42,556 nucleotides of DNA from an uncultured Gammaproteobacteria bacterium (GTDB taxonomy: Bacteria; Pseudomonadota; Gammaproteobacteria; Pseudomonadales; Litorivicinaceae): positions 1-42,556 of the forward strand of contig CAJXNQ010000013.1 of NCBI GenBank assembly GCA_913057215.1, written 5' to 3'. The notes beneath the pieces are model-generated. The model saw nothing but the letters and a program-made list of their open reading frames with translations. It did no database searches and was not told where the DNA came from. Positions within the stretch are counted from its first letter, which is position 1. Each line of letters opens with the position of its first letter. This document shows positions 1 through 42,556 of the stretch, piece after piece. The position numbers and the translations under genes are program-made.

Positions 1-123
1 CCGCCATATGCCCTTGAGTTTCCTTGGGGTTGGCATGCTCGAAAAATATCCGATATTGAAGTGCCTCTCGAATCACTCCGCTTCCAGTGCGTCTCGGCAC
101 TGTCCGATCCAATCTACTGGTAA
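1..123 (+). CDS. 3' end of an unidentified protein-coding gene
   Basis: Frame 1 is open from the window edge to a TAA at 121-123, giving the last 40 residues of a protein. The peptide is rich in Trp, Pro and Arg (it contains EFPWGWHARK and ends SALSDPIYW), which looks like real coding sequence rather than a chance frame. The coding-like composition stops at the TAA and very AT-rich DNA begins. I do not recognise the family. The gene runs in the same direction as the ectoine operon but is separated from it by 255 bp holding a promoter, so it is probably a separate unit. Confidence 0.55.
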   Translation, partial: PPYALEFPWGWHARKISDIEVPLESLRFQCVSALSDPIYW

Positions 124-378
124 AAATTCCTGAATTTAGAAGTTTTATGTGCAGCATTTCGTTGGATGCACAGTGTGTCCAATGTGTATCCTTTCGTGAA
201 ATCAGTAATACAACTAAATATTATGAAACGAATGTTTAAGATGATTAATATGGATTTAAATTATTGATTTTATTTCAACATAACACTTCGTGAGCGAGTT
301 AAATTTCTGTAATTTCCGACGCTTTGACATCATTAATATTTCGTGTACGATACATTAAATTTTTAACATTAATGATTT
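124..378 (+). promoter_or_regulatory. AT-rich leader and promoter of the ectoine operon
   Basis: This 255-bp gap is much more AT-rich than the rest of the window. Near its end lies TTGACA (324-329), a perfect -35 hexamer, followed after 16 bp by TACGAT (346-351), a 4/6 match to the -10 hexamer. Transcription would start near 358, leaving a leader of about 20 nt with no clear Shine-Dalgarno sequence before the ATG at 379. A 6-bp inverted repeat, TGTGCA (148-153) and TGCACA (167-172), follows the upstream gene but has no T-tract, so I do not call it a terminator. Osmotic control of this promoter is expected from ectoine operons elsewhere; nothing visible proves it. Confidence 0.55.
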
Positions 379-2199
379 ATGTCAGTTCAAAGAGTGCGGG
401 ATCTCGTCTTTCGCAAACCGTCAACCGCCGATGGACAGGCCCTGCACATACTGGTGCGTGAGTGTGCACCGCTCGATGAAAACAGCCTCTATTGCAATCT
501 GTTGCAATGCCATATGTGGGCCGATACCTCGATCGTCGCAGTGCTCGATGATCAACTTGTTGGAGCTGTCACAGGTTTTCGAAAACCAGACGATCCCAGT
601 ACTGTGTTCATCTGGCAGGTCGCTGTCCATCCAATCCGCCGAGGATGTGGTCTCGGACAACACATGCTGTCGGAGTTGGTGACTCGGCTGGGACCCTCGC
701 TGAACGCCATCGAAACCACGATTTCCCCAGGGAATGCGGCCTCAGAAAACACCTTTTTGAAACTTGGTCGGGCGCATGGTGCCGACGTTACGACTCATAC
801 CCTCTTTGATTCTGCCAAGCACTTTGATGGAGACCATCCAAGCGAGGTGCTCTGGCGGATCGAACCTTTGCAAGCAACGGAGAAGCAATCGATGTCAATT
901 TTTGAAGACCTTGAATCCAATGTACGCAGTTATTCGCGCTCATTTCCTGTCACTTTTGTACGCGCCAAAGATGCACGGCTCTTTACGGATCAGGGTGAGA
1001 GTTATATCGATTTCCTCGCTGGCGCTGGCGCTCTGAACTATGGGCATAACCCGTCAGCTTTGAAGACTGCGCTGCTTGATTACATTCAGTTGGATGGCGT
1101 GACGCACGGCTTAGACATGCAAACCCATGCCAAGGGCGAATTTTTAAATACATTGGACACGCTCATCTTGAAGCCACGTGGTATGAATTACCGAGTGCAA
1201 TTCACCGGCCCCACCGGGACGAATGCAGTTGAAGCTGCGATGAAACTGGCGCGAAAAGTCAAAGGACGCGAAACAATCGTCTCGTTTACCAATGGATTTC
1301 ATGGGGTCAGTCTGGGCGCCTTGTCAGCCACCGGCAACCAACATCATCGTGGAGGTGCTGGTGTCAACATGCCAGGGATTGTTCGGATGCCGTATGACGG
1401 GTACCTCGGTGATGAGATCGACTCCACCGCTTATTTCGAAAAAATGTTGACCGATCCAAGCAGTGGTTTAGATCATCCAGCGGCTGTGATGGTTGAAACC
1501 ATTCAGGGCGAAGGGGGTGCGACAGCCGCAAGTCTCGACTGGTTGCAGCGGCTTGAGGCGATCTGCCGTGCCCATGACATGCTGCTGATTGTTGATGATA
1601 TTCAGGCGGGTTGCGGACGATCAGGGACGTTCTTCAGTTTCGAAGATGCTGGCATCAGTCCAGATCTCATTACGCTCTCGAAAAGTTTAAGTGGATACGG
1701 CTCGCCCTTATCCATTGTGCTGTTTAAGCCTGCATTGGATCAGTGGTCACCTGGTGAGCATAACGGGACCTTTCGAGGAAATAATTTGGCCTTTGTTACA
1801 GCGACCGAGGCATTTCGGCAGTACTGGTCTGACGATCAGTTGATGCAAGATGTACAGCGAAAAGCGCATTTGGTGCAACGCGAACTCATGACGCTCTGTA
1901 CTGAATTCGAAGATTTTGGGCTGTCTCATCGTGGTCGGGGGCTGATGCAGGGGTTGTACTGTGGTACCGGTGAGTTGGCCGGTCAGATTGCGAAACGATG
2001 CTTTGATCACGGCCTGATTATCGAGACCAGTGGTCCAAATGATGAGGTCTTGAAAGTTCTTTGTCCGCTGACCATTTCAGAAGCCGATCTTTCAGAAGGA
2101 CTCGGGATTCTAGCTGATGCGGTTCGGTTTACCTGTCATCGCACCAAGCCTGAGGTGACCGAAGATGATTACTTTGAAGGATTGAGGTTGGTGAGCTGA
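379..2199 (+). CDS. ectAB: EctA-EctB fusion: diaminobutyrate acetyltransferase + diaminobutyrate-2-oxoglutarate aminotransferase
   Basis: This single 606-residue cytoplasmic protein covers two steps of ectoine synthesis. Residues 1-171 are a GNAT acetyltransferase matching EctA: the substrate-site stretch [14 protein letters not shown] (31-44) and the acetyl-CoA loop RRGCGLG (87-93). Residues 172-606 match a full-length EctB class III aminotransferase, including the [13 protein letters not shown] and [11 protein letters not shown] motifs, DDIQAGCGR, and the PLP lysine K435 in LSKSLSGYG. EctB makes L-2,4-diaminobutyrate from aspartate semialdehyde and glutamate; EctA acetylates it at the gamma amino group. 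The two are normally separate genes. Here no stop lies between them, but an ATG at 892-894 (M172), at the position of the usual EctB start, is preceded by GGAG at 879-882, so separate EctB could also be made. The first ATG lacks a clear ribosome binding site. Confidence 0.93.
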
Positions 2200-2600
2200 T
2201 GATCGTTCGAACACTCAATGACGCAAATCAAACAGACCGTCGCGTGATCTCACCTGATGGAAATTGGGAAAGTTGTCGGTTGATTTTGCGTGATGATCAC
2301 ATGGGGTTCTCATTCCATATCACCACAATCTACGCCGGTAAATCCTTTCGATTACACTATACCCATCATCTGGAGAGTGTGTATTGCATCGATGGTCTGG
2401 GCTCAATTGAATCCCTCGACAGCGGTGAAATTTTCAGCATCCGACCTGGTACTGTGTATGCTCTCGATCAACACGATCCACATATTTTAACGGCCGAGAC
2501 CGAGTTACAGTTGGCGTGCGTTTTTAACCCGCCGGTTGTTGGTGATGAAGTCCATCGCGCAGATGGATCCTATGCACCAGACGATGAGACAGTGAACTGA
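2199..2600 (+). CDS. ectC: L-ectoine synthase EctC
   Basis: EctC closes N-gamma-acetyl-diaminobutyrate to ectoine, the last step of the pathway. The 133-residue protein has the usual length and cupin fold pattern. By alignment from memory with the Paenibacillus lautus enzyme, its metal ligands correspond to E59 (in HHLES), Y87 (in TVYALD) and H95 (in QHDPH). The ATG overlaps the last base of the ectAB stop codon (TGATG), so translation is probably coupled; GAGG and GGTGAG just upstream can act as ribosome binding site. No ectoine hydroxylase gene (ectD) and no dedicated aspartokinase gene follows, so this operon alone would give ectoine and not hydroxyectoine. Confidence 0.96.
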
Positions 2601-2609
2601 GAGGTTTTC

Positions 2610-2882
2610 TTGCACACAGGTCTCGCAGTAAGATCCGCGTCTTTTGCGAGACATGCTGTGACTTTGAAACAAAGCCTTGAGTGGTTCGGCGTTGCAACCG
2701 CGATCTTGTATTCCCTGCTCGTCGCATCAAACACCGGATTTGAGTTCCTTGGATTTGCGTTGTTGTTGGTTTCGGCCGTCTCAATTGGCGTCTGGGCGTG
2801 GTTATGCGGTCATCGGGGCATGTTGGTCTTACAGTTTTTCTACGCCACCGCAGGAATCATCGGTATGCTACGGTGGTTTTGA
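2610..2882 (+). CDS. Small membrane protein of unknown function in the ectoine operon
   Basis: The frame encodes at most 90 residues from a TTG at 2610, or 74 from a GTG at 2658; the shorter form begins with the likely true N-terminus (TLKQSLEWFGVATAILYSLL). GAGAGG lies a few bases before the TTG. Three hydrophobic stretches are visible (about residues 27-42, 46-64 and 70-86), with a short charged loop CGHRG between the last two, so an inner-membrane protein with two or three helices is likely. Only 9 bp separate it from ectC and 27 bp from the next gene, so it is probably co-transcribed. I cannot assign a function; a link with osmolyte handling rests on position only. Confidence 0.6.
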   Translation: MHTGLAVRSASFARHAVTLKQSLEWFGVATAILYSLLVASNTGFEFLGFALLLVSAVSIGVWAWLCGHRGMLVLQFFYATAGIIGMLRWF

Positions 2883-2909
2883 CATCACGCCACTGCTGGA
2901 ATCGCACCC

Positions 2910-3833
2910 ATGTCTGATTGGATTTTGCATCATTATTGGCCATCTCCGTTTGCACATAAAATTCGTCTTGCCCTCAGACTCGCCAACATTCGGTGGGTAT
3001 CTGTTGAAATCCCTCGAGTGCCGCCAAAACCTGATTTGATGCCGTTAACAGGTGGGTATCGGAGAACACCTGTGATGCAGCGTGGTGCTGATGTGTTTTG
3101 TGATACACAAAATATTGCCAGAGTGCTGGGTGAATCGGGGTGTCAGAAATCCCTATTTGCCGATGGCGACATGGATCGTATTTTAAGTTACACCGCCTGG
3201 CTTGATGCGGTTGTCTTTGATCTTGCAGTGCGTGTGGTGTTGACCAACGCATTGGATTCGGCGCCTGCGGAATTCATTCAAGATCGCGGCAGTCTGTACT
3301 TTGAGCCGGATTGGTCTGCAGAACGCCTGACGGCCGAGCTTCCAAGTGTGATGCGCCAGTTGCATGCCCACTGTGCACAAATCAATGCAACGCTCGCCAA
3401 TCGGACGGGCGTATTCTCAGATCAGTTGTCGTATGCAGATGTGGGTGTGGCATTTTTAGCATGGTTTCTTCGCGGCCGGTGGGATTTAGGTGCCGAATTT
3501 CTGGCCCAGTTTCCTCAAATTGTGCGGATTGAGAACACGCTGCATGCATTGGACGATCAATACGTTGAGATGTCCGCATCGGATGCACTGAAAGAGGCTG
3601 CTCAGTGTCAACCGAAGTGGGTTGGTGCGTGGACACCTTTCTGTTTTGAAACACTGTCACTCGGTGACGCAGTCCGTATCAAGCCCAAGGGGCAGTCTGC
3701 CGACCCATGGGTCTCGGGTCGATTACTGGCATTGACAGACACAAGAGTCTCAATCGCATGTGCCCACCCAGATGTCGGTGATGTGGCCGTGCATTTTCCA
3801 GTGGCGGGTTATCAGCTAATGGCAGAGGGCTGA
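2910..3833 (+). CDS. Glutathione S-transferase-like protein with an extra C-terminal domain
   Basis: The first 80 residues form a GST-type thioredoxin-fold domain: the start HHYWPSPFAHKIRLALRLANI matches the glutathione-binding first strand and helix, and GYRRTPVMQRGADVFCDTQNI gives the cis-proline strand and the following Asp. Residues of about 85-225 are the helical C-terminal GST domain. The protein is 307 residues, about 80-90 longer than a plain GST. The extra tail (from about residue 235) is beta-rich, with GDAVRIKPKG and VSGRLLALTDTRVSIAC, and I do not recognise it. It could be a glutathione transferase or a binding or lyase relative; the substrate cannot be told. It sits between the small membrane protein and the exporter gene and is probably co-transcribed with the ectoine genes. 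Confidence 0.8.
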   Translation: MSDWILHHYWPSPFAHKIRLALRLANIRWVSVEIPRVPPKPDLMPLTGGYRRTPVMQRGADVFCDTQNIARVLGESGCQKSLFADGDMDRILSYTAWLDAVVFDLAVRVVLTNALDSAPAEFIQDRGSLYFEPDWSAERLTAELPSVMRQLHAHCAQINATLANRTGVFSDQLSYADVGVAFLAWFLRGRWDLGAEFLAQFPQIVRIENTLHALDDQYVEMSASDALKEAAQCQPKWVGAWTPFCFETLSLGDAVRIKPKGQSADPWVSGRLLALTDTRVSIACAHPDVGDVAVHFPVAGYQLMAEG

Positions 3834-3837
3834 TTCG

Positions 3838-4722
3838 TTGTCGACACCGCATCCTGAAAATCTGCGTTGCATTGGCTTTATGGTCCTATCGATGGCCGGT
3901 TTTGCGATCGAAGATGCTGTCATCAAGTATCTGGCCTTGAGTATGCCAATTTCTCAAGTACTGATGCTGATCGGTTTCGGTGGCATGGTGAGCTTTGCGC
4001 TGTTATCACGGTTTCAACGGGAGCCATTGATACGCCCAGATGTATTTAAACGCTGGTTTGTCATCCGAACAATCTGTGAACTTGGATCCGCAATCTTATT
4101 TGTCACTGCGATTGTCTATGCCTCCTTGTCTGCATCATCTGCGATTTTGCAAGCGACACCCTTAGCAGTTGCATTGGGGGGTGTCTTGGTACTTAAGCAA
4201 ACGGTATCGATCTCTCAATGGGGTTTGATCAGCCTTGGATTTTTCGGTGTTTTGCTGGTGATTGGCCCGGGTACGGACACATTTCAGCCGGCGACACTCT
4301 TTGCGGTCGGAGCCGTGGTATTTCTGGCAGTCCGGGATTTGATTACGCGTGTCATCTCGGTATCGATGCCTGCTGTTGTGGTGTCATTTTGGGCATTTTT
4401 TGCATTGTTGATGTCAGGTGTTGTAACCATCCCTCTCTTTGGAGCTTTTACACCCATCGAGTGGATTCATGTGGGCGTTCTGATTCTTTCTGCAGTGGCT
4501 GGATCGATTGGCTATTACTCGGTTGTTTTGGCAACGCGCGATGGTGATGTGGCGGTGATTGCGCCCTTTCGATATACCCGCTTGGTATTTGCCATGATTT
4601 TGGCCGTACTGATCTTCGATGAGCAGATTACGCCGTTGATGATGGCCGGCAGTCTGCTGATTATTATTTCAGGGATTGGTGTACTCGGATTTACAAGGCC
4701 AGCGCGTCAACGAGTGCCCTGA
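3838..4722 (+). CDS. EamA/DMT-superfamily permease
   Basis: This 294-residue inner-membrane protein has about ten hydrophobic segments in two homologous halves, the EamA (DMT superfamily) pattern. The first half shows SMAGFAIEDAVIKYLA and SASSAILQATPLAVALGGV; the second ends with APFRYTRLVFAMILAVLIFDE followed by a final helix, both typical of the family. The start is a TTG four bases after the GST stop, with no better in-frame candidate nearby. Family members export amino acids, purines or other small metabolites. Its place at the end of the ectoine operon allows a role in releasing an osmolyte or side product, but this is inference. Its 3' end overlaps the convergent BKACE gene by 32 bp. 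Confidence 0.85.
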   Translation: MSTPHPENLRCIGFMVLSMAGFAIEDAVIKYLALSMPISQVLMLIGFGGMVSFALLSRFQREPLIRPDVFKRWFVIRTICELGSAILFVTAIVYASLSASSAILQATPLAVALGGVLVLKQTVSISQWGLISLGFFGVLLVIGPGTDTFQPATLFAVGAVVFLAVRDLITRVISVSMPAVVVSFWAFFALLMSGVVTIPLFGAFTPIEWIHVGVLILSAVAGSIGYYSVVLATRDGDVAVIAPFRYTRLVFAMILAVLIFDEQITPLMMAGSLLIIISGIGVLGFTRPARQRVP

Positions 4723-5455
4723 CAAGTGATGCATTGTCAGATGCGATTTCGCCGTCGGGAAGCCAGATTCCATTTTCAAAACCTATTCGAAGATCAAGAC
4801 CAGCGTGAGCAGCGTGAGTCAAACATTCAATTTGTGAGATGCCAAAAGCACACACCATTTCATGTGATGGCCGGTCCGATGGCGGAAGCTGTTCGCGGAA
4901 CTCGATAAATGGCTCAAGGTCGCGTGGGTTCGATTGCTGGCCTTGGGCGTAACGACCGAGTACGTACAGCACCTCAAGCTCGATATTTGGAATCATTTCG
5001 CGCCGCTTCAACTCAATCAGATTTGAGAAATCATCCAAGTCATAGACGATAAATTGAACGCGTGTGCGAGCGCACAGTGCGCGAAAAAAAGACATGAGTC
5101 GATCATCCGATTGATCTCGACAGACTTCTCGGATTGAAAGTGACACCCAAGGCGCTTCAAGTGTCTCAAGTAGCGCAATCTGTTGGTCAGACGCATAGAT
5201 TCCGGCGGCCTCTGATGTGACTTGTATGCGCATGTCTGGGACGATCTGATTCATCTTATGAATCAGTTGCTGATAACGCGCCGCATTGAGCAGATGCGTT
5301 TGATCGGCGTTTCGAATATGCGCATGCAATGCGGATGCGCCGGCTTCAAAGCACGCTTTCGCGGTTTGAACGAGTTCATCATCCGTTACGGGAATCTGAG
5401 CGTGGTCTTGGCGCGTTCGCCGTGCACCATTTGGAGCGACCATGATGAGGGTCAT
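4691..5455 (-). CDS. BKACE-family (DUF849) beta-keto acid cleavage enzyme
   Basis: BKACE enzymes condense a beta-keto acid with acetyl-CoA and cleave it to acetoacetate and a new CoA ester, using a divalent metal. The expected features are present: N-terminal VAPNGARRT, the metal-binding HxH as H44 and H46 in SALHAHIRN, strand end QVTSEAAG, and the C-terminal RIGFENG with E227 as probable third ligand. At 254 residues it is shorter than most family members (about 275-310), with loops trimmed but motifs intact. Its ATG overlaps the stop of the aminotransferase gene (ATGA), indicating translational coupling, so its substrate is probably the keto product of that enzyme. Which beta-keto acid is used cannot be read from sequence. 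Confidence 0.85.
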   Translation of the reverse strand: MTLIMVAPNGARRTRQDHAQIPVTDDELVQTAKACFEAGASALHAHIRNADQTHLLNAARYQQLIHKMNQIVPDMRIQVTSEAAGIYASDQQIALLETLEAPWVSLSIREVCRDQSDDRLMSFFRALCARTRVQFIVYDLDDFSNLIELKRREMIPNIELEVLYVLGRYAQGQQSNPRDLEPFIEFREQLPPSDRPSHEMVCAFGISQIECLTHAAHAGLDLRIGFENGIWLPDGEIASDNASLVRALVDALAL

Positions 5456-6801
5456 GCTGCACTCGCGTGGCGGGCACTAACCTTTATAATCGCGCGTTCC
5501 AAACGCGTTACGATCTCTTTGATATCGGCCGAATCCATAATGAACGGCGGCGCTAATAAAATATGATCCCCATGCCGACCATCGACTGTTCCTGACATCG
5601 GATAGCACATCAACGCCTCATCCATGGCGGCTTTTTTTATGTGCGCTGCAGTCTTGAGCGATGGATCGAGGGGTTCTTTTGTCTCTGAATTTGCAATCAG
5701 CTCAATACCAACAAATAAACCGCGGCCGCGAATGTCTCCAACCCACGGGTGTCGACCAAGTGCATGCGTGAGTTGGTGGATGAGTTCTACGCCTTGCGTT
5801 TGAATCTGCTCCATCAGTCCAGGTTGTGTCAGCTGACGCAGGACGGCCAGCGAAGCGGCGCATGCGGTCGGGTGTGCCAAATAGGTGTGTCCATGCTGAA
5901 AGAAACCGGATCCTTGAACAATGGCATCATAAATTACGCCCTGACAAAGCATCGCTCCGATCGGCTGGATTCCAGCACCCAGGCCTTTAGCGATACAAAC
6001 GATGTCCGGACTGATCCCATCATATTCGGATGCGAATAAGTACCCTGTGCGACCCATGCCGCACATGACTTCGTCGAGAATTAACAATACACCGTAGGCA
6101 TCACAAATTTCCCGGATTCTCTGGAAATAGCCATCGACGGCTGGCACAGCGCCCATGGTGGCGCCGACAACTGGTTCGGCAATAAACGCGCACACTTTCT
6201 CTGGCCCAACGCGAAGGATCTCCGTTTCCAGTTCATTGGCCACACGTTGCCCGTAATCGTAATCTGACTCACCTGGTTTGCCCCACCGCCAATAATGACA
6301 TGGGCTGATGTGGCTCATCTGTTGCGGCAATAAGGGTTCAAATTGACGCCGACGCCACTGATTTCCTCCGCTACCGAGTGCTCCCAACGTATTTCCATGA
6401 TAGCTCTGACGCCGTCCGATTATATGTGTGCGCTCTGGCTGACCGATCTCCAGAAAATATTGGCGAGCCAGTTTTAAGGAGGCTTCAACTGCCTCGCTGC
6501 CTCCACTGACGAAGTACACGCGGTCAATGCCAGCTGGTGCATGCTGGATGAGGAGATCTGCTAAGTCCTCTGCCGGTTGTGAGGTGAAAAAGCCGGTGTG
6601 TGCAAAAGCGACTTGACTCAGTTGATCACAGGTTGCCTCAATCACCTGCGTTGGCGAGTGTCCCAAACAGCTCACAGCAGCACCGCCGCACGCATCAAGA
6701 TAGCGGCGGCCGTCTTCGGCAATTAAGTAGATGCCGTCTCCTGCAACAGCCTTTGGCAGGTCTTGCGTTGGATTGCGGGCAAAAATATGCGAAGAACTCA
6801 C
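5452..6801 (-). CDS. Class III PLP-dependent aminotransferase (substrate unknown)
   Basis: This 449-residue protein is a fold-type I, class III aminotransferase. It shows the phosphate-binding VSGGSEAVEASLKLAR, the SYHGNTLGALG segment, ILDEVMCGMGRTG with the pyridine-contacting D243, and the Schiff-base lysine K272 in CIAKGLGAG. Class III enzymes transaminate omega- or beta-amino groups or amines. The start is a GTG preceded by AGGAG with 7-nt spacing; the upstream permease stop lies 14 bp away. It lies third in an operon with a TAXI-type TRAP transporter and a BKACE enzyme, which suggests it turns an imported amino compound, perhaps a beta-amino acid, into the keto acid cleaved by its neighbour. 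The close match to GabT-like proteins means a role in omega-amino acid use is also possible. Confidence 0.87.
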   Translation of the reverse strand: MSSSHIFARNPTQDLPKAVAGDGIYLIAEDGRRYLDACGGAAVSCLGHSPTQVIEATCDQLSQVAFAHTGFFTSQPAEDLADLLIQHAPAGIDRVYFVSGGSEAVEASLKLARQYFLEIGQPERTHIIGRRQSYHGNTLGALGSGGNQWRRRQFEPLLPQQMSHISPCHYWRWGKPGESDYDYGQRVANELETEILRVGPEKVCAFIAEPVVGATMGAVPAVDGYFQRIREICDAYGVLLILDEVMCGMGRTGYLFASEYDGISPDIVCIAKGLGAGIQPIGAMLCQGVIYDAIVQGSGFFQHGHTYLAHPTACAASLAVLRQLTQPGLMEQIQTQGVELIHQLTHALGRHPWVGDIRGRGLFVGIELIANSETKEPLDPSLKTAAHIKKAAMDEALMCYPMSGTVDGRHGDHILLAPPFIMDSADIKEIVTRLERAIIKVSARHASAA

Positions 6802-6815
6802 GATGACACTCCTAT

Positions 6816-9188
6816 TTAGCTCGTCTGCATGTCAGATTGTTTGAGTTGGCGACTCCGTTGCCCTTGGATTGTCCACAGGCCAAAAAGGACGATTAATCCA
6901 GGAATGTAGTACCAGTATTTTGAAAGACGTTCGTCAGCAGCCTCGATGGCCAAGATGGCCATCCCGTTTTGCAGTCCAAGTTTGGCACCGGGACCATTAA
7001 ATTCCCGCAGTTGGACCTGTAATGCGCCGTCGTAGAGAAATGAAGGGGAGACGGCAATACCGAGTGATTTTGATGAAATATTTTGCTCCTCACTTGCATC
7101 GATCTGCAGCGTCAATTCTTCGTTCAGGAGATTGATTGCACGAATCACGACTGAGGATTCATTGATGCCTGTCTCCAGACGTTCGATTGGAATGGTTCGC
7201 GCTGTGGGCGGTTCGATATAGTTTTGTAGAAGCCCTGGCCGAAATAGATTCAGGCATACAAGCAGCAATAAGATAATTTCTGGCCACGTCAGGCGCGTGC
7301 GCATCCAGCCTTGTGACGCAGCTGTAAAGGCTAAAATTGCGAGCAAACTCATGGTAAAGATCAAGAGTCCCTCGGCGATGGTTTCAACGTTGATCAAAAG
7401 AAGTTCGACATTAAACAAAAAGACGAAGGGCAAAATGGCGGTGCGGGAGGAATACCAAAACGCCTGAAAGCCTGTCTTGATCGGATCCGCTCGACTGATT
7501 GAGGCAGCAGCGTAGGAGGCCAAACCAACCGGGGGCGTTACATCTGCCATCAGACCGAAGTAAAAACAAAAGAGATGAATCGCGACCAACGGAAAATCGA
7601 AGCCTGATTGGCGCCCGAGGGTTGAAACAATTCCAACCATTAACGTTGAGACGATGAGATAGTTGGCAGTGGTTGGCAGCCCCATCCCGAGGATAATTGA
7701 AAGAACGGCCGTGGCGATGAGAATCGGGATGATTGAGTCGCCAGCGATCGCCGTGAGCACTTCTTGTAACGCATTCGAAAGTCCAGACGCACCGATCGAT
7801 CCCATCACCAGACCTGCGGCTGCGACCGCAATTGAGACTGCGATCATGTTTCGGGCGCCTGCCTTAAATCCTTCAGCAACGACGCGCCCGGCAAGCTTCA
7901 GTGCATTCCTGAAACGGTTGGGCTGACCTCGTGTTCCTAGAAAGGCCTCAACTGCAAAGACGGCAACCAGCGTGATGACGCAAATCAATGCAGATCGATC
8001 TGGGCTGAAGCGAAACACCGTCAGCATGATGATCAGCACGGCAATTGGAATCAGATATTGCCATCCGCGCGCTAACACTGAGAGCACCGCGTCTTGGACT
8101 GGAATCGTTTTCAGACCGAGCTTACAGGCCTCGAGATGCACGATATAGAACAATGCGATATAGGAAATAACGGCGGGAATGAATGCATGTTTGATGATTT
8201 CGAAATAAGTCATTCCAAGCACTTCGGCCATCACAAAGGCGGCCGCTCCCATGATTGGGGGCATGATTTGGCCATTGACTGATGAAGCGACTTCAATCGC
8301 TCCCGCCTTTTGTGCCGGATATCCGTTTTGTTTCATGATTGGAATGGTGAATGTTCCCGTGGTCACCGTGTTCGCGATCGATGATCCAGAGATCATTCCA
8401 GTGAATCCTGATGCAAGAACTGCCGATTTAGCCGGTCCACCTCGCAGGTGCCCGACAGAGGCAAAGGCCATGTCAATAAACCATTTGCCAGCGCCACCCT
8501 TGTCAAGCAGTGCACCAAACAGCACGAACAGAAAAATCGTATTGGTCGAGACTCCGAGTGGAATGCCAAAAATACCCTCTTGGCCGAACCACTGCGTGGT
8601 GACATACCGCGTCGTACTCACGGCTGACAGTCCAAAGGGTTCCGGGAGATACTGATTAAACAGGGTGTATACGATGAAGAAACTGCCAATCAGCGTCAGC
8701 GCGAGGCCAACAATACGTCGCGCAGCCTCTAAAATGATGAGGATTGCACACCAGCCGAGCAGAAATTCAAATTCGATTGGCCCGAGACCTGGAACCATGA
8801 GAGGTCTAGTTTGTCCAGTCGTGCCGATGATTTCAGAAAAAAAGACGGCTTGCCAAATACACGCGAGTCCCACAACGCTTGCGATCAATAAGTCCAGTGG
8901 CGGAATTCGGTCACGCGTGGTCGACTGCCCCCGAGCGGGGTATATTAAGAAGCACAGCACGGCGCCAAAAAACAAATGGATTGCCCGCGCGTAAATATCG
9001 TTGATGATCCCAAAGCCGACGATTTGCTCAAGTCGTGGCCCGAGTCCACTGGATAAATAAACCTGGAACGTCGACCATGCGATCAGGAGTGCATTGACGA
9101 CAAGACTCCAGCGCCCGGACAGTTCAATCTCACCTGTTTCCCGAGCGACCACCGCGCTTGTGTCGTTTGAATCAATTTGCTGTGTCAT
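6816..9188 (-). CDS. TRAP transporter fused permease, TAXI family (small + large subunits)
   Basis: The 790-residue membrane protein fuses the small (about residues 28-200, four helices) and large (about 210-640) TRAP permease subunits, the arrangement usual for TAXI-type systems. Landmarks include LFGALLDKGGAGKWFIDMA, SGSSIANTVTTGTFTIPIM, ILGMGLPTTANYLIVSTL and LMADVTPPVGLASYAAA, the conserved large-subunit loops. The C-terminal 150 residues, with a beta-rich stretch between two last helices, resemble the DUF3394 extension found on such fusions. It would import the ligand of the periplasmic protein at 9238-10221 using a sodium or proton gradient. The ATG has no Shine-Dalgarno sequence; the mRNA instead reads CCTCC just before it, and a 12-bp hairpin lies directly upstream, so expression is probably lower than that of the binding protein. 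Confidence 0.93.
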   Translation of the reverse strand: MTQQIDSNDTSAVVARETGEIELSGRWSLVVNALLIAWSTFQVYLSSGLGPRLEQIVGFGIINDIYARAIHLFFGAVLCFLIYPARGQSTTRDRIPPLDLLIASVVGLACIWQAVFFSEIIGTTGQTRPLMVPGLGPIEFEFLLGWCAILIILEAARRIVGLALTLIGSFFIVYTLFNQYLPEPFGLSAVSTTRYVTTQWFGQEGIFGIPLGVSTNTIFLFVLFGALLDKGGAGKWFIDMAFASVGHLRGGPAKSAVLASGFTGMISGSSIANTVTTGTFTIPIMKQNGYPAQKAGAIEVASSVNGQIMPPIMGAAAFVMAEVLGMTYFEIIKHAFIPAVISYIALFYIVHLEACKLGLKTIPVQDAVLSVLARGWQYLIPIAVLIIMLTVFRFSPDRSALICVITLVAVFAVEAFLGTRGQPNRFRNALKLAGRVVAEGFKAGARNMIAVSIAVAAAGLVMGSIGASGLSNALQEVLTAIAGDSIIPILIATAVLSIILGMGLPTTANYLIVSTLMVGIVSTLGRQSGFDFPLVAIHLFCFYFGLMADVTPPVGLASYAAASISRADPIKTGFQAFWYSSRTAILPFVFLFNVELLLINVETIAEGLLIFTMSLLAILAFTAASQGWMRTRLTWPEIILLLLVCLNLFRPGLLQNYIEPPTARTIPIERLETGINESSVVIRAINLLNEELTLQIDASEEQNISSKSLGIAVSPSFLYDGALQVQLREFNGPGAKLGLQNGMAILAIEAADERLSKYWYYIPGLIVLFGLWTIQGQRSRQLKQSDMQTS

Positions 9189-9200
9189 CAGGAGGAATTC

Positions 9201-9229
9201 AAAAAGGGCCGGTCGAGCCGGCCCTTTTT
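9201..9229 (-). terminator. 12-bp hairpin with flanking A/T runs between TAXI binding-protein and permease genes
   Basis: A perfect inverted repeat pairs 9201-9212 (AAAAAGGGCCGG) with 9218-9229 (CCGGCCCTTTTT) around a 5-nt loop. It is GC-rich at the top and has T5 on the downstream side on both strands, the form of an intrinsic terminator. It begins 9 bp after the binding-protein stop and ends 12 bp before the permease start. It most likely acts as a partial terminator or mRNA 3' stabiliser, so that binding protein exceeds permease, as in many transport operons. A full stop is unlikely because the downstream genes have no other obvious promoter. Confidence 0.8.
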
Positions 9230-9237
9230 AAGTTGCC

Positions 9238-10221
9238 TTACATCCAGCCGCGTTCTTTGTAGTAACGGACCGCGCCTTCGTGCAAGGGAGCAGATAACCC
9301 TTCACTGATCATGGACTCAGGTGTCAGGTTTGAGAATGCAGGATGCAGCGACTTGAAGGCATCGAAATTCTCAAATACAGCACGTGTGACCTCATACACC
9401 ATATCGGCATCGACTTTTGCAGAGGTGACAAAGGTCGCTTTCACGCCAAATGTAGTGACATCCGCCGATGTGGTTGAGTAGGTCCCTGCAGGGATGGTTG
9501 CAAATGCATAATATGGATTGTCGGCGACGAGTTTTTCGACGGCCGCATTATTCAAGTTGATGATGCTTGCACCACACCCGTCAGCTGCTTGAGCGACACC
9601 GGCATTGGGAACGCCAACAGTGTATCCGTAGGCATCGATGTCACCATTACATAATGCAGTGGATTGCTCGGAGGAGGTGAACTCAGATGCAGTTCCGAAA
9701 TAGTCAAGATCGGCATTATTTGCATTCAGCAGTACTTCGAACGTGCCACGCTGGCCTGATCCTGGATTTCCGATGTTGACCCGCTTGCCTTTGAGATCAT
9801 CCCATGAAGTGATCCCAGATCCCTCGCCTGCCAAGATTTGGAACGGTTCTGGGTGAACTGAAAACACAGCTCGCAGATCACCAATTTGACCGTCATCAAA
9901 CTTCGAGGTGCCGTTTACCGCATGGAACTGCCAGTCAGACTGGGCAACTCCAAACTGCAATTCGCCCGCCTCGATATTGCGGATATTGTAAATTGAGCCG
10001 GCAGTTGATGGGGCAGAACAGCGATATCCGTGTTGACGGCCGGCACTGCGGCCTTCAGCTGCTTCTCGGTGAACCATTTGACACACTGCGTTGCCAACTT
10101 GGAAATACACACCTGTCGGGCCGCCTGTGCCAATGGTCATGAATTCAGTTGCGAGTGCAGACGTGCTGAGCAGGGTGCCCGCAGCTACGCTCACAAGCGC
10201 TTTAGAGAATGATGCTTTCAT
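9238..10221 (-). CDS. TAXI-family TRAP transporter periplasmic solute-binding protein
   Basis: The protein captures a ligand in the periplasm and hands it to the fused permease. It has a Sec signal peptide (basic MKASFSK, hydrophobic core, likely cleavage after STSALA) followed by MTIGTGGPTGVYFQVG, the hallmark N-terminus of TAXI proteins, and later the conserved STAGSIYNIRNIEAGELQFGV-type region and GKRVNIGNPGSGQRGTFE. An ATG at 10236 gives 332 residues, but GGAG lies between it and the ATG at 10221, 9 nt before the latter, so I chose 10221 (327 residues). It is first in the operon and diverges from the RpiR regulator. TAXI proteins bind substrates such as glutamate or other carboxylates; the ligand here is unknown. 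Confidence 0.93.
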   Translation of the reverse strand: MKASFSKALVSVAAGTLLSTSALATEFMTIGTGGPTGVYFQVGNAVCQMVHREAAEGRSAGRQHGYRCSAPSTAGSIYNIRNIEAGELQFGVAQSDWQFHAVNGTSKFDDGQIGDLRAVFSVHPEPFQILAGEGSGITSWDDLKGKRVNIGNPGSGQRGTFEVLLNANNADLDYFGTASEFTSSEQSTALCNGDIDAYGYTVGVPNAGVAQAADGCGASIINLNNAAVEKLVADNPYYAFATIPAGTYSTTSADVTTFGVKATFVTSAKVDADMVYEVTRAVFENFDAFKSLHPAFSNLTPESMISEGLSAPLHEGAVRYYKERGWM

Positions 10222-10371
10222 TGTGAGGTACTCCATCGATTATTGTTGTGCTGATTTGTCATCAGAGCTTGAACACTATCAACTCCTGTGCTGAACGCAA
10301 TCAATTCGATACATATGTTTCATTTAAAGCGATATCATGGATGAAGTTCGGTTCAGGTGTTTCGTAGCAAG
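10222..10371. promoter_or_regulatory. Divergent promoter/operator region of the TAXI operon and RpiR regulator
   Basis: About 150 bp separate the two divergent starts and must hold both promoters and probably the regulator's binding site. The clearest symmetric element is ACATATGT at 10311-10318. A weaker pair, TTCAT (10319-10323) and ATGAA (10341-10345), flanks the regulator's promoter side. No promoter hexamers stand out, in keeping with a regulated rather than strong constitutive promoter. Confidence 0.4.
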
Positions 10372-11229
10372 ATGACAAGTCAGCCCACCATTTATAAATT
10401 GAGACAACAGATTGAATTGTTGCCGGGTGTCCAACAGCAACTCGGTCGCTTTGTACTCAGGCATGGATCTGAGGTTCCATTTCTCAGTGTCCGCAGCCTT
10501 GCGCAACGTGCAAATGTGGCGCCAGCCACCGTTACCCGACTGAGCCATGCATTGGGATTTCCTGGATATCGTGAACTCCGCACATTTTTCAAAGCTGTGT
10601 TTTATCAAAAGCAAACATCCAACACCCGTACTCAAGATTCTGCTATTGAAAGCGGCCAATCCTTGGCTTTACAAAGCGTCTTCAGTTTGGAGACGCAATT
10701 GCACCTGAAGGCAATCGCAGCGATGATCTTTAATGCGCCATGTCACGTGGCTGGCTTCCGCAGCGCCTACAGTTTGTCGCATTATTTGAGTTATCTTCTG
10801 CACATGGTGCGGCACGATGTGTACTTGGTACCCAGCACGGAATCGGCCGCTCTCGATCATGTCACGCTTGCCAAACCAGAACATGTGCTTGTGATCTTCT
10901 CGACATTTCCGTATGCGGCCGAATCGGTGGCATTGGCCGAGGCTGCTCTAAAAGCCGGCCTGGTTATTATCGCCGTTACGGATAGCCAAGATTCGCCATT
11001 GGTTTCGCTTGCGCATGACGCCATCGTCGTCGATCAGGTGGCAATGCAGTATATTTCGACGCGCGTGTCTTTTTTTGCATTGATTGAGTTTTTGATTGAG
11101 TCAGGTTGTGCGCTCTCTGATCGCAAATCACGTCGAGAATTGAAGCAGTTTCGAGCACGCATTGATAAACATGCCGGATACTGGACGCCGGATGGGGCCA
11201 GCGGCAAGCAGGAGAAGCCGAGATCGTGA
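10372..11229 (+). CDS. RpiR/MurR-family transcriptional regulator
   Basis: The N-terminal 75 residues form the RpiR helix-turn-helix: SVRSLAQRANVAPATVTRLSHALGFPGYRELR is the family's recognition unit with its usual 'G(F/Y)xG(F/Y)xELR' ending. Residues of about 120-250 form a SIS sugar-isomerase-like domain that binds a small effector (VAGFRSAYSLSHYLSYLL, VLVIFSTFPYAAESVALAEAALKAGLVIIAVTD). The ATG at 10372 gives 285 residues; a GTG at 10357 would add five, and neither has a strong ribosome binding site. Divergence from the TAXI operon makes it that operon's likely regulator. Its effector could be the imported compound or a breakdown product. The 3' end overlaps the SMR gene start by 4 bp. Confidence 0.9.
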   Translation: MTSQPTIYKLRQQIELLPGVQQQLGRFVLRHGSEVPFLSVRSLAQRANVAPATVTRLSHALGFPGYRELRTFFKAVFYQKQTSNTRTQDSAIESGQSLALQSVFSLETQLHLKAIAAMIFNAPCHVAGFRSAYSLSHYLSYLLHMVRHDVYLVPSTESAALDHVTLAKPEHVLVIFSTFPYAAESVALAEAALKAGLVIIAVTDSQDSPLVSLAHDAIVVDQVAMQYISTRVSFFALIEFLIESGCALSDRKSRRELKQFRARIDKHAGYWTPDGASGKQEKPRS

Positions 11230-11558
11230 TCAGTTATTACTATTTGGCCGGAGCCATCATCCTCGAGGTATGTGGCACTCTATTATTACCAGTGACGCAG
11301 AACTTCACACGCCCGCTACAAACGCTGGGAATGGCCTTTTGTTATCTCGGAGCATTTTATTGTCTCACCTTTGCCGTGAAAGTGATTCCGATTGCCATCG
11401 TCTACGCAATTTGGAGTGGTGTCGGCGTGTTTCTTATTGCGATTTTCAGTGCGTTTGTGTACAGGCAGATGCTGGAATGGCCGGCAATACTGGGGCTTTG
11501 TTTCATCATAGCCGGTGTCGGTCTCGTGAATTACTTCAGCCCAACGCACGGCCATTAG
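11226..11558 (+). CDS. Small multidrug resistance (SMR/EmrE-like) transporter
   Basis: The 110-residue protein has four hydrophobic helices and the essential membrane glutamate E14 in AIILEVCGTLLLPVTQ, the SMR signature. AIVYAIWSGVGVFLI in helix 3 matches the family's GxG packing motif. It would exchange protons for a cationic or guanidinium-like compound as a dimer in the inner membrane. The GTG start overlaps the RpiR stop (GTGA), with GGAG upstream, so the two are co-translated. This pairing with a catabolic regulator suggests a function tied to the nearby pathway rather than general drug resistance, but that is inference. The 3' end overlaps the convergent aminotransferase gene by 4 bp. 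Confidence 0.9.
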   Translation: MISYYYLAGAIILEVCGTLLLPVTQNFTRPLQTLGMAFCYLGAFYCLTFAVKVIPIAIVYAIWSGVGVFLIAIFSAFVYRQMLEWPAILGLCFIIAGVGLVNYFSPTHGH

Positions 11559-12682
11559 CCGAGCGCATCAAACCCCTGTTTCAGGTGTTCCACCGTGCGC
11601 TCTGGATGCATCAGTTTGTCCAGGCCAAAGAGTCCGATGCGGAATGTCTTAAACGCCGCAGACTCTCCGCACTCAAGCGGAACGCCGGCAGCAATCTGGA
11701 TGCCTTGGGCTGCAAAAGCGCTGCCATTTTTCACATCATCGCGCGTGGTGTGTGAGACGACCACCGTGGGCGCTTGGAAGGGCGCGGCAGCCAGGCTCTT
11801 ATATCCGTAAGACTCAATCAGTTGTCGGATCGACTGTCCAAGGTTGATTTGTCGTTCTTTGAGCTCTGAAAAACCAACTGCTGCCATTTCTTGGTAGGTT
11901 TGGAAGTATTGCAACAATCCATCTGTTGGCAGTGTCCCATGGTAGGCATGCCCGCCATCAAGATATGCCTGCATGATCTGCTGCCATTTTTTGAGATCCA
12001 AGGCGAAACTATCGGATTGTGTATCCAAAAGCCGTGCACGCGCGCGATCAGACATCATGACCACACCGGCGCAGGGTGTTGAGGTCCACCCCTTTTGTGG
12101 TGCCGTGATGAGGACATCGACACCGAGCGCGTTCATATCCACCCACAGTGCGCCTGCAGCCACACAGTCAAGCACAAACAATGCACCAGCGGCATGCGCA
12201 GCGTCAGCCACCCGTTTTAGGTAGCTGTCCGGTAACAGCATGCCTGCAGAGGTTTCAACATGGGGTGCAATCACCAATTTCGGTTGCACATGTGCGATCT
12301 GGGCGCAGACGGTTTCGACGTCCACCGGCTGAAACTGCTGATCGGGTTCTGCATGATCTGGAACTGCTGTGGCAATTTCTGCATGCGCCGGTGCCACACC
12401 TTGAGCAAAGATCTGTGACCAGCGGTAGCTAAACCATCCATTTCGGATCACAAGCACTGTTTCATCACGCGCGAATTGTCGGGCGACTGCTTCCATGGCA
12501 AAGGTCCCACCGCCTGGGACAAGCACGCAGTGAGGCGCCTGATAGACATCGGTCAGCCCCTCATGCAGTCCACGCATCACAGCCTGAAAAGATTGTGACA
12601 TATGGTTTAACGAACGATCGGTGAATACCACCGAGTATTCAAGCAGACCGTCTGGATCTACAGCGGGATAGACAGCTGACAT
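11555..12682 (-). CDS. Class V PLP-dependent aminotransferase (alanine-glyoxylate type)
   Basis: The 375-residue protein is a fold-type I, class V enzyme. It has the cofactor-binding VPGGGTFAMEAVARQF, the ring-contacting D172 in LFVLDCVAAG and the Schiff-base lysine K197 in TAPQKGWTSTPCAGVV. The closest named relatives are alanine/serine-glyoxylate and 2-aminoethylphosphonate-type aminotransferases, but the specificity is uncertain; the opening VYPAVDPDGLLEYSVVFTDRSLNHMS marks a conserved subgroup common in gammaproteobacteria that lacks a settled function to my knowledge. AAGGAT precedes the ATG with 8-nt spacing. It is a single-gene unit, convergent with the SMR gene and divergent from tadA, and may have nothing to do with the TAXI operon. 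Confidence 0.88.
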   Translation of the reverse strand: MSAVYPAVDPDGLLEYSVVFTDRSLNHMSQSFQAVMRGLHEGLTDVYQAPHCVLVPGGGTFAMEAVARQFARDETVLVIRNGWFSYRWSQIFAQGVAPAHAEIATAVPDHAEPDQQFQPVDVETVCAQIAHVQPKLVIAPHVETSAGMLLPDSYLKRVADAAHAAGALFVLDCVAAGALWVDMNALGVDVLITAPQKGWTSTPCAGVVMMSDRARARLLDTQSDSFALDLKKWQQIMQAYLDGGHAYHGTLPTDGLLQYFQTYQEMAAVGFSELKERQINLGQSIRQLIESYGYKSLAAAPFQAPTVVVSHTTRDDVKNGSAFAAQGIQIAAGVPLECGESAAFKTFRIGLFGLDKLMHPERTVEHLKQGFDALG

Positions 12683-12734
12683 GGTTTATTATCCTTTTTG
12701 GCCGTTTGTGGCCATGCATCATTGCGTCATTTCC

Positions 12735-12759
12735 CGCATACTTTCGCATCTACTCGCAT
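12735..12759 (+). repeat. Three CGCAT repeats at exact 10-bp spacing upstream of tadA
   Basis: CGCAT occurs at 12735-12739, 12745-12749 and 12755-12759, each preceded by a pyrimidine-rich stretch, so the sites face the same side of the helix. They lie in the 92-bp divergent gap between the class V aminotransferase gene and tadA. Such phasing can mark cooperative protein binding, but three short repeats may also be chance. Confidence 0.4.
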
Positions 12760-12774
12760 GGAAGACAACGCGTA

Positions 12775-13266
12775 ATGAGGGACTTTGATCCTGCCGATCT
12801 TGGTTGGATGCAACAGGCGCTTTTACTTGCCAAAGAGGCGGCTACGCAGGGTGAGGTCCCGGTTGGAGCCGTGTTGGTTCGGGATCAAGAGCTTCTCGGG
12901 GCTGGTTCCAACGGACCCATTGGTCAATGCGATCCAACAGCGCATGCAGAGATCAACGCGTTGCGTGCAGCGGCAAAGGCAATGGGGAACTATCGACTGC
13001 CCGGTGCCACACTGTATGTGACCCTTGAGCCTTGCACCATGTGTTTTGGTGCCTTAGTCCATGCGCGTATTGCGCGTCTTGTGTTTGCTGCTTTTGAGCC
13101 AAGAGCAGGCGTGGTTGGGTCACAGTTGAATCTGCAAACTGCCTCTTTTTACAACCATTCGATGGATGTTGAAGGTGGCCTTCTTGAGGCTGAGTCGTCT
13201 GCGTTACTCAGAGACTTTTTCCGGGTTCGCCGCGAGGTTGGTGTCGATTTCCGAACGCCAGAGTAA
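12775..13266 (+). CDS. tadA: tRNA-specific adenosine deaminase TadA
   Basis: TadA converts the wobble adenosine (A34) of tRNA-Arg(ACG) to inosine and is normally essential. The zinc site and catalytic glutamate are complete: H57 and E59 in TAHAEINAL, C87 and C90 in EPCTMCFGAL. The frame is open upstream to an ATG at 12706, but the extra 23 residues look non-coding, and MRDFDPADLGWMQQALLLAKEA is a normal TadA start, so I chose 12775 (163 residues, the usual size). Its last 63 bp overlap the convergent mltF gene, an unusually long antisense overlap, so the final 20 codons of each gene constrain each other. The proximity of tadA, mltF and purL is common in gammaproteobacteria. Confidence 0.95.
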   Translation: MRDFDPADLGWMQQALLLAKEAATQGEVPVGAVLVRDQELLGAGSNGPIGQCDPTAHAEINALRAAAKAMGNYRLPGATLYVTLEPCTMCFGALVHARIARLVFAAFEPRAGVVGSQLNLQTASFYNHSMDVEGGLLEAESSALLRDFFRVRREVGVDFRTPE

Positions 13267-14625
13267 AAATTCGTAGTACTGCTGGATGTTTGCGACATAC
13301 TTCGCAGCCTGTTTGCCACGACCAAACCCGAACTTGAGCGTTCGGTAGTAGGTTGGATCTTGAAGCAGCGGTAAGCGTGCAGCCACGTCTTGCCAGCGAT
13401 CTGGATTACCACCTTGTCGCTCAGTTAAAACACGCGCGTCTTCGAGATGGCCCATCCCCATGTTGTAGGCTGCTAAGGTAAACCACGTGCGATCTGGATC
13501 TTTGATTCTGTTTGGCAAGCGCTCTTTGAGTTGCGCCAGATACCGGGCTCCGCCCTCGATGCTTTGTTTCGGATCCAGCCGAGACTCATAGCCAAGCTCT
13601 CGCATGGTATTCAGCGTCAACATCATGATGCCTCGAACTCCGGTTGGTGAACGTGCATTTGGATCCAGGTGCGATTCTTGATAGGCCACAGCGACGAGTA
13701 GGCGCCAATCCCATCCTGTCAGGAGCGCAGCTTCGCGAAATAATGATTCAAAGGCGGGCAGGCGGGCTTCGAGTTGCTGCGTGAATGTTTTCACATCGGC
13801 AATCGATGCCGGTTGCTGATCGATATGAGCTTCGATCAAGCCTGCGATGGTGTCTTCATTGTCAGTCAGAAACGTATTGGCGGCCTCTAACAATCGGCTG
13901 TCGACCGTTTCTGGGAAAGCCCAGGCAAAGGCCAAACGTTCGCCAAGTGTCTGGTCCACCTCAAGATCTGGGAATAATGTCCGGACACGCCGAAAATCAG
14001 GACCTAAGATGACCGTGTACTGGATCGAACCCTGGTTGATGCGATCGAGGATTTCGTGGGGAGCCAGTGCATTGGATGTCACCCATTGGATTTCCGGCCG
14101 ATCGACGGACAGGGCGGTCAAGGCTTGTGCTTCGATGGACTCGTCACCGACCACCAATTCAAAGGCTAGATCATCTGTGAATTCCAACGGTGGAGTATCT
14201 CGATGCCGAATCAGCTGCAACTGATAATCGAGCATTGGTTCGCTGAATTGCACTTTGGAGGTGGGCTCAATCGGGATGCCGACAGCCAAATCCGCAGCTC
14301 CAGACTTCAGTGCACGGATCATGGATTCACTGGATGGGTGTTCGATGAATTCAATCTTGAGATTCAGGCTGTCTGCAAAGTGTTGCACGAGGGCGCGATC
14401 AAACTCACGAAAATCCACTGTGGTGGAATGGAAGGTTTCGGGTGCATCCGGGACGAGCACGCGAAGCACGCCAGTTTCTTTGATCTGCTCGAACCGCTTT
14501 GGCCAGGTTGAGGGGTAAAACTCAGTGGTGTTCATCTGAATGATCAACACAAGAATCAATAGACTGACCCACCAAAATCTGGCCGTTATTGCACGAAAAA
14601 TGTGGCGAATCCGTGGGGGAATCAT
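13204..14625 (-). CDS. mltF: Membrane-bound lytic murein transglycosylase F (MltF)
   Basis: MltF cleaves peptidoglycan glycan strands to 1,6-anhydro-muropeptides and acts in the periplasm on the envelope. The 473-residue protein has an N-terminal hydrophobic segment (about residues 17-30), a periplasmic solute-binding-like domain (about 50-270) and a C-terminal SLT lysozyme-like domain from about 290. The catalytic glutamate is E317 in VAYQESHLDPNARSPTGVRG, with the usual MMLT and AAYNMGMGHL motifs following. AAGGAG precedes the ATG at a long distance (14 nt), so initiation may be modest. The gene diverges from purL, a conserved arrangement, and its C-terminal coding end overlaps tadA. Confidence 0.94.
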   Translation of the reverse strand: MIPPRIRHIFRAITARFWWVSLLILVLIIQMNTTEFYPSTWPKRFEQIKETGVLRVLVPDAPETFHSTTVDFREFDRALVQHFADSLNLKIEFIEHPSSESMIRALKSGAADLAVGIPIEPTSKVQFSEPMLDYQLQLIRHRDTPPLEFTDDLAFELVVGDESIEAQALTALSVDRPEIQWVTSNALAPHEILDRINQGSIQYTVILGPDFRRVRTLFPDLEVDQTLGERLAFAWAFPETVDSRLLEAANTFLTDNEDTIAGLIEAHIDQQPASIADVKTFTQQLEARLPAFESLFREAALLTGWDWRLLVAVAYQESHLDPNARSPTGVRGIMMLTLNTMRELGYESRLDPKQSIEGGARYLAQLKERLPNRIKDPDRTWFTLAAYNMGMGHLEDARVLTERQGGNPDRWQDVAARLPLLQDPTYYRTLKFGFGRGKQAAKYVANIQQYYEFLLWRSEIDTNLAANPEKVSE

Positions 14626-14680
14626 GATGCTCTGGTAAACTCCTTGCTTTGATTCTCGTTCGATCCAAGGACCGACCTCA

Positions 14681-17600
14681 ATGCTAAGTCTGCAGGGACG
14701 CAGTGCCCTTTCACCATTTCGAATCCAAACACTGATTCAACGCGCGAACCAACTGGATGTCAGTGTAACGGCAATCCAAGCACATTATGTCTATTTTGTG
14801 CTCGGTGTGCAGGCCTCAGAGCGTCAGGTCGCAACATTGATTCAAGCTGTGCCGGGCATTCCTGCAGAGGGGCTCTTTGTGATGCCTCGCCGCGGCACGG
14901 TCTCGCCTTGGAGCTCCAAAGCCACGGATATTGCGCACAATTGTGGCATGGCGGATGTGACCCGCATCGAGCGAGGCGTGCATTATGAGCTGGACGGTGA
15001 TCTGAGCGACGAGGCGATCGCGCGTTTCAAAACGCTTCTCCATGATCCCATGATGGACGAGGTGTTAAGACATCCGCCGACTCTTGAGTTCTTTACCAAC
15101 CAATCGCCGCGCCCATTGGATGTTGTTGCGCTGGGGGATGATCCGAATGCAGCTTTGAACCAAGCAGACCAACGGCTTGGTTTGGCACTGTCACGGGATG
15201 AAATCGATTACTTGGCGTCTGCGTATCACGAACTGGGACGTGATCCAACGGATGTCGAGTTGATGATGTTTGCTCAAGCCAATTCGGAACATTGTCGTCA
15301 TAAAATCTTCAATGCTTCTTGGACACTTGATGGCGAGGATCAGCCGAAGAGCCTGTTTCAGTGGATTCGCAACACCCATGCGCTCAATCCCCAAGGTGTG
15401 TTGTCGGCCTACTCAGACAATGCCGCGGTGATTCAAGGACCAGTTGCGCGACGGTTTCTGATTGATCCAGACACCCATCATTACCAGAGGGTGGAGCAGC
15501 CTGTGCATCTGGTGATGAAGGTCGAAACCCACAATCACCCAACGGCCGTCTCACCAAACCCTGGAGCGGCGACCGGTGCCGGCGGTGAAATTCGCGACGA
15601 GGGTGCAACCGGACGCGGTGCCAAACCAAAAGCCGGGCTGACCGGTTTCAGTGTCAATTATCTGCGTATTCCAGGCCTTGAGATGCCCTGGGAGACTCCC
15701 GTTGCCTTACCAGATCGGTTGGCCTCGAGCCTTCAAATAATGTTGGAGGGTCCAATCGGCGGTGCGTCCTTTAACAACGAATTTGGGCGTCCAAATCTAA
15801 CCGGTTACTTCCGTGCTTTTGAGCAGGTTGAACAGACCGCCGAGGGCCCGAGGCGGCGCGGGTATGTCAAACCCATCATGATTGCAGGCGGTCTTGGTTC
15901 CATCGCCGACGGCCAGGTCGAAAAGCAGGCATTTTCGAAAGGAACGCCCTTGGTCGTCCTTGGTGGGCCGGCGCTTTTGATCGGATTGGGCGGTGGTGCA
16001 GCGAGTTCGGCCGGTGAGGGGACCTCAGGGTCTGACTTGGATTTTGCATCGGTGCAACGGGCCAATCCGGAAATGGAGCGGCGATGCCAAGAGGTCATCG
16101 ATCAATGCTGGTCCCGCGGTGATAAGAACCCAATTCTGTTCGTCCACGATGTGGGCGCAGGCGGGCTGTCCAATGCATTGCCAGAGCTCGTCAAAGACGG
16201 CGGTGTGGGTGCCGTTTTTTCGATGGATCAGATTCCAAGGCTCGATACGTCACTGTCACCCCTTGAGTTGTGGTGTAACGAGGCTCAAGAGCGATATGTG
16301 TTGGCAATTGATGCCACGCAGTTGGATGCGTTTGAGTCCCTGTGTCGGCGGGAGCGCTGTCCTTTCGCGATCGTTGGGCATGCCACGGATGAGCCGCATC
16401 TGTTCGTGACACACACGCAAAGCACTCAGGCGCCGGTGGATCTGCCCATGGATGTGTTGTTTGGTAAGCCACCGAAGATGCACCGTGTTGACCATCGAGT
16501 TGATGGGTTCACTCAGCATGGATCGTGGCAAGACATCTCATTTGGGGCGCTCGCCCATCGGGTGTTGAGCCATCCCACAGTGGCCTCGAAACATTTTTTG
16601 ATCACTATTGGAGATCGTTCCGTCTCGGGTCTTGTACACCGAGATCAGATGGTCGGTCCATGGCAACGCCCCGTGGCCGATTGTGCGGTGACACACACCG
16701 CGATTGGATCAACCACGGGTGAAGCCATGGCGATGGGGGAGCGAAGTCCGTTGGCCTTAATTGACGCTGCAGCGTCCGCTCGAATGGCTGTGGCGGAAAC
16801 CATTATGAATCTTGCTGGCGCCTCCATTGGTTCACTCCAGCACATCAAATTATCGGCCAACTGGATGTGTGCAGCCGGTGTCGCGGGTGAAGATGCACGT
16901 CTCTATGATGCCGTGGAGGCGATTGGACGTGATTTTTGTCCGGCACTGGGACTGTGCATTCCGGTTGGTAAAGATTCGATGTCCATGCGAACACGCTGGT
17001 CGGACTCGACACACACTCACGAGGTGGTGAGTCCGATGAGCCTGATTTGTTCAGGATTCGCCCCGGTCAATGACATCGAACACACCGTGACTCCGTTATT
17101 GCGGGGTGTTGAGTCTGTCTTGGTGGCTTTAGATTTGGGCGAGTCTCGTATGGGTGGATCCATTGCATGCGAGGTGGTTCAGACTCAGGATTCCAGATGC
17201 CCAGACATTGAACCGACTGCACTGAGCGCGTGTTTTGAGCTACTTCAGACTTGGCTCGCCTCTGGACGGCTTTTGGCCTATCACGACCGGTCAGATGGTG
17301 GCTTGCTGGCGACTGTCGCAGAAATGTTGTTCGCCTCGCGCTGTGGGGTGACATTGCAGACGCCGGAGACAGTGGATCCAATTGCATTTTGGTTCAATGA
17401 AGAGATCGGATGCGTGGTGGAGCTTGATCTTGCTCACCTCGATCTGTTTTTGAGTGATGCCACTGAGTTGGGTATTCAAGCATGGGCCTTGGGTCGACCT
17501 GATGACACTGAAGTGATGTCGATTCGCCACGGTGAGGAGATTGTCTTTGAAGACACGCGCGCCGCGTTGGAAGCGTCTTGGTCCGCTGTATCCTTGGCGA

Positions 17601-18523
17601 TGGCACGACTTCGTGATCATCCAGACTGCGTGGATCAGGAAGCACAGTCGATTGTGACAGCCTCCGATGGATTGGCTGGAGTGCAGTGCTCAAATATCGA
17701 TCACGTCCCGGTGGTGCGCCGTCAACGCGCCGCGCGTCCTCAGGTCGCTGTGCTCAGAGAGCAGGGTGTCAACGGGCATCTTGAAATGGCCTATGCTTTT
17801 GATCACTGCGGGTTTGAAGCAGTGGATGTGCATATGTCAGACCTCATCACTGGCCGTCAGGATTTGTCGCGGTTTGATGCCTTGGCTGCATGCGGCGGGT
17901 TCAGCTATGGCGATGTGTTGGGTGCCGGCTCGGGCTGGGCTCGCTCGATTCTTTTCAATGCAGAACTGTCAGCGATGTTTGAAGCGTTCTTTGCGCGCGA
18001 AGAGACTGTCTCCCTTGGTATCTGTAATGGCTGTCAGATGATGGCGCAATTGGCACCCTTGATTCCGGGTGCATCACATTTCAAACCGCTTGAGCGGAAT
18101 CTCTCGCATCAATTCGAGGCACGGACAACGCTTGCTTCGATTCCTGAAAGTCGCTCTGTACTTCTCAACGGGTTGGTGGGAACGCGTTTCCCAATTGCTG
18201 TGGCACATGGTGAGGGTCGTTTTCCATTCAGCCCAGTTGATGCGGATGCGCTCAGCGAACAACAGTTGATCAGCCTTCAATATGCGACTCCAGAGGGGGA
18301 GGCTGAACTGAACTATCCCGGAAACCCCAATGGATCTCAGTTGGGGATTGCTGGACTGTGTTCAGAAGACGGTCGCGTGACATTGATGATGCCGCATCCA
18401 GAGCGCGTCGTGTTGCGATCCCAGTTGTCCTACGTACCTGAGGGAACCGGTGCGATCACCCCTTGGATGGGACTGTTTGATAACGCGTGGCGTTTTGTCA
18501 CGGGGCAATCAACTGATGCCTGA
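14681..18523 (+). CDS. purL: Phosphoribosylformylglycinamidine synthase PurL (large single-chain form)
   Basis: PurL carries out the fourth step of purine synthesis: FGAR + glutamine + ATP to FGAM. The 1280-residue chain is the one-polypeptide form of Gram-negative bacteria, containing the PurS-like N-terminus, a helical linker, two AIRS-like ATP-binding halves and a C-terminal glutaminase. The FGAM catalytic region [10 protein letters not shown] and [15 protein letters not shown] are clear. In the glutaminase domain the nucleophile cysteine lies in [13 protein letters not shown] and the His-Glu pair in [14 protein letters not shown] 9 nt before the ATG supports the start. No PurR operator of the E. 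coli type was seen in the 55-bp divergent gap. The 3' end overlaps rsmJ by 8 bp. Confidence 0.97.
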
Positions 18524-19298
18524 GATGGTCGGTGTGGACCAGATCGGCCAGGTGATGACTCGAGCTGATGCCGAGGCGAGCTGGCCATGGCTTTCGATCC
18601 GGTGGGTCGATCAACCGCCTGCCGAGGGGCATTATGTGTCTTGGCAAACGGATGGGTTGCATCTGAAATCCGCATCCCTCGATCCACGTTCGAGTGTACA
18701 TGTTGATTTTATTGCAGGTGCGCAAGCCAGACGATTACGCGCTGTGACTGGAGAGGCGCTGACTCGCGCAATCGGTTGTCAGAAAGGACTCCGACCGTCT
18801 GTATTTGATGCAACCGCGGGCCTTGGGAGTGATGCGACGGTGCTGGCGAATGTCGGTTGTGCGGTCTATGCTGTCGAGCGTCAGGCTGAGACAGCGGCCT
18901 TATTCGCCGACGGCTTGCGACGTGCAGTCGAGGCAGATTTGCAGTGGACCCATCATCTTCAACTCTGCCATACCGATGCCTGTGACGTGATGACTCGAGT
19001 AACCCACGGTGTGATCTACTTGGATCCAATGTTTCCAAAAGAGCGAAAGGCAGCGCCACAGCTTGCGATGCAAGTCTTGCACGAGCTCGGTGAGTCAGCC
19101 GATGCGGTTGATCTGTTATTTCAGCACGCATTGGATTCGGGTGCAGCACGGGTGGTGGTGAAGCGCCCTTTGAAAGCGCCCTATCTGGGGAATGTCCCAC
19201 CTGCCTCAGAGATTCGCGCGAAAACGGTTCGCTTTGATCTGTACCCGCGTCGGAAACTGACCGACTCAGAATGCGCACCGTGGGAGCAGTTCGCGTGA
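18516..19298 (+). CDS. rsmJ: 16S rRNA m2G1516 methyltransferase RsmJ
   Basis: RsmJ methylates G1516 of 16S rRNA with S-adenosylmethionine. The protein (260 residues) shows the SAM-binding [27 protein letters not shown], the acidic TDACDV, the catalytic [11 protein letters not shown], and the late [12 protein letters not shown] strand, all in RsmJ order. The frame is open back to 18450 inside purL; I chose ATG 18516 ([11 protein letters not shown]), which overlaps the purL stop by 8 bp and has GGGG upstream. An ATG at 18525 is an alternative. The neighbours fit a purL-rsmJ-dgt operon with coupled translation. Confidence 0.88.
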
Positions 19299-20656
19299 GT
19301 CGATCCATGCAATGGTCCCAATTATTGTCAACAGCGCGATTGGACCACAATGGGGTTTGGCTTGAGCCTTCAGTGAATGAAGAGCGCGCACAGTGGCAGC
19401 GTGATCACGACCGCATTATTTTTTCGGGAGCCTTTCGTCGACTGGCGGTGAAAACCCAGGTGCATCCTTTGTCAGAAAACGACCATGTGCATACGCGCTT
19501 GTCGCATTCGTTAGAGGTGGCTTCTGTAGGGCGTTCACTGGCCACACGCATTGGTCATTGGCTATCCGGAATCGGCGAATTGGGGCCAGAGCACACGCCG
19601 TCTGGACTGGGCGGCTTGGTACAGGCGGCCTGTCTCGCACATGACATTGGCAATCCGCCCTTTGGGCACGCCGGTGAACGCGCCATTCGTGCCTACTTCG
19701 AGATGCATCCAGAGCAACTGACCGGGCTCACAACACAGGAGCGCGCAGATCTCACTGGATTTGAAGGAAATGCACAAGGGTTTCGGGTACTGACGACGCT
19801 TGAGCGGCATTGGTTCGATGGCGGCATGCGATTGACGGCAGCCACCTTGGGGGCATTCGTTAAGTATCCCTTTACCGCCGCATCCGAGTTTGGCCAACGC
19901 AAGCGAAAACACGGGATCAATCAATCGGAACTCTTGATCATGCGGGAGTTGGCTGAGCACTTGGGTCTAATTGAAACAACGCCCGATTGTTGGGTGCGTC
20001 ATCCCTTGGTGTATGTGGTCGAGGCGGCCGATGACATTTGCTATGCCTTGATTGATCTTGAAGATGCCGTTGAATTAGGTCACTTGAGCTATGACGAAGT
20101 GGCAAGCCTCATGAAAGAACTGGTCGATCGTGGGGCGCGACGAAATTTATATGAGCAACTGCTCGATGATCAGGATGCAAAACTCGAACTCTTGCGCTCA
20201 GCGGCGATTGATGCGCTGGTGCATGAGGCAGAGGCGCGTTTTATTGCGCATTATGATGCGATTATCCATGGCCAATTCGCTGAGGACTTACTGGATTCAC
20301 GCCATGCATCAGCAGGAGAAGTGATCATGCGCGCCAAGGCTTTGGCCCGAGAGCGTGTGTATGTCGATCAGGCAAAACAGTCCTATGAAGGGCAGAGTGC
20401 ACATCTGATTCAGGGAGTCTTAGCACACCTCCTCGGCGGAGCTGAGGCACTCTTTGAGGCTGATGGTGATGGGACATCGATTACCTCGGCTGAGCGCGAT
20501 GCGGTCGCGCGATTGGGTAAGTTCAGGCCCCGCCCAAACGATTCCAAATATGCGCGCGCGATGCGCGTGACAGATTATCTATCTGCGATGACAGACCGCT
20601 TTTTATTACGCACTGTTGATGAGCTTGATGAGCTCGGCTATTTTTCGGTCAGATGA
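19295..20656 (+). CDS. dgt: Deoxyguanosinetriphosphate triphosphohydrolase (dGTPase)
   Basis: Dgt hydrolyses dGTP to deoxyguanosine and triphosphate and belongs to the HD phosphohydrolases. The metal ligands are visible as HTRLSHSLEVASVGR, CLAHDIGNPPFGHAGE (the HD pair) and the later EAADDICYALIDLEDA. The C-terminal part of the domain includes KFRPRPNDSKYARAMRVTDYLSAMTDRF. I place the start at the GTG 19295, which overlaps the rsmJ stop (GTGA) and has GGGAG 8 nt upstream, giving 453 residues; an ATG at 19271 would lie deeper inside rsmJ. The 3' end overlaps the convergent tesA gene by 19 bp. Confidence 0.93.
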   Translation: MSRSMQWSQLLSTARLDHNGVWLEPSVNEERAQWQRDHDRIIFSGAFRRLAVKTQVHPLSENDHVHTRLSHSLEVASVGRSLATRIGHWLSGIGELGPEHTPSGLGGLVQAACLAHDIGNPPFGHAGERAIRAYFEMHPEQLTGLTTQERADLTGFEGNAQGFRVLTTLERHWFDGGMRLTAATLGAFVKYPFTAASEFGQRKRKHGINQSELLIMRELAEHLGLIETTPDCWVRHPLVYVVEAADDICYALIDLEDAVELGHLSYDEVASLMKELVDRGARRNLYEQLLDDQDAKLELLRSAAIDALVHEAEARFIAHYDAIIHGQFAEDLLDSRHASAGEVIMRAKALARERVYVDQAKQSYEGQSAHLIQGVLAHLLGGAEALFEADGDGTSITSAERDAVARLGKFRPRPNDSKYARAMRVTDYLSAMTDRFLLRTVDELDELGYFSVR

Positions 20657-21252
20657 TCGACTAAAAACGAAGCAACGTGATCTCGTATCGCAGGCTGTGC
20701 CTCACGGGTCGGATGCAGACCATCGTCCTGGAACTGGCTTCGATCTAAGGCGATGGGTTCGAGTAAAAAATCGAGGTATGCAACGCCAGTGTCCGCGGCC
20801 ACTTGGTCTTGGGTGGCCCGAAAAGCACGCGTATAGGGACCTCCGTAATTACGAGGTAGCTCAATACCTGCGTAGAGCGGGACTGCCTCGTGATCCCGAA
20901 TCAGCTTGATCATGGCCTCAATGTTGTCCCGTAACCCATCCAGTGGAAGCCCACGGAGGCCATCATTTGCGCCGAGCGCGATCAGAACATAATCAGGCTG
21001 GTGGCGTTTCATCAAACCTGGCAGGCGTGAAAGGCCGCCCGCTGAGGTGTCTCCGGAAATCGAAGCGTTTAAAATTTCAACAGTAGACCCAATCTCCTGT
21101 TCGAGTTGGGGTTTCAATTGATCGACCCAACTTTGCCCGGTATCGAGGCCATAGCCGGCACTGAGACTGTCACCGAGTACTAACAGTGTAGGCGTCGCTG
21201 CCGCGGCAGGAAATGCGATCACTAGCCAGAGAAACAGGATACGCAATGTCAT
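20638..21252 (-). CDS. tesA: Periplasmic GDSL esterase / acyl-CoA thioesterase I (TesA)
   Basis: TesA is a periplasmic lipase-like hydrolase acting on acyl thioesters and esters. A signal peptide (MTLRILFLWLVIAFPAAAA) precedes the SGNH blocks: Ser in VLGDSLSAGYGLD, Gly in NASISGDTSAGG, Asn in ALGANDGLRGLP, and the Asp-His pair in DDGLHPTREAQ. The length of 204 is typical. AAGGA 9 nt upstream supports the ATG. The gene starts head-to-head with the ABC gene, their start codons lying inside each other's first codons, the same divergent partner arrangement as tesA-ybbA in E. coli but tighter. Confidence 0.95.
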   Translation of the reverse strand: MTLRILFLWLVIAFPAAAATPTLLVLGDSLSAGYGLDTGQSWVDQLKPQLEQEIGSTVEILNASISGDTSAGGLSRLPGLMKRHQPDYVLIALGANDGLRGLPLDGLRDNIEAMIKLIRDHEAVPLYAGIELPRNYGGPYTRAFRATQDQVAADTGVAYLDFLLEPIALDRSQFQDDGLHPTREAQPAIRDHVASFLVDHLTEK

Positions 21253-21938
21253 CTCAACCCGTCCTTCATGTTCGTCAGGTTACACATGGGTTTACCGACC
21301 AATCCGGTCAACGTCTGTCTGTTTTGGAGTCCATTGAGCTTCAGATCAACCCAGGTGACAGTGTTGCGATTGTCGGACCCTCAGGTGCCGGGAAGAGTAC
21401 CTTATTGTCACTGTTGGCGGGACTTGATGTCCCAGAAACTGGCGATATTTTATTCCAAGGCGAATCATTCAGCGCAGAATCAGAGGATGCGCGGGCGTTG
21501 ATTCGACGGGGTCGCATCGGCTTCGTCTTCCAAAGCTTTCAGTTGTTACAAGGTCTGACCGCCTTGGAGAACGTGATGTTGCCGCTTGAGCTGACGGGAA
21601 TTTCGGTGGGTGAGGCTAAACAGCGCGCTGCCAAATGGCTCGGGCGTGTTGGTCTCGGCGAGCGAATGACCCACAGACCGCGGATGCTCTCAGGTGGTGA
21701 GCAACAACGAACCGCCGTCGCTCGAGCTTTTGTCTCAGAGCCTGCATTGTTATTTGCCGATGAGCCGACAGGTAATCTGGATCGCCGAACTGGCGAAGCA
21801 ATTACTGATCTCTTATTTAATTTGAATCGTGAAACCGGAACCACCTTAGTCCTGGTGACGCATGATGAGCGGTTGGCTGAGCGGTGTGATCGGATCTTAC
21901 ATCTGGAGAATGGTCAACTGCTCGAGGTCGTCGAATGA
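21246..21938 (+). CDS. ybbA: ABC transporter ATP-binding protein, YbbA/LolD type
   Basis: This is the ATPase of a MacB-type export or envelope-lipid ABC system. It shows Walker A GPSGAGKST (residues 44-52), Q-loop VFQSFQLLQGLTALENVMLPLEL, signature LSGGEQQR, Walker B ALLFADEPTGNLD and switch histidine VTHDERLAERCD. An earlier in-frame ATG exists at 21213, but AGGA six bases before the ATG at 21246 and the family's N-terminus favour 230 residues. The coding start overlaps the divergent tesA start by 7 bp. The last 4 bp overlap the permease gene (ATGA). In E. coli the same pair (YbbA/YbbP) lies beside tesA; its transported substrate is not established. Confidence 0.93.
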   Translation: MSSQPVLHVRQVTHGFTDQSGQRLSVLESIELQINPGDSVAIVGPSGAGKSTLLSLLAGLDVPETGDILFQGESFSAESEDARALIRRGRIGFVFQSFQLLQGLTALENVMLPLELTGISVGEAKQRAAKWLGRVGLGERMTHRPRMLSGGEQQRTAVARAFVSEPALLFADEPTGNLDRRTGEAITDLLFNLNRETGTTLVLVTHDERLAERCDRILHLENGQLLEVVE

Positions 21939-24400
21939 CAGCGCTGCGATTACTTTGGCGTGAATTTATCGGCGGGCATCTGACGCTCTTGGCATTGGCG
22001 TTGACAGTGGCCGTCGGTGCAATGACGACGACGGCTGTCTTAACCGATCGAATCGATGGTGCGATGCGCGCGGATGCAGCCTTACTTCTGGGCGGCGATC
22101 TCAGACTGACCGGGCCGCGACCTGTCTCACCTGAGTGGTTGAATGAAGCCACACGTCTGGACATGGATTATACCCAAACCATCGAGTTCCCATCGGTGGT
22201 CGGTCTTGAGACGCGTTTTGAACTGACGGGCTTGAAGATCGTCCAAGCAGGATACCCGCTACGAGGCCAGCTCGAAATCGCCGACAGTCGCGCATCGTCT
22301 GGGTATCCCACAAATCAGATCCCAGAACCCGGAACGGCGTGGGCCGATCCACAACTCGCATCGAAGCTCGATTTGGCGGTGGGGGACAAAATCTCGGTCG
22401 GGGAGACAGAGTTGGTGGTGGATCAGATCTTGGTGTTTGAGCCAGACCGTGGCGGGTCCTTTGTCTCGCTTTCGCCGCGACTGTTGATGAATCAGGCCGA
22501 TTTGGCGGGCAGTGAATTGATTCAGCCCGGAAGTCGAGTACGCTACATCACCCTGTTTGCCGGTGACAATGCAGACGCGTTTAGAAGCTGGCTCGAGCCT
22601 CAGCTCGATATTAGCCAAGACCTTGATGGAGTGGTTGAAGGACGTCCTGAGGTCGGCAATGCGCTGACGCGGGCAACGACCTACCTCTCGTTGGCTGGAT
22701 TATTGACAGTCCTGTTATCGGGTGCAGCGATTGCCATGACGGCCACACGATGGGCCAATGATCACATTGCTGATAGCGCATTATTTCGGACCTTTGGACT
22801 GACGGCTCGAGAAACAACCGGTCTGTTTGCAACCGAACTCGGTGTCTTGGGCCTACTGGCCAGTTGTGTCGGCGTGGGAGTTGGTTATCTGGTGCAGTTT
22901 GCGCTGGTGGATACAATCGCAGGGATGCTGACGATCAGTCTTCCCGAGCCCTCAATGACCCCTGCATGGCTTGGCTTATTAACGGGGTTTGTCACATTGT
23001 TCGGCTTTGCGGCACCGGCTTTATTTATGCTGTCACAGGTTCCTCCGATTCGTGTATTGAAACGGGATTATGCGGTCTCTGGATTGGGTCGAGGCGTGCG
23101 CTATCTGATCGCCTTGATCTCGATTGCGGTTCTTGGATTTCTCTACAGTGGCGATGCGCTCCTAACTGCCTGGGTGGTGTTGGCGGTTGTGGTGTTATTT
23201 TCTTTGGTGGTGTTCCTCGGGCGGATTGTGATTCGTCTCTTAGGGCCGCTGGAAAAACTCGGACCGGCGTGGCGTTTTGGGATGCAACAGCTGATCCGTG
23301 ATCCCCAACAGTCCGGCGGTCAGTTGATGGCCTTTGCACTGACGGCCCTTGCGATCGCAATGGTGTCATTGGTGCGATTTGACTTGATCACGACGTGGGA
23401 AGCACAGGTGCCCACTGATGCACCGAATACCTTTGCACTCAATATCACTGATCGTGATGCGCCTGGCTTCCGACAGGCTGTGCTCGATCGTGGTGGTGAT
23501 CTGGCACCCTTGTATCCAATCGTTCGGGGCCGCTTAGAAACAGTCAACGGCATCCCACTGGTTGACCATTTGGAGGGTGTTGAACCTCCGGGAGCCGTTC
23601 GTCGGGAATTGAGTTTGACGGAAGCCTCAGAGATTGGTCGTGACAACATGATTGACCGGGGTCGATGGTTTGTGGCCGACGAGCCACCCGGTGTTGTCAC
23701 CGTAGAATCTGAGCTCTTTGATGAACTGAATTTGCGTTTGGGAGATGTGCTGACCTATCAAGTGGGACCCGATGTGATTGAGGCGGAAGTGATCGGCACA
23801 CGCGTGGTGCAGTGGGAGTCCATGCTGCCTAACTTCTTTATGATTTTTTCAGAAGGGACCTTGTCCTCTTTTGAATCAACGCGACTGACCAGTTTGTCAT
23901 TGCCTGACCCCGATAAAGACACAGCCGCCATTGCTGGGGAGTTCAGGCAGGTGACACTGTTGTCTGTAGATGCAATCCTCGACCAAGTGCGCGGCATTCT
24001 CGGACGTGTGTCGCAAGCGGTCAGCGTGGTGTTATATTTTGTGCTGGTGGGTGGTGTGCTGGTGTTGGCTGCAAGCATCCAGACATCGCTCCCTGAACGC
24101 CGCCGTGAGTCGGCGATCTTGCGCTCGCTTGGCGGGTCAGACGCACTGTTGTCGCAATCGCAATGGGCTGAATTTTTGACCTTGGGCGTGGTGGCCGGTG
24201 TATTGGCGGCGGTTGGCACTGAAATTTTGGGGTGGTTGGTTTATACCCAGATCTTCAATTTACAGTGGCAAAGTTTCTGGGCGGTTTGGATTGGACTGCC
24301 CGTTGGATCCGGTGTGTTGGTGGGTCTGATCGGGCGCTGGTCAGCGCGTCAAGCGCGTCAATTGCCGCCTGCGCAGTTATTGAAAATTGCCGATGGGTAG
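21935..24400 (+). CDS. ybbP: ABC transporter permease with two FtsX domains, YbbP type
   Basis: The 821-residue inner-membrane protein partners the ATPase upstream. A first helix (about residues 12-35) is followed by a large periplasmic domain, then a first FtsX bundle (about 245-370), further helices near 385-430, a second periplasmic domain (about 475-680) and a final FtsX bundle ending near 815. The ten-helix double arrangement is that of YbbP-like permeases rather than of LolCE. The conserved coupling segments RTFGLTARETTGLFATELG and LRSLGGSDALLSQSQWAEFLT are visible, one per half. Translational coupling to ybbA by ATGA suggests one-to-one production. The function in lipid or peptide traffic is inferred from the family only. 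Confidence 0.92.
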   Translation: MTALRLLWREFIGGHLTLLALALTVAVGAMTTTAVLTDRIDGAMRADAALLLGGDLRLTGPRPVSPEWLNEATRLDMDYTQTIEFPSVVGLETRFELTGLKIVQAGYPLRGQLEIADSRASSGYPTNQIPEPGTAWADPQLASKLDLAVGDKISVGETELVVDQILVFEPDRGGSFVSLSPRLLMNQADLAGSELIQPGSRVRYITLFAGDNADAFRSWLEPQLDISQDLDGVVEGRPEVGNALTRATTYLSLAGLLTVLLSGAAIAMTATRWANDHIADSALFRTFGLTARETTGLFATELGVLGLLASCVGVGVGYLVQFALVDTIAGMLTISLPEPSMTPAWLGLLTGFVTLFGFAAPALFMLSQVPPIRVLKRDYAVSGLGRGVRYLIALISIAVLGFLYSGDALLTAWVVLAVVVLFSLVVFLGRIVIRLLGPLEKLGPAWRFGMQQLIRDPQQSGGQLMAFALTALAIAMVSLVRFDLITTWEAQVPTDAPNTFALNITDRDAPGFRQAVLDRGGDLAPLYPIVRGRLETVNGIPLVDHLEGVEPPGAVRRELSLTEASEIGRDNMIDRGRWFVADEPPGVVTVESELFDELNLRLGDVLTYQVGPDVIEAEVIGTRVVQWESMLPNFFMIFSEGTLSSFESTRLTSLSLPDPDKDTAAIAGEFRQVTLLSVDAILDQVRGILGRVSQAVSVVLYFVLVGGVLVLAASIQTSLPERRRESAILRSLGGSDALLSQSQWAEFLTLGVVAGVLAAVGTEILGWLVYTQIFNLQWQSFWAVWIGLPVGSGVLVGLIGRWSARQARQLPPAQLLKIADG

Positions 24401-24410
24401 GAGAGAAATA

Positions 24411-24989
24411 ATGGTGCGTTATGCCCCTCTGTTGGTTGCCTGTATGTTAGCAGGCTTGGTGGCGTTTCCATTTATACGTGGATTGACCTCCGATGACGCA
24501 CCGTCGATGACTGGTGCTCAGGTGGGTGGACACTTTAGCTTGCAATCTGCCGACGGGGTCTTTGAATCGAGCGGTCTTGATCAAGACTTGATGCTGATTT
24601 ACTTCGGTTATACCTATTGTCCTGATATCTGTCCGACAGAGCTCGCGCGCATGGCTGCAGTCGTCAATGGCCTTGAGGCTGATGCAGACCAGGTTCAAGG
24701 GCTCTTCGTGACTGTCGATCCAGAACGCGATACTGTCGACTTGGTCACTGAATACGCCCGCGCATTCAATCCGGAGTTCATTGGTCTGTCGGGATCTCGG
24801 GCACAAATCGAGCCGGTGATGCGACAATATCAAGTGTATGCCGCCAAGGTGGGAGATGAGCCGACGGATTACTTGGTTGACCATACCTCACGGATCTATC
24901 TCATGAATCGTGATGCTGAGCTGTTGGCCTTGTTTTCGATGGATACGGAAGTCGGCGACATGGTTGAGCAGGTCAAGCGGTTTCTTTGA
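24411..24989 (+). CDS. SCO1/SenC-family copper chaperone (thioredoxin fold)
   Basis: SCO proteins deliver copper to the Cu-A site of cytochrome c oxidase or act as thiol oxidoreductases on the outer face of the inner membrane. The protein has one N-terminal anchor or signal helix (residues 4-24), then a thioredoxin fold with the copper ligands C70 and C74 in YTYCPDICPTE and H158 in VDHTSRIYL. I chose the ATG at 24411 (192 residues): GGAG lies 9 nt upstream, while the ATG at 24387 lies inside ybbP. No oxidase genes are in the window, so the partner is unknown. Confidence 0.9.
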   Translation: MVRYAPLLVACMLAGLVAFPFIRGLTSDDAPSMTGAQVGGHFSLQSADGVFESSGLDQDLMLIYFGYTYCPDICPTELARMAAVVNGLEADADQVQGLFVTVDPERDTVDLVTEYARAFNPEFIGLSGSRAQIEPVMRQYQVYAAKVGDEPTDYLVDHTSRIYLMNRDAELLALFSMDTEVGDMVEQVKRFL

Positions 24990-25017
24990 TGCCGATCAAG
25001 TCCATTAGGCGGATGCG

Positions 25018-25088
25018 CGACGATTGTCGTATTGGGTGAATAGCCTCAAGCGACAACACTCTTCATTATAATTTTAATGTTCAAGGAG
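25018..25088 (+). promoter_or_regulatory. acs promoter with perfect -10, weak -35 and CGAC-type repeats
   Basis: A perfect TATAAT lies at 25067-25072, but the position 17 bp upstream (25044-25049) reads CCTCAA, a poor -35, which is typical of promoters that need an activator. Upstream, CGAC (25018-25021) and GTCG (25026-25029) form a small palindrome around GATT, and TTGTCG (25024-25029) pairs with CGACAA (25051-25056). These are candidates for binding of the response regulator encoded after acs. AAGGAG at 25083-25088 is a strong ribosome binding site for acs. Confidence 0.55.
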
Positions 25089-25093
25089 AATTC

Positions 25094-27037
25094 ATGACCG
25101 AATCTAAGGTGTATCCGGTCGACCCGGCGATCGCAGCGGATGCGTGGGTTGACGAAGCGTCCTATGAGGCGATGTATCGCCAGTCCATTGAGGAGCCCGA
25201 TGTTTTTTGGGGTGAGCAGGCGAAGCGGCTTGAGTGGATGCAGTTCCCGACTCAAATCAAAAACACGTCCTTTGCCGCCGGGAATGTCGATATTCGTTGG
25301 TACGAAGACGGTGTCTTAAACGTGGCCTCGAACTGTTTGGACCGCCATCTTGCGACTCGGGGCGATCAAACAGCGATCATTTGGGAAGGTGATGATCCGA
25401 ACTCGGATGAGCACATCACCTACCGTGATTTATATGAACGCGTCTGTCGGTTCGCCAATGCGTTGCGCGCTGAAGGGATTCAAAAAGGCGATGTTGTGAC
25501 GCTCTACATGCCGATGATTCCAGAGGCAGCGGTTGCAATGCTTGCCTGTGCACGCGTGGGCGCGGTGCACTCGATCGTATTCGGTGGCTTCTCGCCAGAT
25601 GCACTGGCTGTCCGCGTGGAAGAATCCAATTCAAAAATGATTATTACAGCCGACGAGGGGCGTCGCGGTGGCAAAGCAGTTGCGCTGAAGACCAATGTCG
25701 ACAAGGCCATGGCGATGGATGCCTGCAAGGCTGTGGACAAGGTCGTGGTGGTTAAATGCACCGGTGGTGATGTCGCCATGACCGCAAAAGACATCTGGTT
25801 CCATGAGATCTGTGCATCGCAGCCGGCTGAGTGCGCACCTGAACCCATGGGCGCTGAGGATCCACTGTTTATTTTGTATACATCGGGATCGACTGGAAAA
25901 CCAAAGGGGTTAAAGCACACCACTGGCGGATATCTGGTCTATACCTCGATGACGCATCAATATGTGTTTGATTACAAAGACGGTGATGTCTACTGGTGTA
26001 CTGCAGACGTGGGCTGGATCACCGGCCATTCCTATATTGTGTATGGTCCGCTCGCCAATGGTGCGACCACACTCATGTTTGAAGGTGTCCCGACCTATCC
26101 AGATGCGTCTCGCTTTGGCCGAGTGATTGAAAAGCATGGTGTTAATCAGTTCTACACGGCGCCAACCGCCATCCGTTCGCTGATGGCTAAAGGTGAAGAT
26201 GTCCTCGGTGACTCTGATTTGTCGTCGCTTCGGATCCTTGGATCTGTGGGTGAGCCGATTAACCCGGAGGCATGGGAGTGGTACCACAAGGTCATTGGCC
26301 AGTCTCGTTGCCCCATTGTTGATACCTGGTGGCAGACAGAGACAGGCGGCATCATGATCGTGCCACTGCCTGGAGTGACACCGGCAAAACCGGGTTCTGC
26401 AACTCGACCATTCTTCGGTATTCAACCTGCCTTGGTGGATAACGAGGGTAATGAGCTTGAGGGTGCAACAGATGGCAATCTGGTGATCAAGGATTCTTGG
26501 CCGTCTCAAGGACGCAGTTGTTGGGGTGATCACGACCGATTTGAGCAGACGTATTTTTCAACATTTGCCAACCGCTACTTTACAGGTGACGGGGCGCGTC
26601 GTGATGAAGACGGATACTACTGGATCACCGGTCGCGTTGATGATGTATTGAACGTGTCTGGTCACCGGATGGGGACTGCTGAGATTGAGTCGGCCATGGT
26701 TGCGCATGATGCGGTGGCTGAGGCAGCCGTTGTGGGCTATCCACATGACATCAAAGGCGAAGGTATCTATGTCTACGTCACGCTCCAAGAGGGCTTTGAG
26801 CCCACTGAAGAGCTTCGACTGGAGCTTCGGAACCACGTCCGGACAGAGATCGGGCCCATTGCGTCGCCTGACTTCATTCAGTGGGCACCCGGTCTTCCAA
26901 AAACACGCTCTGGTAAAATTATGCGGCGTATTTTGAGAAAGATTGCGGCCAATGAGTATGGCGCGCTTGGGGATACTTCGACCCTTGCCGATCCATCCGT
27001 GGTCGATGAGTTGATCGATAATCGCATGAACCGATAA
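25094..27037 (+). CDS. acs: Acetyl-coenzyme A synthetase
   Basis: Acs activates acetate with ATP and CoA through acetyl-AMP. The 647-residue protein matches the family's length and order: [14 protein letters not shown] (ATP phosphate loop), the [11 protein letters not shown] block with the acetate-pocket Trp, [23 protein letters not shown], the hinge, and [14 protein letters not shown] with the regulatory lysine K608 equivalent to the acetylated K609 of the Salmonella enzyme. The gene has its own promoter and terminator. A CrbR-like response regulator follows, matching the acetate switch control seen in Vibrio and Pseudomonas. It may also recycle acetate or acetoacetate-derived units from the BKACE pathway. 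Confidence 0.97.
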
Positions 27038-27054
27038 TCGCGATTGAGCGATTG

Positions 27055-27091
27055 AAATGCCCATGGGAGAGATCTTGTGGGCATTTTTTTT
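27055..27091 (+). terminator. Intrinsic terminator after acs
   Basis: A 9-bp stem pairs 27055-27063 with 27078-27086 (AAATGCCCA / TGGGCATTT) around a 14-nt loop and runs into eight T residues (27084-27091). It lies 17 bp after the acs stop, so acs is probably mostly transcribed alone and the regulator downstream has its own promoter. Confidence 0.85.
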
Positions 27092-27177
27092 ACAAGATTG
27101 CAGCAAAAGCCGTATTTTTTTCGCAAACCTTCAAACATTTGGTATTGTAACTCGACGTTCTGTAAAGGATTTACACA

Positions 27178-27831
27178 ATGGCGCATAACAAGATTGTGAT
27201 CGCGGATGATCACCCACTGTTTCGTACCGCCCTTAAACAGGCTGTTAACAAAGCGGCCAAGCACGTGGAGATTGTCGAGGTCTCGTCGATGTCTGAACTG
27301 CAGGATGCAGCGTCTGAACACAACGATGCGGATCTTGTCTTATTGGATTTAACGATGCCGGGCGCCAGTGGCTTTTCAAGTCTGGTCTACCTCAAAGGTC
27401 AAATCCCCGAGCTGCCTGTGATGGTTGTCTCAGGAAACGAGGATCACAACGTCATCCGACGGGCGCTTGACTACGGCGCACTGGGCTTTATTCCAAAAAG
27501 TGTCTCGCTTGAGTTGATGGTGGATGCCATTACTGCGGCCCTTGAGGGCGAAGCTTGGATTCCAGAGGATGTTCGATTGGATCAACCTGTTGTTGACGAC
27601 AAAGAGGCCAAGATTGCCGAGGGCATTGCCTCGCTGACGCCCCAGCAGTTCCGAGTCTTAGTCATGCTGATGCAAGGGCTATTAAACAAGCAAATTGCAT
27701 ACGAACTCGATGTGAGTGAGGCGACTGTGAAAGCGCACGTCACGGCGATTCTTCGAAAGCTCAAGGTGCATTCGCGTACGCAAGCGGTCATCGCGGCACG
27801 CTCGCTTGATTTGGATTCATTGACCAGCTGA
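27178..27831 (+). CDS. NarL/FixJ-type response regulator, probably CrbR-like (acetate metabolism)
   Basis: The receiver domain (residues 1-125) has the acidic pair D10-D11, phospho-acceptor D57 in LLDLTMPG, S85 and K107 in FIPKS. The C-terminal LuxR helix-turn-helix (about 143-205) reads [25 protein letters not shown] then [16 protein letters not shown]. In Vibrio and Pseudomonas, the CrbS/CrbR pair activates acs, and this gene stands directly behind acs, so CrbR is the best guess; a matching CrbS sensor kinase is not in the window. AAGGAT before the ATG supports the start. Its 3' end overlaps the convergent rnt gene by 15 bp. Confidence 0.85.
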
Positions 27832-28509
27832 GTCTTGGTGGGGATTCCAACCCCCAAGGTCACGCCATCGATTGACGATGGTGCAGAATAATTGAGCGGT
27901 TAAATCCGCATCATAGCGCGCAGAATGCGCTTCTTCATGATCGAACCCAAGGCCTGCTGCGTCACAGGCGCGCGCCAACACCGTTTGCCCATAGGCCAGC
28001 CCACCCAGGGTTGCTGTGTCAAAACACGAAAACGGATGAAAGGGCGTGCGCTTGATGCCGGTACGTTCAATCGCTTGATTCAAAAATCCGAGGTCGAAGT
28101 GCGCGTTGTGTCCAACCAGCACAGCCCGGTTACAACCGTGATGTTTGATCGCGTCCCGGATCGGCTTAAACATCCGAGCCAGTGCATCTTTTTCAGACTC
28201 GGCCATCCTGAGCGGATGAAAGGGATCAATCCCTGTGAATTCAAGCGCGGCCGGCTCCAGGTTGGCACCTTCAAAGGGTTGAATGTGGGCATGTAATTGG
28301 TCTTGAATAAAGAGTGTACCGTCATCGTCCATGTCGAGAATGACCATGGCGAGTTCCAGTAAGGCATCGGTCTTGGCATTGAATCCGCCGGTTTCGAGAT
28401 CAACAACGACCGGTAAGAATCCACGAAACCGTTCACCTAAACGGGTTTTCTTTTTGGTTTTCGGCGGCTGATTGTCTCCATCATCGCTGACCACATCTGG
28501 CTCGATCAT
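27817..28509 (-). CDS. rnt: Ribonuclease T
   Basis: RNase T is a DEDDh 3'-5' exonuclease that trims tRNA and other stable RNA ends. Acidic residues sit in [23 protein letters not shown] (D37, E39), [15 protein letters not shown] and the final [14 protein letters not shown], the Exo I-III motifs. The ATG at 28509 overlaps the pyrC stop (ATGA) and gives 230 residues; a TTG at 28521 would add four. The pyrC-rnt pairing is known from Pseudomonas. Confidence 0.94.
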
Positions 28510-29531
28510 GCCAACCGCCAATTCACAATTTCACCGCCTTTCAATAAACGCACTTCGGTCTCACCAAACGGCCGTGCCATCGGGACCTCAGTCGGCTCTC
28601 GAATGAGCGTGACCTCGGTGGTATTGACCGGTAATCGATAAAAGGCCGGGCCAAAATGACTGGCGAAGCCCTCAAGGCGATCGAGATGTCCCGCCTGTTC
28701 AAAAACTTCGGCATAGAGTGCAAGCGCGTGCGGCGCTGTATAGCAGCCAGCACAACCACAATCTGACTCTTTATCACCGACCGCATGTGGCGCTGAATCG
28801 GTGCCTAAAAAAAACTGGGGTGAGCCGGAGGTGGCGGCTGCGATCAGCGCATCGCGATGCAGAGACCGTTTTAGAATTGGCAGGCAATACAGGTGGGGTC
28901 GAATGCCGCCTGCGAGCATGTCGTTGCGTTCATACAGTAGATGATGAGCCGTGATGGTGGCTGCCATTTCAGGGTGTGCCTTGACGAACTCGACGGAATC
29001 TTTGGTGGTGATGTGCTCAAGTACAACGCGAAGCGCTGGGATGTTTTGCATCAAAGGCCCGAGTGTCCGCTCTAAAAAAATCGCCTCACGATCAAAAATA
29101 TCAATGTCCCGATCGGTCACTTCGCCATGCACAAGCAGTGGCAGTCCGACCTCGGCCATGGTTTCCAATGTCTCCATCATGCCATCCAAGGAGGCGACAC
29201 CGGCTTCAGAGTTGGTCGTTGCACCCTGTGGATAGAGCTTCACACCATGGATGCACGGGGTGTCCGCGGCCTCTCGAATGATCTCTGGCGTCACATCTGA
29301 TGTGAGATATAAGGTCATCAGCGGATCGAATGTCATTGTCTCTGGTAAGGCCGCCAAGATACGACTTCGATAGGCAATGGCCGCATCAACGGTCTGTACA
29401 GGCGGTTTTAAATTTGGCATGACAATCGCGCGATAGAATGTGCGCGCAGTGTCAGGAACGGTGGTGGAGAGTGCTGCGTCATCGCGCAAATGCAGGTGCC
29501 AGTCATCCGGGCGGGTGATTGTTAATTGCAC
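28506..29531 (-). CDS. pyrC: Dihydroorotase PyrC (class II)
   Basis: PyrC interconverts carbamoyl-aspartate and dihydroorotate, the third step of pyrimidine synthesis. Zinc ligands H12 and H14 lie in [10 protein letters not shown], the carbamylated lysine is K98 in [13 protein letters not shown], and further ligands are in [15 protein letters not shown] and the catalytic Asp in [15 protein letters not shown]. The length of 341 is normal. The start is a GTG with AAAGGA 7 nt upstream; that ribosome binding site forms one arm of a leader hairpin, recalling the translational control of pyrC in enteric bacteria. It is translated in coupling with rnt. Confidence 0.96.
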
Positions 29532-29539
29532 ACATGATT

Positions 29540-29562
29540 CCTTTAGAAGCTATGGCTAAAGG
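29540..29562 (-). promoter_or_regulatory. pyrC leader hairpin that sequesters the ribosome binding site
   Basis: On the pyrC strand, CCTTTAG (29562-29556) can pair with CTAAAGG (29546-29540) across a 9-nt loop. The second arm contains the AAAGGA ribosome binding site, so folding would block translation. In E. coli a similar hairpin forms only on transcripts begun at an upstream C when CTP is plentiful. I could not find a convincing -10 hexamer at the spacing this switch would need. Confidence 0.5.
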
Positions 29563-29625
29563 GTAAAGCAAAGTGCCCGTGTATTCACGCGCTTCCACCC
29601 ATCTATCCGATCAAGACACAAACTC

Positions 29626-29634
29626 TGCTATTCT
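29626..29634 (+). promoter_or_regulatory. Extended -10 promoter element of argG
   Basis: TGCTATTCT at 29626-29634 fits the extended -10 form (TG, one base, then TATTCT, 5/6 to consensus), 35 bp before the argG ATG. No good -35 hexamer lies 17 bp upstream, which extended -10 promoters tolerate. AGGGCG just before the ATG serves as ribosome binding site. Confidence 0.45.
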
Positions 29635-29669
29635 TAGCGGCTTTCATTTTCTTCGGTTAGGGCGAATCC

Positions 29670-30887
29670 ATGTCTGACATCAATAAAGTGGTACTGGCGT
29701 ATTCGGGTGGCTTAGACACCAGTGTCATCGTGCGTTGGCTTCAAGAGACTTACAACTGTGAGGTTGTGACATTCACGGCGGATCTTGGTCAGGGTGAAGA
29801 AGTCGAGCCTGCGCGTGCCAAAGCGGAGGCTCTCGGCGTTCGTGAAATCTTTATTGAAGATTTAAAGGAAGAATTTGTCAGCGAATACGTGTTCCCCATG
29901 TTTCGTGCAAATACGATTTACGAAGGCGAATACCTGCTTGGTACCTCCATTGCCCGTCCACTCATCGCCAAGCGTTTGGTAGAAATCGCTGAAGAGACCG
30001 GTGCTGATGCAATCAGCCACGGAGCAACAGGTAAAGGGAATGATCAGGTGCGTTTTGAGTTGGGTGCCTACGCTTTGAACCCACAGATCCAGGTGATCGC
30101 GCCTTGGCGTGAATGGGATCTGACCTCACGGGAGACCTTACTGGCCTATTGCGAGACGCACGATATTCCGGTGGAACAAAAGCGTGGTCAAAAATCTCCG
30201 TACTCCATGGATGCGAACTTACTGCATATTTCCTATGAGGGCGCGGTGCTTGAAGATCCTTGGGCTGCCCCAGAAGAATCGATGTGGCGCTGGACGGTCT
30301 CACCTGAGGCAGCACCTGATCAGGCTGAAGAGCTGGTGCTTGGTTTCCGAGGCGGAGATCCGGTGAGTTTAAACGGCGAGCCGTTGTCAGCCGCCGTATT
30401 ACTGGCGGAGCTGAATCGGATCGGTGGCTTGCATGGAGTGGGTCGGCTCGACATTGTTGAAAACCGCTATGTCGGCATGAAATCGCGTGGCTGTTATGAA
30501 ACACCTGGCGGCACCATCATGCTGAAAGCACGTCGAGCGCTTGAATCCATTACCCTGGATCGTGAGGTTGCACACTTCAAAGACAGCCTGATTGCTCGGT
30601 ATGCCGAGCTGATTTACAACGGCTATTGGTGGAGCCCAGAGCGGCAGATGATGCAGGCTGCAATTGATCAGTCGCAAGCGGTGGTCAATGGAGAGGTTCG
30701 CCTGAAATTGTATAAAGGCAATGTGACCGTGACGGGGCGTCAGTCCGATCAATCGCTATTTGATGAGGCGATCGCGACCTTTGAAGATGATGCGGGTGCC
30801 TACAACCAACAAGACGCTGAGGGCTTTATCCGACTGAACGCATTGCGACTGAGAACGGCCGCTAAGAAAGGCCGCTCCCTACGCTGA
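29670..30887 (+). CDS. argG: Argininosuccinate synthase
   Basis: ArgG joins citrulline and aspartate with ATP, the next-to-last step of arginine synthesis. The N-type ATP pyrophosphatase loop [17 protein letters not shown] opens the protein, followed by [16 protein letters not shown] and [21 protein letters not shown], all diagnostic. At 405 residues it has the common bacterial length. It stands as a single gene with its own promoter, divergent from pyrC, and overlaps the convergent nth gene by 9 bp. No arginine operator was recognised in the leader. Confidence 0.97.
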
Positions 30888-31514
30888 GGTTTTGGCCTTG
30901 TATTCACAGAGATCGGCAATCGGACAGTTCGGGCAGTCAGGCTTCCGGGCTTTACAGACATAGCGCCCGTGCAGAATCAGCCAATGGTGCGCATCCTGAA
31001 GAAATTCTTTGGGGATGCGCCGGACGAGGCGGTCTTCCACCTGACGCACGTCCTTTCCAGGCGCGATCCGAGTCCGATTAGCGACCCGGAAAATATGCGT
31101 GTCCACCGCCATGGTCGGCTCTCCAAAGGCTGTGTTCAGTACCACGTTGGCCGTTTTTCGACCCACACCTGGGAGCGCCTCTAATTCTTCGCGCGTTTTC
31201 GGAATCTCACCTGCATAGCGTTCACACAGAATCACACAGGTCTTCATCACGTTGTCCGCTTTTGAGTTATAAAGACCAATGGTTTTAATACAGTCTTTGA
31301 CGCCCTCGAGCCCGAGGGCCAGCATGGCTGAGGGTGTATTGGCTTTTTGAAATAAGATCTGTGTCGCTTTATTGACCGATACATCCGTGGCTTGTGCCGA
31401 TAAGAGCACTGCAATCAATAATTCAAAGGGTGATGACCACTCCAGTTCTGTTGTTGGATGTGGATTTGCTGCACGCAGGCGTTCAAAAATCGCGGTTCGG
31501 ATTGCTGCATTCAT
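30879..31514 (-). CDS. nth: Endonuclease III
   Basis: Nth removes oxidised pyrimidines from DNA and nicks the abasic site. The helix-hairpin-helix [15 protein letters not shown] carries catalytic K120, and D138 lies in AVDTHIFRV, at the same numbers as in E. coli. The C-terminal 4Fe-4S cluster ligands follow the C-x6-C-x2-C-x5-C spacing in [17 protein letters not shown]. The ATG overlaps the rsxE stop (ATGA), with GGAG upstream. An nth gene after the rnf/rsx genes is the same order as in E. coli and Pseudomonas. Confidence 0.97.
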
Positions 31515-32134
31515 GTGATGTCTCCTGTGGTACGCACACGTCGTGACCGCGCATTCCGAGCAACCAGTCTCGGGCGCCGACTGTCAATCCACCGTGAGAG
31601 CGCACGATGCAAAGCCACAAGGAGGCCAAGCGCGATAAAGGCACCCGGTGGGAGTGCAGCCAGGATCAGGGTGTCTGAGGCCCATTCCCGAACCGCGCCG
31701 AGACAGATCAAGACCAACGCAAAGCCCATTCCTTGTGCAAGCCCATCGAGTGTGCTGACCCACACAGGTTCTCGACGCGCCAGGGCCTCAGCACGTCCAA
31801 GGATGAGACAGTTGGTGACAATCAGCGGTAAGAAGATGCCCAGTGATTGGTAGAGTGAATAATCAAGCGCTGCAATGATGAGCTCCGCACAGGTGGTTAA
31901 TGCCGCAATGATTAGTACAAAGACGGGTAGACGAATGTGTTCAGCCACTGTGGTGCGGATCAGGCTAATGGATGCGTTTGAAAGCACGAGCACAGCCACG
32001 GTGGCCATGGCGAGTCCAACTGCGTTGTCCAAGGTATTTGAGACCGCTAACAGTGGGCAGAGCCCGAGTAATTGAATCAGACCTGGATTTCGTGTCCACA
32101 GACCATCGCGCCAAATCTGCATGTGGTCCATCAT
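31511..32134 (-). CDS. rsxE: Electron transport complex subunit RsxE/RnfE
   Basis: RsxE is an integral membrane subunit of the Rnf/Rsx ion-coupled ferredoxin-NAD oxidoreductase. The 207-residue protein has six hydrophobic helices and the family motifs NPGLIQLLGLCPLLAVSNTLDNAVG and LPLIVTNCLILGRAEALAR, the latter holding the conserved Cys that with its partner in RsxA binds an intramembrane iron-sulfur site. A basic C-terminus (SRRPRLVARNARSRR) faces the cytoplasm. It overlaps rsxG by 4 bp. Confidence 0.95.
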   Translation of the reverse strand: MMDHMQIWRDGLWTRNPGLIQLLGLCPLLAVSNTLDNAVGLAMATVAVLVLSNASISLIRTTVAEHIRLPVFVLIIAALTTCAELIIAALDYSLYQSLGIFLPLIVTNCLILGRAEALARREPVWVSTLDGLAQGMGFALVLICLGAVREWASDTLILAALPPGAFIALGLLVALHRALSRWIDSRRPRLVARNARSRRVRTTGDIT

Positions 32135-32724
32135 TCGACCTCCAAAAGCGCCGGATTGGCCTCAAAGAAGGCCAAGGTGTCTGCCAATGCATTGACGGTG
32201 GCTCGGGGTGTGATGGTTGCTCCTGTGAAGACATCAAAGATGCCGCCATCTGGGGTCACCGCCCAGTCTTCGGTAGCCAAGTCTGTGTAACCTAAGCCGG
32301 TAAAAGCGTGCATCCAATCGCTTTTTTTGACGTCGATCTGATCGCCAAGACCTGGGGTTTCACGGTGCTCAACCGCGCGAAAACCTACGATACGACGATC
32401 TTTATCAAGTGCGAGCAAAAAACGGATGGTGCCGTTGTAACCAAAGCGTGTTTCAAGTGGAATGATGACACCGAGCGTCTGATCGCCATCTGAGATCGGG
32501 GTGATGGTGAGCTCCGTAGCCAGTGACTCAGGTCGCGATGGGGGAAGTGTTCGGGTTTGAGGCGCTTGCAATTCACCCTGTTGCAGTAGAGGCCGAGCCA
32601 ATGCATAGAGTGCAGCCTGTCGCGCGGTTTCTTTCGATTCGGCAATCATAGGCTCAGTCACCACATAGACAACACCGACCAAGGCGCTTGTGATCAGTCC
32701 AAAGAGCATCAATCGAAGGCTCAT
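32131..32724 (-). CDS. rsxG: Electron transport complex subunit RsxG/RnfG (covalent FMN)
   Basis: RsxG is a membrane-anchored periplasmic flavoprotein of the complex. An N-terminal helix (about residues 4-23) is followed by the FMN-binding domain; the flavin is attached through phosphoester to T170 in FTGATITPR, matching the (S/T)GAT signature. EHRETPGLGDQI is the second conserved block. The length of 197 is normal. ATGA-type 4-bp overlaps join it to rsxD and rsxE. Confidence 0.95.
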   Translation of the reverse strand: MSLRLMLFGLITSALVGVVYVVTEPMIAESKETARQAALYALARPLLQQGELQAPQTRTLPPSRPESLATELTITPISDGDQTLGVIIPLETRFGYNGTIRFLLALDKDRRIVGFRAVEHRETPGLGDQIDVKKSDWMHAFTGLGYTDLATEDWAVTPDGGIFDVFTGATITPRATVNALADTLAFFEANPALLEVE

Positions 32725-33734
32725 GATAGACCCCCTGAGCCGCGCACACTGGCATCGCGGCCAACGATGCGTGGTCGGGTGTAGTGATCAATCATGGGCA
32801 CTGCAAAGTTCATCAGTAAAACCGCAAAAGCAATGGCATCCGGATATTGGCCAAAGGTTCGGATTAAATAGGTCAAGCAACCAACGCCGATTGCGAACCA
32901 CAGGCGGCCCCGTGGACTGGTGGCGCCAGAGACTGGGTCGGTCAGGATGAAAAATGCAGCGAATAGCGAGGCTCCTGCGAGGAGGTGTGTCAAAGGCGGG
33001 GTTGCGGTGTCTGGATCAATGGCGAAGAGTGCGCTTAACAGCAGCAGGCTTCCCAAGAATCCAACCGGGATGTGCCATGTAATCACACGACAGGCAAGTA
33101 AACCGAGCCCTCCTGCAAAATAGGCAAGTGCAACCCATTCTGTGCCTGCAGCGACTCCGAAAACACTCTGTGCAAGCAACGGATGATTTTGCATTTCCGG
33201 TTGGGTGAGTCCGATGAATTCGGTGCGATACAGATCGAGCACAGTGGCGCTTGTATATCCATCTGGAGCGATTCCTAAAAACGCAGACCATGCCAGTGTG
33301 ATCTCAGGAGGATTCAGGGGATCGACCCATAGCGTGGTCATGCTGACAGGTGCTGAAACCAAAAGCAGTGCGTAAGCCAACATGGCCGGATTGACCGGAT
33401 TGTGACCCAGTCCGCCATACAGATGTTTGCCGAGCACGATGGCGCATCCAACGCCTGCGACGACGAGCCACCAGGGTGCAGCTTGAGGCAGTGACAGAGC
33501 CAATAGCCAGCCGGTCAGAAGCGCGGAGTGGTCGGATAATCGTGGCAAGATCGGCCGCCCCCTCAATCGCAAGCACAGTGCCTCAAACCCCCAAGCACTG
33601 ACTGTGGCGATGAGCATGTTGAACAATACGCCCATCCCATACACCCACATGGACACGACCGCACCGGGACAGAGTGCAATTAACACGGTGTACATCACAG
33701 CCGATGTGGACTGTGGTCTGAGTCGCTGCATCAT
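32721..33734 (-). CDS. rsxD: Electron transport complex subunit RsxD/RnfD (covalent FMN)
   Basis: RsxD is a polytopic membrane subunit related to NqrB. It shows KHLYGGLGHNPVNPAMLAYALLL, the conserved loop, and TSAT (161-164) as probable covalent FMN site at T164, then DPVSGATSPRGRLWFAIGVG near the end. The 337-residue length agrees with the family. It is joined to rsxC and rsxG by 4-bp overlaps. Confidence 0.95.
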   Translation of the reverse strand: MMQRLRPQSTSAVMYTVLIALCPGAVVSMWVYGMGVLFNMLIATVSAWGFEALCLRLRGRPILPRLSDHSALLTGWLLALSLPQAAPWWLVVAGVGCAIVLGKHLYGGLGHNPVNPAMLAYALLLVSAPVSMTTLWVDPLNPPEITLAWSAFLGIAPDGYTSATVLDLYRTEFIGLTQPEMQNHPLLAQSVFGVAAGTEWVALAYFAGGLGLLACRVITWHIPVGFLGSLLLLSALFAIDPDTATPPLTHLLAGASLFAAFFILTDPVSGATSPRGRLWFAIGVGCLTYLIRTFGQYPDAIAFAVLLMNFAVPMIDHYTRPRIVGRDASVRGSGGLS

Positions 33735-35200
33735 GATGGATTGCCTTCTCGCGCCTGGCGCACGCGGGCGAGGGCATCTACGCTCTGAGCACGACGCGCA
33801 GTGCGGCGAGCCTCTTGTTCTTTGGCCAATCGTTCCAAGCGTTCGGTTCTGGATGTGAACCGAAGGCGTGCAGCGTCTGCGCGCTGTTGCGCTTCAGTGT
33901 CTGCTTGCAAACGTGCGCGGCCATGACGAAACCATTGGGCGAGCGGAATATGACTCGGGCAGACGACGTTGCAGGCTGCGCATTCGATGCAATCCGCTAA
34001 GCCCTCATGGGACGCGCGCTCCAAGGCTTGGCTTTCCAACGCGTTCAATAAAAGCTGTGGTTGGAGATTCACAGGACAGGCCTCTGCGCAGGCTCCGCAG
34101 CGGATGCAGGGCTCGATTGGGAGTGGCATCGGATCTCTGACCAGGACACAGTTGGTGGTCTTGGTCATGCCGACATCGTGGTGCATCACCTCAAACCCCA
34201 TAAACGGACCGCCAATGACGAGAGACGAGATATGTTCGAGGTCGGTATGACCTGCTGCGAGCAATTCAGTCAGTGGTGTGCCGATCGGTGCCAGCACATT
34301 TTTGGGTGACCGCATTTGGTCACCGGTGAGTGTCACGATGCGGTCTGTAATGGGCTTTCCATCCACAGCACGCGAGAGTGCCGCAAGCGTGCCTGGATTG
34401 TGCACAAGAATGCCGTGCTGACTGGGTCGTTGGCCACTTTGGATCTCTTCACCCAGTGTCAGCCAGATGAGTTGACGTTCCCCGCCCGAGGGATAGCGTG
34501 TGGGTAGGACGACGATCTCAAAGTGACAATCCGATCGTGCGCTTTGGATGGCCGTTGTCAGTGCATCCAGTGCATGCGATTTATTGTCTTCAATGCCAAT
34601 CACAATCCGCTGGATCTCAAACGTGCGCGCCAAAAGGCAGGCACCGCGCACGATGGAATGTGCATCGACACGCATCAAGAGATCATCAGCAGTCAGGTAG
34701 GGCTCACACTCGGCGGCATTTATGACGAGGGTATGCTGCGCCCCCCATTTCTGATGACTCGGAAATCCGGCTCCACCAAGCCCAATGATTCCGGCATCCA
34801 GTGCACGCTGGATCAGTATCTCGCGCGTCCAAGGCCATGACAGCGGTTCCAAATAGTCTTGATCGAGGCGTTCGTCGGTTTCGATCACAATGGTGTCACT
34901 GATGTCATTGGAGGCATGCAATACGGCTCGCGGTTCAACACACACGATTTGACCCCCGCGTGATGCGCAATGCACCACGCCACTGTCTGTTTGGATGATG
35001 GGCGTGCCGCGCGAGACACGTTGTCCGACATGGACCAGACTCTCTCCACGCCCGCCACCAGAGTAATGCACCGGAAAATACAAGTGCTTGGGAGTGTCGA
35101 GTTGTTCCAGTGGAGTCTCGGTACTGCATGCTTTGTGCATCTCGGGCTCGATTCCACCGGGTAACTGAAAGCGGGTTGTTTGGATGTTGAGGTCAGCCAT
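33731..35200 (-). CDS. rsxC: Electron transport complex subunit RsxC/RnfC (NADH-side, 2x 4Fe-4S)
   Basis: RsxC is the peripheral subunit that binds NAD(H) and FMN and passes electrons to its two clusters. [13 protein letters not shown] and [15 protein letters not shown] mark the flavin/nucleotide domain, and the clusters lie in [12 protein letters not shown] and [12 protein letters not shown]. The frame opens at 35236 inside rsxB; ATG 35200 ([16 protein letters not shown]), with AGGCGGGG upstream and an 8-bp overlap with the rsxB stop, is the better start (489 residues). The long Ala/Lys-rich C-terminal repeat of the E. coli protein (about 740 residues) is missing; only a short charged tail remains. 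Confidence 0.94.
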
Positions 35201-35783
35201 GCGCGAGCCCCGCCTGTGGATATCGGTCGGTTGCAATCACGCTGGGTTTAGGCGGTACCCACCGGTTTGCCGGGACTGGTCGTGGAATCATTTCAATGCA
35301 GTCGACGGGGCAGGGCGCAACACACAGGTCGCATCCGGTGCATGCATCTGTGATCACCGTATGCATCAGTTTGGCAGCGCCAACGATCGCATCTACAGGG
35401 CATGCCTGAATGCACTTGGTACAGCCAATACAGTCGGCTTCGATGATCCAAGCGACGGTGTCTTGGCCGACAGTCTCGGGTTCCGCATCCAGCGGCAAGG
35501 TGTCTCGACCCAAGAGTTCAGCCAAGCGATCAACTGTGTCTTGGCCGCCGGGTGGGCATCGATTGATGGCTTCACCGGCAGCAATCGCCTCTGCATAGGG
35601 GTGACAGCCGGGGTGGCCGCACTGCCCACATTGTGTTTGTGGCAGCTCTTGATCAATGCGTGCAACGAGCGGGTCAGATTCGGTCTTGAAACGGCGGTTT
35701 GCAATATCCAAGAGCCACGCGCCAAGGCCTGTAATGAGACCCAGCCCAAGCATGCCCAATCCAATCGGTACCAACCAACTCAT
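35193..35783 (-). CDS. rsxB: Electron transport complex subunit RsxB/RnfB (ferredoxin-like)
   Basis: RsxB carries the iron-sulfur chain that meets soluble ferredoxin. An N-terminal membrane helix (about 3-23) is followed by the 4Fe-4S Asf-type domain ([19 protein letters not shown], then NRCPPGG) and two ferredoxin 4Fe-4S clusters in [14 protein letters not shown] and [14 protein letters not shown]. At 196 residues it matches the proteobacterial form. It overlaps rsxA by 4 bp and rsxC by 8 bp. Confidence 0.96.
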
Positions 35784-36361
35784 AGGCGAATCATCCCAGC
35801 AAAGCCCATAAATGCCAGCGCCATAAAGCCGGCTGTGATCAATGCAATGGCAGTGCCTTCAAAAGGGGCCGGGATATCCGCCAACGCGAGTCGTTCACGC
35901 ACTCCTGCGAATAACACCAACACCAGCGAGAATCCGGCTGCTGCCCCGATTCCATAAAACGCCGACTCCAAGAGGCTATGCGCTCGGTTGGTGTTCAGTA
36001 AGGCCACACCCAAGACCGCGCAATTGGTGGTAATCAGCGGTAAATATATGCCCAGCACACTGTGCAGAAGTGGTGAGGTTTTTTTCAGAGCCAGCTCGGT
36101 CAGTTGGACAGCCACGGCAATGGCCACGATAAATGCCAACGTGCGTAACCACGTGATATCGAGCGGCGTGAGAATGAAAGATTGGATCAGATAAGCAACC
36201 ACTGACGACAGTGTGAGTACAAAGGTGGTGGCAAAGGACATACCAATGGCCGAATCCACGCGCGAACTGACGCCCATCAATGGACACAGGCCAAGAAACT
36301 GGACCAGAACGAAGTTGTTCACCAGTGCTGCCGATACAATGATCAGCAGAAGCTCCGTCAA
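35780..36361 (-). CDS. rsxA: Electron transport complex subunit RsxA/RnfA
   Basis: RsxA is a six-helix membrane subunit and pseudo-symmetric partner of RsxE. It shows [26 protein letters not shown] and [18 protein letters not shown], each with the conserved Cys expected for the shared intramembrane cluster. The 193-residue length is exact for the family. It opens the rsx block and overlaps the upstream osmC-like gene by 4 bp, so it seems to lack a promoter of its own. Confidence 0.96.
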
Positions 36362-36768
36362 GGGCTGTCCTCATTGAGACGCGAATTGACTGTGGCGCCG
36401 GACACGAGCAGTTTGTGCACTGGGCACTTGTTTGCAATTTCAAGGAGGCGCGCGCGTTCAGTGTCCGTCAGTTGACCGTTCAAGGTGATGACGCGCTCAA
36501 ACTGATGGCCGTCTTTTGACGGCGTGTGCGTGACGTCCGTGTCGACCTCATCGAGGTTCAATTGTTTCATATCCGCATACATGCGAAGTGTCATGTTGGT
36601 GCAGGCACCAAGCGCTGATGCAACCAAGGCAAATGGATTTGGGCCTTGATCCGTCCCGCCCATAAACACAGGTTCATCCATGACGAAACTGTGCCCTTCG
36701 GTTTCCACGGCATTGTAAAACTTGTCAGTGCCCGCCTCGCGCACGGAGGCCTTTGTCACATGATCCAT
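36358..36768 (-). CDS. OsmC/Ohr-family protein
   Basis: OsmC-family proteins are dimeric thiol peroxidases that detoxify organic hydroperoxides. The two redox cysteines fit C56 in [15 protein letters not shown] and C115 in [10 protein letters not shown], with the [13 protein letters not shown] turn. At 136 residues it is normal in size but resembles the general OsmC/YhfA-like branch more than true Ohr. It sits between metG (2-bp gap) and rsxA (4-bp overlap), so it is co-transcribed with the Rsx complex, which in E. coli keeps the SoxR redox sensor reduced; a shared role in redox defence is inferred. Confidence 0.87.
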
Positions 36769-36770
36769 TG

Positions 36771-38783
36771 TTAACGTATCCGTTGTCCTGGCTGTGCCCC
36801 GGAATCGGCTTCCAGCAAATAAATTTCAGTCCCTCCAGGGCCTGCAGCTAAGACCATGCCCTCAGAGACTCCGAACTTCATTTTACGCGGTGCAAGATTC
36901 GCGATCATCACCGTATGTCGACCAATCAGTTGATCCGGATCATAGGCATGTTTGATTCCACTGAAGACCGTCCGCGTCTCTGTGCCGAGGTCAAGCGTCA
37001 GTTTGAGTAACTTATCAGCACCCTCAACAGATTCGGCCGCTTGGATTCGCGCGACCCGCAGGTCCACTTTTGTGAAATCATCCAGCGTGCACTCGGCTTC
37101 GAGTGGTTCTCCAGCCGGTGCTGCCTTGACCTCGACCACGTCCTCTGTTGGTTGAATCATGGCTTCAACATCTGACATCTCAAGTCGTGTCATCAGGGCC
37201 TTGAACGGGGAAATCGAATGATTCAGCAGAGTGTCGTCTAATGTGTCGTAATCAAGTGAAGACACATTCAGAAACTCGCCGACACGCTCGGCCAGCGATG
37301 GCAAGACCGGTTTTAAATAGAGCGTCAGGAGCCGAAAGGCGTTGAGTGCCGTGGTGCAGATGGGCTGCACCTGAGCAACGGTGTCGTCCGATTTGGCCAG
37401 AGTCCAAGGCGCCTCGTCTGCAATCCACGCATTGACCTCATCGGCCAACGTCATGATCTCGCGTGTTGCTTTGGCGAATTCGCGTGCCTCGTAGGCAGCC
37501 TGGATGGCTGGCGCTTGCGCGCGGATTCGATCAATCAGTTCAGGATGCGCAAGCTCTGGGCCTAATTGTCCATCAAATCGCTTGGTGATGAATCCCGCTG
37601 TGCGGCTGGCAATGTTGACCAGTTTACCGACTAAATCTGAGTTGACCTTTTGCACAAAGTCTTCAAGCGACAGATCAATATCTTCGACACGCGCTGAGAG
37701 TTTGGTCGCGAAATAATAGCGAAGATATTCAGGATCAAGCTGGTCAAGGTAGGTGCGCGCCTTGATAAAGGTGCCGCGTGATTTCGACATCTTCCGGCCA
37801 TCGACCGTGACAAAGCCATGCACGTTGACGCCAGTTGGCGTCCGGAATTGTGCCTGATGCAACATCGCCGGCCAGAACAAACAGTGAAAGTTCACAATGT
37901 CCTTACCAATAAAGTGATAGACCTCGGCATCACTGTCTGCAGACCATACACTGTCAAAGTCAAACTGATTGGCATCACACCACTCTTGAAAGGCACCCAT
38001 ATACCCAATCGGTGCATCCAGCCACACATAAAAATAGGTGCCTGGATGATCTGGAACCTCAAATCCGAAGTAGGGGGCGTCCCGCGAGATGTCCCAGCTT
38101 CGAAGGCCGCCATCAATCCACTCGGTTAACTTATTGGCAACCTCGGGTTGCAGCCGTCCAGAGCGCGTCCATTGCCTTAAGAATTCGGTGTGCTGGCCGA
38201 GCTCAAAAAAGAGATGCTCAGAATCTTTGAGGATCGGTGTGGCGCCAGACAGTGTTGATTTTGGATCTTTCAGCTCGGCGGCCTGATAGGTCGCCCCACA
38301 GGCCTCACAGTTGTCGCCGTATTGATCGTCTGCGCCACATTGGGGGCATCCGCCTTTCACGTAGCGATCTGCAAGGAACAATTGTTTTTCGGGGTCATAG
38401 AGTTGCGAAATTGTTTTGACTGCAATGCCGCCTGCATCACGCACTCGTGTATAAATCAGCTCTGCATAGTGTCGATTGGCTTCGGTATGCGTGGATGAAT
38501 AATGATCGAATCCGATTTGAAAGCCGGCAAAATCTGCCTCATGCTCCCGCTTCACATCTGCAATCAATGCTTCAGGCGTTTGATTCATGGTTTCAGCACG
38601 GAGCATGATCGCTGTACCATGCGCATCATCCGCGCAGACATAGATGCACCGGTGGCCTGATTGTTTCTGAAACCGCACCCAGATGTCGGTTTGAATATAC
38701 TCAAGCATGTGGCCTAAGTGGATCGAGCCGTTGGCGTAGGGAAGCGCGCTCGTGACGAGAATAGTACGTTGATCTGAAGGCAC
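36771..38783 (-). CDS. metG: Methionyl-tRNA synthetase
   Basis: MetG charges tRNA-Met. The 670-residue protein contains the class I HIGH-type HLGH motif (near residue 22), zinc-binding [17 protein letters not shown], and KMSKS in [11 protein letters not shown]. The C-terminal 100 residues form the dimerising tRNA-binding (EMAP II-like) domain, starting at [15 protein letters not shown]. The start is a GTG with AAGGA 9 nt upstream. It is first in the nine-gene minus-strand string and diverges from mrp, a conserved neighbour in Pseudomonas and E. coli. Confidence 0.97.
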
Positions 38784-38857
38784 AGAGATCGGTCCTTGTT
38801 GCGTCGCAAGATAAACCCCAAGTATAGCGAGACTTGCGTCATATTTCGCCGCCTGTC

Positions 38858-39976
38858 ATGGAAACGGAGAGTAATTTGTCAACTTCAATTCAATCGCCTG
38901 TTCGCAGTATTTTGGCTGAGCACGAAGATCCGTATCGAGAACTGAATCTGGCTGAAAGTGGTGCATTGACCCGCTGCGAACTCAACGCGGGTGAGTTGGA
39001 TATCGAGTTGACCTTCCCCTACCCAGTGGCTGGGATCACCCGGCCTTTGGTGAAGTTATTAAAGCCCAAATTTGAAGCACTCAAGGATGTCAAAGAAGCC
39101 TTTATTCGGATCCGGCAAGATGTACCAGTCGTACCAGCTCGATCAGGGACGGAAGCCATTCCAGGTGTACGCCAGGTGATCTGCGTTGCCTCTGGTAAGG
39201 GCGGAGTCGGTAAATCGACGACCGCTGTCAATTTGGCTCTGGCGCTTCAAGTTGAGGGCGCGCGTGTTGGGATTCTGGATGCAGATATTTATGGGCCGTC
39301 TCAGGCGCTGATGCTCGGCGTACAGGGACAGCGACCCGAGACCCATGATGGCAAAACATTTGAGCCGGTGATTGCACACGGTCTTCCTGTGATGTCGATG
39401 GCATTTTTGTTGACTGAGCGTTCACCGACCATTTGGCGTGGTCCGATGGTCAGTGGAGCCTTTACGCAAATGCTTCGGCAGACTAACTGGGGTGAGCTCG
39501 ATTATTTGGTCATCGATCTGCCCCCGGGAACCGGTGATATCCAACTCACATTGAGTCAGCAAGTGCCCGTTAACGGGGCTGTTGTCGTCACAACCCCGCA
39601 AGATATTGCGTTGATGGATGCGCGCCGCGGAATTGAGATGTTCCGGCGGGTTGATGTCCCTGTCATTGGGGTGGTTGAAAATATGTCGTTACATACGTGT
39701 TCGAATTGTGGCCACACAGAGCATCTTTTTGGTGAAGGCGGTGGTGATCGAATTGCGGCAGAATATGACACGCAGCTGTTGGGTGCGCTGCCGTTGGCAC
39801 TCAGTATTCGTGAGCAGACAGATAGCGGGAAGCCCTCCGTGATCAGTGATCCGGATGGCTCGGTGGCACAGTTATACCGTGAGATCGCACGACAAGTCGG
39901 AGCGCGCCTGGCGCTCTTTGCACGGACTCAAGGCGGACACGATTTGATTACCAAAACACAAGGGACTGATGAGTAA
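38858..39976 (+). CDS. mrp: Mrp/ApbC iron-sulfur cluster carrier ATPase
   Basis: Mrp binds and transfers Fe-S clusters as an ATP-hydrolysing dimer. An N-terminal MIP18-like domain (about 12-95) precedes the deviant Walker A ASGKGGVGKST, LDADIYGPSQ, the Walker-B-like YLVIDLPPGTGD, and the cluster-binding CSNCG. The ATG at 38858 (372 residues) is chosen; a TTG at 38876 is a serious rival because GGAG lies 6-8 nt before it, and the frame also extends to a TTG at 38834. It diverges from metG across a 74-bp gap and leads a run of four genes with dcd, purU and folD. Confidence 0.94.
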   Translation: METESNLSTSIQSPVRSILAEHEDPYRELNLAESGALTRCELNAGELDIELTFPYPVAGITRPLVKLLKPKFEALKDVKEAFIRIRQDVPVVPARSGTEAIPGVRQVICVASGKGGVGKSTTAVNLALALQVEGARVGILDADIYGPSQALMLGVQGQRPETHDGKTFEPVIAHGLPVMSMAFLLTERSPTIWRGPMVSGAFTQMLRQTNWGELDYLVIDLPPGTGDIQLTLSQQVPVNGAVVVTTPQDIALMDARRGIEMFRRVDVPVIGVVENMSLHTCSNCGHTEHLFGEGGGDRIAAEYDTQLLGALPLALSIREQTDSGKPSVISDPDGSVAQLYREIARQVGARLALFARTQGGHDLITKTQGTDE

Positions 39977-39979
39977 TTC

Positions 39980-40546
39980 ATGACTATTAAATCCGACCGC
40001 TGGATTCAGGAAATGGCTGAATCCCACCAAATGATCTCGCCATTTGAGCCGGGCCAAGTCCGCACCCGCGATGGTGAGAAATTGATCTCATATGGCACAT
40101 CCAGTTACGGATACGACGTGCGGTGTGCTGATGATTTTAAGGTTTTTACAAACATTCACTCGGCGGTTGTCGATCCCAAGAATTTTGATGACAAAAGCTT
40201 TGTCGATATCAAAGCCGATGTATGTATTATTCCGCCCAATTCGTTTGCACTGGCGCGCACCGTTGAATATTTCCGAATCCCTGAGGATGTGTTGACGATT
40301 TGTTTGGGTAAATCAACCTATGCGAGATGTGGCATTATCGTGAACGTGACGCCGCTTGAGCCTGAGTGGGAAGGTCACGTGACATTGGAGTTCTCAAACA
40401 CAACCAATTTGCCAGCGAAAATCTACGCCAATGAAGGCGTGGCACAAATGCTGTTTTTCCAGTCCGACGAGCGATGTCTTACAACCTATCGTGATCGGGG
40501 TGGAAAGTATCAAGGACAAACCGGAGTCACACTTCCAAAAGCCTAA
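39980..40546 (+). CDS. dcd: dCTP deaminase
   Basis: Dcd deaminates dCTP to dUTP, feeding dTMP synthesis. The 188-residue homotrimer subunit has [16 protein letters not shown], the active-site [31 protein letters not shown] (catalytic Glu in the EWEG segment) and the C-terminal lid [16 protein letters not shown]. Only 3 bp separate it from mrp. Mrp followed by dcd is a conserved order in Pseudomonas. Confidence 0.97.
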
Positions 40547-40554
40547 GGATGGGA

Positions 40555-41424
40555 ATGGATCACACAGCACGCTACCTACTTCGGATCACCTGTCCGGGGC
40601 GTACCGGATTGGTTGCAGCCATTACCGGATTTCTCGCCGACCACGGATGTTTCATCACTGAATTGTCTCAGTTTGATGATATTCAGACCGGTCGTTTCTT
40701 TTGCCGTGCGGAATTTTTTAAGCCCGATTCAGGGATGTCGCCCGACGCGTTGTCTGATCAGTTTGCTGATATTGGTCACCAATTTGAGATGCAATGGCGG
40801 TTTATCGATCCAACGGTCCCACATCGGACGTTAATTTTAGTTTCAAAATTTGATCATTGTCTGAATGATCTGTTGTATCGAAACGGCACAGGGGAGCTGA
40901 ATTTGGATGTGACGACCGTGGCCTCGAATCATCCAGATCTCGAACCCTTGGCGAACTTCCACAAGATTCCTTTTGAAGTGTTGCCATCGGCTGGATCGAA
41001 ATTGGCGACAAAGGCCGTTCAAGAAGAGCGCATTCGGGAACTGATAGAAACACAGAATGCCGATCTCATTGTCTTGGCTCGCTACATGCAAATTCTGTCT
41101 GATGAGCTCTGTGCGGAGCTTGCTGGGCGGTGCATTAATATCCATCACTCGTTTTTACCGAGCTTTAAAGGTGCACGTCCATACCATCAAGCCTATGAAC
41201 GGGGTGTGAAAGCGATTGGTGCCACCGCACACTACGTGACGGCAGACTTGGATGAGGGACCAATCATTGATCAGGAGGTGTCCCGCGTGGATCATACCTT
41301 TGGGCCAGAACAATTGATGGCTACGGGGCGCAACATGGAGAACTATGCACTGTCGCGTGCCGTCAAAGCGCACAGCGAACACCGTGTGTTTTTGAATGGA
41401 CATAAGACGGTGGTATTGAAATGA
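40555..41424 (+). CDS. purU: Formyltetrahydrofolate deformylase
   Basis: PurU hydrolyses 10-formyl-THF to formate and THF and so balances the folate pool. An ACT regulatory domain (about 1-85) with [20 protein letters not shown] is followed by a formyltransferase-fold domain holding [21 protein letters not shown] and the catalytic Asp in [14 protein letters not shown]. The ATG at 40555 has AAGGA five bases upstream; the ATG at 40549 would add two residues but has no properly spaced site. It is coupled to folD by a 4-bp overlap. Confidence 0.95.
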
Positions 41425-42290
41425 CAGCGATCCGTATTGACGGTAAAGCCATGGCAGAGGTCGTTCGGAACGAAGTGGCCGAGGGCGTTGCACGTTTGAA
41501 GGCTGAGCATGGGATCACGCCAGGCTTGGCTGTCGTCTTGGTGGGTGAAGATCCGGCGAGCCAGGTGTATGTTCGAAATAAAGTGAAGCAAACCGAAGCC
41601 TGCGGGATGCGGTCATTCCATCATGTACTCGATCGAGAGACCTCGCGTGATCAACTGATGACGTTAATTGATCGACTGAATACAGATGACCAAGTGCATG
41701 GCATTTTGGTGCAGTTGCCGCTGCCAGACCATCTCAATTCCAAAGATGTGATTGAAGCCATTGACCCTGCTAAAGATGTCGATGGCTTCCATACAAGGAA
41801 TGTTGGAACGCTGTGGACGGGTGGGTCTTCATTTGTCCCGTGCACACCGCTTGGATGCTTAAAACTATTGAAGTCAGTTGAGCCTGAGATCGCTGGCAAA
41901 CATGCCGTGGTCATTGGTCGCTCGAATATTGTGGGCCGCCCCATGGCTGCACTCCTTCTCAATGAATCTGCAACCGTGACCATGGCGCATTCGAAGACGG
42001 CTGATTTACCGGCTTTATGTCGTCAGGCCGATATCTTAGTGGCCGCAGTCGGCCGACCGCAGATGGTCAAATCCGATTGGATCAAACCGGGTGCCATTGT
42101 GTTGGATGTTGGGATTAATCGGATTCCGACAGAGGATGGGAAGGGTCGGTTAGTCGGCGATGTTGATTTTGACGATGTCGCCACTGTCGCCGGTGCGATT
42201 ACACCGGTTCCTGGCGGTCCAGGCCCAATGACCATTGCGTGTTTGTTGGCGAATACGCTTCAAGCAGCCAAGCGCTCATACATCGATTAA
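41421..42290 (+). CDS. folD: Bifunctional methylene-THF dehydrogenase/cyclohydrolase
   Basis: FolD interconverts 5,10-methylene-, methenyl- and 10-formyl-THF. The catalytic lysine is K54 in [25 protein letters not shown] follows, and the NADP-binding [18 protein letters not shown] and late [19 protein letters not shown] are exact family blocks. At 289 residues it is full length. It shares ATGA with purU, so 10-formyl-THF producer and consumer are made together. The stop codon forms part of a 10-bp inverted repeat. Confidence 0.97.
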
Positions 42291-42319
42291 GAGGACTCTC
42301 AGGTCCGCCTAATCGATGT
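42280..42319. terminator. Compound inverted repeat at the 3' end of folD
   Basis: ACATCGATTA (42280-42289), which contains the folD stop codon, pairs perfectly with TAATCGATGT (42310-42319). The 20-nt loop contains a second stem, GGAC (42293-42296) with GTCC (42303-42306). There is no T-tract on the folD strand. A transcription stop or mRNA-end hairpin between convergent genes is the simplest reading. Confidence 0.5.
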
Positions 42320-42331
42320 CACAATCGGCGA

Positions 42332-42556
42332 TCAGTGAGAGAGTGCCTCAGAGCTTTGCATCTGCAAATACGTCCGATGTAGAGCACTGATCACCACAAA
42401 CGCGACCGCCCAGAAGGCTGAGCTCGCAAATGCAGCCGGTGCATATTGGATTTCTCGAGCGACAAATTCAGCCCAGGTCGGTTCAAAGAGTCCTGACCAC
42501 AGGTAGAAGCTTCCGCTGGATATCAATTCACACACGGCAGTTCCCACCATGGCTGC
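42332..42556 (-). CDS. C-terminal part of an uncharacterised membrane protein
   Basis: The frame ends at 42332 and is open to the window edge; the first Met seen (42550) is probably internal, since in-frame codons continue upstream. About 74 residues are visible, with hydrophobic segments near GTAVCELISSGSFYLWSGL and FASSAFWAVAFVVISALH, so it is part of an inner-membrane protein with a short polar tail. The pattern ISSGSFYLWSGLFEPTWAEF reminds me of S-component-like permeases, but I cannot assign it. It is convergent with folD across a 41-bp gap. Confidence 0.6.
   Translation of the reverse strand, partial: AAMVGTAVCELISSGSFYLWSGLFEPTWAEFVAREIQYAPAAFASSAFWAVAFVVISALHRTYLQMQSSEALSH

Follow-up and report, generated by a model that had tools for sequence, protein, structure and literature searches.

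The window, the 42,556-nucleotide stretch of DNA analysed here, carries ectA and ectB in one continuous reading frame. This raises the question of whether the two enzymes are made as a single functional protein, and whether EctB is also still made on its own. Ectoine is a widespread osmoprotectant (salt-protectant) that is made industrially. The window is one whole contig of a 1.58-Mb, 53-contig genome that is 92.67% complete, and its ect region has the following features.

324..351 (+): sigma-70-like promoter, TTGACA-16-TACGAT, upstream of the fused gene (10/12 consensus matches)
379..2199 (+): ectAB fusion gene, 606 codons from ATG to TGA, no in-frame stop
379..870 (+): EctA (diaminobutyrate acetyltransferase, GNAT) domain, residues 1-164; TIGR02406 matches residues 11-164
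871..891 (+): 7-residue linker QATEKQS, residues 165-171, delimited by comparison with loci L005 and L006
879..882 (+): Shine-Dalgarno-like GGAG, 9 bases before ATG 892; dG -6.6 kcal/mol with the anti-SD
892..2199 (+): EctB (diaminobutyrate--2-oxoglutarate transaminase) part, stop codon included; TIGR02407 matches from residue 172
2199..2600 (+): ectC, ectoine synthase (NF009806, 182.4 bits, cut-off 128; PF06339)

The earlier note had described a natural EctA-EctB fusion in a single 606-codon frame, and this description held. The frame is open from 379 to 2199, the same stop-free frame was recovered in a search of the source genome, and both halves score above curated cut-offs. The EctA half reached 159.9 bits against the equivalog TIGR02406 (cut-off 120.6, a margin of 39 bits) and also gave sequence matches to PDB entries 3d3s and 6sjy. 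The EctB part reached 655.3 bits against the equivalog TIGR02407 (cut-off 552.2). An ordinary split pair misread as a fusion was rejected, there being no in-frame stop in 379-2199. Lysine K435 lies in an SKS motif, fits the PLP-binding lysine and is invariant in the eight fused proteins of alignment A2. By motif, without alignment, it corresponds to Lys274 of Paenibacillus lautus EctB as given in an excerpt of PMC6915088.

The ectC gene starts on the last base of the ectAB stop codon (a 1-base overlap), so that EctA, EctB and EctC are encoded together as an ectoine operon. The promoter listed above is one of six sigma-70-like sites in positions 1-3000, compared with 3.2 +/- 2.2 in shuffled sequences, which is not significant by number. 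On the same strand, 3' of ectC (2610-4722), lie a 90-residue ORF without a family match and genes for a glutathione S-transferase-like protein and an EamA-type transporter; ectC and these genes possibly form one transcription unit. The opposite strand at 4691-9188, convergent with the ect genes, carries together a beta-keto acid cleavage enzyme, a class-III aminotransferase and a fused TRAP permease, which may serve the uptake and breakdown of an amino compound.

A gene of this kind could in principle be kept mainly for EctB while its EctA half decays. Identity to the nearest relative (L006) is 54.6% for EctA and 83.2% for EctB. In addition, the C-terminal EctA motif at 862-867 (residues 162-163) reads IEP, while xGP was found in 139 of 160 loci and ISP in one other, 19 being unreadable. 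However, the EctA half stands 39 bits above its cut-off, and its identity falls within the spread for pairs of that EctB distance (62.7 +/- 11.9). When 130 loci are compared, 40 EctA columns are conserved in 85% of them; the window is changed at five of these columns, its split sisters at six and five, and the median is two. None of the 99 EctB columns conserved in 95% is changed in the window. Since its conserved-column changes equal those of the split sisters, a decaying EctA was rejected. A search of the source genome with the EctA model gave the window copy as the sole match at E <= 0.001, while EctC is intact. The EctA half must therefore work if ectoine production in the cell follows this pathway, unless another copy lies in the missing part of the genome. 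Decay is thus quite improbable.

The AlphaFold model of the fused protein, which is a model of the monomer, gave a mean pLDDT of 89.1 and a pTM of 0.76. Confident blocks flank a weak junction (pLDDT 66-68 in residues 161-190), and EctA is mostly of high confidence. In a Foldseek search, the EctB half matched the EctB crystal structure 9s1q with a TMt of 0.98. The 50 matches listed were EctB and other aminotransferase- or racemase-like chains, so the assignment of the EctA half relies on its sequence and on the confidence of the model.

Within the genus of the window, the ect pair was present in three of 22 genomes, the window included and several genomes being incomplete, so ectoine synthesis seems unevenly distributed in the genus, whose genomes are small. 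In both same-genus relatives with ect genes, ectA and ectB are split. In G014 (L005), ectA ends with TAA, followed by an 18-base gap and ectB, and this TAA aligns with the window CAA at 871-873. The nearest relative is G010 (L006; EctB 83% identical), in which EctA crosses the Shine-Dalgarno sequence in another frame and stops inside ectB. The stretch matching the window linker is thus a spacer or an overlap in these two loci, and ATG 892 is at the position where EctB begins in split relatives. The split state of both relatives indicates that the change from split to fused in the window gene may be recent. If so, retention of an internal start in the window is weak evidence by itself, and the weight falls on other, older-looking fused clades.

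The same comparison bears on whether a draft-genome error in sequencing or assembly could have produced the fusion, the true pair being split as in the relatives. A single base change or indel could open the frame, as the TAA of L005 and the CAA of the window illustrate. Several observations speak against such an error. More than one change separates the junctions of the window and L006, named isolates and single-contig genomes carry this fusion too, and at least 8 of 206 EctB-matching genomes of the order are fused, which by a rough estimate is far above the per-site consensus error. An artefact is consequently very improbable.

The earlier note had also proposed a search for the EctA+EctB architecture and its mapping on a tree. 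Both were run on genomes and yielded 23 distinct fused genes in 10 fused-only clades. The idea that the fusion is unique to the window was accordingly rejected. The fused genes include those of 13 Stutzerimonas genomes, six genomes of family f28, one member of a Reinekea genus code, a Rhodococcus and a Kiloniellaceae MAG.

In the sample of the order, 206 of 390 genomes had an EctB-like match at E <= 1e-100. At least eight of these carry a fused gene, a minimum because the loci checked were only among the matches listed. They are the window, five members of genus g55 in family f28 (G088, G146, G191, G211 and G249), one member of genus g103 in the same family (G230), and G158 of f6/g92. In f28 as a whole, 13 of 15 genomes matched at E <= 1e-90 and six were fused; G268, which shares genus g103 with the fused G230, is split with a 4-base overlap. 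Many of the f28 genomes (L061-L078) carry one or two extra genes for EctB-like transaminases that lack an EctA gene immediately before them. All seven f6/g92 genomes matched, G158 being fused and the other six split. This group is called a Reinekea genus code because the EctB of one member is identical to that of Reinekea blandensis.

In the class (369 genomes) and phylum (398 genomes), EctB matches at E <= 1e-125 were found in 49 and 54 genomes, respectively. The 71 loci checked, which do not span every match, gave no further fusion: 66 were split and five had no EctA upstream. In the tables for order, class and phylum, 40 loci with long open frames resembling fusions were also followed up: 38 were split, two lacked an upstream EctA and none was fused.

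A scan of genome contigs with P0001 alone found no relative. When the eight-protein fused alignment was used, the best 80 of 540 confirmed loci comprised seven fused and 73 split pairs; this ranking favours in-frame pairs, so the fused share among the 80 is no estimate of frequency. Four of the seven come from Pseudomonas sp. Q2-TVG4-2, Stutzerimonas azotifigens 115A1, S. nosocomialis A31/70 and Rhodococcus sp. 14-1411-2a. The others belong to the Kiloniellaceae MAG and to two Pseudomonadales/Gammaproteobacteria MAGs with an EctB identical to one found in f28. The genus that includes G043 (f20/g21) is called Stutzerimonas because genes found in it are identical to L198, L209 and L211. In this genus, 55 of 56 genomes had a match; 13 were fused without interruption, three of which are listed with one contig (G1132, G1153 and G1156), and 42 were split. 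All 42 split pairs were checked (L271-L287, L289-L313) and are in different frames, with a 4-base overlap in 41 and a 14-base gap in one. Since split pairs overlap in a different frame, a frame shift could yield the fusion of the 13 genomes.

To estimate the number of origins, a quick maximum-likelihood tree was built for 160 EctA+EctB pairs (LG+G4, with SH-aLRT as the sole branch support), five rows identical to others being dropped. The 23 fused rows required 10 parsimony state changes, a count that weakly resolved branches (e.g. L048 versus other g55 members) could lower and that does not separate gain from loss of fusion. An earlier 130-row tree with eight fused rows had required five. Taken together, these trees suggest that the fusion arose repeatedly, apparently independently in different bacteria.

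Fusion might then be a neutral side effect of the tight packing of ect operons, with stops easily lost, a fused enzyme that performs no worse than separate ones, and channelling and ratio control unimportant, a reading that is compatible with two products from one gene. The fused and the split state are interspersed among closely related genomes, and in Stutzerimonas 41 of the 42 split pairs are placed such that a frame shift could suffice. Against this, the fused-only clades include ones of nine and four genes in which the fusion has been retained, and in one clade the linker looks constrained as protein. In the f28 clade of four fused genes, the linker is 22 codons long in each. Among L041, L042 and L043 it gave a pN of 0.19-0.20 and a pS of 0.75-0.82; in comparisons with L036, the values were 0.42-0.50 and 0.56-0.69. 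The linker of the first three thus looks like a sequence evolving as translated protein, the comparison with L036 being less clear and 22 codons being little sequence. We give the neutral explanation slightly less than an even chance.

The second question concerns the EctB start inside the fused gene. The earlier note had pointed to GGAG (879-882) and ATG 892 at the normal EctB start, and both are indeed present at the junction. The pairing energy of this GGAG is close to the mean over 122 split EctB starts (-6.47 kcal/mol). Within the window alone, the junction site is matched or bettered by about 3.4% of the 582 in-frame positions (p = 0.034), and two of 13 other in-frame ATGs have an equally good Shine-Dalgarno sequence. 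The junction motif was therefore rejected as convincing by itself: the match is modest to moderate for the window, and becomes strong only when set against the other fused genes.

In each of the 23 fused genes, an ATG stands at the EctB start or shortly upstream of it, and its Shine-Dalgarno energy reaches at least -4.7 kcal/mol (mean -6.45, sd 1.08), so that such a site and an in-frame start are kept at the domain boundary. Other in-frame ATGs of the same genes reach -4.7 in 32 of 326 cases, this threshold being the weakest of the 23 and set after viewing them. At -5.6 or better, the junction ATG qualifies in 22 of 23 genes versus 19 of the 326 other ATGs. The junction ATG lies 13 codons before the aligned EctB start in Rhodococcus and four codons before it in Kiloniellaceae. 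In the other 21 genes the junction methionine occupies one column, and none of the 49 other methionine-holding columns is invariant. Among the six f28 genes, whose EctB proteins are 67-68% identical between the most distant members, two of 25 other methionine columns are invariant. The nine-member Stutzerimonas clade has 19 other methionine columns, 18 of which are invariant as well, so retention of the methionine there says little. Part of the Shine-Dalgarno letters could also be held in place by amino-acid conservation around the EctB start.

The start of EctA differs from that of EctB. In the window, ATG 379 has almost no Shine-Dalgarno site (dG +1.3). EctA starts were rather weak in split pairs too, averaging -2.71 (n = 108), and averaged -1.03 in the 10 scorable fused genes, 44 loci having been skipped for want of a usable start. 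A good site at the own EctA start was found in one of these 10 fused genes (L225). The combination of a weaker EctA start with a stronger EctB start after it thus seems to be an ancient trait of the ect operons.

These data also bear on whether the full-length fusion is the sole product, the internal Shine-Dalgarno sequence and ATG being remnants without a present role. The window fusion may be recent, given its split sisters, and a remnant would look identical to a working site. On the other hand, the site is kept in 23 of 23 fused genes, including the six diverged f28 genes, and the mostly weak EctA starts lead one to expect much initiation at the internal site. Fusion as the only product is therefore unlikely.

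Our preferred interpretation, to which we assign a probability of about 0.62, is that the window carries a real, functional EctA-EctB fusion gene that makes the fusion and probably free EctB too. The ectA stop codon would have been lost from a tightly spaced ectA-ectB pair, allowing translation to cross the old spacer into ectB. Initiation at the weak ATG 379 would then give a 606-residue two-domain enzyme, and initiation at the retained GGAG and ATG 892 would probably also give a free EctB, of a predicted 435 residues. EctB is a homotetramer according to the excerpt of PMC6915088, and the EctA crystal structure in the part of PMC5924519 seen places the substrate in the dimer interface. Fused and free EctB could share oligomers, in which case the internal start would set the number of EctB subunits bearing an EctA module, in line with the subunit ratio proposed in the earlier note. 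Such a mixture would spare the EctB tetramer from carrying four EctA modules, and diaminobutyrate might be passed between the two domains.

A broader proposal is that the fusion is a recurrent, convergent one in several Pseudomonadota lineages and one Rhodococcus, with the internal start kept by selection, a mixed oligomer whose ratio is set by translation, and diaminobutyrate handed to EctA. We regard this as a tentative and rather doubtful extension. That fusions simply come and go where the genes are tightly spaced fits the data equally well.

The natural fusion, which is carried by named isolates such as Stutzerimonas azotifigens 115A1, lends itself to testing whether flux gains from the linkage of consecutive steps. 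Its repeated occurrence together with a kept start raises the question of whether fused genes still make the separate subunit, which is answerable from close fused and split relatives. A fused gene may also pass for ectB alone in annotation, with ectA reported missing. In PMC10165715, S. nosocomialis is reported to have a shortened ectBCD-ask cluster without ectA. In locus L211 of S. nosocomialis A31/70, ectA is present and fused to ectB. The ectA loss reported in that source may be a naming effect, if its strain is that of L211.

No description of an EctA-EctB fusion was found among the results seen in searches of the open-licence literature, some of which used exact phrases. The fusion passages of PMC7824335, PMC5924519, PMC6915088 and PMC13342039 do not mention one, nor does section 17 of PMC10165715. 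The window has the same three enzymes, in the same order and on the same strand, as the canonical ectABC(D) operon (TIGR02406, TIGR02407, PF06339). In that operon, however, EctA and EctB are treated as separate proteins in the sections seen of PMC6915088 and PMC5924519, whereas in the window they share one frame. In CcmM, an internal start gives a long and a short product (excerpt of PMC8580825); this beta-carboxysome protein is a scaffold with an established short form, whereas the window gene is a pathway-enzyme fusion whose short form is predicted only. In Cas8b/Cas11b, translation that begins at a methionine inside the cas8b frame leads to a separate product (PMC11899642, in part). That case belongs to an archaeal CRISPR complex and its product is reported as shown, whereas in the window a whole ancestral enzyme is predicted to have been kept after fusion. 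Internal starts that give long and short products are already known.
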